DNA of 64,000 bases from Auritidibacter ignavus (GTDB lineage Bacteria; Actinomycetota; Actinomycetes; Actinomycetales; Micrococcaceae), in contig NZ_RDQR01000013.1 of NCBI RefSeq assembly GCF_003703835.1, forward strand, positions 1-64,000. The letters run 5' to 3'. Below, piece after piece: positions 1-64,000 of this stretch. Within the stretch, counting starts at the first letter, position 1, and every line of letters begins with the position of its first letter. The notes under the pieces were generated by a model. The model did not search any database. It was not told where the DNA came from and was given only the letters and a program-made list of their open reading frames with translations. The position numbers were made by a program, and so were the translations under genes.

Positions 1-930
1 CCGCTGATCGGCCACCACACCCTGCTGGCATCAAGATCCACCGCCGCGCCAGCTAATCGAACATCCGGGGATTATTTGTCTGAGGCACGGCCTACCTTTC
101 GCGGGGATCTTGACATGAGGCACCCCGGAGATGCTTCATTTGAACTACTCCCTACGCGACCAGTTCGACAGTTGGGAAATCTGGGACAACAACCGATACT
201 TTTAAAGTGGCGACGGGCAGCCCCCATGGTGGACAGTGGCACGCCAGCGGCAAGGAATGACCAAACCGCAGCCACCGTACAAGCAGCCGGACTTGACAGA
301 TCAAAAGTGGACTCCCCGTCAATCTTCCAGGAATTGATAATCGCGCAGGTGACCCGTCAGATCACTCGGGAGGAAGCGGAAGCGCTACTGGCGTAAACCA
401 GCGTCGCGCAGCGGACATGACCGAAGCGGAACGCCACGAGGCTATCGTCGATATGAACAACCGCTTGCTGGACGGCGCAATCGACGTGGAGCCGCGATAA
501 GCTGCCGAACGCGAGTAAAATCCGGCGCCTACACAAGGCATTGCAGGATCGGGGGCTAGACGTTGGTTTGGACCAGATGGGCGTAGCCAGCGACCAGTGG
601 GGGTTCGCTTCTCCCATGTTGGACAACTACCGCCGGACGGGGAGCCTAAAAGGTGTTGAGCTCCGCTGTACTCATCCGGGCATGCTTCCCTGGGGCTAAA
701 ATCCCTACGGTAAACGTACTGTCCAAAAACATTCTCGGGACACGCACATTCCGTCTCGTCTTCTATTGCAACACCACGGATAGACACCACCCGGTTACGC
801 TCGAACAAAGCATCGAACTCCCCCACGCACTACCCCTTCGCTCCATACGAGAAAAGAAGCTTCCCGTTTTGAGAAGAATCTTTCGAAAAGACCCGTTACA
901 TTTATTTATAGGTCCTTCTAGGGTATTTCT
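1..930. other. accessory region with no intact gene
   Basis: I find no convincing full-length gene here. Several short stretches read like protein but are cut by stops or frame changes: 131-205 (ends SWEIWDNNRYF, 24 codons after ATG), 417-500 (starts MTEAERHEAIVDMNNRLL) and 502-699 (contains RRLHKALQDRGLDVG). An open frame ending at 396 closes with ITREEAEALLA. All are on the plus strand, in different frames. This is what decayed genes beside an insertion sequence look like, but I recognise no family and assign no function. Parts around 840-930 are more AT-rich than the rest of the window. Confidence 0.4.
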
Positions 931-974
931 TAGGTCTATCCAAGGAGCTGGTCGCTGGCTCTGGTATGGCTGTG

Positions 975-1140
975 TTGCCCTGTCATTTCATGGTCCGGGG
1001 GGTGTTGCCGCCAGAGGTCCAGGACGCGCGTTGACTTCTCATAGGGATGCGGCCCAAGCAGTGTGTTGAGGTCTGTTCGTCACGTGGGTGCAAGCATCGG
1101 GTGTCATGATCACAGCGGCCTTGCTACCAGCAGTGAGGAA
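975..1140 (+). ncRNA. candidate IS110 bridge RNA (seekRNA)
   Basis: IS110-group elements encode a guide RNA of roughly 170-180 nt in the non-coding left end upstream of the transposase. This stretch has the right position and length. A stem can be drawn from GATGC (1046-1050) to GCATC (1094-1098), continued inward by CCCA and TGGG and closing on a loop of about 28 nt. An earlier GTCC (993-996) can pair with GGAC (1022-1025) around a loop of about 25 nt. GGGGGGTG at 997-1004 is exactly complementary to CACCCCCC at 2372-2379 near the right end of the element. Two internal loops with one complementary to an element end is the expected architecture, but folding was done by eye. Confidence 0.45.
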
Positions 1141-1147
1141 GACTGCC

Positions 1148-2356
1148 ATGACAACAACCTACGATGTGATCCTGGGGCTAGACGTTGGTAAAAGCGCACA
1201 TGACGGATGCGCTCTGACAACCACCGGCGAGAAACTCTACGACCGGGAATTACCGCAAGACGAAACCGCATTGCGAGACGTCATCGTTCAGCTCCAAGGG
1301 CACGGTTCAGTGCTGGTGGTGGTCGATCAGCCTAACACCATTGGTGCCTTACCGATCGCGGTGGCCCGAGACTGTGGCGCCACCGTGGCATACTTGCCGG
1401 GCTTGGCGATGCGCAAGACTGCTGATCTGTATCCCGGCCGGTCCAAAACTGATGCCCGGGACGCGTTCATCATTGCTGATACTGCCAGAACCATGCCCCA
1501 TACGCTACGAGCCGTGGATCGGGAATCTGATCTGTTCTCGGCGTTGAAAGTGCTGGCTGGGTTTGATGATGACCTGGCTCGGGAATGTACCCCAGCCATC
1601 AACCGACTACGATCGTTGCTGGTGCACATTTACCCGTCACTGGAACGAGTCTTCACCGGCACCGTCCTCACACGGCCCATTGTCCTGGAGTTGTTGATTC
1701 GGTATCACGGACCCCACGGCCTGCAGGCTGCTGACAAATCTGGGGTAAAACGCTGGGCGAAAAATCATGCCCGCAAAGACCCCTCCGCGTTGATCGACCA
1801 GATCTTCGCGGCCCTAGCTGAGCAAACGGTCACCGTGCCTGGAACAGCTACCGTGGAACTGATCATTCCCAGGATGGCCGCCCAGATCAAAGAGCTCAAA
1901 GCTCAACGCGCTCTGGTGGCCACCGAGGTGGAAGCGATGGTCGATGCTCACCCTCTTACCCAGGTCTTGATTTCTATGCCAGGAGTCGGAATCAAGACCG
2001 CCGCCACGATCCTGCTCACTGCAGCAGACTTCAGCTCCTTCCCCACCCCAGGTCACCTGGCCACCTACGCCGGCATTGCTCCCGTAACGTGTCGCTCTGA
2101 GACCTCGATCCGAGGTGAGTCCCCGGCCCGTTCTAGCAATAAACAACTCAACAACGCCTTATTCCGATCCGCATGGGTGGACTCCTGCCACGATCCGGTA
2201 TCGAAGGCCTACTACGACAAAAAACGCGCCGAAGGCAAACGCCACAACCAAGCCGTCATCGCCCTCGCCCGACGCCGATCCGACGTCCTGTTCGCCATGC
2301 TCAGAGACGGCACGTTCTACGAATCTCGCCCAGCACAACTTGTTCCAGCAGCTTGA
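1148..2356 (+). CDS. IS110-family transposase
   Basis: 402 residues. The N-terminal half is the RuvC-like DEDD domain: the first aspartate is in GLDVGKSAHD (D12), and the last two are in SKTDARDAFIIADTAR. The second acidic position falls in VVVDQPNTIGA, with Asp where many IS110 members have Glu. The C-terminal half is the Transposase_20 domain, beginning at SMPGVGIKTAATIL and containing the RSSNKQLNNALF segment with the catalytic-serine region. The ATG at 1148 is chosen over upstream in-frame starts because GAGGAAG lies just before it (about 1133-1140) and family members begin a few residues before GLDVG. The frame is intact, so the enzyme could be active with a guide RNA from its 5' flank. 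Confidence 0.93.
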   Translation: MTTTYDVILGLDVGKSAHDGCALTTTGEKLYDRELPQDETALRDVIVQLQGHGSVLVVVDQPNTIGALPIAVARDCGATVAYLPGLAMRKTADLYPGRSKTDARDAFIIADTARTMPHTLRAVDRESDLFSALKVLAGFDDDLARECTPAINRLRSLLVHIYPSLERVFTGTVLTRPIVLELLIRYHGPHGLQAADKSGVKRWAKNHARKDPSALIDQIFAALAEQTVTVPGTATVELIIPRMAAQIKELKAQRALVATEVEAMVDAHPLTQVLISMPGVGIKTAATILLTAADFSSFPTPGHLATYAGIAPVTCRSETSIRGESPARSSNKQLNNALFRSAWVDSCHDPVSKAYYDKKRAEGKRHNQAVIALARRRSDVLFAMLRDGTFYESRPAQLVPAA

Positions 2357-2379
2357 CGAAAACGATAGAAGCACCCCCC

Positions 2380-2502
2380 GTCGACGGTACTGAGCAAGCT
2401 CCGTCGATGCCAGGTTTCGAAGATTCCGAGTTAGACAACTACAATGCCGACCAGCTTGATGAGCCCGGCGACGACTACTCAAACGACAGCATCGTGAGCT
2501 AA
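2380..2502 (+). pseudogene. 3' remnant of an unidentified gene with an acidic tail
   Basis: Immediately after the presumed right end of the IS110 element a plus-strand frame stays open for about 40 codons and stops with TAA at 2500-2502. The peptide is strongly acidic (GFEDSELDNY, DEPGDDYSND) and ends in SIVS, like a disordered C-terminal tail. It is followed at 37 bp by a strong plus-strand terminator, so it looks like the end of a real transcription unit that the insertion cut. I could not identify the parent gene, and its 5' part is not recognisable to the left of the element. It could alternatively be chance open frame. Confidence 0.4.
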
Positions 2503-2536
2503 CCCCTCATCCCCAGTGTGGGGGACGTTGCTCCAG

Positions 2537-2584
2537 CATCCACCGGTCGCGTTCAGACAACTGAGCGTGGCCGGTGGATTTTTT
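2537..2584 (+). terminator. strong intrinsic terminator, plus strand
   Basis: CCACCGG (2540-2546) pairs with CCGGTGG (2571-2577), and the inner bases CGCGTTCAG and CTGAGCG extend the stem to an ACAA loop. Six T residues follow at 2579-2584. It faces the plus strand and ends the broken gene at 2502. No T run lies on the other side, so it should not serve the convergent gene ending at 2759. Confidence 0.85.
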
Positions 2585-2758
2585 AACGCGCGGAGTGGAC
2601 ACCGGGTGCGCCTGATCTGCGCGGCGTGTTACCTCCGCCGTGAGGTGCTGATCACCGTCGGGGTCAGGTTGACCTGTCGGCCCCACATCCACTCGACGGT
2701 GTCCACGCCGACGCGGTTGCGGGCGGTGCTGAGATGGCTCGTGCGGAGTCATCACGGG

Positions 2759-5700
2759 TCACTGTTCCGTCACATCGTTGGTGTCGGGCTCTTTGCGGTG
2801 GGAGCGACTACTGCGCCGGGTGCGTTGTGTCTGCTGATCCATCGTGCCCGGTTGCAGACCGATAAGATCACCCAGTCGGTCCACAGTTTTTTGCGGTTCG
2901 GCAAAAGAATCGATACTCCACACCGATACTGGCCGCCAGCCCGCTCGCTGAGCAGCCAGCGGGCGAAGTCGCGATCGCTCACGTACCGAAAGGTGCTGAT
3001 AGTGGCTACTACCGTCGGTGGTGACCGCCAGGGGGACCGTGTAGTCCTCCCCACCGGGAGTAGGCCGGTAGATTTCTGGATCCGGGTTCCAGATCAGCAA
3101 CTCCGCATGTAAAGCACCATCGGTGATCACCCGGGCGCCCCGGGCGAGGAGTTCCTCAGCGATCGGTTGCACCAGGGGGTCGGTGGTCGATTTCGTGACG
3201 CCGCCAGCCACAGCCTCGGTGTCTGTCCGTGGGGCAGAAATGAGTTCTATCATCTCCCAGAAGTAGCCGGCCCCAGCGGATAAACGAGCGGGGTCGACCT
3301 CTTGGGGGTGAATGCAGCTGAGCACCCGAAACGACTCGCGGGCACGGGTTGCCAGTCTCGCGTAGTACTCCACGCCGTGTTGTTCGGACAGTGGCCCAAA
3401 GTGGTGTACCACGGTGCCGTGGGAGGTGCGTCCATAACCCAGGGAGAAGATCACGGTGTCGCGCACCATTGACCCCGCCCGCTCCAGTGGTGCGACCACG
3501 AAGGGTTCGCCGTGGGGGGCAGTCTCGGCATTGAAGAAGCTGGTGGCCCAGCGGTGATCAGCGAGGTTGACGCGTATTGCTTCGGCCACCCTGCGGGCGT
3601 GCAACGGTGTGGTGGTCAACACCGCCACCGAGCGATGGGGGAACGTCTGGAACTGTTCAAAGACCAAATCGACCACACGATTGACTTCAGCAGTGGTGGA
3701 CTCCACTCCATCGTCGCCGTAGCCCGGGGTACCGGGCGCGGTGAGGTATTCGACCTCGGCCCCTCGGGAGGTATAGGCCCCGGTGATTTCCGCGGCGGTG
3801 GCCATTTTGTCCAGTTGTCCGTCATAGAGTTGGGTCCCGAGTAATCGGACCAGCGCCTGGGAGACACCACGGTGCATGGTCGACAGCGCGGTGGTCGGCA
3901 ACACTCGGCGCAGGGCCACGCACACCGATTCGGTCACGGCTGGTTCGCTACCGGTGGTGGGTTCCACGCAGACGTGGAACGGCTGGGGCCGTTCGGAGAC
4001 CGGGTCTCCGAAGGCAACCACCTGTTGAGCCCGGGCCATCGCGCCCAGACCCGTGGGCAAAGCCAAGGAACCAGCATCCAGGATCAACACGGCATCGAAG
4101 TGCAGTTTCTGCGGGGCTTGCGCCAAAGCCATCGGCGAGGACATCCATACCGGGATCAAGGGCTGCAGGAGCTCGGGATCAATGTCAGCGAGGTTCTCTA
4201 GTGTGGTCTCGCCCTCTTTGAGCATGGTCCGTAGCGTCGAAGCGGCAGTCTCGTGAGTGTCGCAGACCTCGTTCCAGCGCTGGGCCAGCGTCCAGTTCAA
4301 CGAGGAGGCGCCCAAGTCCAGATGCGTCCCATCGGCAAGACGGTACTCGGCTTCTAGTGTGTTCAGCTCGTCGCCGTCCATCACAGTCAGGGTCTCGTCG
4401 GAGGACAGCATCGCTTCCAGCACGGACTGCCACCAGGCCATCTCGAGTTCAGCGACCACGTTGTCTGCGGTGACTTCCCGTTCGGAGAAGTCGCGAAGTA
4501 GCTCACCGAGCCCGTGTTCAGTCAGCTGATCGACGACCAGGGTCCGTTCGGGCAGTGTCTGCAACGTTTCAGCGTCGTCGACCAGACGTTGGACGACGTC
4601 GGAGAGGTCGTTGATCGACAGACGCGCCAGTTCTTCGGCCCGCACCGCCGGTGTGGCTAACCGCTCTTGGAGCTGGGAAATATTGTCGGTCAGCACCGAC
4701 AGCTCCCGTTCGAGGGTGTCTAGTCCGGTGGGGATTTTAGGATGGCGTTTGGAGGTGGAGTACTGATTCCACGCGGTGAGTTGTTCTTGGACTTTCTCCA
4801 GAGCGTCGTGTAAATCGGGCACCGACACGCCGGGCCGCACGTACTCTTTAGCCACACGACGAAGTTTCGACCGCGTCATCGCCGACATCTCGATCTCGTG
4901 ATCGCGTCGCCAGGATCCTGACCCTGTGGCAGCAATCAGATCGGTCACCGGCCGATCGAAAATATCGGGGGTGAAGTGGTCCAGGGAGCCGCGCACACTT
5001 TGCAGCAGGGAAACTTGGTCGTTCCACTCATTGATGTTCGTCCCGGTCCGCAGGTGGGCATCCTCAGTGGCCTGGACCATCAGCTTTCGAACTCGCGGGA
5101 GGTGGTCGTTAATGTCTTCGGCCAGCTGGTAGGCAGCTTCGGCTTCTTGCACGTTGCGTAACCGCGCACCATACCACGGGGATTCGGTGGCGGCCCGTGA
5201 GAAGGCACCCAGTCTGGCCGCCGAGGTGAGCTTTTCAGCAATATCGTCCCGTGCGACGGTGGAATCCAGCACCGAACGTTTCAAGCGCACCGAAGTGCAT
5301 GGTGGCGGGTCCAAGGCGGTGAGCTCAGCCAGGGCGCGCATGGCCTGGTAAGGCGAGCAATTCCACCGCTCGCGCACCCGGTGGAGGCTCTCGGCATGAG
5401 CAACCAGCTGATCACGACGTTGCACCAGGGTTTGGTTCACCCGCTGGGTGGCCGGCTCTTTGGCAGCTTCGACACGTAGTAACGCCTGGATCATTTCTTC
5501 ACGCAACTGAGCGGAAGTATGGGTTGCACTGACGTGGAAGAGCATGCTGGCTAGTCCCACCGCGTCGGCACGACGGTAGAGCTCGTTGAGTGTCGTGGTG
5601 CGTTCAGCCACCATCAACACCCGGCGACCATCAGCGGCCAAGGCTGCTGCAGCGGCCAGCGCGGTCTGTGTTTCGCCGGTTCCCGGAGGAGCGGTTACCA

Positions 5701-6679
5701 CCACGGAATGTCCGGAGCGGATCAGGTCCACGGCGGTTTGTTGTGAGGGGTCGAGGTCGAAGACGAGTGGCTCATCGGCGGGGTCGCGCTGGTCCAACGG
5801 GGTGAGGTCCACCGCCTCCAGACTCGATTCTTCGGGTTCGACGAGTTCGGTCGCGAATTCGGTGCCGGCTTGCGCACGGTAGAGGTCGCGGAGCACGGGG
5901 TGATCAAATCCGGTGATCGCCGAAACCGATTCGTCGGTGAGATCAGCGAAAGTCGAGAGCAGAATACGGTGTTCGACCACCAGACCTCGAACCTCAGAGC
6001 TATACTCGCGCATCAGCTCCAGTGCGGGCAGAGGCTCGAGCTTATTGGTGGCGTAGGCGGCACGACGGAACTGCTCTGGGTCAAGTTCTACACCGTAGAC
6101 CGAGTGGAAGTACCGGGCCAGGGCCGGGTTGAGGATAGCTTGTCCGGTGAGCTGGACGTCAAAGTCTTCGCGTCCATTGCGCTGGCTCAAGCGCACAGGA
6201 GCCAGTAACACAGGCGCTGACATCTGGTGAGATGCCCCGCCATCGCTGATCCGCCAGGTCGCAATGCCGGCGGCGACGAAGCCGACGTTGATCCCACGAT
6301 CTTCAGCGAGTTCGTCGATCTTGGAGATCATGGCGGTGGCGGTAGCTCGAGCCGAGTTTTGTCCGGGTTGATCCCGCATCAGCGTGGAGAGGCGGGTGCG
6401 ACGTTTGGTCAGAAACTGTGTCAGCCCCGAGGGGTGGGAGTGGGTGATTTCCAGGGAGTTTGCCGTGGTCGGGGCAAACCGCAACATGGTGTCAGACTCT
6501 TGCCCGGTCGTGATCTGGTGTAGCCATTGGCCGAAGCTGATCTCGGGATCGTCGAAACCGGCTGTGCTCGGTGCGGAATCATCGGCAATGAAGTCGAGAT
6601 CGGTGCTGTCCAGTTCCTGGTTTTCGGCGCCACCGAGCTCTGTGTCGTCATCACGACGAGTGGGATCCGTTTCGTTCAC
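2759..6679 (-). CDS. large SF1 helicase-like AAA protein with degenerate ATPase motifs
   Basis: 1306 residues. The order is: acidic N terminus (1-50), a conserved region that in relatives precedes the helicase core (about 60-290), a P-loop region from about 308, a long helical insertion (about 400-760), the second helicase half, and a C-terminal region resembling the Vsr/DUF559-type nuclease-like domain (about 1170-1275). DPSQQTAVDLI is the usual Q-motif-like entry to SF1 helicases of the Sen1/DUF4011 type. The P-loop reads APPGTGETQ: residue 336, normally the ATP-binding lysine, is glutamate (codon GAA, 5672-5674). The Walker B position reads ILDAGSL instead of a DE pair, followed by VVAFGDPVSERPQPF. 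ATP hydrolysis is therefore doubtful. It lies downstream of guaA with a 117-bp gap. Its role is unknown. Confidence 0.75.
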   Translation of the reverse strand: MNETDPTRRDDDTELGGAENQELDSTDLDFIADDSAPSTAGFDDPEISFGQWLHQITTGQESDTMLRFAPTTANSLEITHSHPSGLTQFLTKRRTRLSTLMRDQPGQNSARATATAMISKIDELAEDRGINVGFVAAGIATWRISDGGASHQMSAPVLLAPVRLSQRNGREDFDVQLTGQAILNPALARYFHSVYGVELDPEQFRRAAYATNKLEPLPALELMREYSSEVRGLVVEHRILLSTFADLTDESVSAITGFDHPVLRDLYRAQAGTEFATELVEPEESSLEAVDLTPLDQRDPADEPLVFDLDPSQQTAVDLIRSGHSVVVTAPPGTGETQTALAAAAALAADGRRVLMVAERTTTLNELYRRADAVGLASMLFHVSATHTSAQLREEMIQALLRVEAAKEPATQRVNQTLVQRRDQLVAHAESLHRVRERWNCSPYQAMRALAELTALDPPPCTSVRLKRSVLDSTVARDDIAEKLTSAARLGAFSRAATESPWYGARLRNVQEAEAAYQLAEDINDHLPRVRKLMVQATEDAHLRTGTNINEWNDQVSLLQSVRGSLDHFTPDIFDRPVTDLIAATGSGSWRRDHEIEMSAMTRSKLRRVAKEYVRPGVSVPDLHDALEKVQEQLTAWNQYSTSKRHPKIPTGLDTLERELSVLTDNISQLQERLATPAVRAEELARLSINDLSDVVQRLVDDAETLQTLPERTLVVDQLTEHGLGELLRDFSEREVTADNVVAELEMAWWQSVLEAMLSSDETLTVMDGDELNTLEAEYRLADGTHLDLGASSLNWTLAQRWNEVCDTHETAASTLRTMLKEGETTLENLADIDPELLQPLIPVWMSSPMALAQAPQKLHFDAVLILDAGSLALPTGLGAMARAQQVVAFGDPVSERPQPFHVCVEPTTGSEPAVTESVCVALRRVLPTTALSTMHRGVSQALVRLLGTQLYDGQLDKMATAAEITGAYTSRGAEVEYLTAPGTPGYGDDGVESTTAEVNRVVDLVFEQFQTFPHRSVAVLTTTPLHARRVAEAIRVNLADHRWATSFFNAETAPHGEPFVVAPLERAGSMVRDTVIFSLGYGRTSHGTVVHHFGPLSEQHGVEYYARLATRARESFRVLSCIHPQEVDPARLSAGAGYFWEMIELISAPRTDTEAVAGGVTKSTTDPLVQPIAEELLARGARVITDGALHAELLIWNPDPEIYRPTPGGEDYTVPLAVTTDGSSHYQHLSVRERSRLRPLAAQRAGWRPVSVWSIDSFAEPQKTVDRLGDLIGLQPGTMDQQTQRTRRSSRSHRKEPDTNDVTEQ

Positions 6680-6796
6680 AGCAGCCTCGTCCTTCCTGAT
6701 CGATAGTCCTCGCTGAAACTATCCAACCGCACATTGGGCGAGATCGGGCGGTGAACCACCGAGATGGTCCCAGATTTTCTCACGGGGATCGCTTTA

Positions 6797-8407
6797 TTAC
6801 TCCCATTCGATGGTTCCCGGGGGCTTGGATGTCACATCCAACACAACCCGGTTGATCTCATCGACCTCATTGGTAATGCGATTGGAGATCTTGGAGAGCA
6901 CGTCGTAGGGCACCTTCGCCCAGTCAGCGGTCATCGCATCATCGGAAACCACCGGGCGTAGTACGATCGGGTGACCATAAGTTCTGGCATCACCCTGCAC
7001 ACCCACGGAGCGAACATCAGCCAACAGCACGACCGGGCACTGCCAGATCTCCCGATCCAACCCGGCTGCGGTCAGCTCGGCACGCACAATTGCGTCGGCG
7101 GCCCGCAGGGTGTCGAGACGTTCTTTGGTGACTTCGCCGATAATACGGATACCCAGGCCGGGGCCAGGGAAGGGCTGACGCCAGACAATCTCATCAGGCA
7201 GGCCCAGTTCAGTTCCCACGGCGCGGACCTCGTCTTTGAACAGGGCTCGCAGTGGCTCGACGAGTTCAAATTCAATATCGTCCGGCAACCCGCCCACGTT
7301 GTGGTGGGACTTGATCACAGCGGTCCCGTCTCCCCCACCGGATTCGACGATGTCGGGGTACACGGTTCCCTGGACCAGGAACTTCACTGGGGGCAGATCC
7401 TGATCAGCGGTTTCTGCCACAATCTCGGCTTGTGCCCGTTCGAAGGTGCGGATGAATTTTTCGCCGATGATCTTGCGCTTGGCTTCGGGGTCACTCACAC
7501 CGGATAACGCCTGCAGGAAGTCTTCTTCGGCGTCCAACATCACCAGACGGGCTCCCCCGGAAGCGGCTCCAAAAGCACGTTCGATTTCGACTGATTCGTC
7601 GTGGCGCATCAGTCCGTGGTTGACATAGACGCAGGTGAGCCGGTCACCAATGGCGCGTTGCACTAGCGCGGCGGCCACCGCGGAGTCCACCCCGCCGGAA
7701 AGGCCACAGATGGCTCGAGCGTCACCGACCTGATCCTTGATCAGTTGCACCTGCTCGTCAATAACACTGCTGGTGGTCCATTCCGGACGCAATCCGGCAC
7801 CGTGGTAGAGAAAGTTCGTGATGGTGTCCTGACCGAAGGGAGTATGTTTCACCTCGGGATGCCACTGGACGCCGAAAATCTTCTTTTCGGTGTTCTCGAA
7901 AGCGGCCACACTGGCATGCGGAGTCGAGGCAATGACGGTAAACCCTTCGGGGGCTTGCGACACCGCGTCGGAGTGCGACATCCACACCGTCTGGTCGGCG
8001 GGCTGACCCGCCAGCAGTACCGAGTCTGTCGCTAGGCTGGTCAGCGGTGTGGAGCCGTATTCGCGCCGTTCGGTCCGCGCCACCGTACCACCCAACGCCT
8101 GGGTAATGGCCTGGAATCCATAGCAGAGGCCTAGCACCGGGATGCCGGCTTCCAGCAGGTCCGGGTCAATTCCGGGAGCGCCGTCTTCGTAGGCCGAGGA
8201 TGGTCCGCCCGAGAGGATAAGCGCGGCGGGTTTGCGCGCCACAATGTCTTGGACCGGGGTGGAGTGCGCGACCACTTCGGAGTAGACATGAGCCTCACGG
8301 ACACGCCGGGCAATCAACTGGGCGTATTGAGCTCCAAAGTCCACCACCAACACGGTGGGGAAATCAGCGGCAATGTCTGGGTTATCTGCGCGGGATGGAT
8401 CAGTCAC
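6797..8407 (-). CDS. guaA: GMP synthase (glutamine-hydrolysing)
   Basis: 536 residues, full length. It converts XMP to GMP using glutamine and ATP. The class I glutamine amidotransferase domain fills residues 17-205, with the nucleophile Cys95 in GLCYGFQ and His183/Glu185 in WHPEVKHT. The ATP-pyrophosphatase domain follows, with its PP-loop SGGVDSAV at 237-244, and the dimerisation domain ends in the family-typical PPGTIEWE. It is the last gene of the guaB-guaB3-SURF1-DUF3817-DedA-guaA run, 4 bp after the DedA gene, so it probably shares transcripts with the other guanine-nucleotide genes. Confidence 0.98.
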
Positions 8408-8411
8408 GTTC

Positions 8412-9101
8412 TCAGTCTAACTGAGCCGCACCGGGGCGCTGCGCCGTTTTTCGGGACCGGATCTTGTAGACCACGTAGGCGATCAATGCCAGCAGGAGCA
8501 ACCCGATCACCAGGTATTGGAACCAACCGGCGGCCTGTTCCAGCAGGTACCAGTTCTCCCCGAGCAGAAATCCACCGTAGACAAAGATGGTGTTCCAGAT
8601 CGCTGATCCGGTCAGGGTCAAGAGCCCAAACTTCCACCAGTTCATGCGCTCAACTCCCGCCGGTAGCGAGATCAGTGAGCGGAAGATCGGCACCATACGA
8701 CCGAGGAACACGGTCCAATAACCGTGTTTGTTGAACCAGTTTATGGTGGCGTCGATCTCCCTGCGCTCCACGAGCGGCAATTTCGTCAACAGATTCACGG
8801 TGCGCTGGTGCCCCAGCCAGGCACCCAGCCCGTAGAGACAGTATGCGCCCAGGACTGATCCAACGGTCGCGAACAGCACCGCGGAGGCCCAGGTGAACTG
8901 CGCCTGGTCGGAGGCGGCGCTAAATCCGGCCAGGGGCAGGATCACTTCGGAGGGAATCGGCGGGAAGAGGTTTTCGATCAGCACCAACAGCCCGACACCG
9001 GTGGGGCCTAAGGCGTTCATAACCGCCACGGCCCAATCGCCGATCAGGCCAAAAGCAGAGTCGGCGGAGTTGGCCTGGGTGGCCATCAACTCCTGGAGCA
9101 T
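8412..9101 (-). CDS. DedA family membrane protein
   Basis: 229 residues with several hydrophobic segments (about 25-65, 75-95, 145-170, 190-215). The DedA/SNARE-associated signature is visible: [18 protein letters not shown] near residue 45 and [21 protein letters not shown] near 135. DedA proteins are inner-membrane proteins linked to membrane homeostasis, and several act as undecaprenyl-phosphate or phospholipid flippases; which substrate applies here is unknown. The start at 9101 has GGAG about 8 bp upstream. It sits 17 bp after the DUF3817 gene and 4 bp before guaA, so it is probably co-transcribed, with no obvious functional link to GMP synthesis. Confidence 0.9.
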
Positions 9102-9118
9102 GATGGTGTCTCCGATCG

Positions 9119-9661
9119 TTAGTACCGGCGCACTCCTTCGGGGTGTTCGGCAAGTTCTTGGTGGGTCCGTTGAGCTATTTTATGCTCGGTGTAGAAACTC
9201 AAAAATGGCACCACGCCACCGCCGGCCATCGCCAACAGCGTCCAGCCGGACCAGCGCATCAGCGCCCACAGTCGGAAACAACCCACCAAATACACCACGT
9301 ACATCCATCCGTGGACGATGAGTACTAGCAACGACAGGTTTACTCCGCCCAGCACGGAGTCCGGGGGGTGTAGTCCCAGCGTGTTATCCGCACCATCGAA
9401 GGTGGTGCCACCGGCGAAAAGCTCGAGGTCGAAACCGTATTTCAGGATCATTTCGACTACCAGCGCCAGGAGCAAAATACCGGTCAGATAAGCGCAGATC
9501 CGGTAAAAGGTCAGGGCTCCACGAATCTGTTTGTGGGTGCCGCCAAAACGGCGTTTGCCCACCGACTCAGGGCGGGGTGGCGCAGCCGGCAGATCCTCTT
9601 CGGTGATCTGGTCGGGGTCGGGCAGGGTGTTGGGGTCGATGGGAGGTTGTCTATCAGTCAC
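9119..9661 (-). CDS. DUF3817 domain membrane protein
   Basis: 180 residues. A proline-rich acidic N terminus (about 45 residues) precedes a membrane domain with hydrophobic stretches near 55-75, 105-130 and 135-155. ALTFYRICAYLTGILLL and the histidine/tryptophan-bearing LIVHGWMYVVYL are the recognisable DUF3817 features. Function is unknown for the family. In actinobacteria such genes often sit beside SURF1 and guaA as here, 31 bp after SURF1. A link to membrane or respiratory complexes is only a guess from that neighbour. Confidence 0.85.
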   Translation of the reverse strand: MTDRQPPIDPNTLPDPDQITEEDLPAAPPRPESVGKRRFGGTHKQIRGALTFYRICAYLTGILLLALVVEMILKYGFDLELFAGGTTFDGADNTLGLHPPDSVLGGVNLSLLVLIVHGWMYVVYLVGCFRLWALMRWSGWTLLAMAGGGVVPFLSFYTEHKIAQRTHQELAEHPEGVRRY

Positions 9662-9692
9662 GATCTGTCACGGTGCCTTCGTTGGGTCGAGC

Positions 9693-10673
9693 TCACTGGT
9701 CGGCGGGTGGTTCAGGGTCATGCCCATAGTAATTTCGATAGGCTACCACCGCCGCGGCCTTTTCGGCGCGGGCTTGTTCGCGTCGTTTTTCGAGTTCTTT
9801 GCGTCGCCAATGCTGTTCCCACAGCCGGTCGAGTTCTGCCTCGCGTTGGTCTTTCAGGTAGTCATCGCGCACGAATCGCCACCACAGATACAGCGCGAAA
9901 GCCGCAAAAATCACCCACTCGATCGCGTAGAAGACGTTGAGCCACACCACGTCGGTTTCCTGCTCCGGGGCGGAGACACGGACAGCTTCCAGGCCATCGG
10001 ATGTGCTGGACGAGCCGGGGGCCTGAACGGTGTGCACCGTCCCTTCGGTGTCCTCGAATTCTTCGACGACAACATAGCCGGCATAGAGCGGCTCATCCCA
10101 GATATTGGTCAGCTCGGCGGTAGCCAGGGTCGAGACGGTTACCGGGGTGGTGGACAGATCAGAGCCGGTATCCGGCCCATCGGCAGGAAGGAGTCTTCCG
10201 GTCATGGTCACGGTCTGGCTCGGTTCGATGCCACTAGCCTCAGTAAACAGGCGTTCTGCAACGCTGAGGTCCGTGGGGTTCTGCTCGGTGGCCTCAAAAT
10301 CCAGCGGTTCTTCGCGCCAGCCCCACACCACCGGAATACTCACGTTACGATCGGTGCCGGTCACCGTGGCACGCGAGACGATCCAATATCCGGTCTGGCC
10401 GTCGTGCACGCGGTGAGCAACTTGGACGGTGTGCTCGGGCTCAACAGTGCCGGTGAAGTACACCATCTGGTCAGCCTGAGTGGAAACCATAGCGGTAAAT
10501 GGTTCGAAGAATTCGGTCATCTCCACCGGGTTTTCGGTTTGTTCCGGTGGCGGGGCAGGGTTGGAGACTGCTTGGCGGGCTTGCCAGACCGACAGGGCCA
10601 TGAACACCGCCGAAACCAGGATCGCGACCGCTAGGAAACCCAGCCACCGAGGCTTCAGCGCGGTACGGAGCAT
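9693..10673 (-). CDS. SURF1 family cytochrome oxidase biogenesis protein
   Basis: 326 residues with the SURF1 topology: one N-terminal membrane segment (about 12-32, WLGFLAVAILVSAVFMALSV), a soluble extracytoplasmic domain, and a second membrane segment near 250-270 (AIEWVIFAAFALYLWW), followed by a charged cytoplasmic tail rich in Arg/Glu. SURF1 proteins help insert haem into or assemble the aa3-type cytochrome c oxidase. The motif QARQAVSN after the first helix matches the family WQxxR-like region. It lies between guaB3 and the DUF3817 gene in one run, with gaps of 44 and 31 bp. The oxidase genes themselves are not in this window. Confidence 0.88.
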   Translation of the reverse strand: MLRTALKPRWLGFLAVAILVSAVFMALSVWQARQAVSNPAPPPEQTENPVEMTEFFEPFTAMVSTQADQMVYFTGTVEPEHTVQVAHRVHDGQTGYWIVSRATVTGTDRNVSIPVVWGWREEPLDFEATEQNPTDLSVAERLFTEASGIEPSQTVTMTGRLLPADGPDTGSDLSTTPVTVSTLATAELTNIWDEPLYAGYVVVEEFEDTEGTVHTVQAPGSSSTSDGLEAVRVSAPEQETDVVWLNVFYAIEWVIFAAFALYLWWRFVRDDYLKDQREAELDRLWEQHWRRKELEKRREQARAEKAAAVVAYRNYYGHDPEPPADQ

Positions 10674-10717
10674 CAGACCTCGCTTTATCGGGGGTAGCTA
10701 CAGCAGATGGGAAGGGG

Positions 10718-11845
10718 TTAGACCTGGGCGATCTGAACTTCGACTTTCTGGAATTCTTTCAGTTCGGTATATCCGGTCGAAGCCATGGCACGCCGGAGTG
10801 CGCCCATCAGGTTGGCGGTGCCGTTGGTGTGATCGGTAGGTCCCAATAATACTTCACGCAACGGGGCGACGGTGCCCACATGGGTGCGATCGCCACGGGG
10901 GAAGACCGGATGGGCGGCTTCCAGGCCCCAGTGCCATCCCGCTCCAGGAGCTTCTTCGGCTCGGGCCAGGGCGGCGCCGAGCATCACCGCGTCAGCGCCC
11001 ATACCCAGAGATTTCACGATGTCTCCCGAGTTTCCGAGACCGCCATCGGCGATCACGTGCACGTAGCGTCCACCAGATTCATCCATGTAGTCGCGACGGG
11101 CCTCAGCAATATCGGCAATGGCGGTGGCCATCGGCACCCGGATGCCTAAGGCACGACGGGTGGTGGAGGACGCGCCACCACCGAATCCGACCAGCACCCC
11201 GGCAGCACCGGTGCGCATCAGGTGAAGAGCGGGTGTGTACCCGGCGGCACCACCGACAATCACCGGAACGTCCAGCTCGTAAATGAACTGTTTCAGATCC
11301 AGGGGCTCGGAGGTTTCGGAGACATGCTGTGCCGAAACGGTGGTACCACGAATGACGAACATGTCCACCCCGGCGTCCAGCACGGTGCGGTAGAACTCTT
11401 GGGTGCGCTGAGGCGTGAGCGCCCCGGCGACCACGACTCCGGCGTCGCGAATCTCGGCCAGCCGGGCGGTGATCAGGTCGGGCTGGATCGGGGCCGCGTA
11501 GAGCTGCTGGAGGCGTGCGGTGTTCTCTGGGGAGAACGCTGCAACTTGCAGGTGGGCGATCTCTTCCAGAATCGGTTCCGGGTTTTCATAGCGGGTCCAG
11601 AGGCCTTCGAGGTTGAGCACGCCCATGCCTCCGAGCTTGCCCAGCTCGATCGCAGTGGCCGGAGACATAACCGAGTCCATCGGGGCTCCGATGACTGGCA
11701 TGGAGAACTTGAAGGCATCGATCTGCCAGTCCAGCGACACATCTTCGGGGTCGCGGGTCCGGCGGGCCGGAACAATATTGACCGCGTCCAGCGGGTAGGA
11801 TGCTCGGCCTCGTTTGCCGAGACCGATCTCAATCTCGTGACTCAC
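10718..11845 (-). CDS. guaB3: GuaB3 family IMP dehydrogenase-like protein
   Basis: 375 residues: an IMPDH-type TIM barrel without the CBS domain pair that true GuaB carries. The start of the barrel (IGLGKRGRASYPLDAVNIVPARRTRDP) and IGAPMDSVMSP are typical of the actinobacterial GuaB3 group. The loop holding the catalytic cysteine in GuaB reads GGGASSTTRRALGI here, with no cysteine, so classical IMP dehydrogenase chemistry should not be assumed. The C terminus DLKEFQKV-like TELKEFQKVEVQIAQV is also family-typical. It begins 15 bp after guaB and is surely co-transcribed with it. Confidence 0.92.
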   Translation of the reverse strand: MSHEIEIGLGKRGRASYPLDAVNIVPARRTRDPEDVSLDWQIDAFKFSMPVIGAPMDSVMSPATAIELGKLGGMGVLNLEGLWTRYENPEPILEEIAHLQVAAFSPENTARLQQLYAAPIQPDLITARLAEIRDAGVVVAGALTPQRTQEFYRTVLDAGVDMFVIRGTTVSAQHVSETSEPLDLKQFIYELDVPVIVGGAAGYTPALHLMRTGAAGVLVGFGGGASSTTRRALGIRVPMATAIADIAEARRDYMDESGGRYVHVIADGGLGNSGDIVKSLGMGADAVMLGAALARAEEAPGAGWHWGLEAAHPVFPRGDRTHVGTVAPLREVLLGPTDHTNGTANLMGALRRAMASTGYTELKEFQKVEVQIAQV

Positions 11846-11860
11846 TAGTTGGCTCCAGAT

Positions 11861-13417
<1,557 letters not shown>

Positions 13418-13628
13418 TCACGAGATGATGCAGGAACAGCACCAAGTATTCGATCAGAACACAGGTTGGTTCTCAGTCTATTCCTCTGGGGTTACGGCGT
13501 CACGGTCGGTGACCGACGATGACCGACCTCGGCACGGGGTATTGGGGCCTGATATGGAGCCGCTGGCAATGGCTACTCACCGAAGGGGTCCGCAGGTAGG
13601 GTGTGAACTAGATGAAAAGGGGTTTCTC

Positions 13629-15086
13629 GTGACGGCACCATTGAAATTTTTTCACAGTTCACTGCTGAATCATGCGCCCAAACGGGTTTGGGACTGGTAT
13701 TCCAGCCCGGGGGCTCTGACTCGGTTGACTCCACAGTGGTTGACCACGGTGGTAGAGCCTCCCACCAACGGCCTGCAACCTGGCTCGCGAACTCACCTGG
13801 TGCACGGGGCACCGTGGGTCGATGCGGTGGTCTCAATGGTGCCGGGGCTGCAGCATCTCACGCCGGTGGGTACCAGCTGGGTGGCGGAACACACCACGTT
13901 AGAGCCGGGAGTATCCTTCACGGACGAGATGGTGTCCGGACCCTTAGCATCCTGGGAACACATCCACCGGTTTGTGCCCAGTGGCACCGAGGAGACTCTG
14001 GTCTGCGATGAAATCACCTACGAGTTTCCCGGTGATCTCCGGGAGGTGCTGCGACTGCGCGAGGAATTTGAAGAGCAACTGGAACGCGTTTTCCGCCACC
14101 GCTCCCGGGTCGTGGCCGGCGACCTGAATTTCCACACCGATCTCGCGTTGAGCACGCCGTTGACTATCGTGATCGCCGGCGCCTCGGGTCTGGTGGGTAC
14201 CCAGTTGGTGGCCCTGCTAACCGCCGCTGGTCACCGGGTCATTCGGTTACAGCGCCGTCGTGGTGAATCGCGTCGGCTCGATGAGGACCGGTTCAGTTGG
14301 GATCCTGCTCGGCATCAGCTGGACTCGGAGGTGCTCGAGGACGCGGATGCGGTCATTAATCTCGCCGGTGCATCGATCGTGGGCGTGATGACCGAAAAGC
14401 ATCGCAACGCGATCTTTGCCTCCCGGGTGCAGACCAACTCCACGCTGGTCGCGGCCATGAAACGTACCACTCGTGCTCCAGCCAGTTTTATTACGGCTTC
14501 GGCCTCGGGGTTCTATGGTCACGACGCCTCCCCGCTGTCTCTGGTGGCTGAGCCGATTACCGAAGATCATCCCAGCGGTGACGATTTCTTAGCGGCTGTG
14601 TGCCGTCAGGTTGAAGGCATTGCCCGTGAGGCCGAAGATCTGGGGATCCGCACCGTGGCGATGCGCACCGGCCTCGTACTCTCAGCTCGTGGCGGTTTAC
14701 TGGCCACGCAATTGCCCCTGTATTTTGCCGGCGCGGGAGGCCCGTTGGGTCCGGGAACCATGTGGATGCCCTGGATCGGGCTCGATGATCTGATCCAGCT
14801 GTATGTTTGGGCGGTGACGCACGATAGCATCACTGGCCCCCTCAATGCAGTCGCCCCGGCGCCTGTCCAGCAACGCGAATTCGCCGAGGTCCTCGGCGAG
14901 GTGATCACCCGGCCCACACGCCTACCCACCCCCGGGTGGGCGCCGGCGCTGGTGTTGGGGCGACAAGGCAACCGTGAATTAGCAATGGCCTCGGCGCGGT
15001 TGAGTGCCGAGAAGGCGTTAGCTTCTGGCTACCGGTTCCGCGCCGAGACCATCGATGAGGCGATTCGACAGATTTTTGGGCGTTAG
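13629..15086 (+). CDS. TIGR01777 family epimerase with N-terminal SRPBCC domain
   Basis: 485 residues. Residues 1-165 form an SRPBCC/START-like domain. From about 178 comes an SDR-type NAD(P)-binding domain with the glycine motif [14 protein letters not shown], as in the YfcH/TIGR01777 epimerase family, ending in the usual DUF1731 segment ([16 protein letters not shown], then [14 protein letters not shown]). The substrate is unknown. The GTG at 13629 is chosen because AAAAGGGG lies just upstream and the SRPBCC fold starts at [11 protein letters not shown]; the frame is open further upstream but without family similarity. Its TAG stop overlaps the gcvH stop on the other strand. Confidence 0.88.
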
Positions 15087-15469
15087 CCCTCCGTCACCTC
15101 GACGTCGAATTCCTCGGCGTAGGCCTGAGCATCCAACAGAGGACCATTTTCGGTGACCTCCACGCTGAACAGCCAACCCTTACCGTAGGGGTCCTGATTC
15201 ACCAACTCGGGGTCGTCCACGACCTCCTCATTGATGGCAGCCACGGTCCCGCTCACTGGAGAGTACAGATCAGACACCGATTTGGTGGACTCGAGCTCAC
15301 CGCAGACCTCACCGGCGGTGACCTCATCACCAACCTGTGGCAGGTCCACGAACACAATGTCGCCGAGCTGTTCGGTCGCGAACTCGGTGACACCGACTTT
15401 CACCGGGCTGGACTCATCGATCCACTCGTGTTCGGCGGAATATTTCAGGGTTGACAGGATTGCGGGCAT
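15083..15469 (-). CDS. gcvH: glycine cleavage system H protein
   Basis: 128 residues, the lipoyl carrier that shuttles the aminomethyl group between P, T and L proteins. The lipoylated lysine is Lys63 in [22 protein letters not shown] near the N terminus and the acidic C terminus are family-typical. It is the last gene of the gcvP-gcvT-gcvH operon, 71 bp after gcvT, and its stop codon overlaps the convergent epimerase stop by 4 bp. No lipoate ligase or L protein lies nearby, so these must be supplied from elsewhere. Confidence 0.97.
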
Positions 15470-15540
15470 CGCAGGTGTCCTTTACTTTGTGGTGGGTTGA
15501 TGGAAGCTGTTTCTGGAAGCTACTGAGACGATATACCGGG

Positions 15541-16680
15541 TCACCGGTTACGCTGGTAGAAGGGCAGGGGCACCACGGTGAACTCGTGCTGTTTACCGCG
15601 AATGTCCACAGTGAGCACTGTACCTGGTTCCGGGGCCGGTGCCTGGATATAGGCCAGTGCGATCGGATATCCCAGGGTAGTCGACAGCTGACCGGAGCTC
15701 ACTTCTCCGATGGGCTGTCCCTGCTCGTCCAGCAGGTGCGCCCCTTCGCGGGCAGCGCGTCGACCGGTTCCTTGCAAGCCAATCAGCACTCGGACCGGGG
15801 TCGCCTCGTTCTCCCGGTCGGCATCTACCGCGGCACGCCCCGGGAAGTCTTCGGTCTTTTTGGCCGAGACCACGCCCAGCGACCCGGCTTCCGCCGGAGT
15901 AGTGTGCTCGGTCAGCTCGTGACCGTAGAGTGGCATCCCGGCTTCCAGGCGCAACGAGTCGCGACACGCCAGCCCACAGGGTAGTAGTTGCTCATCAGCT
16001 GCCCGAAGTTTCTCCCACAGGCTCACCGCCTGGGTGGCATCCAAGAACAGTTCAAAGCCATCTTCCCCGGTGTAGCCGGTTCGGGCCACCACCAGTTCGC
16101 CCAGGTTGTCAATCTCCCAGCGAGCGCAACGATAATATCCCAGCTCGGTTACGACGCTGGCGGCGTGTTCATCGATCAAGTCGGTGAGCACGCTGGCGAC
16201 GATCTGTTCTGCGGCCGGGCCCTGCACAGCAATGATTGCGGTGTGCTCGGTGGTATCGACGAGTTCAGCTGGCTGCGCTAGCCCCTGGTTGACGCCAGCG
16301 ATCTGGTCGCGGACCGGGTCCACGTTCGCGGCGTTGGGGACCACCATGAAACGGTCCTCGCCCAGCCGGTAGACGATCATGTCGTCCACAATGCCACCGG
16401 ATTCGGTCAGAGCCAGGGTGTATTTGGCCCGGCCGATAGCCATCGGGGCGAAGTTTCCAGCTAGCGAGCTATTGAGCAACTCCACAGCGCTGGGACCGGA
16501 GATCAGCAGGTTACCCATATGCGACAGATCAAAGATACCGGCATGAGTGCGCACCGCTTGATGCTCCACACGCTCGGAGTCATAACGCAGTGGCATGTCC
16601 CAACCGGCGAAATCGGTGAACTTGGCACCGGTTTGCTGGTGCGTCTCGTACAGTGCACTCGTTTTTAGCTGTTCAGTCAT
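15541..16680 (-). CDS. gcvT: glycine cleavage system T protein (aminomethyltransferase)
   Basis: 379 residues. It transfers the methylene group from the H-protein-bound intermediate to tetrahydrofolate and releases ammonia. LYETHQQTGAKFTDFAGWDMPLRY at the N terminus, GIFDLSHMGN and the folate-binding GYTGEDGFELF (about residue 200) are clear family marks, and the barrel ends with GEVSSGQLSTTLGYPIALAYI. The ATG at 16680 gives the normal length and starts 4 bp after gcvP; the frame extends 43 codons upstream only into gcvP. Control is by the glycine riboswitch ahead of gcvP. Confidence 0.96.
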   Translation of the reverse strand: MTEQLKTSALYETHQQTGAKFTDFAGWDMPLRYDSERVEHQAVRTHAGIFDLSHMGNLLISGPSAVELLNSSLAGNFAPMAIGRAKYTLALTESGGIVDDMIVYRLGEDRFMVVPNAANVDPVRDQIAGVNQGLAQPAELVDTTEHTAIIAVQGPAAEQIVASVLTDLIDEHAASVVTELGYYRCARWEIDNLGELVVARTGYTGEDGFELFLDATQAVSLWEKLRAADEQLLPCGLACRDSLRLEAGMPLYGHELTEHTTPAEAGSLGVVSAKKTEDFPGRAAVDADRENEATPVRVLIGLQGTGRRAAREGAHLLDEQGQPIGEVSSGQLSTTLGYPIALAYIQAPAPEPGTVLTVDIRGKQHEFTVVPLPFYQRNR

Positions 16681-16684
16681 GGCT

Positions 16685-19603
16685 TTACTCCCCCTGCTGT
16701 TGGTCGTCGCCGGATACCTCAAAGGCTTCAATGGGCGGGCAGGAACACACCAGGTTGCGGTCACCGGCCGCACCATCGATGCGTCCCACCGGCGCGAAGT
16801 ACTTACCACGACGCAACTCGGGAACCGGGAAGGCGGCTTGTTCGACCGAGTAGGCCCGATCCCAGCTGGAGCTGATCACAGCATCCTGGGTGTGCGGTGC
16901 CCGACGGAGCACCGAATCCTCGGCGGCCACCTTGCCGTCAATGACTTCCTGAATCTCTTCACGCATGGCATGCATCGCCGCCAGAAAACGCTCGATCTCG
17001 TCCAGCGACTCGGACTCGGTCGGCTCGATCATCAGTGTGCCCGGAACCGGGAAAGCCTGGGTCGGGGCATGGATGCCGAAGTCGATCAAGCGCTTAGCCA
17101 GGTCTTCGACAGTAATCCCGGAGTCCTTGGTGAGCTCGCGGACGTCGATGATACATTCGTGCGCGACCAGGTTGTTGTCTCCGGTGAACAGGATCGGAAA
17201 GTCCTCGTGGATCCGACGTGCCAAGTAGTTGGCGTTGAGGATGGCAGTCTGCGATGAGGCCTTAAGTCCTTCAGCACCGGTCATCGCAATATAGGCCCAG
17301 GAGATGGGCAACACGCCGGCGGAACCGAAGATGGTGGCCACCACGGGATTGCCACCGCGGGCTGTCAGATCGTGGGCACCGTCGTCTGCCAGCGGGTCAC
17401 CGGGCAAGAAATCCACCAGGTGCTCCCCCACCCCGATGGGCCCCACACCGGGGCCACCACCACCGTGCGGGATACAAAAGGTCTTGTGCAGGTTCAGGTG
17501 GGAAACATCGCCACCAAATTGGCCGGGCTTGGCCAGCCCCATCAGCGCGTTGAGGTTGGCGCCGTCAAGGTAGACCTGACCGCCGGCGTCGTGGATCTTC
17601 GCGCACACCGCGCGCACCTGGGTTTCATACACGCCGTGGGTGGAGGGGTAGGTGATCATGATCGCAGCGACCTGATCCCCGGACTTCTCCAGGATGCTGT
17701 CCAGATCTTCCATGTCGATCGAGCCATCGGGGGCGGTTTTGACCACCTTGACGGTCAGTCCGGCCAACACTGCTGAGGCAGCGTTGGTGCCGTGGGCCGA
17801 GGCCGGAATCAAGCACAGACGACGCTGTTGATCACCCTGAGCGATGTGGTAGTTGCGGATCGCCATCAGACCAGCGTATTCACCCTGCGAGCCAGCGTTG
17901 GGCTGGACCGAGACGGCAGCGTATCCGGTGATCTCCGCCAGCCAGTCTTCCAGTTCTGCAATGAGCTCGCGCCAGCCGGCGGCCTGATCGGCCGGAACGT
18001 AAGGGTGAATGCTGGCAAATTCGGGCCAGGTGATAGATTCCATTTCCGTAGCGGCGTTGAGCTTCATGGTGCACGATCCCAATGGGATCATGGTCCGGTC
18101 CAGCGCCAGGTCTTTATCCGCCAAGCTGCGCAGGTAGCGCATCATCTGTGTTTCGGAGTGGATGGTGTTGAAGGTCGGGTGGGTCAGGTAGTCGCTGGTA
18201 CGCACGAGGGAAGAATCCACCACATCGGCGATCTCGTAGGAAACTTCGTCCAGCTCGCGTGTAGCGCTGGCCGGAAGCTCGGCGCCAAAAGCCTTGGCAA
18301 CCGCTTCCAGGTGCGCAATGGTGGTGGTCTCATCCACGGACACACCCACGCGGGTCGCATCCACGTGGCGCAAGTTGATATCGGCGTCCAGGGCCTGGCT
18401 GATGACCTGCTCGGCTTGGGCTTCGGAGCCGGTGTCGACCACGAGAGTGTCAAAATAGCTGGTGGTGGCCAGGTTTAGTCCGGCCGAGGTAAGGGCCTCG
18501 CCGAGCACGCGGGCCTTGGCATGCACCTCGGAGGCAATCTTCCGCAACCCGGCCGGGCCATGGTAGACGGCGTACATGGAGGCAGTGACCGCCAGCAGTG
18601 CCTGCGCGGTGCAGATATTGGAGGTCGCCCGGTCGCGTCGAATGTGCTGTTCGCGGGTTTGTAGGGCCAAACGGTAGGCCGGGGTTCCGGCGTCATCAGT
18701 GGAAACACCCACCAGACGGCCCGGCAAGGAACGCTCCAGCCCGGCACGAGCCGCCATATAAGCCGCGTGCGGACCACCGTAGAACAGGGGCACACCGAAC
18801 CGCTGGGTGTTACCCACCGCAATGTCAGCGCCTTGCTCACCGGGAGGGGTAATCAGGGTCAAGGCCAGCAAGTCAGCGATGACCGTCACGAATCCGCCGG
18901 CTTCTTTGGCGGTGGCAATCACCTCGGACTGGTCACGGACCCCACCGTTATTGCCGGGTTGCTGCAGGATGATGCCACACAGGCCTTCTTCCGGCAGATT
19001 GTCGGTGACGTTGTCAGGGTTGGAGAGGTCACGAATGTCGATCTCCAGGTCCACCATGGTAGCCCGAGAGGTCACTACCGAGAGGGTCTGCGGGAAGATG
19101 TTTTCGTCGACCAGGATGATGCCTTTGGATTTCTTCCGATTGGCACGGCGCATCATCAGCATCGCTTCGGCGGCGGCGGAAGCTTCATCCAGCAGGGAGG
19201 CGTTGGCCAACTCCAACCCGGTCAGGTCCATCACCATGGTTTGGAAGTTCAACAATGCTTCCAACCGGCCTTGGGAGATTTCGGCCTGGTAGGGAGTGTA
19301 GGCGGTGTACCAGGTCGGATTCTCCACCACGTTGCGACGAATGACTGCCGGGGTGAAGGTGTTGTAGAAACCTTGCCCGATCATCTGGGTTTTCACCTGG
19401 TTTTTACCGGCCATCTCCCGCAGGCGATCCTGCGCCTGTTCTTCGCTGAGCGGGGCGGGCAGGTTCAGCGGCTCGGTAATCCGAATGTCTTCGGGAACGG
19501 CGGCGTCGACTAGATCCTCAACGGAGGCATAGCCGACTGTGTCGAGCATGGTCTGGACATCTTGTGCGGTGGGTCCGAGATGACGGGTGATAAATGAGCT
19601 CAT
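16685..19603 (-). CDS. gcvP: glycine dehydrogenase (decarboxylating), P protein
   Basis: 972 residues, the single-chain (fused alpha/beta) form. It decarboxylates glycine with PLP and loads the H protein. SSFITRHLGPTAQDVQTML is the typical N terminus, and the PLP lysine is in LNLHKTFCIPHGGGGPG (around residue 710). ATG at 19603 is preferred over one 5 codons upstream because AGAGG stands about 8 bp before it. It is the first gene of the operon, and its 5' leader holds a tandem glycine riboswitch, so expression should rise when glycine is in excess. Confidence 0.96.
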   Translation of the reverse strand: MSSFITRHLGPTAQDVQTMLDTVGYASVEDLVDAAVPEDIRITEPLNLPAPLSEEQAQDRLREMAGKNQVKTQMIGQGFYNTFTPAVIRRNVVENPTWYTAYTPYQAEISQGRLEALLNFQTMVMDLTGLELANASLLDEASAAAEAMLMMRRANRKKSKGIILVDENIFPQTLSVVTSRATMVDLEIDIRDLSNPDNVTDNLPEEGLCGIILQQPGNNGGVRDQSEVIATAKEAGGFVTVIADLLALTLITPPGEQGADIAVGNTQRFGVPLFYGGPHAAYMAARAGLERSLPGRLVGVSTDDAGTPAYRLALQTREQHIRRDRATSNICTAQALLAVTASMYAVYHGPAGLRKIASEVHAKARVLGEALTSAGLNLATTSYFDTLVVDTGSEAQAEQVISQALDADINLRHVDATRVGVSVDETTTIAHLEAVAKAFGAELPASATRELDEVSYEIADVVDSSLVRTSDYLTHPTFNTIHSETQMMRYLRSLADKDLALDRTMIPLGSCTMKLNAATEMESITWPEFASIHPYVPADQAAGWRELIAELEDWLAEITGYAAVSVQPNAGSQGEYAGLMAIRNYHIAQGDQQRRLCLIPASAHGTNAASAVLAGLTVKVVKTAPDGSIDMEDLDSILEKSGDQVAAIMITYPSTHGVYETQVRAVCAKIHDAGGQVYLDGANLNALMGLAKPGQFGGDVSHLNLHKTFCIPHGGGGPGVGPIGVGEHLVDFLPGDPLADDGAHDLTARGGNPVVATIFGSAGVLPISWAYIAMTGAEGLKASSQTAILNANYLARRIHEDFPILFTGDNNLVAHECIIDVRELTKDSGITVEDLAKRLIDFGIHAPTQAFPVPGTLMIEPTESESLDEIERFLAAMHAMREEIQEVIDGKVAAEDSVLRRAPHTQDAVISSSWDRAYSVEQAAFPVPELRRGKYFAPVGRIDGAAGDRNLVCSCPPIEAFEVSGDDQQQGE

Positions 19604-19649
19604 CGGAGTACCTCTCATTGTGCTGTCGGTGGCCCACGACCGGTAGTCG

Positions 19650-19862
19650 TGTCCCCGCTCTGTTCAAGACCTGAGAGTTTTAGCCGCACTCGGTCGGGAC
19701 CGGGTCCGGTTTTGCACCGTCGGTGAGACCTGAGTGACTCAGGGCTACTTTCCAGAGTTGCCTAACACAAGCGATTCTGTGACCTGAGAGATTCTTGGGG
19801 GTGTTACTCCTTCGGTACCTCCTCCGGTGTTGCCACCGAATGAGATTCTCCCGCCTGCGCTC
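19650..19862 (-). promoter_or_regulatory. gcvT riboswitch: tandem glycine riboswitch upstream of gcvP
   Basis: Read on the minus strand, the first aptamer (about 19862-19744) shows GCGGGAGAAT, ACCGAAGGAGTAA, AATCTCTCAGGTCACAG and CAACTCTGGAAAG in the order of the known glycine aptamer. The second (about 19743-19650) shows CACCGACGGTGCAAA, AAACTCTCAGGT and GAACAGAGCGGGG. A CACGAC/GTCGTG hairpin (19634-19650) follows, about 30 bp before the gcvP start, and could be part of the expression platform. Tandem glycine riboswitches commonly activate gcv operons when glycine is abundant. Confidence 0.9.
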
Positions 19863-19877
19863 AACGGCATCACCGTC

Positions 19878-19907
19878 AGTTTACGTGATCTGGGAATCAC
19901 TGCTCAA
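19878..19907 (-). promoter_or_regulatory. candidate promoter of the gcvPTH operon
   Basis: On the minus strand TTGAGC (19902-19907) and TAAACT (19878-19883) are separated by 18 bp, a reasonable sigma-70-type promoter. The predicted start falls around 19870, immediately before the first glycine aptamer, which is where it would be expected. Confidence 0.5.
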
Positions 19908-19947
19908 CACATCACCATTCTGACGGGCACACTCACGACACGCCGGA

Positions 19948-19989
19948 AAAAACACGTGTGGCCCCGCCAATTCAGGCGGGGCCACACTG
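19948..19989 (-). terminator. groEL intrinsic terminator
   Basis: GTGTGGCCCCGCC (19956-19968) and GGCGGGGCCACAC (19975-19987) form a 13-bp stem around AATTCA. On the minus strand the stem is followed by ACGTGTTTTTTCC, a good T tract. It lies 40 bp after the groEL stop and separates groESL from the gcv promoter. Confidence 0.85.
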
Positions 19990-20027
19990 AAGATGTCAGG
20001 ACGCATCAGCACGGTCAGCGCCGGTGA

Positions 20028-21641
<1,614 letters not shown>

Positions 21642-21705
21642 TTATTTCAGGACAGTCTTTTCACTCAATCTGTTCTGTCAGTGAATGATCAGCGACTGAG
21701 CAGAC

Positions 21706-22002
21706 TTACTTGGTGACAACAGCCAGCACGTCACGTGCGGAGAGCACCAGGTACTCTTCGCCGTTGTACTTAACCTCAGTGCCACCGAACTTGGAGAACA
21801 GCACGACGTCGCCTTCGTTGACGTCGACGGAGACGCGCTCGCCACTATCGGTGATACGACCGGGACCAACGGCCACGACGGTGCCTTCCTGTGGCTTCTC
21901 CTGTGCGGTATCGGGAATGACCAAACCGGAAGCGGTGGTCTGCTCGGCTTCCAGCGGCTGGACGACAATGCGGTCCTCAAGGGGCTTGATGGAAACTGCC
22001 AT
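21706..22002 (-). CDS. groES: co-chaperonin GroES (Hsp10)
   Basis: 98 residues. It caps the GroEL ring. [12 protein letters not shown] at the start, the mobile loop ([21 protein letters not shown]) and the C-terminal [16 protein letters not shown] are typical. The ATG at 22002 has GGAGAG just upstream and gives the usual length; a start two codons earlier is possible. It is the first gene of groES-groEL and lies downstream of two CIRCE elements, so HrcA repression is expected. Confidence 0.97.
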
Positions 22003-22108
22003 AATCAAACTCTCCTGTAGTTCTTTGTCACGTTTTTCGTGAACTGAATCAAGGTTTTTGCGCCGGGCGAGCCAACCGTCGTCGCGGGTGCCGGATGGCG
22101 TCTGGCAT

Positions 22109-22135
22109 TTAGCACCTTCACTGTTCGAGTGCTAA
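22109..22135 (-). promoter_or_regulatory. CIRCE operator I (HrcA site)
   Basis: TTAGCACCT, 9 bp, GAGTGCTAA: the HrcA inverted repeat with one mismatch from TTAGCACTC-N9-GAGTGCTAA. It lies downstream of the predicted groES transcription start, in the leader, about 107 bp before the ATG. Confidence 0.9.
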
Positions 22136-22139
22136 CTCG

Positions 22140-22168
22140 ACTCTATTCTGTGATTAGCACTCGGTCAA
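22140..22168 (-). promoter_or_regulatory. groES promoter
   Basis: On the minus strand TTGACC (22163-22168) and TAGAGT (22140-22145) are 17 bp apart, close to the sigma-70-type consensus. The promoter overlaps the distal CIRCE repeat and is followed by the proximal one, so HrcA could block both binding and escape of polymerase. Confidence 0.75.
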
Positions 22169-22180
22169 GATGAGTGCCAG
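22154..22180 (-). promoter_or_regulatory. CIRCE operator II (HrcA site)
   Basis: TTAGCACTC, 9 bp, GAGTGCCAG: a perfect left arm and a right arm with two mismatches. It overlaps the -35 box and spacer of the groES promoter, and is only 33 bp upstream of the divergent methyltransferase start, so it may also affect that gene. Confidence 0.8.
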
Positions 22181-22212
22181 CCTGTTCTGCTCAGAGAGGA
22201 GCAGGCGGTAAC

Positions 22213-23541
22213 GTGAACATCGTGCCAACACACCAACCCACTGCTGAAAACGCCGAAACCTGGGCGCAACTGCTCTCTCCGGCCGGTCGCGCTCTGCTCG
22301 ATAAGCTCACCACCGAGACGAGTTATCACCGTGAAGATCCCCTGCAGTTAGCGACGCAACTGCGCCGGGACGGCGTGGACTCCACGCTCGCTGCCGCAGT
22401 GCTCACCCAGCTGAAGTTGCGCGAAAAAGCCCACGCAAAGTTCGGCGAGTTCGCCCAGCACATGTTCTTCACCACTGATGGGTTACAGCAGGCCACCCGC
22501 CTGGGCGTGGCGGCCCACCATGCCCGCCGTTTTCAGGCCCACGGCATCCAGCACGTGATTGATCTCGGATGTGGGATCGGCGGCGATGCCATGGCTTTTG
22601 CGGCGATCGATTTGCAGGTCACCGCGGTGGAGGTCGACGACATCACCGCGGCGGTGGCCACCTTGAATTTGACGCCGTTCCCGCACGCTGAGGTGATCGC
22701 CGCCGAGGTCGAGACCTGGGTCGCCGATCATGCCGAGCAGCTTTCGGGAGCCGGGCTGTGGTTGGACCCGGCCCGACGTGAAGTCTCCACCGCCGAATCC
22801 GCCCACCGGATTTTCGATCCGGAGTCTTTCTCTCCCCCCTTGTCCTTTGTCGAACGGCTCGCCGATGCCGGACACGCCGTCGGGGTCAAGCTCGGTCCCG
22901 GTCTCGCCCATGACTCCATTCCCACCACCGCCGAGGCCCAGTGGGTCTCGGATCACGGGTCGGTAGTGGAGGTAGCCCTGTGGTTCAATGATCTTGCCCG
23001 TCCCCGGGTGCGCCGAGCCGCCTTGGTGACGACCGCCCACGGTAGTGCTGAGTTCACCTCGGATCGGGAGTTCGGTGACGATCCCAAGGTAGAGGTCCGT
23101 CCTACTCCCAGTGTGGGTGGCTATCTCTACGAACCCGATGGCGCGGTGATCCGTTCGGGGCTGATCCGCGAGTTGATGGCTCGGGAGTTTGGGGCCACCG
23201 CGCAAGACTCTCCCAGCTGGTTGCTCGATCAGCACATCGCTTATTTCTGTTCCGATCACCTGGTCGACAGCGACTTTGCGACCGCTTATCGGGTTGTGGA
23301 GGTTCTGCCCTATCATCTGAAAAAGCTCAGGGCCTGGATCGCCGAACACGGGATCTCTCGCCTTGATATTAAAAAGCGTGGAGTGGACGTCACCCCTGAG
23401 CAGCTTCGTCGGATGCTGATGGCAGGTACGGCGAAAACTCGCAAGAAAACCAAGGCCGGTGGCCATCAGGCGACCTTTGTCCTGACCCGGATCGGTAACT
23501 CTCGAGTGGCGCTCGTCGTCGAACCGGCCGAGCAGTCCTGA
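22213..23541 (+). CDS. class I SAM-dependent methyltransferase with THUMP-like domain
   Basis: 442 residues. The SAM motif I is VIDLGCGIGGDAMAF (near residue 120), motif II gives TAVEVDD, and LWLDPARRE is the family's D-P-A-R motif. The C-terminal third (about 330-430) resembles the THUMP-like domain that follows the methyltransferase domain in this group. An RNA substrate is plausible but unproven. GTG at 22213 is chosen because GGAGCAGGCGG stands just before it; the frame runs upstream into the CIRCE region. It is divergent from groES and monocistronic; the next gene is convergent, 23 bp away. Confidence 0.82.
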   Translation: MNIVPTHQPTAENAETWAQLLSPAGRALLDKLTTETSYHREDPLQLATQLRRDGVDSTLAAAVLTQLKLREKAHAKFGEFAQHMFFTTDGLQQATRLGVAAHHARRFQAHGIQHVIDLGCGIGGDAMAFAAIDLQVTAVEVDDITAAVATLNLTPFPHAEVIAAEVETWVADHAEQLSGAGLWLDPARREVSTAESAHRIFDPESFSPPLSFVERLADAGHAVGVKLGPGLAHDSIPTTAEAQWVSDHGSVVEVALWFNDLARPRVRRAALVTTAHGSAEFTSDREFGDDPKVEVRPTPSVGGYLYEPDGAVIRSGLIRELMAREFGATAQDSPSWLLDQHIAYFCSDHLVDSDFATAYRVVEVLPYHLKKLRAWIAEHGISRLDIKKRGVDVTPEQLRRMLMAGTAKTRKKTKAGGHQATFVLTRIGNSRVALVVEPAEQS

Positions 23542-23564
23542 CCGCACCCCGCCGAAAACTGGTC

Positions 23565-24320
23565 CTAGAAGTAGACCGCCACCGGGCCGTCGTGATCGTC
23601 GATAATACGGACCGTGGTGCCGAAAATCTCGGTGAGTACCTCGGGTTGCATAATCTCTGCGGTGGGGCCGGCATGAGAAATCTGGCCGTTTTTCATCGCG
23701 ACAATATGATCGGCGTACCGGCCGGCAAAGTTGATGTCGTGGAGCACGATCACCACGGTGCGACCCAGGGCATCGCAGGCTCGGCGCAGTTGGTGCATCA
23801 TGTGCACCGAGTGGGACATATCCAGGTTGTTCAGCGGCTCATCGAGTAAGAGGTAGTCGGTTTCTTGGGCCATCACCATCGCCACATAGGCGCGTTGGCG
23901 CTGACCGCCCGACAGCTCATCGAGGTACCGGTCCTGGAGGGTGACCAGATTGAGAAATTCCAACGCCTCATTGATGGCGCGTTCGTCGTCGACGGTGAGT
24001 CGCCCTTTCGAGTGAGGGTAACGACCAAAACCGACGAGTTGGCGGACGGTAAGACGGGTGATGAAATGATTCTCCTGACGCAGGATGGCCAGCGTTGTGG
24101 CGATTTGAGCCGAGGGCACCTTGTGCACGTCCTGACCGGCGACGGTAATCCAGCCGGTATCAGGTTGCTGAAGCCGTCCGATCATGGTCAATAGCGTGGA
24201 CTTACCGGCACCATTGGGGCCTACCAACGCGGTGACTTGCCCGGCTGGGATTGCTAAGTCGATGGGGCCGATCTCAGCGTCTTCTGAGTATTTTTTGGCG
24301 ATATTGCTGATCTGAATCAC
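23565..24320 (-). CDS. ferric-siderophore ABC transporter, ATP-binding protein
   Basis: 251 residues. A complete ABC ATPase: Walker A GPNGAGKST (residues 35-43), Q-loop in LRQENHF, signature LSGGQRQR and Walker B YLLLDEPLNNLD, switch His in VLHDINF. It groups by eye with FecE/FhuC-type ATPases, especially the YclP/VctC kind. It overlaps the upstream permease by 4 bp and is the last of a four-gene operon (binding protein, two permeases, ATPase). It powers iron-chelate uptake from the cytoplasmic side. The exact siderophore is unknown. Confidence 0.93.
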   Translation of the reverse strand: MIQISNIAKKYSEDAEIGPIDLAIPAGQVTALVGPNGAGKSTLLTMIGRLQQPDTGWITVAGQDVHKVPSAQIATTLAILRQENHFITRLTVRQLVGFGRYPHSKGRLTVDDERAINEALEFLNLVTLQDRYLDELSGGQRQRAYVAMVMAQETDYLLLDEPLNNLDMSHSVHMMHQLRRACDALGRTVVIVLHDINFAGRYADHIVAMKNGQISHAGPTAEIMQPEVLTEIFGTTVRIIDDHDGPVAVYF

Positions 24321-25351
24321 AGTCGCCCCTTTCTCATGATCACGACCAGGAACACCAAGCCACCGATCATTTCAATGATCACGGTCACCGCCCCTTGAGC
24401 ATAAAAGATATTGCGCAACACGAAGTACGCTCCGGTTAACACCACATAGCCGAGCAATATGGCCACCGGGAAGATGCGCTTGTGATCGTAGGTGTCGGTG
24501 AAGCTATAGGCCATCGCGGCGATCAAGAACCCCAGGAAGGTCATCGGCCCCCCCAACGAGGTGGTCACCGCCATCAGGATCGAGACCAGCAGCAGGGTTT
24601 TCATCACCTCGTGTCGGTGGACCAGCCCCAGGTTTTCAGCCACCGGTTTGCCGAGGCTGAGGACGTTGAGCCGGTTGGCTCGGCGTAAGAGCAGAAACGC
24701 GACGACGATGACAAGTGGGATGACGACCGGTAAGAAGTCGGTGTTGGCGTTGGCGAGATTGCCGAAGGTGCGTGCCGAGAGCACATCGAATTCATTGGGG
24801 TCCAGCATCCGTTGCATAAAGGCCGACAGGGAGCTCAGCCCGCCACCGATCACGACACCAACCAGCAGCATGATGTGCACGTTGGAAAATCGGCCGGAGA
24901 GTAGCCAGCCGTAGAGCAGTGAGGCGAGTCCGACCATCAGCACCATTTGGAGGATAAAGGGCACCAGGCCCCGGCCGATCGCTGCACCGGCGATACCGAA
25001 GAAAAACACTAAGGCGGTTTGGATCGCCACATAGAGGGATTCGAACCCCAGGATCGAGGGGGTCACGATCCGGTTGGCGGTGGCTGTCTGGAAGGAGACG
25101 GTGGCCATCGCGTGGCAGGTGGCGACCAGCATCATCACCACGATGGTCGACAACCGCGATTCGACAATCAGCCAGAACCCCTTGTGCCCGAACGGGACCG
25201 GAATACCGTAGGTGAGCATTCCCATCGTCGTCAGCAGGGATAACACGATCAGTGAGGCCACCAGGATGAAGTAACGCTTGCGGTGCCGTGCGGTGACAAA
25301 GGACCCGGTTTTCGCCCGATGTCGTTGCGGGGCCTGCGGAGTTTTAAACAC
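24317..25351 (-). CDS. ferric-siderophore ABC transporter, FecCD permease 2
   Basis: 344 residues with about nine hydrophobic segments. Family marks include the early RLSTIVVMMLVATCHAMATVSFQT block, TPSILGFESLYV, and GGPMTFLGFLIAAMAYSF near the C-terminal third, as in FecCD/BtuC permeases of the YclO/VctG kind. The GTG at 25351 is chosen: AGGAGG lies 7 bp upstream and it overlaps the preceding permease stop by 8 bp. An ATG further upstream would add 17 residues unlike the family. It pairs with the upstream permease to form a heterodimeric channel. Confidence 0.88.
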   Translation of the reverse strand: MFKTPQAPQRHRAKTGSFVTARHRKRYFILVASLIVLSLLTTMGMLTYGIPVPFGHKGFWLIVESRLSTIVVMMLVATCHAMATVSFQTATANRIVTPSILGFESLYVAIQTALVFFFGIAGAAIGRGLVPFILQMVLMVGLASLLYGWLLSGRFSNVHIMLLVGVVIGGGLSSLSAFMQRMLDPNEFDVLSARTFGNLANANTDFLPVVIPLVIVVAFLLLRRANRLNVLSLGKPVAENLGLVHRHEVMKTLLLVSILMAVTTSLGGPMTFLGFLIAAMAYSFTDTYDHKRIFPVAILLGYVVLTGAYFVLRNIFYAQGAVTVIIEMIGGLVFLVVIMRKGRL

Positions 25352-26375
25352 GCGTGCGCCTCCTGACCAGCAGGTAGACGAACACGGTCGCTCCCAGGAC
25401 ACCCAGGATCATCGAGACAGGAATCTCGAACGGCATGATGATGGTGCGACCAATGATGTCGCAGACGGTCACCACACAGATGCCGACCAGACACACCCAC
25501 GGCAGGTTTGAGCGCAGGTTATCTCCACGGAACAACGAGACGATATTGGGCACGATCAGGCCCAAAAACGGTAACGCTCCGACGATCACGGTGACCACAC
25601 CAGTGGTCACGGCCACCAGAGCAATACCGGTAAAGAGCACCAGCCGGTAGTTCAAACCGACGTTGGTGGCAACTTCTTCACCGAGTCCGGCCACGGTGAA
25701 GCGGTCGGCTGTCAGAAAGATCAGCACCAATACGATCGCGACAATCCACAGTAGCTCGTAGCGTCCTCGCACGATCGAGGTGAAGGATCCGGCAAACCAG
25801 ATGCCCAGGTTCTGCAACATGTCGTATTGCAACGCGATGAAGGTGGAGAAGGATCCCACCACAGCACCGAGCATGATGCCAACGATGGGCACAATGAGTG
25901 ATGATTTCAGCGCCACGCGCCGCAGGAAGAGGAAGAAGACGATGGTACCGATAAAGGCAAAGAGGATCGCTCCGACCATACGCATCATCAGGGTCGGTTC
26001 GGGTAGTAGCAGCCAGGTGAGCATCAACCCCAGACCGGCCCACTCAATGGTTCCGGTGGTGGAGGGCTCAACGAACCGGTTTTGAGTCATCAGTTGCATG
26101 ACCAGTCCGGCCACCGACATGGCGGCACCGGCCAGGATCAGTGCCAGGGTGCGTGGCAGCCGGGTAATGAAAAACATCTGCCGTCCACCCTCTTGGCTCA
26201 GGTCGTAGACGCCGATGAACAATGATGCGATCACCAGCCCGAGGGTGACCAGAACGCCGAGGGCTAAGGGCCACATGGTGTGCCAGATTGACCGGTGAGC
26301 TGTGGGGCCACTGGTTGGTGGTGTAGATGTCTCGGAACGGGACGGGGCCCTGTTCCGGGAGATCGTCTCTGACAT
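25344..26375 (-). CDS. ferric-siderophore ABC transporter, FecCD permease 1
   Basis: 343 residues. A Ser/Thr-rich hydrophilic N terminus (about 30) is followed by about nine membrane segments. RLPRTLALILAGAAMSVAGLVMQ, the conserved FecCD entry, is clear near residue 75, and VTVIVGALPFLGLIVPNIV marks the coupling region. The start at 26375 lies 76 bp after the binding-protein gene, beyond a stem-loop, and the 3' end overlaps the next permease gene. It is translationally coupled to the following gene and part of one importer. Confidence 0.92.
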   Translation of the reverse strand: MSETISRNRAPSRSETSTPPTSGPTAHRSIWHTMWPLALGVLVTLGLVIASLFIGVYDLSQEGGRQMFFITRLPRTLALILAGAAMSVAGLVMQLMTQNRFVEPSTTGTIEWAGLGLMLTWLLLPEPTLMMRMVGAILFAFIGTIVFFLFLRRVALKSSLIVPIVGIMLGAVVGSFSTFIALQYDMLQNLGIWFAGSFTSIVRGRYELLWIVAIVLVLIFLTADRFTVAGLGEEVATNVGLNYRLVLFTGIALVAVTTGVVTVIVGALPFLGLIVPNIVSLFRGDNLRSNLPWVCLVGICVVTVCDIIGRTIIMPFEIPVSMILGVLGATVFVYLLVRRRTRV

Positions 26376-26397
26376 GTCTCCTCACTTCGGCCACGAA

Positions 26398-26433
26398 ATG
26401 GCCTGCCCCATCGGTGCGACGGGACAGGCCACC
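26398..26433 (-). terminator. intercistronic stem-loop after the binding-protein gene
   Basis: TGGCCTGCCC and GGGACAGGCCA pair around about 14 nt, between the binding-protein gene and the first permease. On the minus strand it is followed only by ATTTCG, so termination would be partial. Such hairpins usually raise the level of binding protein relative to permease. Confidence 0.55.
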
Positions 26434-26451
26434 TGCTCGGCCAGGTCGGGA

Positions 26452-27519
26452 TTAGTTTTCAGCCCCACCAGCGTCTTCAAAGGCCTCAGACATCTGGTTG
26501 AACAGCTCGGTATAGTGCTGAATGTCTTCGGCAGTGTAGAAATCAGGGCTCATGTAGATGACCTGATCTTCTTTCACCGCGGTGACGTCAGCCAAGGCTT
26601 CGGACTCTTCAATGAGTTCTTCAGCCGAGGAATACCCCTCTTCGTCACGGGCGCTGGTACCTGCGTCGCGGTCCAGAACAATCAGCCAGTCGGGGTTGGC
26701 TTGGGCGATGGTTTCCACGGAAATGTCGTCACCTTGGTGGTTAGCGGAACCGTCTTGGTCCAGAGCTGGAGTCAGCCCGATGATGTCATAGACCGGGCCC
26801 ACGGCCCGACCGGTGGTCGGAGCTGAGTAGTTGATGTCCCCACCGGAGGTGATCAGCCCGGCTACGGTCCAGTCCTCATCGTAGGCGGCTTGTGCATTGT
26901 CGATGGCCACGTCGAAGTCATCGACAATCTGCTCGGCGTCCTGCTCACGCCCGAAGATCTCGCCCAGCAAAGTGGTCAGCTCCCGATACTGGTCAGCGAC
27001 GTCACGGAAGCCTTCTTGTTCCTGACCTTCGCGGTCAACGGGGGAGGAGACAATGTTGGTGTCCACCATGGTTGCATCGGGAGCAGCTTCCTGCATGGCT
27101 TCAGTGTGCTGATCGAAACGTTGACCGTTCAAAATCAGATCCGGTGCGGCAGCGGTGACCTGTTCGAAGTCCGGTTCACGGTGGTTTCCGATATTGAGGA
27201 TGTCCTCGTTCTCGCGGTAGGGCTTCAGGGTCTCGGTATCGGGCATCAGATCCACCGGTGCTGCCGAGAGCTCAATATCCCAGTCAGCCAGGGTCCCAAA
27301 GATCCGGTTATCAGTGGCCACAATGGATTCAGGGTTTTCGGGCAACTCCACCGTGTTGCCACCCATGTCGGTGACCTCGGTAGCAGTAGCACTACCGTCC
27401 TGTTCCGAATTGCCACCGTTATCGTTGGCCGACTCGGTGCCACCACAGGCGGTTAATCCCAGGGTTGCGGCGGTCACGAAGGCCATGACGCCCAGACGAG
27501 TGCGAGTCTTATTCTGCAT
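26452..27519 (-). CDS. siderophore-binding lipoprotein of ABC importer
   Basis: 355 residues. A lipoprotein signal peptide ends in LTACGG with the lipidated cysteine at residue 25, followed by a Ser/Asn/Asp-rich linker. The Peripla_BP_2 domain starts with VTDMGGNTVELPENPESIVATDNR and contains PDLILNGQRF and the second lobe GLITSGGDINYSAPTTGRAVGPVYDIIGL. It resembles YclQ/VctP-type binding proteins for catecholate or mixed siderophores. The ATG at 27519 has GGAG 10 bp upstream. It is first in the operon and downstream of a DtxR-like box. Confidence 0.92.
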   Translation of the reverse strand: MQNKTRTRLGVMAFVTAATLGLTACGGTESANDNGGNSEQDGSATATEVTDMGGNTVELPENPESIVATDNRIFGTLADWDIELSAAPVDLMPDTETLKPYRENEDILNIGNHREPDFEQVTAAAPDLILNGQRFDQHTEAMQEAAPDATMVDTNIVSSPVDREGQEQEGFRDVADQYRELTTLLGEIFGREQDAEQIVDDFDVAIDNAQAAYDEDWTVAGLITSGGDINYSAPTTGRAVGPVYDIIGLTPALDQDGSANHQGDDISVETIAQANPDWLIVLDRDAGTSARDEEGYSSAEELIEESEALADVTAVKEDQVIYMSPDFYTAEDIQHYTELFNQMSEAFEDAGGAEN

Positions 27520-27580
27520 TCTTGAACTCCAATTGAGTATTTGGTGAGTGTTCGCAAGCCTCAGGGTGGGACCCTTTCAA

Positions 27581-27599
27581 AAGGCTGGGCTTACCTAAC
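27581..27599 (-). promoter_or_regulatory. candidate DtxR/IdeR iron box
   Basis: Minus-strand TTAGGTAAGCCCAGCCTTT matches the DtxR/IdeR consensus TTAGGTTAGGCTAACCTAA at 13 of 19 positions by my count, with the left half strongest. It lies about 65 bp upstream of the siderophore-binding-protein start, where iron-dependent repression of an importer would be expected. Confidence 0.5.
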
Positions 27600-27929
27600 T
27601 TCATTTACGCTACTAGAGCATTGCCAATTCGTCCACCGTTACCTGCCAGATATTCGCCATTCACTCATCGTTATCTCAGCGCCATCGAGCCATTTCGCCA
27701 GAAAAACCGCAGGCTTTCTTTTCGTCCGCACCTGTCGTGTGGCATAAAACACTCTCGCCGGGTGGCTGTGGAGGGAATGACATGGAGCTACCGAGCGTGG
27801 TTGGTGGGCAGAATATGTCGAACGATGTCAGCCCGGCATGTCGCACCAGGCCACAACTGGGATACCGGCTGATGCACTGGCTAAAATCATCGGTATTGTT
27901 ACCGCTCGGGAAAGGCTCAAGTACCGCTG
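27600..27929. other. intergenic region between the iron importer and the ligase gene
   Basis: About 330 bp between divergent genes. Apart from the iron box at its left edge I see one possible plus-strand -10 box, TAAAAT at 27882-27887, 42 bp before the ligase ATG, without a convincing -35. No RNA gene or conserved small protein is apparent. Confidence 0.4.
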
Positions 27930-29096
27930 ATGCATCTACCCTTCGCACCGTCTGAACCCGCAACACTGGGAATTGAGTGGGAGTTGGGGCTGGTTGATCG
28001 CCAGACCGGAGTACTACAACCTCTGAGCGATCGGATCGTTGACCGGGTGGTGGCACCCTCTGAGCAACGACCCTATTTGGTCTCCGGTGAGTTTATGCTC
28101 AACACCATTGAGCTCATCACTGGTGTGTGCCGTACCGTTGACCAGGGATTAGACCAGCTGGCTGCCGCTGGGCGAGAAGCTCTCAAGCACGCTCAGGCCG
28201 AGAACCTGCTGTTGTATTCGCAGGGCACTCACCCCTTCGCGTCGCCACGACAGGAAACGGTGGCTCCTCAGCAGCGTTATCAGCGGATGCTAGACCGCAC
28301 CCAGTGGTGGGGCCAGCAGATGGTGATCTACGGGGTCCATGTGCATGTTGGGTTACCGAGTACTGATGCGGCGATGCCGGCGATCAACCAGCTGATTAAC
28401 TACTACCCACACTTATTGGCATTGTCAGCCTCCAGCCCGTATTGGGAATCTCAAGATACCGGATATGTCTCCCAACGGACCTTGATTTTCCAACAGCTAC
28501 CAACCTCAGGACTTCCTTTCCAGTTTGAGCAGTGGTCCGGGTTCGAGTCGGTGGTCAGCGATCTGATCAAAATCGGGATGGTCGACGATGTCACCGAGTG
28601 CCGGTGGGACGTTCGCCCGGTGCCCCGTTTGGGCACCGTGGAAATGCGGATCTGCGACGGGGTCTCGACGCTGAAAGAGATCGGTGCGTTGGCAGCGTTG
28701 ACCCAGTGTTTGGTGGCTGAAGTGATCACCCCTGAGTCAGACCGGTACGCCCCGGTGGAGATTATGGCACCCTGGTTTGTTCAGGAGAATAAATGGCGGG
28801 CTGCCCGGTACGGGCTGGATGCGATCGTGATTATCAATGCCGCCGGGGATGAACAGCTGGTCACCGAACACCTCATGGAGACCATCAACCGGTTGGAGCC
28901 TGTTGCCCATCGGCTGGGTTGTCACACGCAGCTAGGCTGGGTGGAGGATTTGATTCGATCCGGGGGCCCGGCGGCGCAACAACGCCAGATTGCTCAGCGA
29001 GGAGACCCGGGGCGCGCCCCGGATGTTGCGGATCTAGCCCACGTGGTGTTGGATGCGGCCGGTCGCACCGAGCATTCACTGCTCAACTGGGGTTAG
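27930..29096 (+). CDS. YbdK-type carboxylate-amine ligase (glutamate-cysteine ligase 2 family)
   Basis: 388 residues. [15 protein letters not shown] at the N terminus, [11 protein letters not shown] near residue 135 and [19 protein letters not shown] near 225 are signatures of the GCS2 family. E. coli YbdK has weak glutamate-cysteine ligase activity; in actinobacteria, members may make gamma-glutamylcysteine for ergothioneine or other thiols, but the substrate here cannot be read from sequence. No ergothioneine genes are adjacent. It stands alone on the plus strand, and its TAG stop overlaps the tsaD stop on the other strand by 4 bp. Confidence 0.9.
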
Positions 29097-30232
29097 ACGC
29101 TAATCTGGTCGACTGGTTGGCTCGGGTTGGCGGAGAAGTCCAGACCGGAGGGAGCCACCCCGGCCGAGACGAGATGCGCACCCAGGGCTGCCACCATGGC
29201 GCCGTTATCGGTGCAGAGCCCAACCGGCGGGATGGTCAGCGAGATACCGGCTTGCTCGCACCGCTGGGCCAAGAGGTCGCGCAATCGCGAATTGGCGGCT
29301 ACTCCCCCGCCCAGAAGCACGTGGTCGATGCCGTGCTCTTGACAAGCCAGGACCGCTTTCGAGGTGATCACGTCTACGACGGCTTCCTGAAAAGAGGCGG
29401 CGATATCGGCCACCGGCACCTGGTCTCCGCGAGCGCGGAACTGCTCCACAGCCCGAGAAACCGCGGTTTTTAGTCCGGAGAAGGACCAATCGTAGCGGTG
29501 CGGGCCAGGCTCTTCGGCGCTACCGACGAATTTAGGGGCGGTCAAGCCACGTGGGAACCGAAACGCGGTGGGATCGCCTTCTGCAGCAAGTCGGTCGATG
29601 ACTGGCCCACCGGGGTATCCGGTGCCTAGTAGCCGGGAGACCTTATCGTAGGCCTCACCGGCGGCGTCGTCGATGGTACTACCCAGCAGCTCGACGTTGT
29701 GGGCCAAGGAGGTGACCTGCAGAATTTCGGTGTGACCACCGGAGACCAGTAACGCTCCCAGGGCCTCCGAGTCCTCGGAGCCGAAACGACTGTGGCGTGC
29801 TGGCACGTCGTCGGTGTGGGCTTGATGGAGAAAGCCGACCCCGATGTGGGCCACCAGATGGTTGATTCCATATAGTGGCTTACGATAAGCCACCGCCAGC
29901 GCTTTAGCCCCGGCGACACCGACCATCAACGCTCCGGCAAGTCCGGGTCCGGCGGTGACTGCGATGGCGTCCACGTCCTCGGGGCTCACCTGGGCTTCCT
30001 CGAGGGCCGCATGGAAGACGGGCAGGAATTCGGTGACGTGGGCACGGGCGGCGATCTCGGGGATCACCCCGCCGAAGGCAACGTGTTCGTCCATCGAGGA
30101 GGCCACCTGGTGGGCCAGCAATTCTCGACCGCGCACAATGCCCACACCGGTTTCATCACACGAGGATTCGATGCCGAGCACCAGCGGTGCCCGTTCGGTC
30201 GGCATGGTCACAGGATGTGTCGGGAAGGTCAT
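29093..30232 (-). CDS. tsaD: tRNA N6-threonylcarbamoyltransferase TsaD
   Basis: 379 residues, HSP70/ASKHA fold. It transfers threonylcarbamoyl to A37 of ANN-decoding tRNAs, with TsaB and Tsa[15 protein letters not shown] (residues 20-33), the metal site in [19 protein letters not shown] and [17 protein letters not shown] are all present. The ATG overlaps the rimI stop by 4 bp (ATGA), showing translational coupling. It is the last gene of the tsaE-tsaB-rimI-tsaD string. Confidence 0.97.
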
Positions 30233-30747
30233 GAACGCGCTTTCGGGTCGTCGTGGGTCGGGGTGTTGGGCAGTATTTTACGCATCACCAAGGCATCGAC
30301 TCCGGGCGGGTAGTAGTGCGGGCGGGTTGAAATGTGCTCAAATCCCAACTGTTGGTAGAGCTGTTGAGCGCCGGGGTTATCGGCACGTACCTCTAAGAGC
30401 AGGTCGGTGGCGCCACATTGCTGGGATTCGTCAAGCATCCACTGCATCAGGGCGGTCCCGATACCCTGGCGACGAACGGATTCTGCTACCGCGATAGTTT
30501 GGATATCGGCCAGGGGTAGCACACACATCAACCCCGCGTAACCGACGACCTGCTCTGTTGGTTCGCCGGTGGTGACCGCAACCCGATAGGCTCGGGTCCC
30601 GCCTTGCTCCGGTGGGGTGGTGGCGGCCAGTTCGTCGTGGAAGAAGGAAGCCGGCCAGGCATCCAGAGGGAACAGTTCTCGTTCCAGCGCATGCACGGCG
30701 GGGATGTCCTCGGCTGTCATCTGACGCAGTCGGTAGGCAATAGTCAT
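30229..30747 (-). CDS. rimI: ribosomal-protein-alanine N-acetyltransferase RimI
   Basis: 172 residues, GNAT fold. [20 protein letters not shown] opens the domain, the acetyl-CoA loop is [16 protein letters not shown], and the C-terminal [14 protein letters not shown] is RimI-like. The ATG at 30747 is used: it starts 5 bp after tsaB and gives the normal length, while the longer frame upstream only runs into tsaB. RimI acetylates the S18 N terminus in E. coli and is habitually encoded between tsaB and tsaD in actinobacteria, as here. Confidence 0.93.
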
Positions 30748-30752
30748 CGGGA

Positions 30753-31415
30753 TCACCCGTGGCGCATTGCGGCCGGGATGTGGGCGTCGTGACCGCGCAG
30801 GTACATCGGTGTAACCGCTTCGAGCCCACGGCCACGGCGGAGTGCCCGGATGCCGTAGTGCCCCAGGAATTCTGCCAGCGGCTGAGCCCGGTCCCATCCG
30901 GGCACGGCGTGCAGAGCGTCAGGGTACAGCCCGGCTCCGGCGCCGACAACCGGCAACCGGGTGACGTCTTCGGCGGAGGTGACAAAGGGGCCGTGCAGGC
31001 GCTGGGATTGTCCCCCGATCAGCTCGTAGTGGGCCCAGTACACCTCGTGTCGGCGGGCATCGGTGGCGACCACCAGTTCTTCGTACCCCTCACGCCACAG
31101 TGGTGCCACAGCCTGTTCGGCGAGCGCATCCAAGCTCATCACCCCATAGCAGGGAATGCCCCAGCTATCAGCCAGGGTGGCGGCGGTGAGCACACCGACG
31201 CGCAGTCCGGTGAAGGGGCCGGGGCCCACCCCAGCGAAGACCGCCTGAAGGTCCTGGACCCCCAGGCTGGCTTCCTCGAGCACTTCCGCCACATAGCCAG
31301 CCAAAACTTCGGAGTGGCTCCGTGTGTCCTCGGTGTGCCGGGTGGCGATGGTGTCGTGCCCGGTGACGATCGCTACCGAGGCTCCGGCAGCGCAATCAAC
31401 AGCGAGATAGTACAT
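30753..31415 (-). CDS. tsaB: tRNA threonylcarbamoyladenosine synthesis protein TsaB
   Basis: 220 residues, a TsaD paralogue that scaffolds the t6A enzyme. YLAVDCAAGASVAIV opens the ASKHA fold and HSEVLAGYVAEVLEEA and GVGPGPFTGLRVGVLTA are the standard TsaB motifs. The start at 31415 (MYYLAVDC) is preferred over one five codons upstream on family grounds. It lies 16 bp after tsaE and 5 bp before rimI in the same operon. Confidence 0.95.
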   Translation of the reverse strand: MYYLAVDCAAGASVAIVTGHDTIATRHTEDTRSHSEVLAGYVAEVLEEASLGVQDLQAVFAGVGPGPFTGLRVGVLTAATLADSWGIPCYGVMSLDALAEQAVAPLWREGYEELVVATDARRHEVYWAHYELIGGQSQRLHGPFVTSAEDVTRLPVVGAGAGLYPDALHAVPGWDRAQPLAEFLGHYGIRALRRGRGLEAVTPMYLRGHDAHIPAAMRHG

Positions 31416-31431
31416 ACGGGAGTATCCCACC

Positions 31432-32025
31432 TTAGGGTTGGTCGGGGCCAGTCGATTCCTCGAAGACGACGGCTGGGTGATCAGGAATCAGCTCGGCAAG
31501 GTGAAAACGGCTGTGGTGGTCGCAGACAACGATCCGGCGAGATTCGTCGTGGTCGTCTGCCTCGGAAAAGTCGGTCACCATCGGTGCAGTGGGATCCGGG
31601 GTCCCACAGCGCTGAAAGTCTAGTTCGAGCCAGCCGGTAGTGGCGAACAGGGCCTCTGCGAGGCCACGGCCCCATTCGATGACGGTTACGGACTGCTCGA
31701 GATCGGTGTCGAGGTCGAGGCTGGCGAGCTCGTCGGCGCCCGAGATCCGGTAGGCATCCACATGGACCAAATCTGGCAGTCCGGGGTGCTGGTTGCGGTG
31801 GTGGTGGGCGATGACGAACGTCGGGGATTTCACCGGGTCGGTGATCTTCAGCCCGGTAGCCAGGGCCTGGGTGAAGGTGGTTTTGCCGGCACCGAGGTCT
31901 CCGGTGAGCACCAGCCCGTCACCGCCACGCAAGTGCGTGGCCAGATGATGGGCTACCGCGGTGGTTCCGGTTCGATTAGCCACGGTGATGACCAAGGAGT
32001 CCTGGGACTTGGTGCTCTCAGCCAT
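31432..32025 (-). CDS. tsaE: tRNA threonylcarbamoyladenosine ATPase TsaE
   Basis: 197 residues; about 150-160 is usual, the excess being a C-terminal tail after WGRGLAEAL and LELDFQRC (about 45 residues, acidic, unlike the family core). Walker A is GDLGAGKTTF, then VKSPTFVIAH and HVDAYRISGADEL are family motifs. It drives the TsaB-TsaD cycle. The ATG at 32025 overlaps the alr stop by 8 bp, so the frame upstream lies inside alr. It couples the t6A genes to the upstream alr. Confidence 0.93.
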   Translation of the reverse strand: MAESTKSQDSLVITVANRTGTTAVAHHLATHLRGGDGLVLTGDLGAGKTTFTQALATGLKITDPVKSPTFVIAHHHRNQHPGLPDLVHVDAYRISGADELASLDLDTDLEQSVTVIEWGRGLAEALFATTGWLELDFQRCGTPDPTAPMVTDFSEADDHDESRRIVVCDHHSRFHLAELIPDHPAVVFEESTGPDQP

Positions 32026-33202
32026 CGATGCCCTCCGATACGTGGGGGTAGATGTGTTGCCGGGGTACCCGCTGGGAAATGCGGCTGACGATCTCGTAGT
32101 TGATCGTTCCGGCAGACTGTGCCCAGTGGGCCGCGGAAAGGCCCGAGCGTTCCCCGAAGAGTTCCACCTCAGCACCGACGGGTGCAGTAACGGTGTCTTC
32201 GGGGCTGATATGCAAGTCCACGACGAATTGATCCATGGCCACGCGCCCGCAACTGCGGTAGATTGTCCCGTCGATCCACACCGGGGCTTCCCGAGCGATC
32301 CGCGGGATGCCGTCGGCATAGCCCAGGGGGATCAAGGCCAGCCGGGTTGGCGCGCTGGTGTGATAGAGGTACCCGTAGGAGACCCCTTGGCCTTTCGGCA
32401 CCGGTTTATTGTTGGCCACGCGGGTGCGTAAGGACATCACCGGGCGTAGTCCGAGGTCTTCGGCGCAGCGGTCGGCGAAGGGGCTGAGCCCGTAGATCGC
32501 GACTCCGGCGCGCACCAGATCCAGGTGGGTGTCGGGGCGGGACAGGATAGCCGGAGAGTTGGCGATATTGCGCAGGTCGATGGTCAGCCCATGGGTGCGG
32601 GCCCGCTCAACGGCCCAGTGGAAGACACGGAGCTGTTCGTCCACGTCTTCTTCTCGTTCGGGTTCATCGGCTACCGCCAGGTGGGAAAACACCCCGACGG
32701 TGCGGATGAGTCCTTGTTGTTGGTACCGTGCGGCGGTTTTGACCAGGTCTTCCCACTGTTCGGGAACGCAACCGTTGCGACCCAGCCCCGTGTCGATTTT
32801 CAGGTGAATTTTCGCGGGGGTGCCCATCTGTTCGGCCACCGAGGCGATATGGGGTAGCTCCCAGCCGGAGACGCCCAAATCGATATTGTGTTCCACCGCC
32901 TGGGCGAAGTCCGTGCCGGGTGCGTGCAACCAGGCCAGGGTGGGGGAGGTAATGCCAGCGGCCCGTAGCTGGAGTGCTTCTTCGACCAGGACCACGCCCA
33001 GCCAGCTGGCACCGGCCTCGAGTACCGTGCGGGCAACGGGGATCAGCCCGTGACCGTAGGCGTCAGCTTTGACGACGGCCATCAATTGGGCCGGGGCGAC
33101 CCAGTCTTTGATGACGCGAATATTGTGGGCGAGGTTGGCGTGATTGATCACGGCGATCCGGTGCCCGTCTGGGGCCTCTGGGATGAACTCAGCAGAAGAC
33201 AT
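32018..33202 (-). CDS. alr: alanine racemase
   Basis: 394 residues. A PLP enzyme that makes D-alanine for peptidoglycan. The PLP lysine is Lys45 in VVKADAYGHG; HLKIDTGLGRNG and GVAIYGLSPF follow in the barrel, and the second-domain catalytic tyrosine lies in GVSYGYLYHTSAP, with IPLGYADGIPR after it. The start at 33202 gives the expected length. It lies 53 bp after the NAD(P)HX gene and overlaps tsaE, an arrangement (alr-tsaE-tsaB-rimI-tsaD) common in actinobacteria. Confidence 0.97.
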   Translation of the reverse strand: MSSAEFIPEAPDGHRIAVINHANLAHNIRVIKDWVAPAQLMAVVKADAYGHGLIPVARTVLEAGASWLGVVLVEEALQLRAAGITSPTLAWLHAPGTDFAQAVEHNIDLGVSGWELPHIASVAEQMGTPAKIHLKIDTGLGRNGCVPEQWEDLVKTAARYQQQGLIRTVGVFSHLAVADEPEREEDVDEQLRVFHWAVERARTHGLTIDLRNIANSPAILSRPDTHLDLVRAGVAIYGLSPFADRCAEDLGLRPVMSLRTRVANNKPVPKGQGVSYGYLYHTSAPTRLALIPLGYADGIPRIAREAPVWIDGTIYRSCGRVAMDQFVVDLHISPEDTVTAPVGAEVELFGERSGLSAAHWAQSAGTINYEIVSRISQRVPRQHIYPHVSEGIDG

Positions 33203-33255
33203 AACGACTCCATTATTCCACCACCGCTACGGCGACGGTACCGAATGTGTGGGAT

Positions 33256-34806
33256 TTAGCCTCGTGAGGCGAGTACGGCTCGAACGGCCGGGGCTAGGTC
33301 CGAGGCGGAGACTGGTCCGGCGTGGCGTGCGCTCACGGCCGCGGCCCCGTGGAGGTGGATGGCAGCCAGCACATGGTGCAGCACCTGGTGTTCGGTGACA
33401 GGCGAGTTCGTGCGTGTCCACGCCGTGGCCAAACTGACAGCGATCAGCCCCGCCAAGGTGTCGCCGGTGCCGGCTGTGGCGAGGTCGGCGCTTTGGGCCG
33501 GGTGGAGTCCTCGCTGACCCGATGGGGTGGCCACGACGGTATCGGCGGCTTTCAGCACCACGTAGCAACCGGTTGCCTGCGCCAACGCGGTGGCCCAGGC
33601 CAGCGCGTCTTTGTCTCCACCGATCGTTGCCGGAACTGCCTCAGTGCCCACGAATCTCTGGCTCAGTCGCGACATTTCCCCGAGGTGCGGGGTCAGCACG
33701 GTGGGTGCGGTCCGCGAGCTGGTGCCTCCGAGACGGAGTCGGTCGAGCCACCCCTGGTCCACCAGGTCTAATCCGGTGGCATCAATGACCACCGGTAGGT
33801 CGTGTTCCACAGCATGGTCGAGCCCCTCGTCGAGCCGTTGCCGGCTGGTTGAGGTGTCGTCGAGCCCGGGGCCGATCACCAGGCTGGTGACCTGGGGCAC
33901 CGGTGCGGCGGTGACCACGGTTTCCGGGCGATCGCCGAGTACGAGCGGTCGTAGGCTCGGCACGGTTTCTGGGTCGGCGATCAGGTTTACCATGCCGATT
34001 CCGCAACTGGCCACAGCTCGGCTACACAGCAGGGACGCGCCCGGATAGGCTTCGGATCCGGCAATGATTCCAACGACACCGCGGGAATATTTGTAGTCGG
34101 TAGCCCGTGGGGGTGGAAAACACGTTGTGACGTCGTGGGGGTCCGGGCACCACACCGTGGGTTGGTAGGATAGGTGCTCCTGCAACCCGATATCAACAGT
34201 GTGCACACGACCGGCGTGCTGGTGCCCTGCCGAGAGCAACAGTCCAGTTTTGGTGGCCCCAAAAGTGACCGTGGCGGTAGCGGTCAGCGTGTCTCCGTCC
34301 AGCTGTCCGGTATCGGCGTTGATCCCGGAGGGGATGTCACAGGCGATAACTGTGGTCTCCGGACGGGGTCGATCGATACCTCTCTGGGCCAGCACGGCGC
34401 TCATCGAAAAAGGACCGGAAGCGCCAGTGCCCAAGACCCCATCGATCACCACGTCGGTGCGCTGGCCCAAGGCGGTGACGAACCGGCCCCCTGCTCGGTG
34501 GAACGCGCTCACCGCGTCCTGCGCGTTCTGCTCCGGATTGCCGAGCACCGCAATGGCCTCGACCGAGACCCCACGCTCGGCCAGCATCGACAGCGCCCAG
34601 AGGGTGTCAGCACCGTTCTTTCCTTTGCCGATCAGCCCCACAACCCGGCTCCCATAAACCGCACCGTGAGCAGTCTCCGCCAGGTAGGCCAGTACGTGGT
34701 GCGCGAGTCCCCAGGCCGCACGGCGCATTAAAAGCGCCGAGGCGCCACGGGCAATTAGGGGCGCCTCGGCCTTTCGGACACTGGTTCCAAAGTAGAGCTT
34801 TTTCAC
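33256..34806 (-). CDS. nnr: bifunctional NAD(P)HX epimerase/dehydratase
   Basis: 516 residues; repairs hydrated NADH and NADPH. The N-terminal YjeF/NnrE epimerase domain (about 1-225) contains GVLGTGASGPF and ACDIPSGINADTG. The C-terminal NnrD domain (about 240-510) contains VVGIIAGSEAYPGASLL, the TPHLGEMSRL motif and ATAGTGDTLAGLI. The first loop, usually GxGNNGGDG, reads GKGKNGADTLW, a notable change from the epimerase consensus. It lies 8 bp after acpS, a common pairing. Confidence 0.92.
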   Translation of the reverse strand: MKKLYFGTSVRKAEAPLIARGASALLMRRAAWGLAHHVLAYLAETAHGAVYGSRVVGLIGKGKNGADTLWALSMLAERGVSVEAIAVLGNPEQNAQDAVSAFHRAGGRFVTALGQRTDVVIDGVLGTGASGPFSMSAVLAQRGIDRPRPETTVIACDIPSGINADTGQLDGDTLTATATVTFGATKTGLLLSAGHQHAGRVHTVDIGLQEHLSYQPTVWCPDPHDVTTCFPPPRATDYKYSRGVVGIIAGSEAYPGASLLCSRAVASCGIGMVNLIADPETVPSLRPLVLGDRPETVVTAAPVPQVTSLVIGPGLDDTSTSRQRLDEGLDHAVEHDLPVVIDATGLDLVDQGWLDRLRLGGTSSRTAPTVLTPHLGEMSRLSQRFVGTEAVPATIGGDKDALAWATALAQATGCYVVLKAADTVVATPSGQRGLHPAQSADLATAGTGDTLAGLIAVSLATAWTRTNSPVTEHQVLHHVLAAIHLHGAAAVSARHAGPVSASDLAPAVRAVLASRG

Positions 34807-34814
34807 GAGAGACC

Positions 34815-35165
<351 letters not shown>

Positions 35166-35231
35166 GTGCTCAGTCTACCGTTCCCTGTTGTTCGTCCTGG
35201 TGTTACTGTCTGCTGGCACCCCAGAGGAGCG

Positions 35232-37112
35232 TTATTCCACGGTGACCGCTTTGGCAAGGTTGCGTGGCTGGTCCACGTCATAGCCCTTGGCAGCTGAGAG
35301 TTCCATGGCGAAGATCTGCAACGGCACCACGGTCAACAGTGGCATCAGTAGCGGCATGGTCTCCGGCACGTAGAAGACCTGCTCGGCGAATTCCTTGACC
35401 TTCTCGTCTCCTTCGGCTGCCACGACCACGGTGGCTGCACCGCGAGCGCGAACTTCCTGAATGTTGGAGACCACTTTGGCGTGCAATGAGTGTCGGTCCC
35501 GCGGAGAGGGCACCACCACAAACACCGGTTGGCCCTGATCGATCAACGCGATGGGGCCATGCTTGAGCTCACCGGCGGCAAAACCTTCAGCATGGATATA
35601 GGCCAGCTCTTTGAGTTTCAAGGCACCCTCGAGAGCCACCGGGTAGCCCACGTTGCGACCCAAGAACAACACCGAGTTGTTCTGCTGCATCTGTTGCGCC
35701 AAGTCTTTGACCGCCGCAGCGTTTTCCAGCACCTTGTGAATCTTTGCCGGGATTTCGGCCAGTTCGGCCAAAATATCCTTGATCTGCTGGCTGAAAAGTT
35801 GCTTCTGTAACTGAGCCAGGTAGAGCCCCAGCAGGTATGCTGCGGTGATCTGGGCCAAGAAGGCCTTGGTGGAGGCCACCGCGATTTCCGGGCCCGCATG
35901 AGTATAGAGCACCGCGTCCGACTCGCGCGGAATGGTCGCTCCGTTGGTATTACAAATCGAGACGGTGCGCGCGCCCTGCTCGGAGGCATAACGGACCGCC
36001 ATGAGCGTATCCATGGTTTCACCGGACTGAGAGATCGACACCACCAGGGTGGAGGGATCGATGATCGGATCACGATAGCGGAATTCGTGCGAGAGCTCGA
36101 CTTCCACCGGGATCCGTACCCAGCGTTCAATGGCGTATTTAGCCACCATTCCTGCGTACGCGGAGGTTCCGGCGGCCAAGATCACAATTTTGGAGATGGC
36201 CTTGAGTTCTTCTTCATCAATGCGCAGTTCGTCCAGGGTCAGCCGACCGCTCGCATCGTGACGTCCCAACAGCGTATCCGCCACTGCGGTGGGCTGTTCG
36301 TGGATTTCCTTTTCCATGAAGGTCTCGTAGCCACCCTTTTCAGCAGCCGAGACGTCCCAGTCAACGGTGAAGGGTTTGCCTTCGGCCGGCTGGCCCTCGA
36401 AGGAAATGATCTCCACTGAATCGGCGCTGATGGTTACGATCTGGTCTTGATCCAGTTCAATGGCGTTGCGGGTCTCATCGATGAAGCCGGCAACGTCAGA
36501 GCCCAGGTAGTTGGCGTCATCGCCCAGACCAACCACCAACGGCGAGTTGCGACGCGAGGCCACCACGTGATCCGGATGCTCGGCGTGCACAGCCAGTAGC
36601 GTGAAGGCCCCTTCGAGCCGGTTGACGGTCAGCCGCATGGCCTCGGTGAGGTCCTGGTGCGCCTCGGTGCGGTAGAGGTGGCCCATCAACACCGCGGCCA
36701 CTTCGGTGTCGGTTTCAGAGATGAAACTGTAGCCATCGGCCACCAGCTCATCTTTCAGGGCCGCAAAGTTTTCCACGATCCCGTTGTGGATCAGAGCGAG
36801 TCGGCCCTGATCGGCCAGGTGGGGGTGAGCGTTTTCGTCCGAGGGCACACCGTGAGTTGCCCAGCGGGTGTGTCCGATACCGACCTGCGCTTCGGGCACA
36901 GGGTGCTCGGCGATGTTGTCCAGAAGGTTCTGGAGTTTGCCTTCTTTTTTGCGCATTTCCACGTGGCTTGGTTCCTCCGTGGCAATGACCGCAATACCCG
37001 CGGAATCATAGCCACGGTATTCAAGTCGTTTCAGGCCGGTCGTCAACACGTCCACCGCGTTGCGCTGTGTCACGGAGACTGGCTGTCCTGCGTATCCAAC
37101 AATTCCACACAT
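35232..37112 (-). CDS. glmS: glutamine-fructose-6-phosphate aminotransferase (isomerising)
   Basis: 626 residues. It makes glucosamine-6-phosphate, the first step to UDP-GlcNAc; GlmM, encoded at 40-41.5 kb, takes the next step. The nucleophile is Cys2 of MCGIVGYAG, with LEYRGYDSAGIAV and GHTRWATHG in the amidotransferase domain. Two SIS sugar-isomerase domains follow (about 300-600; SQSGETMDT and GRNVGYPVALEGALKLKE), ending in the usual PRNLAKAVTVE. No glmS ribozyme is visible: only 140 bp separate it from the divergent coaA. Confidence 0.98.
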   Translation of the reverse strand: MCGIVGYAGQPVSVTQRNAVDVLTTGLKRLEYRGYDSAGIAVIATEEPSHVEMRKKEGKLQNLLDNIAEHPVPEAQVGIGHTRWATHGVPSDENAHPHLADQGRLALIHNGIVENFAALKDELVADGYSFISETDTEVAAVLMGHLYRTEAHQDLTEAMRLTVNRLEGAFTLLAVHAEHPDHVVASRRNSPLVVGLGDDANYLGSDVAGFIDETRNAIELDQDQIVTISADSVEIISFEGQPAEGKPFTVDWDVSAAEKGGYETFMEKEIHEQPTAVADTLLGRHDASGRLTLDELRIDEEELKAISKIVILAAGTSAYAGMVAKYAIERWVRIPVEVELSHEFRYRDPIIDPSTLVVSISQSGETMDTLMAVRYASEQGARTVSICNTNGATIPRESDAVLYTHAGPEIAVASTKAFLAQITAAYLLGLYLAQLQKQLFSQQIKDILAELAEIPAKIHKVLENAAAVKDLAQQMQQNNSVLFLGRNVGYPVALEGALKLKELAYIHAEGFAAGELKHGPIALIDQGQPVFVVVPSPRDRHSLHAKVVSNIQEVRARGAATVVVAAEGDEKVKEFAEQVFYVPETMPLLMPLLTVVPLQIFAMELSAAKGYDVDQPRNLAKAVTVE

Positions 37113-37252
37113 GGATTCAACAATAGCCGGTGATGGACCACTTCCAGACCATTGAGTATCGTTGTCGCCGGAATTGAGCTACCTGTCACCCGATGCGCAC
37201 CACTGATGTCACTCACAGCACGGTGTTTACCGTCGTGGTCCATAATAGAGCG

Positions 37253-38308
37253 GTGACTGATTCTCAATACTCCACACCCTCGGTGCCCAAAGTTTTTGGT
37301 GCCCGGCAGACCCCGGTGTCGCCGGTGACTGCCAGCAACCCCCGGGTCGGTTCGCCACCGATGGAAGAGCAAAATCACTACTCGCCGTTTATTGAACTGG
37401 ACCGTCCAGCCTGGGCCCGGCTCGCCCATGAGCTAGAACAGCCCTTTGATGAGTCCGACGTGGAACGTTTGCGGGGACTGGGAGAGCAACTCTCTCTACA
37501 GGAGGTCGCCGAAGTATATCTGCCCTTGTCTCGGTTGTTATCGATTTACGTCGATTCCTCGTCGAAACTGCGCCAAGCCTCCAATGAATTCCTCGGAGAG
37601 TCCACCCGACGCACCCCCTACGTCATCGGAGTCGCCGGCTCGGTAGCAGTCGGAAAATCGACCACGGCTCGCGTACTCCAGGAGATGTTACGTCGCTGGC
37701 CCAATACCCCGCGTGTGGAACTGGTCACCACAGACGGTTTCCTGTACCCGAATGCAGAGTTAGAGCGTCGCAATCTGCTGGGTCGCAAAGGCTTCCCGGA
37801 ATCCTACGACCGACGTCGCCTGCTGCGGTTCGTCTCCGATGTGAAAGCCGGTAAACCCGAAGTGCGGGCTCCGATGTACTCGCATTTGACCTACGACATT
37901 CTGCCCGACCAACAAGTGGTGGTCCGTCGTCCGGACGTGTTAATTATGGAGGGGCTGAACGTGTTGGCCCCACCCACCGTTCGAGCTGATGGCACCGCAG
38001 GGTTAAGTGTCTCTGACTTCTTCGATTTCTCGATCTATGTTGATGCCCGGACCACGTTCATCAAGCGCTGGTACACCGAGCGTTTCATGGACCTGCGCAA
38101 ATCGGCTTTCACCGACCCCCGCTCCTATTTCCACCGCTATTCCACGCTGTCGGATGCTGAAGCCGAGCGTACGGCATCCGATATTTGGGATCGGATCAAT
38201 GGCCCGAATTTGAAGGTCAATGTACTACCCACACGCGGGCGTGCCAGACTAGTGTTAACCAAGGACGAGCATCACCGCGTCAAGCGGGTTTTAATGCGGA
38301 AAGTTTAA
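37253..38308 (+). CDS. coaA: type I pantothenate kinase
   Basis: 351 residues. It phosphorylates pantothenate, the committed step to Co[15 protein letters not shown] begins the conserved part; EEV-like [15 protein letters not shown], the P-loop [24 protein letters not shown] and [10 protein letters not shown] are PanK-I signatures. About 35 poorly conserved residues precede the domain if the GTG at 37253 is used; an ATG at 37361 is the alternative and would give a family-typical length. It is divergent from glmS. Confidence 0.93.
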
Positions 38309-38319
38309 CGAAGCGTTCG

Positions 38320-39381
38320 ATGGCTCCACCACGCACACAGCTCAGCGCCTATCGGGCGGTGGCCTCTGCTGTCATCGTCGTGCTGGCGCTGACTTCGTGC
38401 GCCTTAGCCGAACCGAGAACCTCGGCCACCCACCGGATGGAACACCGGGTACAGCACCCGCACGAGCACCCGCGGGTGGAGTTTGTGATCGACTCACCGC
38501 TTATGGTCTTTCCCGCCACAGGACCCCCGTCGTCTCGCGAGCCCCTCTTACAGGCCCGGAGCGCTCCAACTCGCCAGGAATCGGTGCTGGAATCCTCGCC
38601 ACGTCCGGCGCGTCAACACTCGATTCTGCACAGTTCGCCCCGGCCCTTGCGACAACAGTCCATTGTCGAGCCATCCGCTGTCCCGACCGCGCCGGGTCCG
38701 AGCGCCGGTACCGCCTCAGAGTCGAGCCCAACATCGCCGAGTCGCCCGGAGCCCACCGAGACCACGACTGTCGAAGAACTCGACCATCAGGACCCCGCCT
38801 CCATCCACGTCATGGTCAATAAGCACCACCCGCTGGAACCAATAGACTACGCGCCCGAGGACCTGGTGTCCGTTCAGGGCACCGGCACCTCACAGACTGT
38901 CACCTTACGCCAGGAGGCTGCCACCGCACTGGAAGAGCTCATGGAAGTAGCCACAGACGATGAGGTCACATTCTCCTTACTGTCGGGCTACCGGTCCTAT
39001 GAACGACAAAACCAGCTCCACCGGCAGTATGTGGCCAGTCATGGTACCGATCAGGCCGAGCACTTCTCTGCCCGTCCCGGCTACTCCGAACACCAGACGG
39101 GGCTGGCCGTGGATGTGGCCGGAGAGAATCATCACTGTGTGCTGTCGGCCTGCTTTGGCGAGACCGTCGAGGGCCAATGGCTCGTTGACCACGCCGCCGA
39201 GCACGGCTGGGTGATCCGTTATCCGCAGGATTCCGCCGAGCTAACCGGGTATGCCTATGAGCCCTGGCACCTGCGATACGTCGGGAAAGAACAGGCTGAA
39301 GCAATTGTCGATGCCGGGGGCATTGCCGAAACAGCGTGGGGCTTTGAGGCTGCCACAACATATCCGGAAGAGTCACACTAG
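38320..39381 (+). CDS. VanY-like D,D-carboxypeptidase lipoprotein
   Basis: 353 residues. The N terminus has a lipoprotein signal (AVIVVLALTSC, Cys near residue 27). Residues about 60-170 are low complexity and include three near-copies of a 13-residue unit ending RQESVLE, RQHSILH and RQQSIVE. The VanY/peptidase M15B domain occupies about 190-345: SGYRSYERQNQLH, the zinc ligands in HFSARPGYSEHQTGLAVDV, and EPWHLRYVG. It should trim D-alanine from peptidoglycan stems outside the membrane. The ATG at 38320, 12 bp after coaA, places the signal correctly. Confidence 0.88.
   Translation: MAPPRTQLSAYRAVASAVIVVLALTSCALAEPRTSATHRMEHRVQHPHEHPRVEFVIDSPLMVFPATGPPSSREPLLQARSAPTRQESVLESSPRPARQHSILHSSPRPLRQQSIVEPSAVPTAPGPSAGTASESSPTSPSRPEPTETTTVEELDHQDPASIHVMVNKHHPLEPIDYAPEDLVSVQGTGTSQTVTLRQEAATALEELMEVATDDEVTFSLLSGYRSYERQNQLHRQYVASHGTDQAEHFSARPGYSEHQTGLAVDVAGENHHCVLSACFGETVEGQWLVDHAAEHGWVIRYPQDSAELTGYAYEPWHLRYVGKEQAEAIVDAGGIAETAWGFEAATTYPEESH
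38541..38665 (+). repeat. three tandem 13-residue repeats inside the VanY-like gene
   Basis: The translated units are ARSAPTRQESVLE, SSPRPARQHSILH and SSPRPLRQQSIVE. They lie in the linker between lipid anchor and peptidase domain, and may act as a spacer that spans the wall. Confidence 0.7.
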
Positions 39382-39405
39382 TCACACGGTTCTCTACGTC
39401 CTACG

Positions 39406-39873
39406 ATGAATGTCATGCTCCAAGGATTCAAAGACTTCATGATGAAGGGCAATGTCATTGACCTGGCCGTGGCCGTGATTATTGGTGCGGCATTCAGCCA
39501 GGTCGTGACCGCGCTGACTGACTCGGTCCTGATGCCGTTGATTTCAGCGCTGGTGGGATCACCGAACTTCGACTCTTTCGCGGTACTGGAACTGAACGGC
39601 AACGAGATCCGCTTCGGCGTCTTACTCACCGCGGCCGTGAACTTCCTGCTGATCGCCGCCGCGGTTTACTTCGTGATCGTGCTACCGATGAATAAGATGA
39701 TCGAAGCTCGCAACCGTCGACTCGGCATCGAACCCGAAGAGGACGCCGTGGCCGAAGACGTTCAGCTACTGACCGATATCCGCGATTTGCTAACCGCCCA
39801 GGCCAAGGCCCAGGGTACCGATCAGCTCGCAGATCACTCCCGCGACGAATCCTCTGGACGCCACGCCGAATAG
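39406..39873 (+). CDS. mscL: large-conductance mechanosensitive channel
   Basis: 155 residues. It opens under membrane tension to release solutes on osmotic downshock. QGFKDFMMKGNVIDLAVAVIIGAAF is the hallmark first helix, a periplasmic loop follows (GSPNFDSFAV), then the second helix (AVNFLLIAAAVYFVIVLPMNK) and an acidic C-terminal helix. ATG at 39406 or at 39415 could be the start. It is alone on the plus strand 24 bp after the VanY-like gene, with a terminator 20 bp after its stop. Confidence 0.96.
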   Translation: MNVMLQGFKDFMMKGNVIDLAVAVIIGAAFSQVVTALTDSVLMPLISALVGSPNFDSFAVLELNGNEIRFGVLLTAAVNFLLIAAAVYFVIVLPMNKMIEARNRRLGIEPEEDAVAEDVQLLTDIRDLLTAQAKAQGTDQLADHSRDESSGRHAE

Positions 39874-39890
39874 ATTTCTCCCACCATCAA

Positions 39891-39927
39891 CAGCTCAGCG
39901 CCGGCCAAGTGCCCGGCGCTGAGCCCT
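39891..39927 (+). terminator. mscL terminator
   Basis: GCTCAGCGCCGG pairs with CCGGCGCTGAGC around a short loop and is followed by CCTTTAA. It may work for the convergent small gene ending at 39928 as well. Confidence 0.7.
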
Positions 39928-40152
39928 TTAACCGGAACCATCCAAACACGGTGCCCAGTTCAGCGTGGCCTGTTCGCAATCCGGTGCAGTAATCAACGTC
40001 CAGCTCAACAAGACGAGGCCGGTAGCCAGCACCACAATCCCGATGAACAGCACCCACTGCCACCGCAACAGGTGTTGGGCTGGTTGTGGCATCACGTCCC
40101 CGGCGTCAACGTTGTCCTGTTGCGACGGGTCGACGAGATGTTCTGATGCCAT
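39928..40152 (-). CDS. small single-pass membrane protein, unknown
   Basis: 74 residues: a polar acidic N terminus (about 28), one strong membrane helix (WVLFIGIVVLATGLVLLSW) and a short tail with two cysteines (DCEQATLNWAPCLDGSG). I recognise no family. It lies 26 bp after glmM, and the terminator hairpin sits directly behind it, which supports a real gene. The ribosome site is only moderate (AAGGA about 13 bp upstream). The two cysteines outside the membrane might form a disulfide; that is a guess. Confidence 0.6.
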   Translation of the reverse strand: MASEHLVDPSQQDNVDAGDVMPQPAQHLLRWQWVLFIGIVVLATGLVLLSWTLITAPDCEQATLNWAPCLDGSG

Positions 40153-40178
40153 GATGTTCGAGATCCTTGACAGGAGAT

Positions 40179-41522
40179 TTACAGAGCGAGCTGTGTGGCG
40201 ACCTCTTGGGCCAGATACTCAGCTTCCCGCTCAGCCTGCGCCTGATCAGCGGCTTCGACCATGACGCGAACCACCGGCTCGGTACCAGAAGGACGCAAGA
40301 GCACCCGCCCGGTTTCGCCTAGTCGGGATTCCGCCTCGGCCACTGCCTGCTGTACTGCGGGATGATCTTTCACTGCGGTTTTGTCTACGTTATTGACGTT
40401 GATGAGCACCTGGGGGAGCTTCGTCATCACGGTGGCTAATTCGGCCAGCGACGATCCGGTTCCAGCAACGCGGGCAGCGAGCTGGAGACCAGTCAAGACG
40501 CCGTCGCCGGTGGTGGCGAAGTCCGAGAAGATCACGTGGCCGGACTGTTCGCCACCCAGGGAGTATCCGCCTTGGTCCATGGCTTCCAGCACGTAGCGGT
40601 CGCCCACCTTGGTTTCCACGACGTTGATGCCCTGGTCTTGCATGGCCAGCTTCAGGCCGAGGTTCGACATCACGGTGACCACGAGCGTGTCGTCTGCGAG
40701 CTGGCCGGCTTCTTTGAGCGCTGTAGCCATGATGCCCATGATCTGATCACCATCAACTACATGGCCCTGGGCATCAACGGCCAGGCAACGGTCAGCATCC
40801 CCGTCATGCGCGATCCCGAGATCGGCCCCGCGGTCCACGACAGCCTCTTGGAGACGTTCCAAGTGGGTTGAGCCGTAGCCAGCATTGATATTCAGGCCGT
40901 CGGGGGCCGCCCCGATGACCACCACATCGGCGCCGGCGTTAGCGAAGGCCTGCGGAGAACAACCGGCGGCGGCACCGTGGGCGGCATCGATCACGACCCG
41001 CAACCCGTCCATCCGGTTGGGAAGACTTTTCAGCAGGTGAAGCACGTAGCGGTCTTCTGCGTCGGCGAACACCCGCACCCGCCCGACCTCAGCTCCGGTG
41101 GGGCGTTGTGGTGGCTGTGACATTTGCTCCTGGATAGCGTCTTCCTGTGCGTCGGAGAGTTTCAGGCCACCGCGCGCCAAGAATTTGATGCCGTTGTCTG
41201 GGGCAGGGTTGTGAGAAGCCGAAATCATCACACCGAAATCGGCGTTGATATCGCCAATCAGGAAAGCTGCCGCCGGGGTGGGAAGCACCCCAGCATCGTA
41301 GACGTCGACGCCGGAAGCGGCGAGACCAGCCAAGACCGCGGCGTTGATGAATTCCCCGGAGATTCGTGGGTCTCGGGCCACCACGGCCAGAGGACGACGG
41401 CCGTCGGTGGTGTGATGACCTAGAACCACCGCCGCGGCCTGCGCGAGCTGTACAGACAGTTCGACGGTCAGTTCTTCATTGGCTTTGCCTCGAACGCCGT
41501 CGGTTCCAAACAATCGAGTCAT
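40179..41522 (-). CDS. glmM: phosphoglucosamine mutase
   Basis: 447 residues. It converts glucosamine-6-phosphate to the 1-phosphate, following Glm[14 protein letters not shown] at the start, the phosphorylated serine Ser103 in [13 protein letters not shown], the metal loop [15 protein letters not shown], and the sugar-binding [10 protein letters not shown] are intact, with [17 protein letters not shown] near the end. The ATG at 41522 gives the standard N terminus; a longer frame adds 15 unrelated residues. It is divergent from the amino-acid importer. Confidence 0.97.
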
Positions 41523-41600
41523 TCCACTTAGTGTAATCGCGAAAGGTAAATGCTCGAGATTCACCACGCACGTGGGATCGTTTCCTGGTTTTTGCCGGCC

Positions 41601-41617
41601 TGTGATTTCGTATCACA
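41601..41617. promoter_or_regulatory. inverted repeat, candidate operator
   Basis: TGTGAT-TTCGT-ATCACA, 6-bp perfect arms 5 bp apart, between glmM and the amino-acid importer. It resembles a CRP-type half-site pair but the spacing is one longer than the consensus. It lies 125 bp before the importer ATG. Confidence 0.4.
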
Positions 41618-41741
41618 CGGTGAGAAAACAGTCGCCACCGCACCGCGACGGGTTCTTGCTGGGGTGCCTTGGACACAGCATCGGAGGACCAAAGCACGTA
41701 TGCTGGATCACATCACCACTATTCACACAGAAGAGGTAACG

Positions 41742-43235
41742 ATGATGCGCAAACTCAGCGCCCTGCGGGCACTGGTGATTGCAATGCTGTGTCTCATACC
41801 GGCATTGCTCGCTGGATCGTCTGGTGCCTGGGCCGATGCCGAAGAAGTACCGCCCGGGGATTCAGGAGACAATCAGGTCGCCGGTGACGACGCTGGTGAA
41901 CTGTACGTGATCGGGACGGATACGACCTTCGCGCCCTTTGAATTCCGGGATCCGTCCGGCGAATTGGTCGGTATTGACATCGATATTATGACCGCGATTG
42001 CCGAGAATCAGGGCTTCCAAGTCGAGTTCCGTTCGATGGGCTTTAACGCGGCCCTGCAGGCGTTGAGCTCCAATCAGGTCGACGGTGTGATCGCTGGTAT
42101 GGGGATCACCGACGAACGCCAGGAAGTCTATGACTTCTCCGACCCATACTTCACCGGCGAGCTGACCATCGCTGCCAACGAAGGCAGTGGCATCACCGGC
42201 TGGGAAGACCTGGAAGGGGAGACGGTTGCGGTCAAGACCGGGTCCCTATCCGAAGAGTGGGCCCGAGACATGCAAGAGGACTACGATTTCGAGCTGAATT
42301 CGCTGGACCAGACCACCTCCTTAGTCGAATCAGTCAAAGCCGGCCACGATGCCGCGCTGGTTGATGACTTACCGATTATTGCCTACGGAATTCAGCAGGG
42401 CTCGGGTTTGGAACTGGTCTCTGATCCCGAGCCGGCCGGCGATTACGGTTTCGCCGTCAATAAAGGCGAGAACCAAGAATTGCTGACCATGTTTAACGAG
42501 GGCTTGCAAGAAATTCAGGCCTCGGGTGAGTACGACGAGATCCTTGACCGTTATCTGGGGGAAGATGCCGAGGGACCAGATAATTCGACATTCATCGGCC
42601 TGTTGCAGACCTCCCTGCCGGCCCTGATGATTGGTCTGGGAAACACCCTGGCGATTACCGGCATTTCCTTTGCCATGGCGATGGTGCTCGGTCTGGTCTT
42701 CGGTTTCTTGAAGGTCTCCTCCAATATCGTGTTGCGCGGTATTGCCACCACCTATGTCAATCTCTTCCGGGGCACTCCGGTTCTGGTCTGGGCGTTTTTC
42801 TTCTACTTCGGTCTCCCCCAGCTCATTCAAACAGAAGTCAATATTTGGTTGGCCGGTGCCCTGACGCTGTCTCTAAACGCCGGTGCTTATATCGCCGAAA
42901 TTGTTCGCGGGGGTATTCAGTCGGTTGACTCCGGTCAGCAAGAGGCGGCTCGGTCACTTGCCCTAACGTCCGGACAGTCTATGCGCTACGTGGTCTTGCC
43001 ACAGGCCTTCAAGATCATGACCCCGTCACTGATCAACCAGCTGGTGATTATGATCAAAGACTCCTCGTTGCTGTTGGCTATCGGTTTCGGTGAGTTGCTC
43101 TATCAGGCGCAGCAGATCTACGCTGCCAACTTCCGCGTGACCGAAGTGCTGGCCATTGCCGGTCTGATCTACTTCATCGCCATCTATCTGCTGACCAAGC
43201 TCGCCAACTTTGTCGATAAGAAGGTGAATCACTGA
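41742..43235 (+). CDS. amino-acid ABC transporter, fused binding protein and permease
   Basis: 497 residues. Residues 1-30 are a signal peptide ([23 protein letters not shown]). A family-3 solute-binding domain fills about 50-285 ([11 protein letters not shown], then [22 protein letters not shown] and YDFSDPYF). From about 290 a HisM/GlnP-type permease with some five membrane segments follows, with the EAA loop [24 protein letters not shown]. Fusion of binding protein to permease is known in the GlnP type of Lactococcus and relatives. AGAGGTAACG precedes the ATG. Its stop overlaps the ATPase start by one base (TGATG). The substrate is probably a polar amino acid such as glutamine. Confidence 0.92.
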
Positions 43236-44023
43236 TGAGCCACACATCATCGAATCCCCACACCTCGACCATCCCCCTGGTGGTCGATGATTCGTCCAAC
43301 ATCATCCGGCTCGAGAACCTCCACAAGTCTTTTGACAAGAATCATGTCCTCAAAGGTATTGATGCCACGATCAAAGTTGGCGAGGTGGTCTGCATTATCG
43401 GCCCGTCGGGGTCCGGTAAATCCACGTTATTGCGCTGTCTGAACCGGTTGGAAACTCCCAGCGACGGCGCTGTTTGGGTGGGAGGCTACAACCTGGCTGA
43501 TCCCAAGGTGGACATCAACGAGGTTCGTAAACATGTCGGGATGGTGTTCCAGCACTTCAATCTCTTCCCCAATATGAACGTCCTGGACAACATCACCTTG
43601 GCCCCGCGCAAGGTGAAGAATAAAGCCGCCCAAGATGCCAGTGACCAGGCGATGGCCTTGTTGAAGCGGGTCAACCTGGAGGATAAGGTTGAAGCCAAAA
43701 CATCGTCCCTGTCGGGTGGCCAAAAACAACGTGTGGCGATCGCACGCGCGTTGGCGATGAACCCCGAGGTCATGCTCTTTGACGAAGCAACCTCAGCATT
43801 GGATCCTGAGACGGTCGGTGAGGTTTTGCAAGTCATCCGGGATCTGGCCGGCGGAGGCATGACCATGGTGCTGGTCACGCATGAGATGGGTTTCGCTCGC
43901 GAAGTTGCCGACACCGTACTATTCATGGACGATGGCCAACTTGTCGAGCGCGGGTCGCCTGCCGAGGTCTTTGAAAACCCGCAGTCTGCACGGCTACAAG
44001 ACTTCCTTTCCAAGGTGCTCTAA
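43235..44023 (+). CDS. amino-acid ABC transporter, ATP-binding protein (GlnQ type)
   Basis: 262 residues. About 24 non-conserved residues precede the domain. Walker A is [13 protein letters not shown], the signature LSGGQKQR, Walker [15 protein letters not shown] and the switch [20 protein letters not shown] and [17 protein letters not shown] are typical of the polar amino-acid subfamily. It is translationally coupled to the fused binding protein-permease, and the two genes make a complete importer. Confidence 0.95.
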
Positions 44024-44065
44024 GCCCGGACCAGCGGCGTTTTTTAGAGAACCCTACAAGCCAAC

Positions 44066-44094
44066 GGGGACCTCGCCATCATGGCGAGGTCCCC
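44066..44094. terminator. bidirectional hairpin between convergent genes
   Basis: GGGGACCTCGCCAT and ATGGCGAGGTCCCC form a 14-bp stem with a single C loop. It lies between the stops of the importer ATPase and rpsI. No clear T tract follows on either side, so it may act with a factor or as an mRNA end stabiliser. Confidence 0.65.
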
Positions 44095-44134
44095 GTGTGG
44101 TGTGCTGGCTGAATGCGCCAGTACAAAAAGGAGT

Positions 44135-44635
44135 TTAGCGCTTGGAGTACTGCGGGGCCTTACGGGCCTTCTTCAGACCGGCCTTCTTCCGCTCAACAGC
44201 GCGCGCATCGCGAGTTAAGAATCCGGCCTTCTTCAGGGCAGGACGGTTGTTGTCGCGATCGATGTCGTTCAGCGCACGAGCGACGCCCAAGCGGACTGCA
44301 CCGGCCTGGCCGGAAGGGCCACCGCCACGCACAATAGCGATCACGTCGTAGGCGCCGTCAACGTTGAGAAGCTTCAGCGGGTCGTTGACTTCCTGCTGGT
44401 GGAGTTTATTCGGGAAGTAGGTGTCGAGCTCGCGGCCGTTGACTTTCCACTCACCGGTGCCCGGAACCAGACGCACGCGGGCGATGGCCCGCTTCCGGCG
44501 ACCCACGGCGGAACCGGACTGAGTCAGGGCAGGACGCTCAGCAACAGTGGCACCTGCATCGACAGATTCGGTTGATTCGGAGGTGTAGCTAGTCAGCTCC
44601 ACTTCCTCGGTGGACTCATTCTCATTCAGAGTCAT
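44135..44635 (-). CDS. rpsI: 30S ribosomal protein S9
   Basis: 166 residues; the core starts at [14 protein letters not shown] (about 45). The preceding 44 residues are an acidic Ser/Thr/Glu-rich extension, common in actinobacteria. The C terminus ends in [12 protein letters not shown], whose basic tail reaches the P-site tRNA. AAGGAGAACC precedes the ATG. It follows rplM by 33 bp in the usual L13-S9 operon. Confidence 0.98.
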
Positions 44636-44668
44636 GGTTCTCCTTAGAAAGAATTAATGGGGCTGACC

Positions 44669-45112
44669 CTACTGGGCCACCTGGTTCAAGGTGTACTCAA
44701 CGGGCTGCTGGGCAGCGTGCGGGTGCTCGGAGCCGCGGTAGACCTTCAGCTTCGACATGAACTTGTCGTTGAGCTTGTTCTTCGGCAACATGCCACGAAC
44801 AGCCTTCTCGACGGCCTGGACCGGGTCTTTCTCCAACAGCTCAGCGTAGGAGGTGGAGGTCAAACCACCCGGGAAGCCGGAGTGACGGTAAGCGCTCTTC
44901 TGCTCCAGCTTGTGCCCGGTCAGGGTCACCTTGTCTGCATTGATAATGATGACAAAATCGCCCATATCCATGTGGGGGGCGAAACTTGGCTTGTGCTTGC
45001 CGCGCAGTAGCGGAGCCACCTGGCTAGCAAGACGCCCCAGCACCACATCGGTGGCGTCAATAACGTGCCATTGACGATCGATGTCGTCTGGCGTTGGTGT
45101 AAACGTACGCAC
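44669..45112 (-). CDS. rplM: 50S ribosomal protein L13
   Basis: 147 residues, early 23S assembly protein. [32 protein letters not shown] and the C-terminal [10 protein letters not shown]-like end are typical. The GTG at 45112 ([15 protein letters not shown]) is chosen because the family begins MRTYxP and AAGG lies upstream; the open frame beyond it has no similarity. The roughly 280 bp upstream to truA must hold the operon promoter, but I could not fix one. Confidence 0.95.
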
Positions 45113-45392
45113 TATTCTTGCCTTCGTTAATTCGGTATCGGTCTGCAACATTCGACGAGTTCTTGGGCGTGAGACCAAGTTGACTCGACTGTATCTTGTG
45201 GGTGCTTCCGGTACACCAGGTGAGGGCTGGCGTGAAGCCGGGTCGATATTTCCCAGCGCGATGAGACTTTGCAACGATGCAACGACGTCAGTCTGATCAG
45301 CGTACAGTCTGGGATGACTCGCACAACAGCAACCTAGTTTAGCGCGAGTCTACCCCTAACACCAAATATGGGGCATGTGGGCTGTGACGAAA

Positions 45393-46322
45393 CTAGCGTT
45401 CTGTGTCGCGTTTGGCTCGAGTCTGTTCGGCTCGCGAGGCCAGGTCTTCATCGTTAGGGTAGTCAACACCACTGAGGATAAGTCCCTCAGCGGGAGCCAA
45501 CCGCACCTGCGAGTCGCGAACCTTGGCCGCTAAACGGTGCGCCAGCCACCCCGGGTCCTTCGACCCCTCCCCCACCTGAATCAGTGCTCCCATCAGCGCC
45601 CGCACCATGTTGTGGCAGAAGGCGTCTGCGACCAGCTCCGCGGTAATGATGCCACTGTCGTCGCGGGTTATACGAATGTCGTGGACCGTGCGGATCGTGG
45701 TGGCGTCGGGTTTAGGTTTGCAGAAGCTGAGGAAATCATGTAGTCCCAAAACCGTGTTGGCTTCGGCCTGCATGAGGCTCACGTTGAGTTCACGACGTAA
45801 CCAACAGGTGAAATGCCGTTCGAGAGGTCGGAAGTTCTCTACACGGTCGGCTATCCGGTACCGATAACGGCGCTGGGTGGGCGAGAATCGAGCATCGAAA
45901 CCTTCTGGAGCCCGCTCGGCAGTATAAATGTGGATCGCTCCGCCCAGGTGTTTGAGAGTCCCGTTCAGGCGTCGCACCAAGCTTTCGCCAGGATCCAGTG
46001 CAGACTTACCGCGGGCAAGCCCCCACCATTCGTCCTGAGTCAGGTCGAACTGAAACACTTGGGCTTCTGCGTGCACGCCGGCGTCAGTTCGACCGGCAAC
46101 CACTGTCCTTATCTCGCGACGAATAAGTGTGTGTAGCCCCTGTTCGATCTCACCTTGCACCGTGGTGAGTCCTGGTTGACGGGCCCAACCGTGAAAGGCG
46201 CCTCCGTCATAACCACAACGGACTTTAACCCGCACCGAACGGCTAGTACGAGCTGATTTATTCGCGGGCCTTGGTTGCACAAAAACGTTCTGGGCCCCGG
46301 GGGGTGCCTTCTCGTCGTCCAT
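45393..46322 (-). CDS. truA: tRNA pseudouridine(38-40) synthase TruA
   Basis: 309 residues. VKVRCGYDGGAFHGWARQPG begins the fold, and the catalytic aspartate is in VVAGRTDAGVHAEAQV. FSPTQRRYRYRI and DAFCHNMVRALMGALIQVGEG are family motifs. An N-terminal 35-residue extension is not conserved. The ATG at 46322 is used; a GTG six codons earlier is possible and neither has a strong ribosome site. It follows rplQ across a terminator hairpin, the usual place after the alpha operon. Confidence 0.94.
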   Translation of the reverse strand: MDDEKAPPGAQNVFVQPRPANKSARTSRSVRVKVRCGYDGGAFHGWARQPGLTTVQGEIEQGLHTLIRREIRTVVAGRTDAGVHAEAQVFQFDLTQDEWWGLARGKSALDPGESLVRRLNGTLKHLGGAIHIYTAERAPEGFDARFSPTQRRYRYRIADRVENFRPLERHFTCWLRRELNVSLMQAEANTVLGLHDFLSFCKPKPDATTIRTVHDIRITRDDSGIITAELVADAFCHNMVRALMGALIQVGEGSKDPGWLAHRLAAKVRDSQVRLAPAEGLILSGVDYPNDEDLASRAEQTRAKRDTER

Positions 46323-46345
46323 CACATCTAGTGTAGGCACTGAGA

Positions 46346-46393
46346 CGAAAAGGCGGTGTGAACCCTGCTCATTCGTGTAGGGCTCACACCGCC
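46346..46393 (-). terminator. alpha operon terminator after rplQ
   Basis: GGCGGTGTGA-ACCCT (from 46352) pairs with AGGG-CTCACACCGCC (to 46393). On the minus strand CCTTTTCG follows. It lies between rplQ and truA, so truA is read either by readthrough or from its own promoter. Confidence 0.75.
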
Positions 46394-46433
46394 TTGGTGT
46401 CAGGCACGTGCCTGGTGAGGTGTTGACAGCAGA

Positions 46434-47057
46434 TTATTTCTGCTCTTCGTCAGTCTCTTTGGCCTCGTCTGCTGTTGGAGCGTCAGCTTCATCAGTGGAT
46501 TCAGTCTCCGTCTCGGCAGGAGTTTCAGCTTCGGCCATTTCGGCTTCTTGCGACTCGTCGACAATATCGTCGGCAATCGGCTGCTGTTGTTCAGCCTGTT
46601 CGTCCTGCTCGTCGGCAGCTACCACCTCAGCAGCGTGCTTGGCTGCGTTTTCGGCATCCTGAACCACAGCCTGTTTGGGCGAAACCGGCTCCATGACCAG
46701 TTCGATTACGGCCATCGGGGCGTTATCGCCGGAGCGAGTACCGATCTTGGTGATGCGAGTGTAGCCGCCTTCGCGGTTCTCCATAGCTGGGCCAATTACG
46801 GTGAACAGTTCGTGCACGACGGACTTGTTGGTGCGAGAACGACCAGCAATCATGGACTGCACCTTACGGCGGGCGGGCAAGTCACCGCGCTTAGCGAAGG
46901 TGATCAGACGCTCGGCGTAAGGTTGCACTCGCTTAGCCTTGGCCAAGGTGGTCTTGATGGACTTGTGCTCGAAAAGGCTCGCCGACAGGTTGGCCAGCAT
47001 AGCCCGCTGATGAGCAGGGCCGCTGCCCAGGCGCGGACCTTTAGTTGGGGTTGGCAT
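46434..47057 (-). CDS. rplQ: 50S ribosomal protein L17
   Basis: 207 residues. The core is [20 protein letters not shown] to about residue 125 ([23 protein letters not shown]). About 75 further residues form an Ala/Glu/Asp/Thr-rich acidic tail with no predicted fold, longer than the roughly 120-residue bacterial minimum but seen in actinobacteria. The ATG at 47057 has GGAGAAAACC upstream. It ends the alpha operon, 103 bp after rpoA. Confidence 0.97.
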
Positions 47058-47160
47058 GGTTTTCTCCTTGGGATATTCCCGCACGCGTGGCGGAAGCCAC
47101 CGACACAGGAATCACTTATTCGGGTTCGGATGTCTTCTCAGTAACCAGTACGGAACGGAT

Positions 47161-48195
47161 TTAGTACTGGTCATAGGACTGGAAGTCACCGTTGTACTCT
47201 TCGCCGCCGTTGTACTCCTGGGAGTCGGTAGCCAGAGGATCGAAGCTTGCCGGTCCAGAGTCCTTCAAGGACAGGCCCAGCTCAGCAAGCTTCTCTTTCA
47301 CTTCGTCAATGGACTTCGCACCGAAGTTCCGGATATCCATCAGGTCGGTCTCAGAACGAGCCACCAGCTCACCGACGGTATGGATCCCTTCACGCTTCAG
47401 GCAGTTGTAAGACCGCACGGTCATCTCCAACTCCTCGATGGGAAGGGCCATATCGGCAGCGACGGTATCATCGGCCGGCGAAGGGCCAACCTCAATACCT
47501 TCGGCGGCAACGTTGAGCTCACGGGCCAAACCGAACAGCTCCACCAGCGTGGAACCGGCCGAAGCCAGCGCGTCGCGCGGAGCAATGGATTCCTTGGTCT
47601 CCACATCCAGTACCAACTTGTCAAAGTCGGTGCGCTGCTCAACACGCGTGGCTTCGACTTTGAAGGTGACCTTCAGGACCGGAGAGTAGATGGAGTCGAC
47701 TGGAATTCGTCCGATTTCAGCGTCCGGGGTCTTGTTCTGAGTAGCGGTAACGTAGCCACGACCGCGCTCAATGGTCAGCTCCATATCGAACTTCCCCTTC
47801 TCATTCAGGGTCGCGATATGCAGTTCGGGGTTGTGGATCTCAACGCCTGCCGGCGCAGTGATATCAGCGGCAGTTACCTCGCCGGGACCCTGCTTGCGCA
47901 GGTAAGCCACGACCGGCTCATCGTTTTCCGAGGAAACCGAGAGCTGCTTGATGTTGAGGATAATTTCGGTGACGTCTTCGTTCACACCGTTGACGGTAGA
48001 AAACTCGTGAAGCACGCCATCGATGCGGATGCTGGTCACGGACGCACCGGGTATGGATGACAGCAGGGTCCGCCGTAGCGAGTTACCCAGTGTATAACCA
48101 AAACCAGGCTCCAAGGGTTCAATAACGAACCGCGAGCGTTGAGTTGATACGGGTTCTTCAGTCAACGTGGGGCGCTGTGCAATGAGCACTGACAT
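47161..48195 (-). CDS. rpoA: RNA polymerase alpha subunit
   Basis: 344 residues. The N-terminal assembly domain (about 1-240) has [28 protein letters not shown]. The C-terminal DNA-binding domain (about 255-320) has [16 protein letters not shown] and [16 protein letters not shown], followed by a Tyr/Asn/Glu-rich tail. Length and motifs are normal. It lies 148 bp after rpsK and before rplQ. Confidence 0.98.
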
Positions 48196-48343
48196 TTCCT
48201 TTCAGCGAGGCGTCCGCCATATGACGCCCGCAGGTATGGGGAAACGAGGGAGATAATGATGTTTTGCTGTAAACCAGTAGGCCTCTTCCGGCGCATGGCC
48301 CGCGGAATTAGCTTACTGATCCACAGTTGGTGTGCTCAACGGT

Positions 48344-48745
48344 TTAGACGCGACGACGCTTTGCCGGGCGGGCACCGTTGTGGGCGACAGGAGTGACGTC
48401 TTGGATCGATCCGACTTCCAGTCCTGCTGCCTGCAGCGAACGAATCGCAGTCTCCCGTCCAGAGCCGGGGCCCTTGACGAAGACGTCGACCTTCCGCATG
48501 CCGTGCTCTTGAGCGCGCTTCGCAGCTTGCTCAGCAGCGGTCTGAGCTGCGAAAGGAGTGGACTTACGGGAGCCCTTAAAGCCCATCTCTCCAGCTGACG
48601 ACCAGGAAACCACAGCACCGGTGGTGTCAGTAATGGAAACGATGGTGTTGTTGAAAGTGCTCTTGATGTGGGCTTGGCCCTGGGCGATATTCTTCTTCGA
48701 GCGACGACTCTTACGTACGGTCGCTCCGCGTCCCTTCGGGGGCAT
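48344..48745 (-). CDS. rpsK: 30S ribosomal protein S11
   Basis: 133 residues. [35 protein letters not shown] and the C-terminal [12 protein letters not shown] are the conserved parts of S11, which helps form the platform near the E site. GGAGAG precedes the ATG. It follows rpsM by 70 bp. The rpsD gene, found between rpsK and rpoA in E. coli, is absent here, as usual in actinobacteria of this group. Confidence 0.97.
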
Positions 48746-48815
48746 GTTTCTCTCTCCTACGAAAAGCTATTGAGGTGATTAGACAGTAAAGCTCTGGGAT
48801 TGATGGCCCAGGAGA

Positions 48816-49184
48816 CTACTTCTTCTTACCAGCGACGGTCTTCTTCGGGCCCTTACGGGTACGTGCATTAGTCTTCGTGCGCTGACCGTGGACCGGCAGG
48901 CCACGACGGTGGCGCAAGCCCTGGTAGCTACCAATCTCCACTTTGCGACGAATATCAGCGGCGACCTCACGGCGGAGGTCACCCTCAACCCGATAGTTTC
49001 CTTCGATGTAATCGCGCAACTCCACCAATTCAGCGTCGGTGAGATCCTTGACACGGGTATCGGGAGAAATCCCGGTCGCCTCAAGGGTCTGCTGCGAGCG
49101 GGTACGACCCACCCCGTAGATGTAGGTGAGAGCGATGACCACACGCTTCTCGCGCGGGATATCAACGCCTGCTAGACGTGCCAT
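48816..49184 (-). CDS. rpsM: 30S ribosomal protein S13
   Basis: 122 residues. [23 protein letters not shown] opens it, and the C-terminal [22 protein letters not shown] is strictly conserved. It contacts tRNA and the B1 bridges. The ATG at 49184 has GGAGAACGGCC just upstream; the longer frame is non-conserved. It lies 263 bp after rpmJ, an unusually wide gap inside the alpha operon, so an internal promoter or leader is likely there. Confidence 0.96.
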
Positions 49185-49326
49185 ATGGCCGTTCTCCTTG
49201 TTCTGTCGAGCAAAGGTCTGCAACGGTACGTCCTGAACCGTGATGATGGTCTCTTATCATCTGCTAACCCTAAGAATCGACGATCTCAGAACAAGATCGA
49301 TCAATACTGTAGTCAGCCAGTTCAGT

Positions 49327-49350
49327 CTCCGGCCTTTGCTGTGTCCGGAG
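49327..49350 (-). other. stem-loop in the rpmJ-rpsM gap
   Basis: CTCCGG and CCGGAG pair around 12 nt; flanking GTCTC and GAGAC can extend the stem with a bulge. It could be a terminator or leader element between rpmJ and rpsM; no T tract is evident. Confidence 0.4.
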
Positions 49351-49447
49351 GTTGAGACACATGAATAGTTCATGTGCTCTGCACCGCTGTCGGCTCCTGG
49401 ACGAGCCTTCGTTCTCAGCGCCTATTGGAAGGGCACCCCGCGGGGTG

Positions 49448-49561
49448 TTAGCCCTGACGCTGTTTATGGCGTGGGTTACTGCAGATCACCATAACGTTGC
49501 CATGGCGGCGAATAACCTTGCAGTTATCGCAGATCCGCTTCACGCTTGGCTGAACCTTCAT
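49448..49561 (-). CDS. rpmJ: 50S ribosomal protein L36
   Basis: 37 residues, the zinc-binding form: [14 protein letters not shown] starts it, with C11, C14, C27 and H32 as ligands ([12 protein letters not shown] at the end). AAGGAGG-like sequence lies immediately upstream. It follows infA by 36 bp, as in the usual infA-rpmJ-rpsM order. It is too short for most gene finders but unmistakable. Confidence 0.95.
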
Positions 49562-49597
49562 GGTTCCTCCTTGAGCGTTGTGCTAGTTCTTCTATTT

Positions 49598-49819
49598 TTA
49601 TTTGTAGCGGTACACAATACGACCCCGGTCCAGGTCGTACGGGCTAAGCTCGACTACCACTCGGTCTTCGGGAAGAATCCGAATGTAGTGTTGCCGCATC
49701 TTGCCTGAAATCGTCGCAAGCACAACGTGCTCGTTCTGAAGGCGGACGCGGAACATTGCATTGGGCAACGCTTCGGTTACGGTGCCCTCGACTTCGATGA
49801 CGCCTTCCTTCTTAGCCAT
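49598..49819 (-). CDS. infA: translation initiation factor IF-1
   Basis: 73 residues, OB fold. [46 protein letters not shown] and the closing RIVYRYK are standard. The ATG at 49819 has GGAGG just upstream; a longer frame is not conserved. It begins the alpha operon, 193 bp after map, so a promoter probably lies in between. Confidence 0.97.
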
Positions 49820-50012
49820 GTCCTCCACAATCGCTTGGCCCACGCAGTCTTCCTGAAACAGGTATACAAAGGCTACGTGGGGACGAATACTTGATGCGCT
49901 GTTCGTGATCTGTGATCTGGCGACACGCCAATCCACTGAAGACAAAAACAGCCAACAAATTATGTTATCTCAGACAGGCACATTTTTCCAGCTCGATCCG
50001 CCGTGGGACGGC

Positions 50013-50861
50013 TTACGATGCCGTGGAAGGCAAGGGAACCGGTGTCACACCCAACGGTTGGAGTTCGCTGGCTCCCCCGTCTTCGGCGGTCAGTACCCAA
50101 ATTCCGTCCTGATGACGGGCAACCGAGTGCTCCCACTGGCTGGCGCGCGATCCGTCGTTGGTGACCACGGTCCAGTCGTCGTCCAACACGGTCGTGTCGA
50201 TACCGCCACGAACGAGCATGGGTTCGATCGCGAGGCAAAGCCCGGGTTTGATGCGTTGCCCTCGCATTCCGGAGTCGTAATTGAACACGTCGGGGGCTTG
50301 GTGCATGGCTGTGCCGATGCCGTGCCCGACGTATTCTTCCAAAATCCTCAGGTGCGAGCCTGGCTGGGCCCGCACGTAGGTTTCGATGGCCTCGCCGATC
50401 TCTCCGACATATTTGGCCGAGGCAAAAGCAGCAATGCCACGCCACATCGCTTTGCGGGTAATCTCAGAAAGTCGCTGGTCTTCCGGGTCAACCCCGGTGT
50501 TGTTCTCATCGGCTACGATCACGGTCCGAGCCGAATCGGAATGCCACCCATTCAGAATGCAACCGCCATCAATTTTCAGCACGTCACCAGACTGCAAGGG
50601 TGTTGCGTTCGGAATCCCATGGACCACCTGGTCATTGACAGAGGCGCATATGGAGTTCGGGTATCCGTAATATCCCAGAAAATTTGAGGTCGCTCCTGCT
50701 TCGGTGATGGTCTCAGAGAAAATCTCGTCGAGTTCCAGTGTGGTGGTGCCGGGTTTCGCGGTCGCAGCGACCGCGTCCAGGGCTCGAGACAGGATAAGTC
50801 CTGACTGGTGCATCACTGCCATCTCATTGGCGGTCTTCAGTTCAATTTTGCGACGGCTCAT
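50013..50861 (-). CDS. map: methionine aminopeptidase, type I
   Basis: 282 residues. It removes initiator methionine from nascent proteins. Metal ligands are D in KIDGGCILNGWHSDSARTV, H in GHGIGTAMHQAPDVFNY and E in LAIEPMLVRGG. It lacks the N-terminal zinc-finger extension of longer actinobacterial forms. It lies between adk and infA, its normal place, 114 bp after adk across a terminator-like hairpin. Confidence 0.95.
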   Translation of the reverse strand: MSRRKIELKTANEMAVMHQSGLILSRALDAVAATAKPGTTTLELDEIFSETITEAGATSNFLGYYGYPNSICASVNDQVVHGIPNATPLQSGDVLKIDGGCILNGWHSDSARTVIVADENNTGVDPEDQRLSEITRKAMWRGIAAFASAKYVGEIGEAIETYVRAQPGSHLRILEEYVGHGIGTAMHQAPDVFNYDSGMRGQRIKPGLCLAIEPMLVRGGIDTTVLDDDWTVVTNDGSRASQWEHSVARHQDGIWVLTAEDGGASELQPLGVTPVPLPSTAS

Positions 50862-50909
50862 GGTCGCCTCCTGACGGTGCTCGCAAAGGTATTCTCACGG
50901 TGTGCGCTC

Positions 50910-50945
50910 AAAAATCAACAACGCCGGCCGAGAATGCTCGGCCGA
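50910..50945 (-). terminator. terminator between adk and map
   Basis: CGGCCGAG (50925-50932) and CTCGGCCG (50937-50944) form a perfect 8-bp stem with an AATG loop. On the minus strand it is followed by GCGTTGTTGATTTTTG. It should reduce readthrough from secY-adk into map. Confidence 0.7.
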
Positions 50946-50975
50946 CGCTGTGATGATGTGGTGGCGACTGCGTGA

Positions 50976-51593
50976 TTACTGGTCTTTCCTCGGACGAATC
51001 ACGGGAAGTGTCCCGGTGCGTGCACGAATGTTGTACACGGCTTGCAACAACCGCTCGGTGACGTCATCGATCATGCCGGTGCCGTCCACGCGGGCAACAA
51101 TACCGTCCTTGAGGTAGGCATCAACCAGGTCCGCAGTTTCTCGGTGGTAGAGCTCCAGGCGGTGTTTGATGACCTCTTCGGTGTCATCGCTACGGCCTTC
51201 GGTCTCGGCGCGGGCCAGCAGGCGTTGCACAAGTTCGTCGTCGGGCACTTCCAGAACCAGAACGGCAGTAAGGGTTTTACCCTGGTTGTCCAGGATGTTG
51301 TTCAGGGCCTCAACCTGTCCGGCGGTGCGAGGATATCCGTCCAAGAGGAAACCTTCGGTAGCATCCGACTGGGCCAGACGATCCTCCACCATGCGGTTTG
51401 TGACGTCATCGGGTACGAAGTCACCGTTATCCATATACTGCTTGGCCTCACGCCCCAGTTCAGTGAGTTCCTTGACGTTATAACGGAAGATATCGCCGGT
51501 GGAAATCGCTGGAATTCCGAGCTTATCGGCGATCAGGGCCGCCTGCGTGCCTTTACCCGACCCTGGAGGGCCCATCATCAAGATTTGAGACAT
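50976..51593 (-). CDS. adk: adenylate kinase
   Basis: 205 residues. P-loop MGPPGSGKGTQAALIAD at the N terminus, AISTGDIFRYNVK, and DGYPRTAGQVEAL; the LID segment is the short form without zinc cysteines. It balances AMP, ADP and ATP. It follows secY by 49 bp. Confidence 0.97.
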   Translation of the reverse strand: MSQILMMGPPGSGKGTQAALIADKLGIPAISTGDIFRYNVKELTELGREAKQYMDNGDFVPDDVTNRMVEDRLAQSDATEGFLLDGYPRTAGQVEALNNILDNQGKTLTAVLVLEVPDDELVQRLLARAETEGRSDDTEEVIKHRLELYHRETADLVDAYLKDGIVARVDGTGMIDDVTERLLQAVYNIRARTGTLPVIRPRKDQ

Positions 51594-51642
51594 GTGTGAT
51601 ACCTCAGTCCTATCTACTCTGCTCTACACAAGGATCAGACCA

Positions 51643-52956
51643 CTAACGCAGGAGTCCTTCGTAGTTGTGTTGTTCCATCTGGGCATTGATTTGCTTGATG
51701 GTCGTCAGAGCAACGCCCACCATAATCAAGATCGACGTACCGCCGAACGGGAAGTTCTGATTCGCACCGATCAGAACAAAGGCTACCAGCGGAATCATGG
51801 CGATAACACCAAGGTACAAGGAACCCACGAACGTGATACGAGAAATCACGTATTCCAGATACTGCACGGTGGGCCGGCCCGCCCGGACGCCTGGAATGAA
51901 TCCGCCGTAGCGTTTCATATTGTCCGAAATGTCCTGCGGATTGAACGTGATGGTCACGTAAAAATATGTGAACCCAATCGTGAGCAAGAAGAAAATCAGC
52001 ATGTAGACCGGGTGCGACTGCGTGCCGAAATACTCCTGCAACCAGACCACCCATTCTTTGGGTTCTTCTTGACTACCGGGAGCTGGCTGGTTGAACTGGA
52101 TCAAGATCTGCGGAAGCATCAGGATTGAAGAAGCGAAGATCACCGGAATGACACCGGCCATATTGACCTTGATCGGAATGTAGGTCGAGGTACCGCCGAC
52201 GGTGCGACGACCAATCTGACGCTTGGCGTATTGGACCGGTACGCGACGTTGCGAATCCTCGACGAACACGATGGCCATAATGGTCAACAATCCCACGACC
52301 ATCACGATCGCAAAAGTCTGCCAACCCTGGGTGGTCCAGATCTGGCCGAGTCCGGCCGGGAAGCCAGCTGCGATCGAGATGAAGATCATCAGCGACATAC
52401 CGTTACCCACACCGCGTTCGGTGATCTGCTCCCCCATCCACATCAGCACCACGGCACCAGTGGTGAGGATCAGCACCAACAACAGGATGGAAGGGATGCT
52501 GCTATCGGTGAGCAGCGGGAGGTTGCAGTTCAGCAGTGCACCCGAGGAAGCCAAGGTAGACAGCGTGGTCGCATTCAGTAGCGCCAGTGCAATGGTCAGG
52601 TAGCGGGTGTACTGTGTGAGCTTGGCTTGTCCTTCGGCGCCTTCCTTATGGAGGCGCTCGAACCGTGGGATCACGACGCGCAACAGTTGGGTGATAATCG
52701 CGGCGGTAATGTAGGGCATGATGCCCAGCGCGAAGATGGAGACCTGGAGCATCGCGCCACCGGAGAACATGTTCACGAACGAGTACAGGCCACCTTCGGT
52801 TTCACCGCTGGCCAGACACATTTGCACGTTGTCGTAGTTCACTCCCGGTGCAGGGATAAAAGAACCGATCCGGTAGATCACAATGACACCGAGCGTGAAT
52901 AGGATCTTGGTCCGCAGATCCGGGGTCTTAAAGACCCGTGCAATCGCGCTGAACAA
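51643..52956 (-). CDS. secY: preprotein translocase subunit SecY
   Basis: 437 residues with ten membrane segments; GSFIPAPGVN after helix 1, and the late GGFIPGVRAGRPTVQYL and a short C-terminal tail (QMEQHNYEGLLR) are typical. The start is taken as TTG at 52956: AGGAGG sits 4 bp upstream, and the protein then opens FSAIARVFKTPDLRTKILF as SecY should. Upstream in-frame starts give a 22-residue addition without similarity. It is the channel of the Sec system. It lies 198 bp after rplO, beyond a strong hairpin. Confidence 0.94.
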   Translation of the reverse strand: MFSAIARVFKTPDLRTKILFTLGVIVIYRIGSFIPAPGVNYDNVQMCLASGETEGGLYSFVNMFSGGAMLQVSIFALGIMPYITAAIITQLLRVVIPRFERLHKEGAEGQAKLTQYTRYLTIALALLNATTLSTLASSGALLNCNLPLLTDSSIPSILLLVLILTTGAVVLMWMGEQITERGVGNGMSLMIFISIAAGFPAGLGQIWTTQGWQTFAIVMVVGLLTIMAIVFVEDSQRRVPVQYAKRQIGRRTVGGTSTYIPIKVNMAGVIPVIFASSILMLPQILIQFNQPAPGSQEEPKEWVVWLQEYFGTQSHPVYMLIFFLLTIGFTYFYVTITFNPQDISDNMKRYGGFIPGVRAGRPTVQYLEYVISRITFVGSLYLGVIAMIPLVAFVLIGANQNFPFGGTSILIMVGVALTTIKQINAQMEQHNYEGLLR

Positions 52957-53082
52957 GCGTCCTCCTGAAGGGGTAATGGTCGAGGTGGCCGAAGCCGTTC
53001 GTAGTCTGCGTGGGTGGGCCATAACCCGCGCATCTGCGGGTGTGGTGATGACACACCGTAGAGATTCTAGCGTTAAATGCCT

Positions 53083-53128
53083 CGGTCCTCGATTCGTTGC
53101 AAGACCTCCTGCACAGAATCGAGGACCG
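53083..53128 (-). terminator. strong stem-loop between rplO and secY
   Basis: CGGTCCTCGATTC (53083-53095) and GAATCGAGGACCG (53116-53128) form a perfect 13-bp stem. The 20-nt loop contains AGGAGG on the minus strand. AGGCATTTAAC follows. It is a terminator or attenuator that can set secY-adk apart from the spc ribosomal genes. Confidence 0.7.
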
Positions 53129-53154
53129 ATTGGCCTGAATCGGAGTGTTTCGCC

Positions 53155-53631
53155 TTAGCGAGCCGTGGTTGACCCTCCAGCGGCGTTGATCTTTTCAACA
53201 GCCGACTTGGAGAATGCATCGGCGGTGATGTTCAGAGCCACGGAGATCTCTCCGGTACCCAGGATTTTCACCGGCTGGTTCTTGCGCACCAAGCCACGCT
53301 CCACCAGAGAATCGACGGTGACCTCGCCACCGTCGGGGAAGTGCTGAGCGAGCTTGTCCAGGTTGACGACCTGGTACTCGGTGCGGAATGGGTTTTTGAA
53401 TCCGCGCAGTTTCGGAAGGCGCATGTGCAACGGAAGCTGACCACCTTCGAAACCTGCAGGGACCTGGTAACGAGCCTTGGTGCCCTTAGTACCGCGGGTA
53501 GCGGTCTTGCCACCCTTACCGCCTTCACCGCGTCCGTAACGCAGCTTGGTCTTCTTCGAACCGGCAGCTGGACGCAGGTCATGCAGCTTGACGATGTCTG
53601 GGCCGTTCTGGCCTTCGTTGGTGTCAGCCAT
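53155..53631 (-). CDS. rplO: 50S ribosomal protein L15
   Basis: 158 residues. [35 protein letters not shown] is the hallmark Gly/Lys-rich N-terminal part, with [18 protein letters not shown] after it. It overlaps rpmD by 8 bp. It ends the spc ribosomal block. Confidence 0.97.
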
Positions 53632-53857
53632 TATTGACCTCCTCCACTGTGACGAGGTGGCGCACGGTATTAATCATGCCCACCGTGGACTCATCGGCTG
53701 TACGGGTCACAGTGTGACCAATTCGCTTCAGACCGAGCGAACGCACAGTCTCACGATGCTTGGGTTTACGGCCCACGGTTGAACGGATCTGGGTAATCGC
53801 CAGAGTCGCATCCGAGGCCGTGATGTTCTTTGGAGTTGAACCGTTGTTCGTTGCCAT
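53624..53857 (-). CDS. rpmD: 50S ribosomal protein L30
   Basis: 77 residues. [30 protein letters not shown] is the diagnostic core, preceded by about 18 non-conserved residues. It starts 2 bp after rpsE and overlaps rplO. Confidence 0.95.
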
Positions 53858-53859
53858 GA

Positions 53860-54603
53860 TCAGGCACCTGCCCTTTCTTCGGCCTTCTTGGCGCGATCTT
53901 CCTGCATGGTGCGAAGCATGGCGTGCGGAGCGACCTCATCGACAGGTTTACCGCGACGGGCAGCAACTTCCTCGGGTCCTTCCAACTGCTTGAGCGCATC
54001 GATCGTGCCTCGCACAATGTTGATGGCGTTCACTGAACCCATCGACTTGGAAAGCACATCGTGGATTCCTGCGCACTCCAGCACAGCACGCACCGGACCA
54101 CCAGCGATCACACCGGTACCGGGGGAAGCAGGACGCAACAGCACAACGCCGGCAGCGTCTTCACCCTGCACGATGTGAGGAATGGTTGTCCCGATACGCG
54201 GAACGCGGAAGAAGCTCTTCTTGGCCTCTTCAACACCCTTGGCGATAGCGGCCGGAACTTCCTTGGCCTTACCGTAACCAACGCCAACCAGACCGTCGCC
54301 GTCACCGACGACAACCAGAGCGGTGAAGGAGAACCGACGTCCGCCCTTGACCACCTTGGATACGCGGTTGATGGTCACCACGCGCTCGAGGAACTCGTCG
54401 CGGTTGTCGTTGCCACGGGAGTTGTTACGGCGGGAGCCGCGTTCGTTCTTGGCAGCGCGGTCACGACGGCCTCGACCGCCGCGCTCACCACGACCACCAG
54501 TGCGTTCGGTGTTCTGGCTAACCGAACCTGATGAGGTCTCAGACACGGCGTCTTCGTTAGCTTCAGTCACCTGATTGTCCTTTTCGTTGGTGTTTTCGCT
54601 CAC
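53860..54603 (-). CDS. rpsE: 30S ribosomal protein S5
   Basis: 247 residues, against about 167 in E. coli. The first 65 residues are an added Gly/Arg/Asn/Glu-rich region ([18 protein letters not shown]). The core has [38 protein letters not shown] and the C-terminal extension of about 30 residues. S5 monitors decoding fidelity. It overlaps rplR by 4 bp. Confidence 0.97.
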
Positions 54604-54974
54604 AGTTTCAGCCCCCCTTCGCGTGCTCCTTCAGCTACTGCCGCGACGCGACCGTGGTAACGGTTACCGCCACGGTCGAAGACGACCGCTTCAATGCCGG
54701 CTGCTTTGGCGCGCTCAGCGACGAGCTCGCCAACCTTACGCGACTTCTCGACCTTCTCAGCGTCCAAGCTCCGAAGATCGGCTTCCATAGTGGAAGCTGA
54801 AACCAGGGTGAGTCCCTTGGTGTCGTCGACCACCTGCACGAAGACGTGTCGGGCTGAACGGTTGACGACCAAGCGAGGACGTGCCGAGGTTCCGGAGATA
54901 TGCTTGCGAACACGCTGGTGGCGGCGAGCCCGAGCAGCGTATTTGCCCTTGCCTTTGACAGTGACGTTCGACAT
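54600..54974 (-). CDS. rplR: 50S ribosomal protein L18
   Basis: 124 residues, a 5S rRNA-binding protein. [34 protein letters not shown] and [24 protein letters not shown] are typical. The ATG at 54974 shares a base with the rplF stop (TGATG), a coupled start; a GTG one codon before is the alternative. Confidence 0.96.
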
Positions 54975-55507
54975 CACTTACCTGCCTTTCCGGCCTTACG
55001 ACGGACCTGCTCGCCCAAATACCGGATGCCCTTGCCCTTATAAGGCTCGGTTCTACGAAGTTTCCGGATATTGGCTGCGGTTTCGCCGACCAGCTGCTTG
55101 TCGATCCCGGAGACAGTCACCTTGTTGCCGTCAACTTTGAAGTCGATGCCCTTCGGCGCGTCTACGGAAATGGTGTGGGAGAAGCCCAGGGAAAATTCCA
55201 GACCCTGTCCCTTGGCCAGCACGCGGTAACCGGTACCAATGATCTCCAACGTCTTGGAGTAGCCTTCGGTGACACCCACGATCATGTTATTGATCATGGT
55301 CCGGCTCAAACCGTGCAACGAACGCGATTCGCGCTCATCGTCGGGACGGCTGACAGTAATAGTGTTTTCTTCCAAATCAACGGTGATAGGCGATGCAACG
55401 GTGAAGCTCAGCTCGCCCTTAGGTCCTTTCACATCGACCTGCGAGCCATTGACCTTCACATCAACGCCGGAAGGCACGGTGATCGGAAGACGTCCAATAC
55501 GTGACAT
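54974..55507 (-). CDS. rplF: 50S ribosomal protein L6
   Basis: 177 residues in two repeated domains. [20 protein letters not shown] starts it and [23 protein letters not shown] ends it, both conserved. The ATG at 55507 is standard; AGGTAGAGAAA lies upstream. It follows rpsH by 26 bp. Confidence 0.97.
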
Positions 55508-55533
55508 TTTCTCTACCTTTCGTCCGTGTTCCG

Positions 55534-55932
55534 TTACCACACGTAGGCGAGGACTTCCCCACCTACACCTTTGGAAGCCGCCTGACGGTCTGTGAGCAGA
55601 CCGGAGGAGGTTGACAGGATCGCAATCCCCAAACCGCCCAACACACGAGGCAGGTTGGTGGACTTGGCATAAACGCGCAGACCGGGCTTAGAAATACGGC
55701 GCAGGCCAGCAATAGCGTGCTCGCGCTGCGGGCCGAACTTCAGCTGGATGGTCAGGGTTTTGCCAACACGGGCCTCTTCTTCGGCCCAGTCATCGATGTA
55801 GCCTTCGTTTTTCAAGATCTCGGCCAGGCGGGTCTTCAGTTTCGAAGACGGCATGGATACCGAGTCATGTGAGGCCGAATTTGCGTTGCGCAGACGGGTC
55901 AACATGTCTGCGACAGGATCGGTCATAGTCAT
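55534..55932 (-). CDS. rpsH: 30S ribosomal protein S8
   Basis: 132 residues. [22 protein letters not shown] and the C-terminal [24 protein letters not shown] are diagnostic. S8 binds 16S helix 21 and in E. coli represses the spc operon. It follows rplE by 72 bp; the rpsN gene expected between them in many bacteria is absent. Confidence 0.97.
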
Positions 55933-56004
55933 GTGGGCTTCACGCCCTTTCTCGCTGTGGTTTCCCGGACCGGTACACCGGATGGGACCTGTAGCGTAGA
56001 TAGA

Positions 56005-56595
56005 TTACTGGTCTTTCTTGAATGGGAAGCCCAGAGCGCGCAACAGCGCACGGCCTTCGTCATCGGTCGTTGCGGTGGTCACGACGGTGATGTCCATACC
56101 GCGTACGCGGTCGATATTGTCCTGATCGATCTCGTGGAACACGGTCTGCTCGGCCAGGCCGAACGTGTAGTTACCGTTACCATCGAACTGCTTGGAGGAC
56201 AGACCACGGAAGTCACGAATACGTGGCAGAGCAAACGAGACCAAACGGTCCAGGAATTCCCACATGCGGTCGCCGCGCATGGTCACATGGGCGCCGATGG
56301 GCATACCTTCACGCAACTTAAACTGCGCGATGGACTTCTTGGCCTTGGAAACCTGTGGCTTCTGACCAGTGATGGCGGCCAGATCCTTGATGGCACCTTC
56401 GATGACCTTCGAGTCACGAGCTGCTTCACCAACACCCATGTTCACCACAACTTTGGTCAGGCCCGGGACCTGCATCACGTTGCTGTAGTTAAACTGGTCC
56501 TGCAGCGACTTCTTGATCTCGTTCTGGTATGTGGCCTTCAGACGCGGGGTGACCTTGGGGGCTGCGGCCGTATCGGTGCTAACCTCAGTCATCAC
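56005..56595 (-). CDS. rplE: 50S ribosomal protein L5
   Basis: 196 residues, a 5S rRNA-binding protein. [40 protein letters not shown], then [22 protein letters not shown] and [20 protein letters not shown] are standard. A 15-residue Thr/Ala-rich leader is non-conserved. It overlaps rplX by 4 bp. Confidence 0.97.
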
Positions 56596-56933
56596 AGCTC
56601 CTTTCCAGAGGCCTTGGCGTAACGGACCTTGACGGTCTTGGTTTCGCCGTTCTTCTCGACTTCTTCAAAGCGGTAGCCAACGCGGGTCGGCTTGCCAGAC
56701 TCGGGGTCTACGATGGCAACATTCGAAATGTGCATCGGGGCTTCGACCACCTGGATACCACCTTCGGTAGCGCCCTGGGGTCCCTGACCGGCACGGACGT
56801 GCTTAGTCACGCGGTTGACACCTTCAACGAGCACGCGCTCATCTTTGGGGAACACGCGCAGGACTTTGCCCTGCTTGCCCTTGTCCTTGCCTGCAATAAC
56901 CTGCACGAGGTCGTCTTTCTTGATCTTGGCCAT
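56592..56933 (-). CDS. rplX: 50S ribosomal protein L24
   Basis: 113 residues. The KOW segment is [37 protein letters not shown]. It is an early assembly protein at the exit tunnel. It starts 4 bp after rplN. Confidence 0.97.
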
Positions 56934-56937
56934 GGGA

Positions 56938-57306
56938 CTAGATCACCTCCGGTGCCAGTGACACGATACGCATGAACTTCTTGTCACGAAGTTCGCGACC
57001 GACCGGGCCGAAAATACGAGTGCCACGGGGTTCCTGGTCACCCTTGAGAATTACAGCTGCGTTCTCATCGAAGCTGATGTAGGAACCGTCAGCGCGGCGT
57101 ACCGATTTCTTGGCACGGACTACCACGGCTTTGACGACATCTCCAGCCTTGACGTTGCCACCGGGGATAGCGTCTTTTACGGTTGCGACGATCACGTCGC
57201 CGATGGATGCATAGCGGCGTCCAGATCCTCCGAGAATACGGATAGCCAGGATTTCCTTGGCGCCCGTATTGTCGGCGACCTTAAGCCGCGACTCCTGCTG
57301 AATCAC
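56938..57306 (-). CDS. rplN: 50S ribosomal protein L14
   Basis: 122 residues. [39 protein letters not shown] is unmistakable, as is the closing [19 protein letters not shown]. The GTG at 57306 is used (AGGAGTAATCAA before it); all upstream frame is non-conserved. It is the first gene of the spc block and has a long leader. Confidence 0.97.
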
Positions 57307-57577
57307 TTGATTACTCCTGTCGTCGTGCTGGTTCTCCCCCGAAGACCGGGTGAGCCTAGCCGAACGGTGAACTGATAGCTTTCGCCTTCTGCTTTCCCTC
57401 ACCCTGAGAGGCTCGTGGCGTCGAACAACGAGCAATCTCGACGTTGTTCAGACCGCTCGAGAACACTCATTCACGTCATCCACGTGCAGGGCAAGGCCGA
57501 GGCATTTTCGGCGAAAGTTCTGTGGTTCTTGGCACGTGAGATGGATGGTCTCACCATCAAGAGCACACAGACTCTTC
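57307..57577 (-). other. leader of the spc operon
   Basis: About 270 nt between the predicted transcription start and rplN. A hairpin GAACAACG (57423-57430) / CGTTGTTC (57442-57449) stands in the middle. I see no coding frame. Its length suggests a regulatory leader, possibly for feedback by a ribosomal protein, but no known motif was recognised. Confidence 0.4.
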
Positions 57578-57607
57578 ATCTTACACGCCATACTGGCGCT
57601 ATTTCAA
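57578..57607 (-). promoter_or_regulatory. candidate spc operon promoter
   Basis: On the minus strand TTGAAA (57602-57607) and TAAGAT (57578-57583) are 18 bp apart, near the sigma-70-type consensus. The spacer contains the palindrome CGCCA-TAC-TGGCG. It sits about 270 bp upstream of rplN. Confidence 0.6.
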
Positions 57608-57695
57608 TCTAATGGCATGGTGGTGCGGGTGTTAGTTCGCTCTCTGTCGATTGGCGTCGTCCTGAGAAAAGCACGTGACAAAGTCTCAGTTAACG

Positions 57696-57729
57696 ACACA
57701 GGCCCACCACAAAAGTGGTGGGCCTGTGT
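57696..57729 (-). terminator. hairpin after rpsQ (end of S10 operon)
   Basis: ACACAGGCCCACCAC (57696-57710) and GTGGTGGGCCTGTGT (57715-57729) form a perfect 15-bp stem with an AAAA loop, 19 bp after the rpsQ stop. No immediate T run follows on the minus strand, so strength is uncertain, but position and stem support termination. Confidence 0.7.
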
Positions 57730-57747
57730 TACTCAGTGCGCCTGGGA

Positions 57748-58041
57748 TTACTGAGCGCGCTCAACAATCTCAGCCAGCCGCCAGCGCTTGCTCTTAGACA
57801 ACGGGCGGGTCTCCATCAAGTCGACGCGGTCACCCACACCTGCGGTGTTCTCCTCATCGTGAGCCTTCACACGCTTGGTGGTGCGAACGATCTTGCCATA
57901 CAGTGCGTGCTTTTTGTGGGACTCGATCTCCACGACGATGGTCTTATCCATCTTGTCGGAAACCACGATTCCACGAAGAGTCTTCCGGTAGTTACGCTCC
58001 GGAGCGGCTTCGGTGGCGGCGGTGTTCGTTGATTCGGTCAC
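57748..58041 (-). CDS. rpsQ: 30S ribosomal protein S17
   Basis: 97 residues. [47 protein letters not shown] is the OB-fold core; about 16 Thr/Ala-rich residues precede it. It overlaps rpmC by 4 bp and ends the S10 operon before a hairpin. Confidence 0.97.
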
Positions 58042-58343
58042 TTGTCCTCCTCCTCAGCCTTCTTCTTGGACTTCTTGGTTTTCTTCTTGGATTCTTTGAC
58101 GTCATCAGCCGGAACGTCGACATTCTCGCGAATACCGAGTTCACGCTCGCGCAGGATGGTGTAGATCCGTGCGATATCGCGCTTGACGACCTTGATACGA
58201 CCGGTGTTTTCGATCTGACCGGTGGCGGCTTGGAAACGCAGGTTGAACAGTTCAGCCTTTGCTTTCTGCAGCTCTTCGGTCAGGCGGGCGTTATCGAAGC
58301 CATCGAGAGCTTCAATGTTGAGTTCCTTGGAACCAACTGCCAT
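58038..58343 (-). CDS. rpmC: 50S ribosomal protein L29
   Basis: 101 residues, longer than the common 60-70: the core ([48 protein letters not shown]) is followed by a tail of Lys/Glu repeats ([19 protein letters not shown]). The ATG at 58343 begins 2 bp after rplP; a GTG two codons earlier overlapping rplP is possible. Confidence 0.95.
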
Positions 58344-58345
58344 GA

Positions 58346-58762
58346 TCACTCACCACCTTCACGACGAACGATACGTGCCTTCATCGGCAACTTGTGGATG
58401 GCCAAAGTCAACGCTTCACGGGCGACCTCTTCGGAAACACCGGAAAGTTCGAACATCACTCGTCCGGGCTTGACGTTTGCAACCCAGTACTCAGGCGAAC
58501 CCTTACCGGAACCCATACGGACTTCGGCAGGCTTCTTGGTCAACGGACGGTCCGGGAAAATATTGATCCAGACCTTACCACCACGCTTAATGTGGCGGGT
58601 CATGGCAATACGAGCTGCCTCGATCTGGCGGTTGGTGACGTAGGAGTGGGTCAGAGCTTGGACACCAAACTCACCGAAGGTCACTTCGGTTCCACCCTTA
58701 GCCATACCACGACGACCGGGACGGTGCTGCTTGCGGTACTTCACACGACGTGGGATCAACAT
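58346..58762 (-). CDS. rplP: 50S ribosomal protein L16
   Basis: 138 residues. [24 protein letters not shown] and [33 protein letters not shown] are standard. L16 organises the A-site region. Its start overlaps the rpsC stop by one base. Confidence 0.98.
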
Positions 58763-59547
58763 TAGGCGTTGCCTCCTTCAGTTGCGCCGGTCTGTGCCTT
58801 GGCGTCCTGTCCCCCGCCGCGACGACGACGCTGGTTGTTGCGGCCACGGCCGCCACCGCGTCCACCACGACCGGACGGCTTGGCAGCCTCGACTGCAGCC
58901 AGTTCCTTATCGGTCAAGTCACCCTTGTAGATCCAGACCTTCACACCAATGCGACCGAAGGTGGTCTTCGCTTCGAATTTGCCGAAGTCGATGTTGGCGC
59001 GCAGGGTGTGCAGAGGCACGCGACCTTCACGGTAGAACTCCGAACGAGACATTTCAGCCCCGCCCAGACGGCCCGAGCACTGGATACGGATACCCTTGGC
59101 GCCCGCACGCATTGCGGACTGGATGCTACGACGCATCGCGCGACGGAAAGCCACACGGGCGGCCAGCTGCTCAGCGACACCCTGTGCCACGAGCTGGGCG
59201 TCCATTTCGGGGTTCTTGACTTCCAGAATGTTGAGCTGGATCTGCTTGCCGGTCAGCTTTTCCAGCGACCGACGAATACGATCGGCTTCTGCACCCCGGC
59301 GACCGATGACGATACCCGGGCGCGCGGTGTGGACGTCCACACGAACGCGATCGCGAGTGCGTTCGATCTCCACCTTGGCGATGCCAGCACGCTCCATACC
59401 ATCGGACAGAAGTTCACGAATGCGAACGTCTTCTTTCACGAAGTCGGCGTAGCGCTGGCCTTCCTGGTTGGAGTCAGCGAACCAACGGGAGACGTGATCG
59501 GTGGTGATACCGAGGCGGAATCCATTGGGATTAATTTTCTGACCCAT
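58762..59547 (-). CDS. rpsC: 30S ribosomal protein S3
   Basis: 261 residues. [24 protein letters not shown] begins it, the KH domain has [18 protein letters not shown]-like motif, and [13 protein letters not shown] closes the core. A Gly/Arg-rich tail of about 45 residues ([19 protein letters not shown]) follows. It begins directly at the rplV stop without a gap. Confidence 0.97.
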
Positions 59548-59916
59548 TTAGTTGGTCCCACCCTTCTCTTCTTCGGTCGCAACGACCACGGTGACGTGGC
59601 TGGTGCGTTTTCTGATCTGGAAAGCGCGTCCCTGGGCACGAGGCTGGTAGCGCTTCATGGTCGGTCCTTCATCTACGAAAGCTTCGGAGATGAACAGTTC
59701 GTCTTCTTTGAAGGACAGACCTTCACGGTCTGCTTTCTGACGGGCATTGTCCACCGCGGAGGCAACAACCTTATACACCGGCTCCGAAGCACCCTGCTGA
59801 GCGAACTTCAGAATAGCCAGCGCTTCAGTCGCTTGCTTACCACGAACAAGGTCGACAACGCGCCGGGCCTTCATTGGCGTCACGCGCAAGTAGCGCGCAC
59901 TTGCCTTGGCTTCCAT
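59548..59916 (-). CDS. rplV: 50S ribosomal protein L22
   Basis: 122 residues. [29 protein letters not shown] opens it and [24 protein letters not shown] holds the tunnel-lining hairpin where macrolide-resistance changes occur; nothing unusual is seen there. It follows rpsS by 34 bp. Confidence 0.97.
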
Positions 59917-59950
59917 TGCTTATCCTCTTTCGAATCTCGCAGGGCCCGCC

Positions 59951-60229
59951 TTAGCGGCGGCCCTTCTGGTCGTCCTTGGAGTGGCCGCGGAAGGTTCGAG
60001 TTGGTGCGAACTCTCCGAGCTTGTGTCCCACCATGGCTTCGGTGATGAACACCGGAACGTGCTTCCGACCGTCGTGGACAGCGATGGTGTGACCAATCAT
60101 GTCCGGAACGATCATGGAACGACGGGACCAGGTGCGGATAACGTTCTTATTGGTCTTTTCGTTCTCAGCAAGAACCTTCAGGTAGAGATGCTGATCAACG
60201 TAAGGACCCTTTTTCAGGCTGCGTGGCAT
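59951..60229 (-). CDS. rpsS: 30S ribosomal protein S19
   Basis: 92 residues. [48 protein letters not shown] and [20 protein letters not shown] are textbook S19. It follows rplB by 15 bp. Confidence 0.98.
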
Positions 60230-60244
60230 TGAGAGATCAGCTCC

Positions 60245-61084
60245 TTATCGTGATTTCTTGCCGGTACGACGACGACGAACAATGAGTTTGTCGCTTTCCT
60301 TATTCGGGCGGCGGGTGCGGCCTTCCTTCTGACCGGACGGGCTCACAGGGTGACGACCACCGGAGGTACGACCTTCACCACCACCGTGCGGGTGGTCGAC
60401 CGGGTTCATCACAACACCGCGAACAGTCGGGCGGACGCCCTTCCAGCGCATGCGACCGGCCTTACCCCAGGAGATGTTGATCTGCTCGGCGTTGCCGACT
60501 TCACCGATAGTGGCGCGGCAACGAACGTCAACGTTGCGAATTTCACCGGAGGGCAGACGCAACTGGGCGTACTTGCCCTCGCGAGCCACCAGCTGGGTGG
60601 AGGCACCAGCGGAACGAGCCAGCTTAGCGCCACCGCCCGGGCGTAGCTCCACTGCGTGCACCACAGTACCCAGCGGGATATTGCGTAGCGGCAGATTGTT
60701 ACCCGGCTTGATATCAGCGTTCGCACCCGATTCGACGATGTCACCCTGCTTCAGCTTGGCCGGAGCAATGATGTAGCGCTTCGCGCCGTCGACGTAGTGC
60801 AACAGTGCAATGTTGGCAGTGCGGTTCGGGTCATATTCAATGTGTGCGACCTTGGCCGGAATGCCATCCTTGTCGTAGCGACGGAAATCGACCAGGCGGT
60901 ACTGGCGCTTGTGACCGCCGCCCTTGTGACGGGTCGTGATCTTGCCGGAGCTGTTACGCCCACCAGTCTTCGTCAGCGGACGAAGCAGTGATTTCTCGGG
61001 CGTGCTCCGCGTGATTTCTGAAAAGTCGGAAACCGACGAGCCGCGCTGGCCCGACGTAACCGGCTTGTATTTACGGATAGCCAT
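60245..61084 (-). CDS. rplB: 50S ribosomal protein L2
   Basis: 279 residues. [45 protein letters not shown], and the conserved histidine region [24 protein letters not shown] are present. L2 supports the peptidyl-transferase centre. It lies 31 bp after rplW. Confidence 0.98.
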
Positions 61085-61115
61085 ATCTTTATTCCTCGAT
61101 TAAGTGGTCTCCGGC

Positions 61116-61421
61116 TTAGAGAGCCGGACCTCCGAAGATGTCAATGGTCCCTTCCTTCAGAGTGACGATCGCGCGCTTGGTATCTTTGCGCGAACCCCAT
61201 CCGAAGCGGGTGCGCTGACGCTTCCCGGGACGGTTCATGGTGTTGACCGAATCAACTTTGACATCAAAAATCTTTTCGATGGCAAACTTAATTTCGGTCT
61301 TATTCGAGCGCGGGTCGACGATGAAGGTGTAACGACCCTCATCCATATCGGCGTAGCTCTTTTCCGAGACGACGGGAGAAATGATCACGTCGCGCGGGTC
61401 TTTGTTGATGGTGCCGCTCAT
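61116..61421 (-). CDS. rplW: 50S ribosomal protein L23
   Basis: 101 residues. [50 protein letters not shown] is the family core. L23 is the docking site for trigger factor and SRP at the tunnel exit. It overlaps rplD by 4 bp. Confidence 0.97.
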
Positions 61422-62044
61422 TTGGCCTCCTCCTTCTTGTTGCTGCCGGCGGCAGCCACGAAGGCCTCGTAGGCCGGCTTGGTAAAGACCACATCATCAC
61501 TCATCAGCACGTCGTAGGTGTTGAGCTGATCAGTGTAGAGGGTGTGGACTCGTTGCAGGTTGCGGGTGCTCAGGGCAGTCACATCGTCACTGCGATCAAT
61601 GACTACCAGGAAATTCTTCCGACCGGTATTCAGCTCCTCCAAGGCGGCCTTTGCGGCCTTAGTGGACGGAGTCTGTTCGGTCACGAGAGCTTCCAGCACG
61701 TGAATCCGGTCGTGACGAGCACGGTCGGACAGTGCTGACCGCAGAGCGGCAGCTTTCATTTTCTTGGGGGTCCGCTGGGAGTAGTCCCGCGGCACCGGGC
61801 CGTGGACAATACCACCGCCGGTCATCTGAGGCTCGCGGTTGGAGCCCTGACGAGCGCGACCGGTACCCTTCTGGCGGAATGGTTTACGGCCACCACCGGA
61901 TACTTCGCCGCGAGTCTTTGCTTTATGAGTTCCCTGCCGTGCAGCCGCTTGCTGTGCGACGACGACCTGGTGCATCAGAGGCACATTCGTCTCGGCACCA
62001 AAGATATCGGCCGGCAGATCAACCGTAACTTTCTTGACAGCCAT
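61418..62044 (-). CDS. rplD: 50S ribosomal protein L4
   Basis: 208 residues. The tunnel loop [40 protein letters not shown] is clear. In enterobacteria L4 also represses the S10 operon. The ATG at 62044 gives the normal start ([17 protein letters not shown]) and is 4 bp after rplC. Confidence 0.97.
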
Positions 62045-62048
62045 CTGC

Positions 62049-62699
62049 TCATGCTCCCTTCGCTGCATCGCGAACCAGCACAACCCGACCCTTGGGGCCA
62101 GGAATGGCGCCCTTGATCAACAGCAGGTTGTTCTCTGCATCGATAGCGTGCAGAGTAAGGTTCTGAGTGGTAGTGCGCTTATTGCCCATACGGCCGGGCA
62201 GGCGCTGGCCTTTGAAGACGCGGCCCGGGGTGGAAGCACCACCGACCGAACCGGGTTTACGGTGGTTCTTGTGCTGACCGTGGGATGCGGCCACACCGGC
62301 GAAGCCGTGACGCTTCATGGCACCGGCGAAGCCTTTACCCTTAGAGTTAGCGGTCACGTCAACCTTTTGACCAGCTTCAAACTGTTCAACGGTGACGTCC
62401 TGGCCCAGCGTGTACTCAGCGACATCAGTGGTACGGATCTCGACCACATGGCGACGCGGGGTGACGCCTGCCTTCTCGAAGTGGCCGGTCAGTGGCTTGG
62501 TGACCTTGCGGGGATCAATCTGACCGTAGGCCAGTTGAACAGCGGTGTAGCCATCTGATTCTTCAGTGCGAAGCTGCGAAACCACGTTGGGCTCTGCCTG
62601 AACCACGGTCACCGGAACAAGGTTGTTCTCCTCGTCCCAGACCTGGGTCATGCCGAGCTTCGTGCCCAGCAAACCTTTTGTTTGACGGTTAGCGGTCAT
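62049..62699 (-). CDS. rplC: 50S ribosomal protein L3
   Basis: 216 residues. [31 protein letters not shown] starts it, and the long loop [25 protein letters not shown]-like region reaching the peptidyl-transferase centre is intact. It follows rpsJ by 23 bp. Confidence 0.97.
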
Positions 62700-62722
62700 A
62701 GTTCTCTCAGCACCTCCCTAAC

Positions 62723-63031
62723 CTAAAGCTTGATTTCAATATTGACGTCCGCGGGCAGGTCCAAACGCATCAGCGAGTCGACGGCCTTCGGAGTCGGGTC
62801 TACGATGTCGATCAGCCGCTTATGAGTGCGCATTTCAAAATGCTCGCGACTGTCCTTGTACATGTGCGGAGAACGGATCACGCAGTAAACGTTCTTCTCA
62901 GTTGGTAGCGGCACCGGGCCCACTACCTGAGCGCCTGCGCGTATGACCGTATCTACGATCTTCCGTGCTGAAGTGTCAATCACCTCGTGATCGTAAGACT
63001 TCAGACGGATGCGGATTTTCTGTCCCGCCAT
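62723..63031 (-). CDS. rpsJ: 30S ribosomal protein S10
   Basis: 102 residues. [42 protein letters not shown] and [35 protein letters not shown] are standard. S10 also serves in transcription antitermination as NusE. It is the first gene of the S10 operon behind a leader of about 280 nt. Confidence 0.98.
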
Positions 63032-63313
63032 GGCGTCTTGCCTCTTTCGTCCTTGTTGTCCGTACCTGTCCCTGTGTGCGATTCAACGGCCATGGACCAG
63101 ACAATTGCGCCTCATCGACCGTCTTCGCTTATTCCACCTCCAGCAACAAATCCGAAAACTTCGGGTTCCTCGCTCCTGAAGGGCTCCCATCCACGCGCTC
63201 GGGCGTGTCGAAATCTATGTCGGAACACTACGCTCGAGGAGAGGGAGGGAATTCTGCTCACGGGGCGAATACCGATTCAGACACGATGATTCGCTCGTCC
63301 TTGCTGAGCAACT
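63032..63313 (-). other. leader of the S10 operon
   Basis: About 280 nt from the predicted promoter to rpsJ. A CACGC/GCGTG hairpin is visible at 63192-63207. No coding frame is convincing and I could not match the enterobacterial L4-binding leader. The length suggests a regulatory leader. Confidence 0.4.
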
Positions 63314-63342
63314 TATCTAGTATGACATGTTTTGTCTCGCAA
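63314..63342 (-). promoter_or_regulatory. candidate S10 operon promoter
   Basis: On the minus strand TTGCGA (63337-63342) and TAGATA (63314-63319) are 17 bp apart, a plausible sigma-70-type promoter downstream of the tuf terminator. Confidence 0.6.
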
Positions 63343-63405
63343 CGCGAATCCTCGGGTCTCGTTATTGGCAAGATCACGTTATTGCCACGAGACCTCGACA
63401 CACAA

Positions 63406-63445
63406 CAGGGCCCCGCCTCCGAGACATCTCGGTAACGGGGCCCTG
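63406..63445 (-). terminator. tuf terminator
   Basis: CAGGGCCCCG (63406-63415) and CGGGGCCCTG (63436-63445) form a perfect 10-bp stem; an inner CCGAGA/TCTCGG stem extends it. It lies 45 bp after the tuf stop and isolates tuf from the S10 promoter. Confidence 0.75.
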
Positions 63446-63489
63446 TCGACGAGCCTCAGGCTGAGCTCAGCCGAACTCAGTCAGAGGTC

Positions 63490-64000
63490 TTACTTGACGA
63501 TCTTGGTCACACGACCGGAACCAACGGTGCGACCACCCTCACGGATAGCGAAGCCGAGGCCCTCTTCCATAGCGATCGGCTGGATGAGCTCGACTGACAT
63601 CTCAGTGGTATCGCCAGGCATAACCATCTCAGTACCTTCCGGCAGGGTGATGACGCCAGTAACGTCAGTGGTGCGGAAGTAGAACTGCGGACGGTAGTTG
63701 GAGTAGAACGGGTTGTGACGGCCACCCTCGTCCTTGGAGAGAATGTAGACGTTACCCTCGAACTGGGTGTGCGGGGTAATCGACCCCGGCTCAGCAACAA
63801 CCTGACCACGCTCAACGTCTTCACGCTTCAGACCACGCAACAACAGACCACAGTTCTCGCCTGCCCATGCTTCGTCGAGCTGCTTGTGGAACATCTCGAT
63901 ACCAGTGACGGTGGTCTTCTGGATTTCGCGGATACCGACGATTTCAACCTCAGAGTTGATAGCCAGAGTACCGCGCTCGGCGCGACCGGTCACCACGGTA
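63490..64000 (-). CDS. tuf: elongation factor Tu, C-terminal part (runs off the window)
   Basis: About 170 C-terminal residues are visible; the gene continues past the right edge. [21 protein letters not shown] starts domain 2, and [32 protein letters not shown] and the closing [20 protein letters not shown] belong to domain 3. EF-Tu carries aminoacyl-tRNA to the ribosome. Its place before rpsJ is the usual str-S10 junction. Confidence 0.98.

What the first reader, a model, noticed from the sequence alone, without database searches (positions are those of the whole stretch)
940..1147. Candidate bridge RNA of an IS110 element
The non-coding stretch upstream of an intact IS110 transposase can be folded by eye into two looped stems (GTCC/GGAC near 993-1025; GATGC...GCATC at 1046-1098). 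An 8-base segment (997-1004) is exactly complementary to the right end of the element (2372-2379). IS110-group enzymes use such an RNA to choose target and donor. If real, this is a programmable recombinase with its guide, in an actinobacterial subfamily whose second acidic residue is Asp.
Basis: partly seen in the sequence, partly recalled or inferred. Interest (0 to 1): 0.65.

Follow-up and report, generated by a model that had tools for sequence, protein, structure and literature searches.

The report
Bridge RNA of a C-run-targeting transposon
A small jumping gene in an actinobacterium carries, as its known relatives do, a guide RNA that matches its own two ends and seems to point it at runs of C; this copy looks like a recent patchwork whose guide and right end no longer fit well, and a second jumping gene in other species aims its own guide at this RNA's gene.

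Summary
The non-coding stretch lies inside an IS110 element (about 892-2379) and is a conserved, covarying RNA with a target loop and a donor loop: a bridge RNA. The 8-base complement (997-1004 / 2372-2379) is exact, but it lies in the target loop, and the two stems drawn by eye are not the conserved ones. Across relatives the donor guides change together with the element ends (RNA AUAGGGAC, AUAGAGGC, AUAGAAGC with right ends of the same letters; RNA GUAAC, GUAAU, AUAAC with left ends GTTAC, ATTAC, GTTAT). The target loop reads CCC(CC) and GGGGGG, and insertions sit at C-runs, though how many C belong to the element is open. The window copy is a mosaic: 2206-2364 is identical, 159 of 159 bases, to an element of another subfamily, and brings a right end that its donor guide fits poorly; it may be handicapped. 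The second acidic residue is Asp in 79 of 83 records (4 unresolved). In passing: a second IS110 clade whose bridge RNA matches this RNA's target loop is inserted exactly there in eight genomes. New member of a known kind; the IS110-on-IS110 targeting is the surprising part.

The parts
892..2379 (+). IS110-group element; both outer edges lie inside C-runs (892-894 and 2374-2379), so the exact crossover base cannot be fixed
   Evidence: own-genome copies L008/L009 align from 892/891; L012 copy stops at 2379; flanks of relatives are unrelated outside these points
894..899 (+). right donor (RD) sequence CGTTAC at the left end
   Evidence: its reverse complement equals the RDG in 65 of 71 element records (counting changed RD sequences with their own RDG); this copy's RDG has 1 mismatch
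893..1122 (+). bridge RNA gene region (5' hairpin, target-binding loop, donor-binding loop); true transcript ends unknown
   Evidence: alignment A1, RNAalifold, pair count
959..1017 (+). target-binding loop with its covarying stem (959-970 / 1007-1017)
   Evidence: helix 1: 5 of 10 pairs with changes on both sides, 93.8% of cells paired
975..980 (+). left target guide TTGCCC (C-run half)
   Evidence: between the two clades the number of C here goes with the C-run at the left junction
997..1004 (+). right target guide GGGGGG plus TG, probable handshake bases; complementary to CACCCCCC at the right end
   Evidence: conserved in A1 and A2; handshake role inferred from PMC11208158 passages
1023..1105 (+). 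donor-binding loop and its stems
   Evidence: helices 3-5: 13, 5 and 7 pairs, of which 6, 0 and 5 change on both sides
1041..1049 (+). left donor guide AUAGGGAUG; against this copy's right end ATAGAAGCA: 4 Watson-Crick, 4 wobble, 1 mismatch
1079..1084 (+). right donor guide GUCACG (sister copy L009 has GUAACG)
1148..2356 (+). IS110 transposase/recombinase; DEDD positions D12, D60 (Asp for Glu), D102, D105; aligned catalytic Ser S317
2206..2364 (+). 3' segment identical over 159 bases to an element of another subfamily (L234), which is interrupted beyond; breakpoint at about 2205
2365..2373 (+). left donor (LD) sequence ATAGAAGCA at the right end

Best explanation
This is the bridge RNA of an actinobacterial IS110-group element. 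The RNA from the left end folds into a 5' hairpin and two internal loops. [quoted passage not shown] The first loop recognises the target: a CCC(CC) arm and a GGGGGG arm read the two strands of a run of C, and the recombinase joins donor and target inside that run. The UG after the G-run can pair with the CA just before the C-run of the right end, as handshake bases that hold the exchanged strand. Shown here: element borders, RNA covariation, guide/end covariation, C-runs at insertion sites and at several uninterrupted sites. Inferred from IS621: transcription, RNP formation, strand exchange, the core being CC. In the window copy recombination has replaced the 3' end, so its left donor guide and right end fit poorly; it may move only weakly or with help from sister copies.
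For: Structure: 29 sequences, 95.6% of cells paired, 16 of 38 pairs with changes on both sides, covariation score 0.309 against 0.151 in shuffles (0 of 500 as high) and at most 0.081 when slid. Donor guides: 20 distinct LDG/LD pairs, mean 7.25 of 9 matches against 6.52 when permuted, p = 0.0008, with three badly extracted pairs (six records) left in; 8 or 9 matches in 55 of 70 records. RDG perfect in 65 of 71 records, including two compensatory types. Target: at the left junction 44 of 64 distinct flanks have 4 or more C (p = 4e-8 against 0.35), at the right junction 56 of 61 have 6 or more. At uninterrupted orthologous sites a C-run of 4 or more overlaps the insertion point in 12 of 26 sequences against 4 of 257 control positions, 5 or more in 5 of 26 against 0 of 257. 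LTG with 4 C or fewer: 3.52 C at the left junction (n = 31); LTG with 5 C: 5.20 C (n = 30), p = 2.6e-8, not corrected for relatedness. Mosaic: 159/159 with L234 at 2206-2364; 59/60 with L010 at 2114-2173.
Against: No RNA or activity data. The single-sequence fold is not better than shuffles. How many C belong to the element is not fixed: if its right end carries six, there is no excess of C beyond them (22 of 56 against 20 expected), and in the clade with a short C-arm, to which the window belongs, the left flank shows no excess beyond CCC (12 of 31 with 4 or more, 11 expected by the same 0.35). The 26 uninterrupted sequences come from only 6 sites, 17 of them from one; 2 of the 6 sites (L130, L050) show no C-run, and for L019 the flank does not line up base for base. 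Right ends that do not fit the rule exist: L022 has one C, L023, L025 and L054 lack the end. LTG/target covariation rests on two clades. No Rfam family matched at gathering score. The window copy's own donor guides are imperfect.
Confidence: 0.87

Rival explanations
1. The conserved leader is only a 5' UTR or translational control element of the transposase, not a guide RNA.
For: It lies directly upstream of the transposase start and is structured.
Against: It would not explain why its loop arms match both element ends with compensatory changes between subfamilies, nor the CCC/GGG arms and C-run sites.
Confidence: 0.04
2. C-run insertion is a protein preference, or an appearance given by C-runs that belong to the element ends, and the target loop plays no guiding part in this family.
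For: Target loop guides hardly vary, so target/guide covariation is thin; with six C counted to the right end and three to the left, the window's own clade shows no excess of C in its flanks.
Against: Right ends with 4 or 5 C and a tandem junction with 4 C argue against six fixed C; uninterrupted sites are C-rich at the insertion point; LTG C-count tracks the left-junction C-run; in the sister IS110 clade the same loop dictates varied targets (39 distinct flanks, own guide 7.56 nt shared against 4.83 swapped, p = 0.0002).
Confidence: 0.18
3. The window element is fully intact and active as it stands; the donor-guide mismatches are tolerated wobble pairs.
For: Of nine left-donor positions four are Watson-Crick and four wobble; transposase reading frame intact.
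Against: 55 of 70 records match 8 or 9 of 9; the RDG has a mismatch that sister copy L009 lacks; the 3' end is a recent replacement.
Confidence: 0.3

Closest known systems
IS621 bridge RNA and recombinase (Durrant et al. 2024, PMC11208160; Hiraizumi et al. 2024, PMC11208158)
   Same: RNA in the left end, 5' hairpin, target loop then donor loop, left arms matching one strand and right arms the other, discontiguous right-donor pairing possible (an extra U in GUAACG-U-GGG), handshake bases after the right target guide; DEDD and aligned catalytic Ser
   Different: Target guide is a homopolymer (C/G run) kept across genera rather than a varied sequence; Asp in place of Glu60; only about 150 aa of the C-terminal half aligns significantly by sequence
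IS110-group elements with seekRNA (ISEc21; Siddiquee et al. 2024, PMC11187229)
   Same: guide RNA upstream of tnp with matches to both target strands
   Different: ISEc21 has a sequence-specific target; here the target is a C-run
ISAar29 (named in the legend of Durrant Extended Data Fig. 10)
   Same: an IS110-group element with a predicted bridge RNA; from its name probably an Arthrobacter element (recalled, not looked up), possibly of the same subfamily
   Different: its sequence and figure were not available to me, so kinship is unknown

Membership tests
IS110 family, IS110 group | DEDD RuvC-like domain plus Transposase_20 domain | tested here: met
   PF01548 1.8e-44, PF02371 1e-17; NF033542 above cut-off
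IS110 family, IS110 group | second acidic residue Glu (IS621 E60) | tested here: not met
   Asp at position 60; D in 79 of 83 records, 4 unresolved, 0 E. A conservative change kept through the subfamily; the curated IS110 models still include it, so I do not treat it as excluding membership
IS110 family, IS110 group | catalytic serine of the Tnp domain | tested here: met
   residue 243 of PDB chain 8wt6 (= S241 of the paper; offset 2 worked out from the DEDD positions) aligns with S317
IS110 family, IS110 group | long non-coding left end, short right end | tested here: met
   256 nt before the start codon, 23 nt after the stop
bridge RNA | covarying two-loop structure inside the left end | tested here: met
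bridge RNA | donor loop arms match right end (same strand) and left end (opposite strand) | tested here: met
   met across the family with compensatory changes; imperfect in the window copy
bridge RNA | target loop arms match the insertion site | tested here: inconclusive
   CCC/GGGGGG arms and C-run sites agree, but the number of C that belong to the element is open and a homopolymer match is weak evidence
bridge RNA | shared core dinucleotide at the crossover | tested here: inconclusive
   crossover lies within a C-run, CC likely but not placeable
bridge RNA | RNA is made, binds the recombinase and directs recombination | not testable with these tools
   needs RNA sequencing or biochemistry

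The most novel reading that the evidence does not exclude
The conserved target loop of this RNA family is itself prey: a second IS110 clade has a bridge RNA whose target guides (CAACACCCCC and GATCCG) read the antisense strand of ATGATCC-GGGGGGTGTTG and is inserted exactly there, splitting the bridge RNA gene, in eight genomes of several genera; a further clade is aimed at the right end (TTGAC.AAAAC/CATAG) of such elements. RNA-guided transposons programmed against the guide-RNA gene or donor end of other RNA-guided transposons.
Probability: 0.85. Interest if true: 0.72.

Novelty: new member of a known kind. Interest (0 to 1): 0.52.

Why it matters
It extends bridge RNA anatomy, with natural guide/end compensatory changes, to an Asp-for-Glu actinobacterial subfamily and points to a natural homopolymer target. 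The window copy is a natural experiment in which recombination has separated a donor guide from its end. The nested clade suggests that a functionally constrained guide loop, because it cannot change, can become the docking site of a rival RNA-guided transposon; that is directly testable.

Tried and rejected
Rfam over the whole window at gathering score: no IS110 RNA family matched, only a glycine riboswitch. Single-sequence folding: no signal, so the by-eye stems were not taken as evidence. The 8-base complement as a donor guide: rejected, since it lies in the first loop and the donor guides lie in the second. A left-flank target motif beyond the C-run: only a weak excess of G next to the run; the p-value printed is inflated because that position is non-C by construction. 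RNAalifold on the wider 39-sequence alignment A2 gave fewer pairs (23, 10 with changes on both sides), perhaps because one MAFFT alignment blurs the donor stem of the more distant subfamily; A1 was used for the pair count. Viral contigs: no relative. [quoted passage not shown] A within-genome uninterrupted site (L192-L195) did not settle the target. Structure prediction and a covariance model were not run. Literature: the listings showed no paper on C-run targets or on IS110s aimed at IS110s; three papers were opened, in passages, and in two of them one section as well. The library lacks most subscription papers, preprints and ISfinder, so this is weak evidence of novelty. On rechecking the C-run reading proved less firm for the window's own clade than I had written; I lowered the best explanation from 0.90 to 0.87 and raised the second rival from 0.12 to 0.18.

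Full report
WHAT IS THERE. The window holds one complete IS110-group element at about 892-2379. The transposase (1148-2356, 402 aa; P0001) matches PF01548 and PF02371 and the NCBIfam model 'IS110 family RNA-guided transposase'; its C-terminal half aligns with the solved IS621 and ISCro4 recombinases. DEDD positions are D12, D60, D102, D105 and the serine aligned with IS621 S241 is S317. Position 60 is Asp where IS621 has Glu; Asp was found in 79 of 83 element records, the other 4 unresolved, Glu in none (a few records are the same copy held under two ids). Two truncated own-genome copies (contigs C15 and C38, which end inside the element) align from window 892 and 891; a third copy (C44) aligns up to exactly 2379. 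The stretch 940-1147 is therefore inside the element.

THE RNA. A pattern scan of one genome for each of 84,980 species gave 46 homologous loci. I aligned 29 left-end sequences: the window, 2 own-genome copies and 26 of the 46 loci; the other 20 were duplicates, near-duplicates, over-long, truncated or lacked a recognisable left end. The consensus fold has 38 pairs in five helices. Counting them: 95.6% of cells form standard pairs, 16 pairs show changes on both sides, covariation score 0.309 against 0.151 +/- 0.008 in 500 shuffles (none as high) and 0.050-0.081 when the partner is slid. Because the structure came from this alignment and the sequences are related, these controls are not probabilities, but the excess is large. 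One measure is less striking: further pair types 46 against 41.7, reached by 10 of 500 shuffles. Helices 2 and 4, in which the guide arms pair with each other, hardly vary and say nothing. The window sequence alone folds no better than its shuffles (z = +1.63; 194 of 200 at least as good).

THE DONOR LOOP. In the second loop the 5' arm repeats the right end and the 3' arm is the reverse complement of the left end, the scheme described for IS621 (PMC11208160: passages, section 12). The pairs change together: RNA AUAGGGAC with right end ATAGGGAC; AUAGAGGC with ATAGAGGC; AUAGAAGC with ATAGAAGC; UUAGGGGC with ATAGGGGC; and at the other end RNA GUAAC with GTTAC, GUAAU with ATTAC, AUAAC with GTTAT. 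Over 20 distinct LDG/LD pairs the mean is 7.25 matches of 9 against 6.52 when permuted (p = 0.0008); three pairs that my pattern extracted badly (records L016, L112, L044, L115, L105, L108) were left in. By record, 55 of 70 match at 8 or 9 of 9. The right donor guide is a perfect complement in 65 of 71 records; L052 is counted as a miss there because of my pattern, though its alignment shows the matching guide.

THE TARGET LOOP. The first loop carries mostly three to five C on its 5' arm (a few have two, and L051/L053 none) and five to seven G (nine in one) on its 3' arm, followed by UG, in nearly all relatives. Insertion flanks are otherwise unrelated. My search patterns themselves asked for at least two C at each junction, and ten decayed, duplicate or misplaced records (L046 among them) were dropped, so 'always C' cannot be claimed. 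Within that, the left junction has 3 C in 20 of 64 distinct flanks and 4 or more in 44 (22 expected at 0.35; p = 4e-8); the right junction has 6 or more in 56 of 61. Right ends missed by the pattern include L028, L040 and L059 with five C and L053 with four, but also L022 with one; L023, L025 and L054 lack the end. If the element brings four C, 50 of 51 sites had C5 or longer, against 0.35% of background positions. The four rests on one tandem junction (..ACACCCCGTTAC.., L101), which may not be the circle junction. If instead six C belong to the right end, there is no excess beyond them (22 of 56 against 20 expected). Elements whose 5' arm has five C have longer left runs (5.20, n = 30) than those with four or fewer (3.52, n = 31; p = 2.6e-8), a comparison of mostly two clades and so not independent; in the second group, to which the window belongs, 12 of 31 have 4 or more C, no more than chance. 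Uninterrupted orthologous sites, 75-87% identical, are the most direct evidence: a C-run of 4 or more overlaps the insertion point in 12 of 26 sequences against 4 of 257 control positions in the same sequences, and of 5 or more in 5 of 26 against 0 of 257; 17 of the 26 are relatives of one site, and of 6 sites 4 have such a relative and 2 (L130, L050) have none. That last step is inference.

THE WINDOW COPY IS A MOSAIC. At 2114-2173 it is 59/60 identical to own-genome copy L010, whose right end reads ACAGGGGACACCCCCC. From 2206 to 2364 it is identical, 159 of 159 bases, to L234, an element of another subfamily in another genus, while upstream of 2206 the two differ at many places; beyond 2364 L234 is interrupted by a nested element. 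The bridge RNA of that element (L119, the same copy) has the left donor guide AUAGAAGCAC, and its protein is identical to the window's over residues 356-400 but 62% over 301-352. The window thus pairs a lineage-1 guide (AUAGGGAUG) with a lineage-2 right end (ATAGAAGCA): four Watson-Crick, four wobble, one mismatch. That L010 and L011 are the 3' parts of the copies whose left ends are L008 and L009 is assumed; the contigs break inside the element. The right donor guide also has a change (GUCACG), shared by L008 but not by L009. I expect weak donor recognition by this copy.

A SECOND IS110 AIMED AT THIS RNA. In L021, L060 and two copies in G200 the left end of the first element is interrupted, exactly at GATCC|GGGGGG of the target loop, by another IS110-family element in antisense orientation. 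Its RNA has the arms CAACACCCCC and GATCCG, which match the antisense target CAACACCCCCC/GGATCAT. Relatives with the same junction lie in G077, G121 and G169 and, found by an 18-base junction pattern in 394 class and 396 order genomes, in G1045 and G1069 (the third genome hit, G002, is not such an element). That makes eight genomes and nine copies; L203 and L249 show only the right junction, so their guides were not seen. Close sisters in G225 and L204 carry other guides and sit at other, matching sites. Over 39 distinct flanks the own guide shares 7.56 nt with the left flank against 4.83 when swapped (p = 0.0002); six loci without a recognised left end and one masked flank were left out, flanks with the same last 14 bases were merged (L199 into L021), some flanks such as L229 and L232 were cut at a wrong point, and several rows are copies of one element. 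A further clade (L233-L236) has guides for TTGAC.AAAAC/CATAG; in L233, L234 and L235 it sits in the right end of elements of the first kind, in L236 at another site with similar letters.

WHAT IS KNOWN. Durrant et al. predict bridge RNAs in 85.7% of IS110-group elements, so finding one is expected; among six drawn there is ISAar29, probably an Arthrobacter element, whose kinship to this one I could not check. Siddiquee et al. report many different targets and trouble with ends in ISfinder (section 13). No paper listed by my searches describes C-run targets or IS110s programmed against IS110s, as far as titles, abstracts' openings and the three opened papers show; the library is incomplete.

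VERDICT. A real bridge RNA, a new member of a known kind with a probable homopolymer target, in a mosaic copy. The nested IS110 clade is the part a specialist would find surprising.

Noticed in passing
L021:968-2131 (-); L060:932-2359 (-); L196, L197, L199, L203, L244, L249, L250: A second IS110-family clade (P0002 and relatives) inserted in antisense exactly in the target loop of the first family's bridge RNA gene in eight genomes, with matching target guides where the guide could be seen.
   Followed up: yes
L233-L236: Another IS110 clade with guides for TTGAC.AAAAC/CATAG; in L233, L234 and L235 it is inserted in the right end of first-family elements.
   Followed up: partly
L033/L034 and L030/L039 (two Corynebacterium contigs): Two copies of the same element lie about 4 kb apart on one contig with what looks by eye like an ABC transporter gene between them, like a composite transposon; the same right flank is seen in L032, L036 and L038.
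   Followed up: no
window 552-566 and 1174-1188: Exact 15-base repeat GGGGCTAGACGTTGG, at the transposase start and in the left flank; possibly a remnant of another copy, though tblastn finds no convincing protein match there.
   Followed up: partly
window 19762-19863 (-): Glycine riboswitch (RF00504, 46.1 bits, above gathering).
   Followed up: no
L012 (G000:C44): Decayed IS110 of another subfamily (47-49% identical in the body) whose last 173 bases are 84% identical to the window's 3' end.
   Followed up: yes
L101 (G170:C1:984000-988500): Tandem pair of elements with a right-end/left-end junction ..ACACCCCGTTAC.., possibly insertion of one into the C-run of the other.
   Followed up: partly
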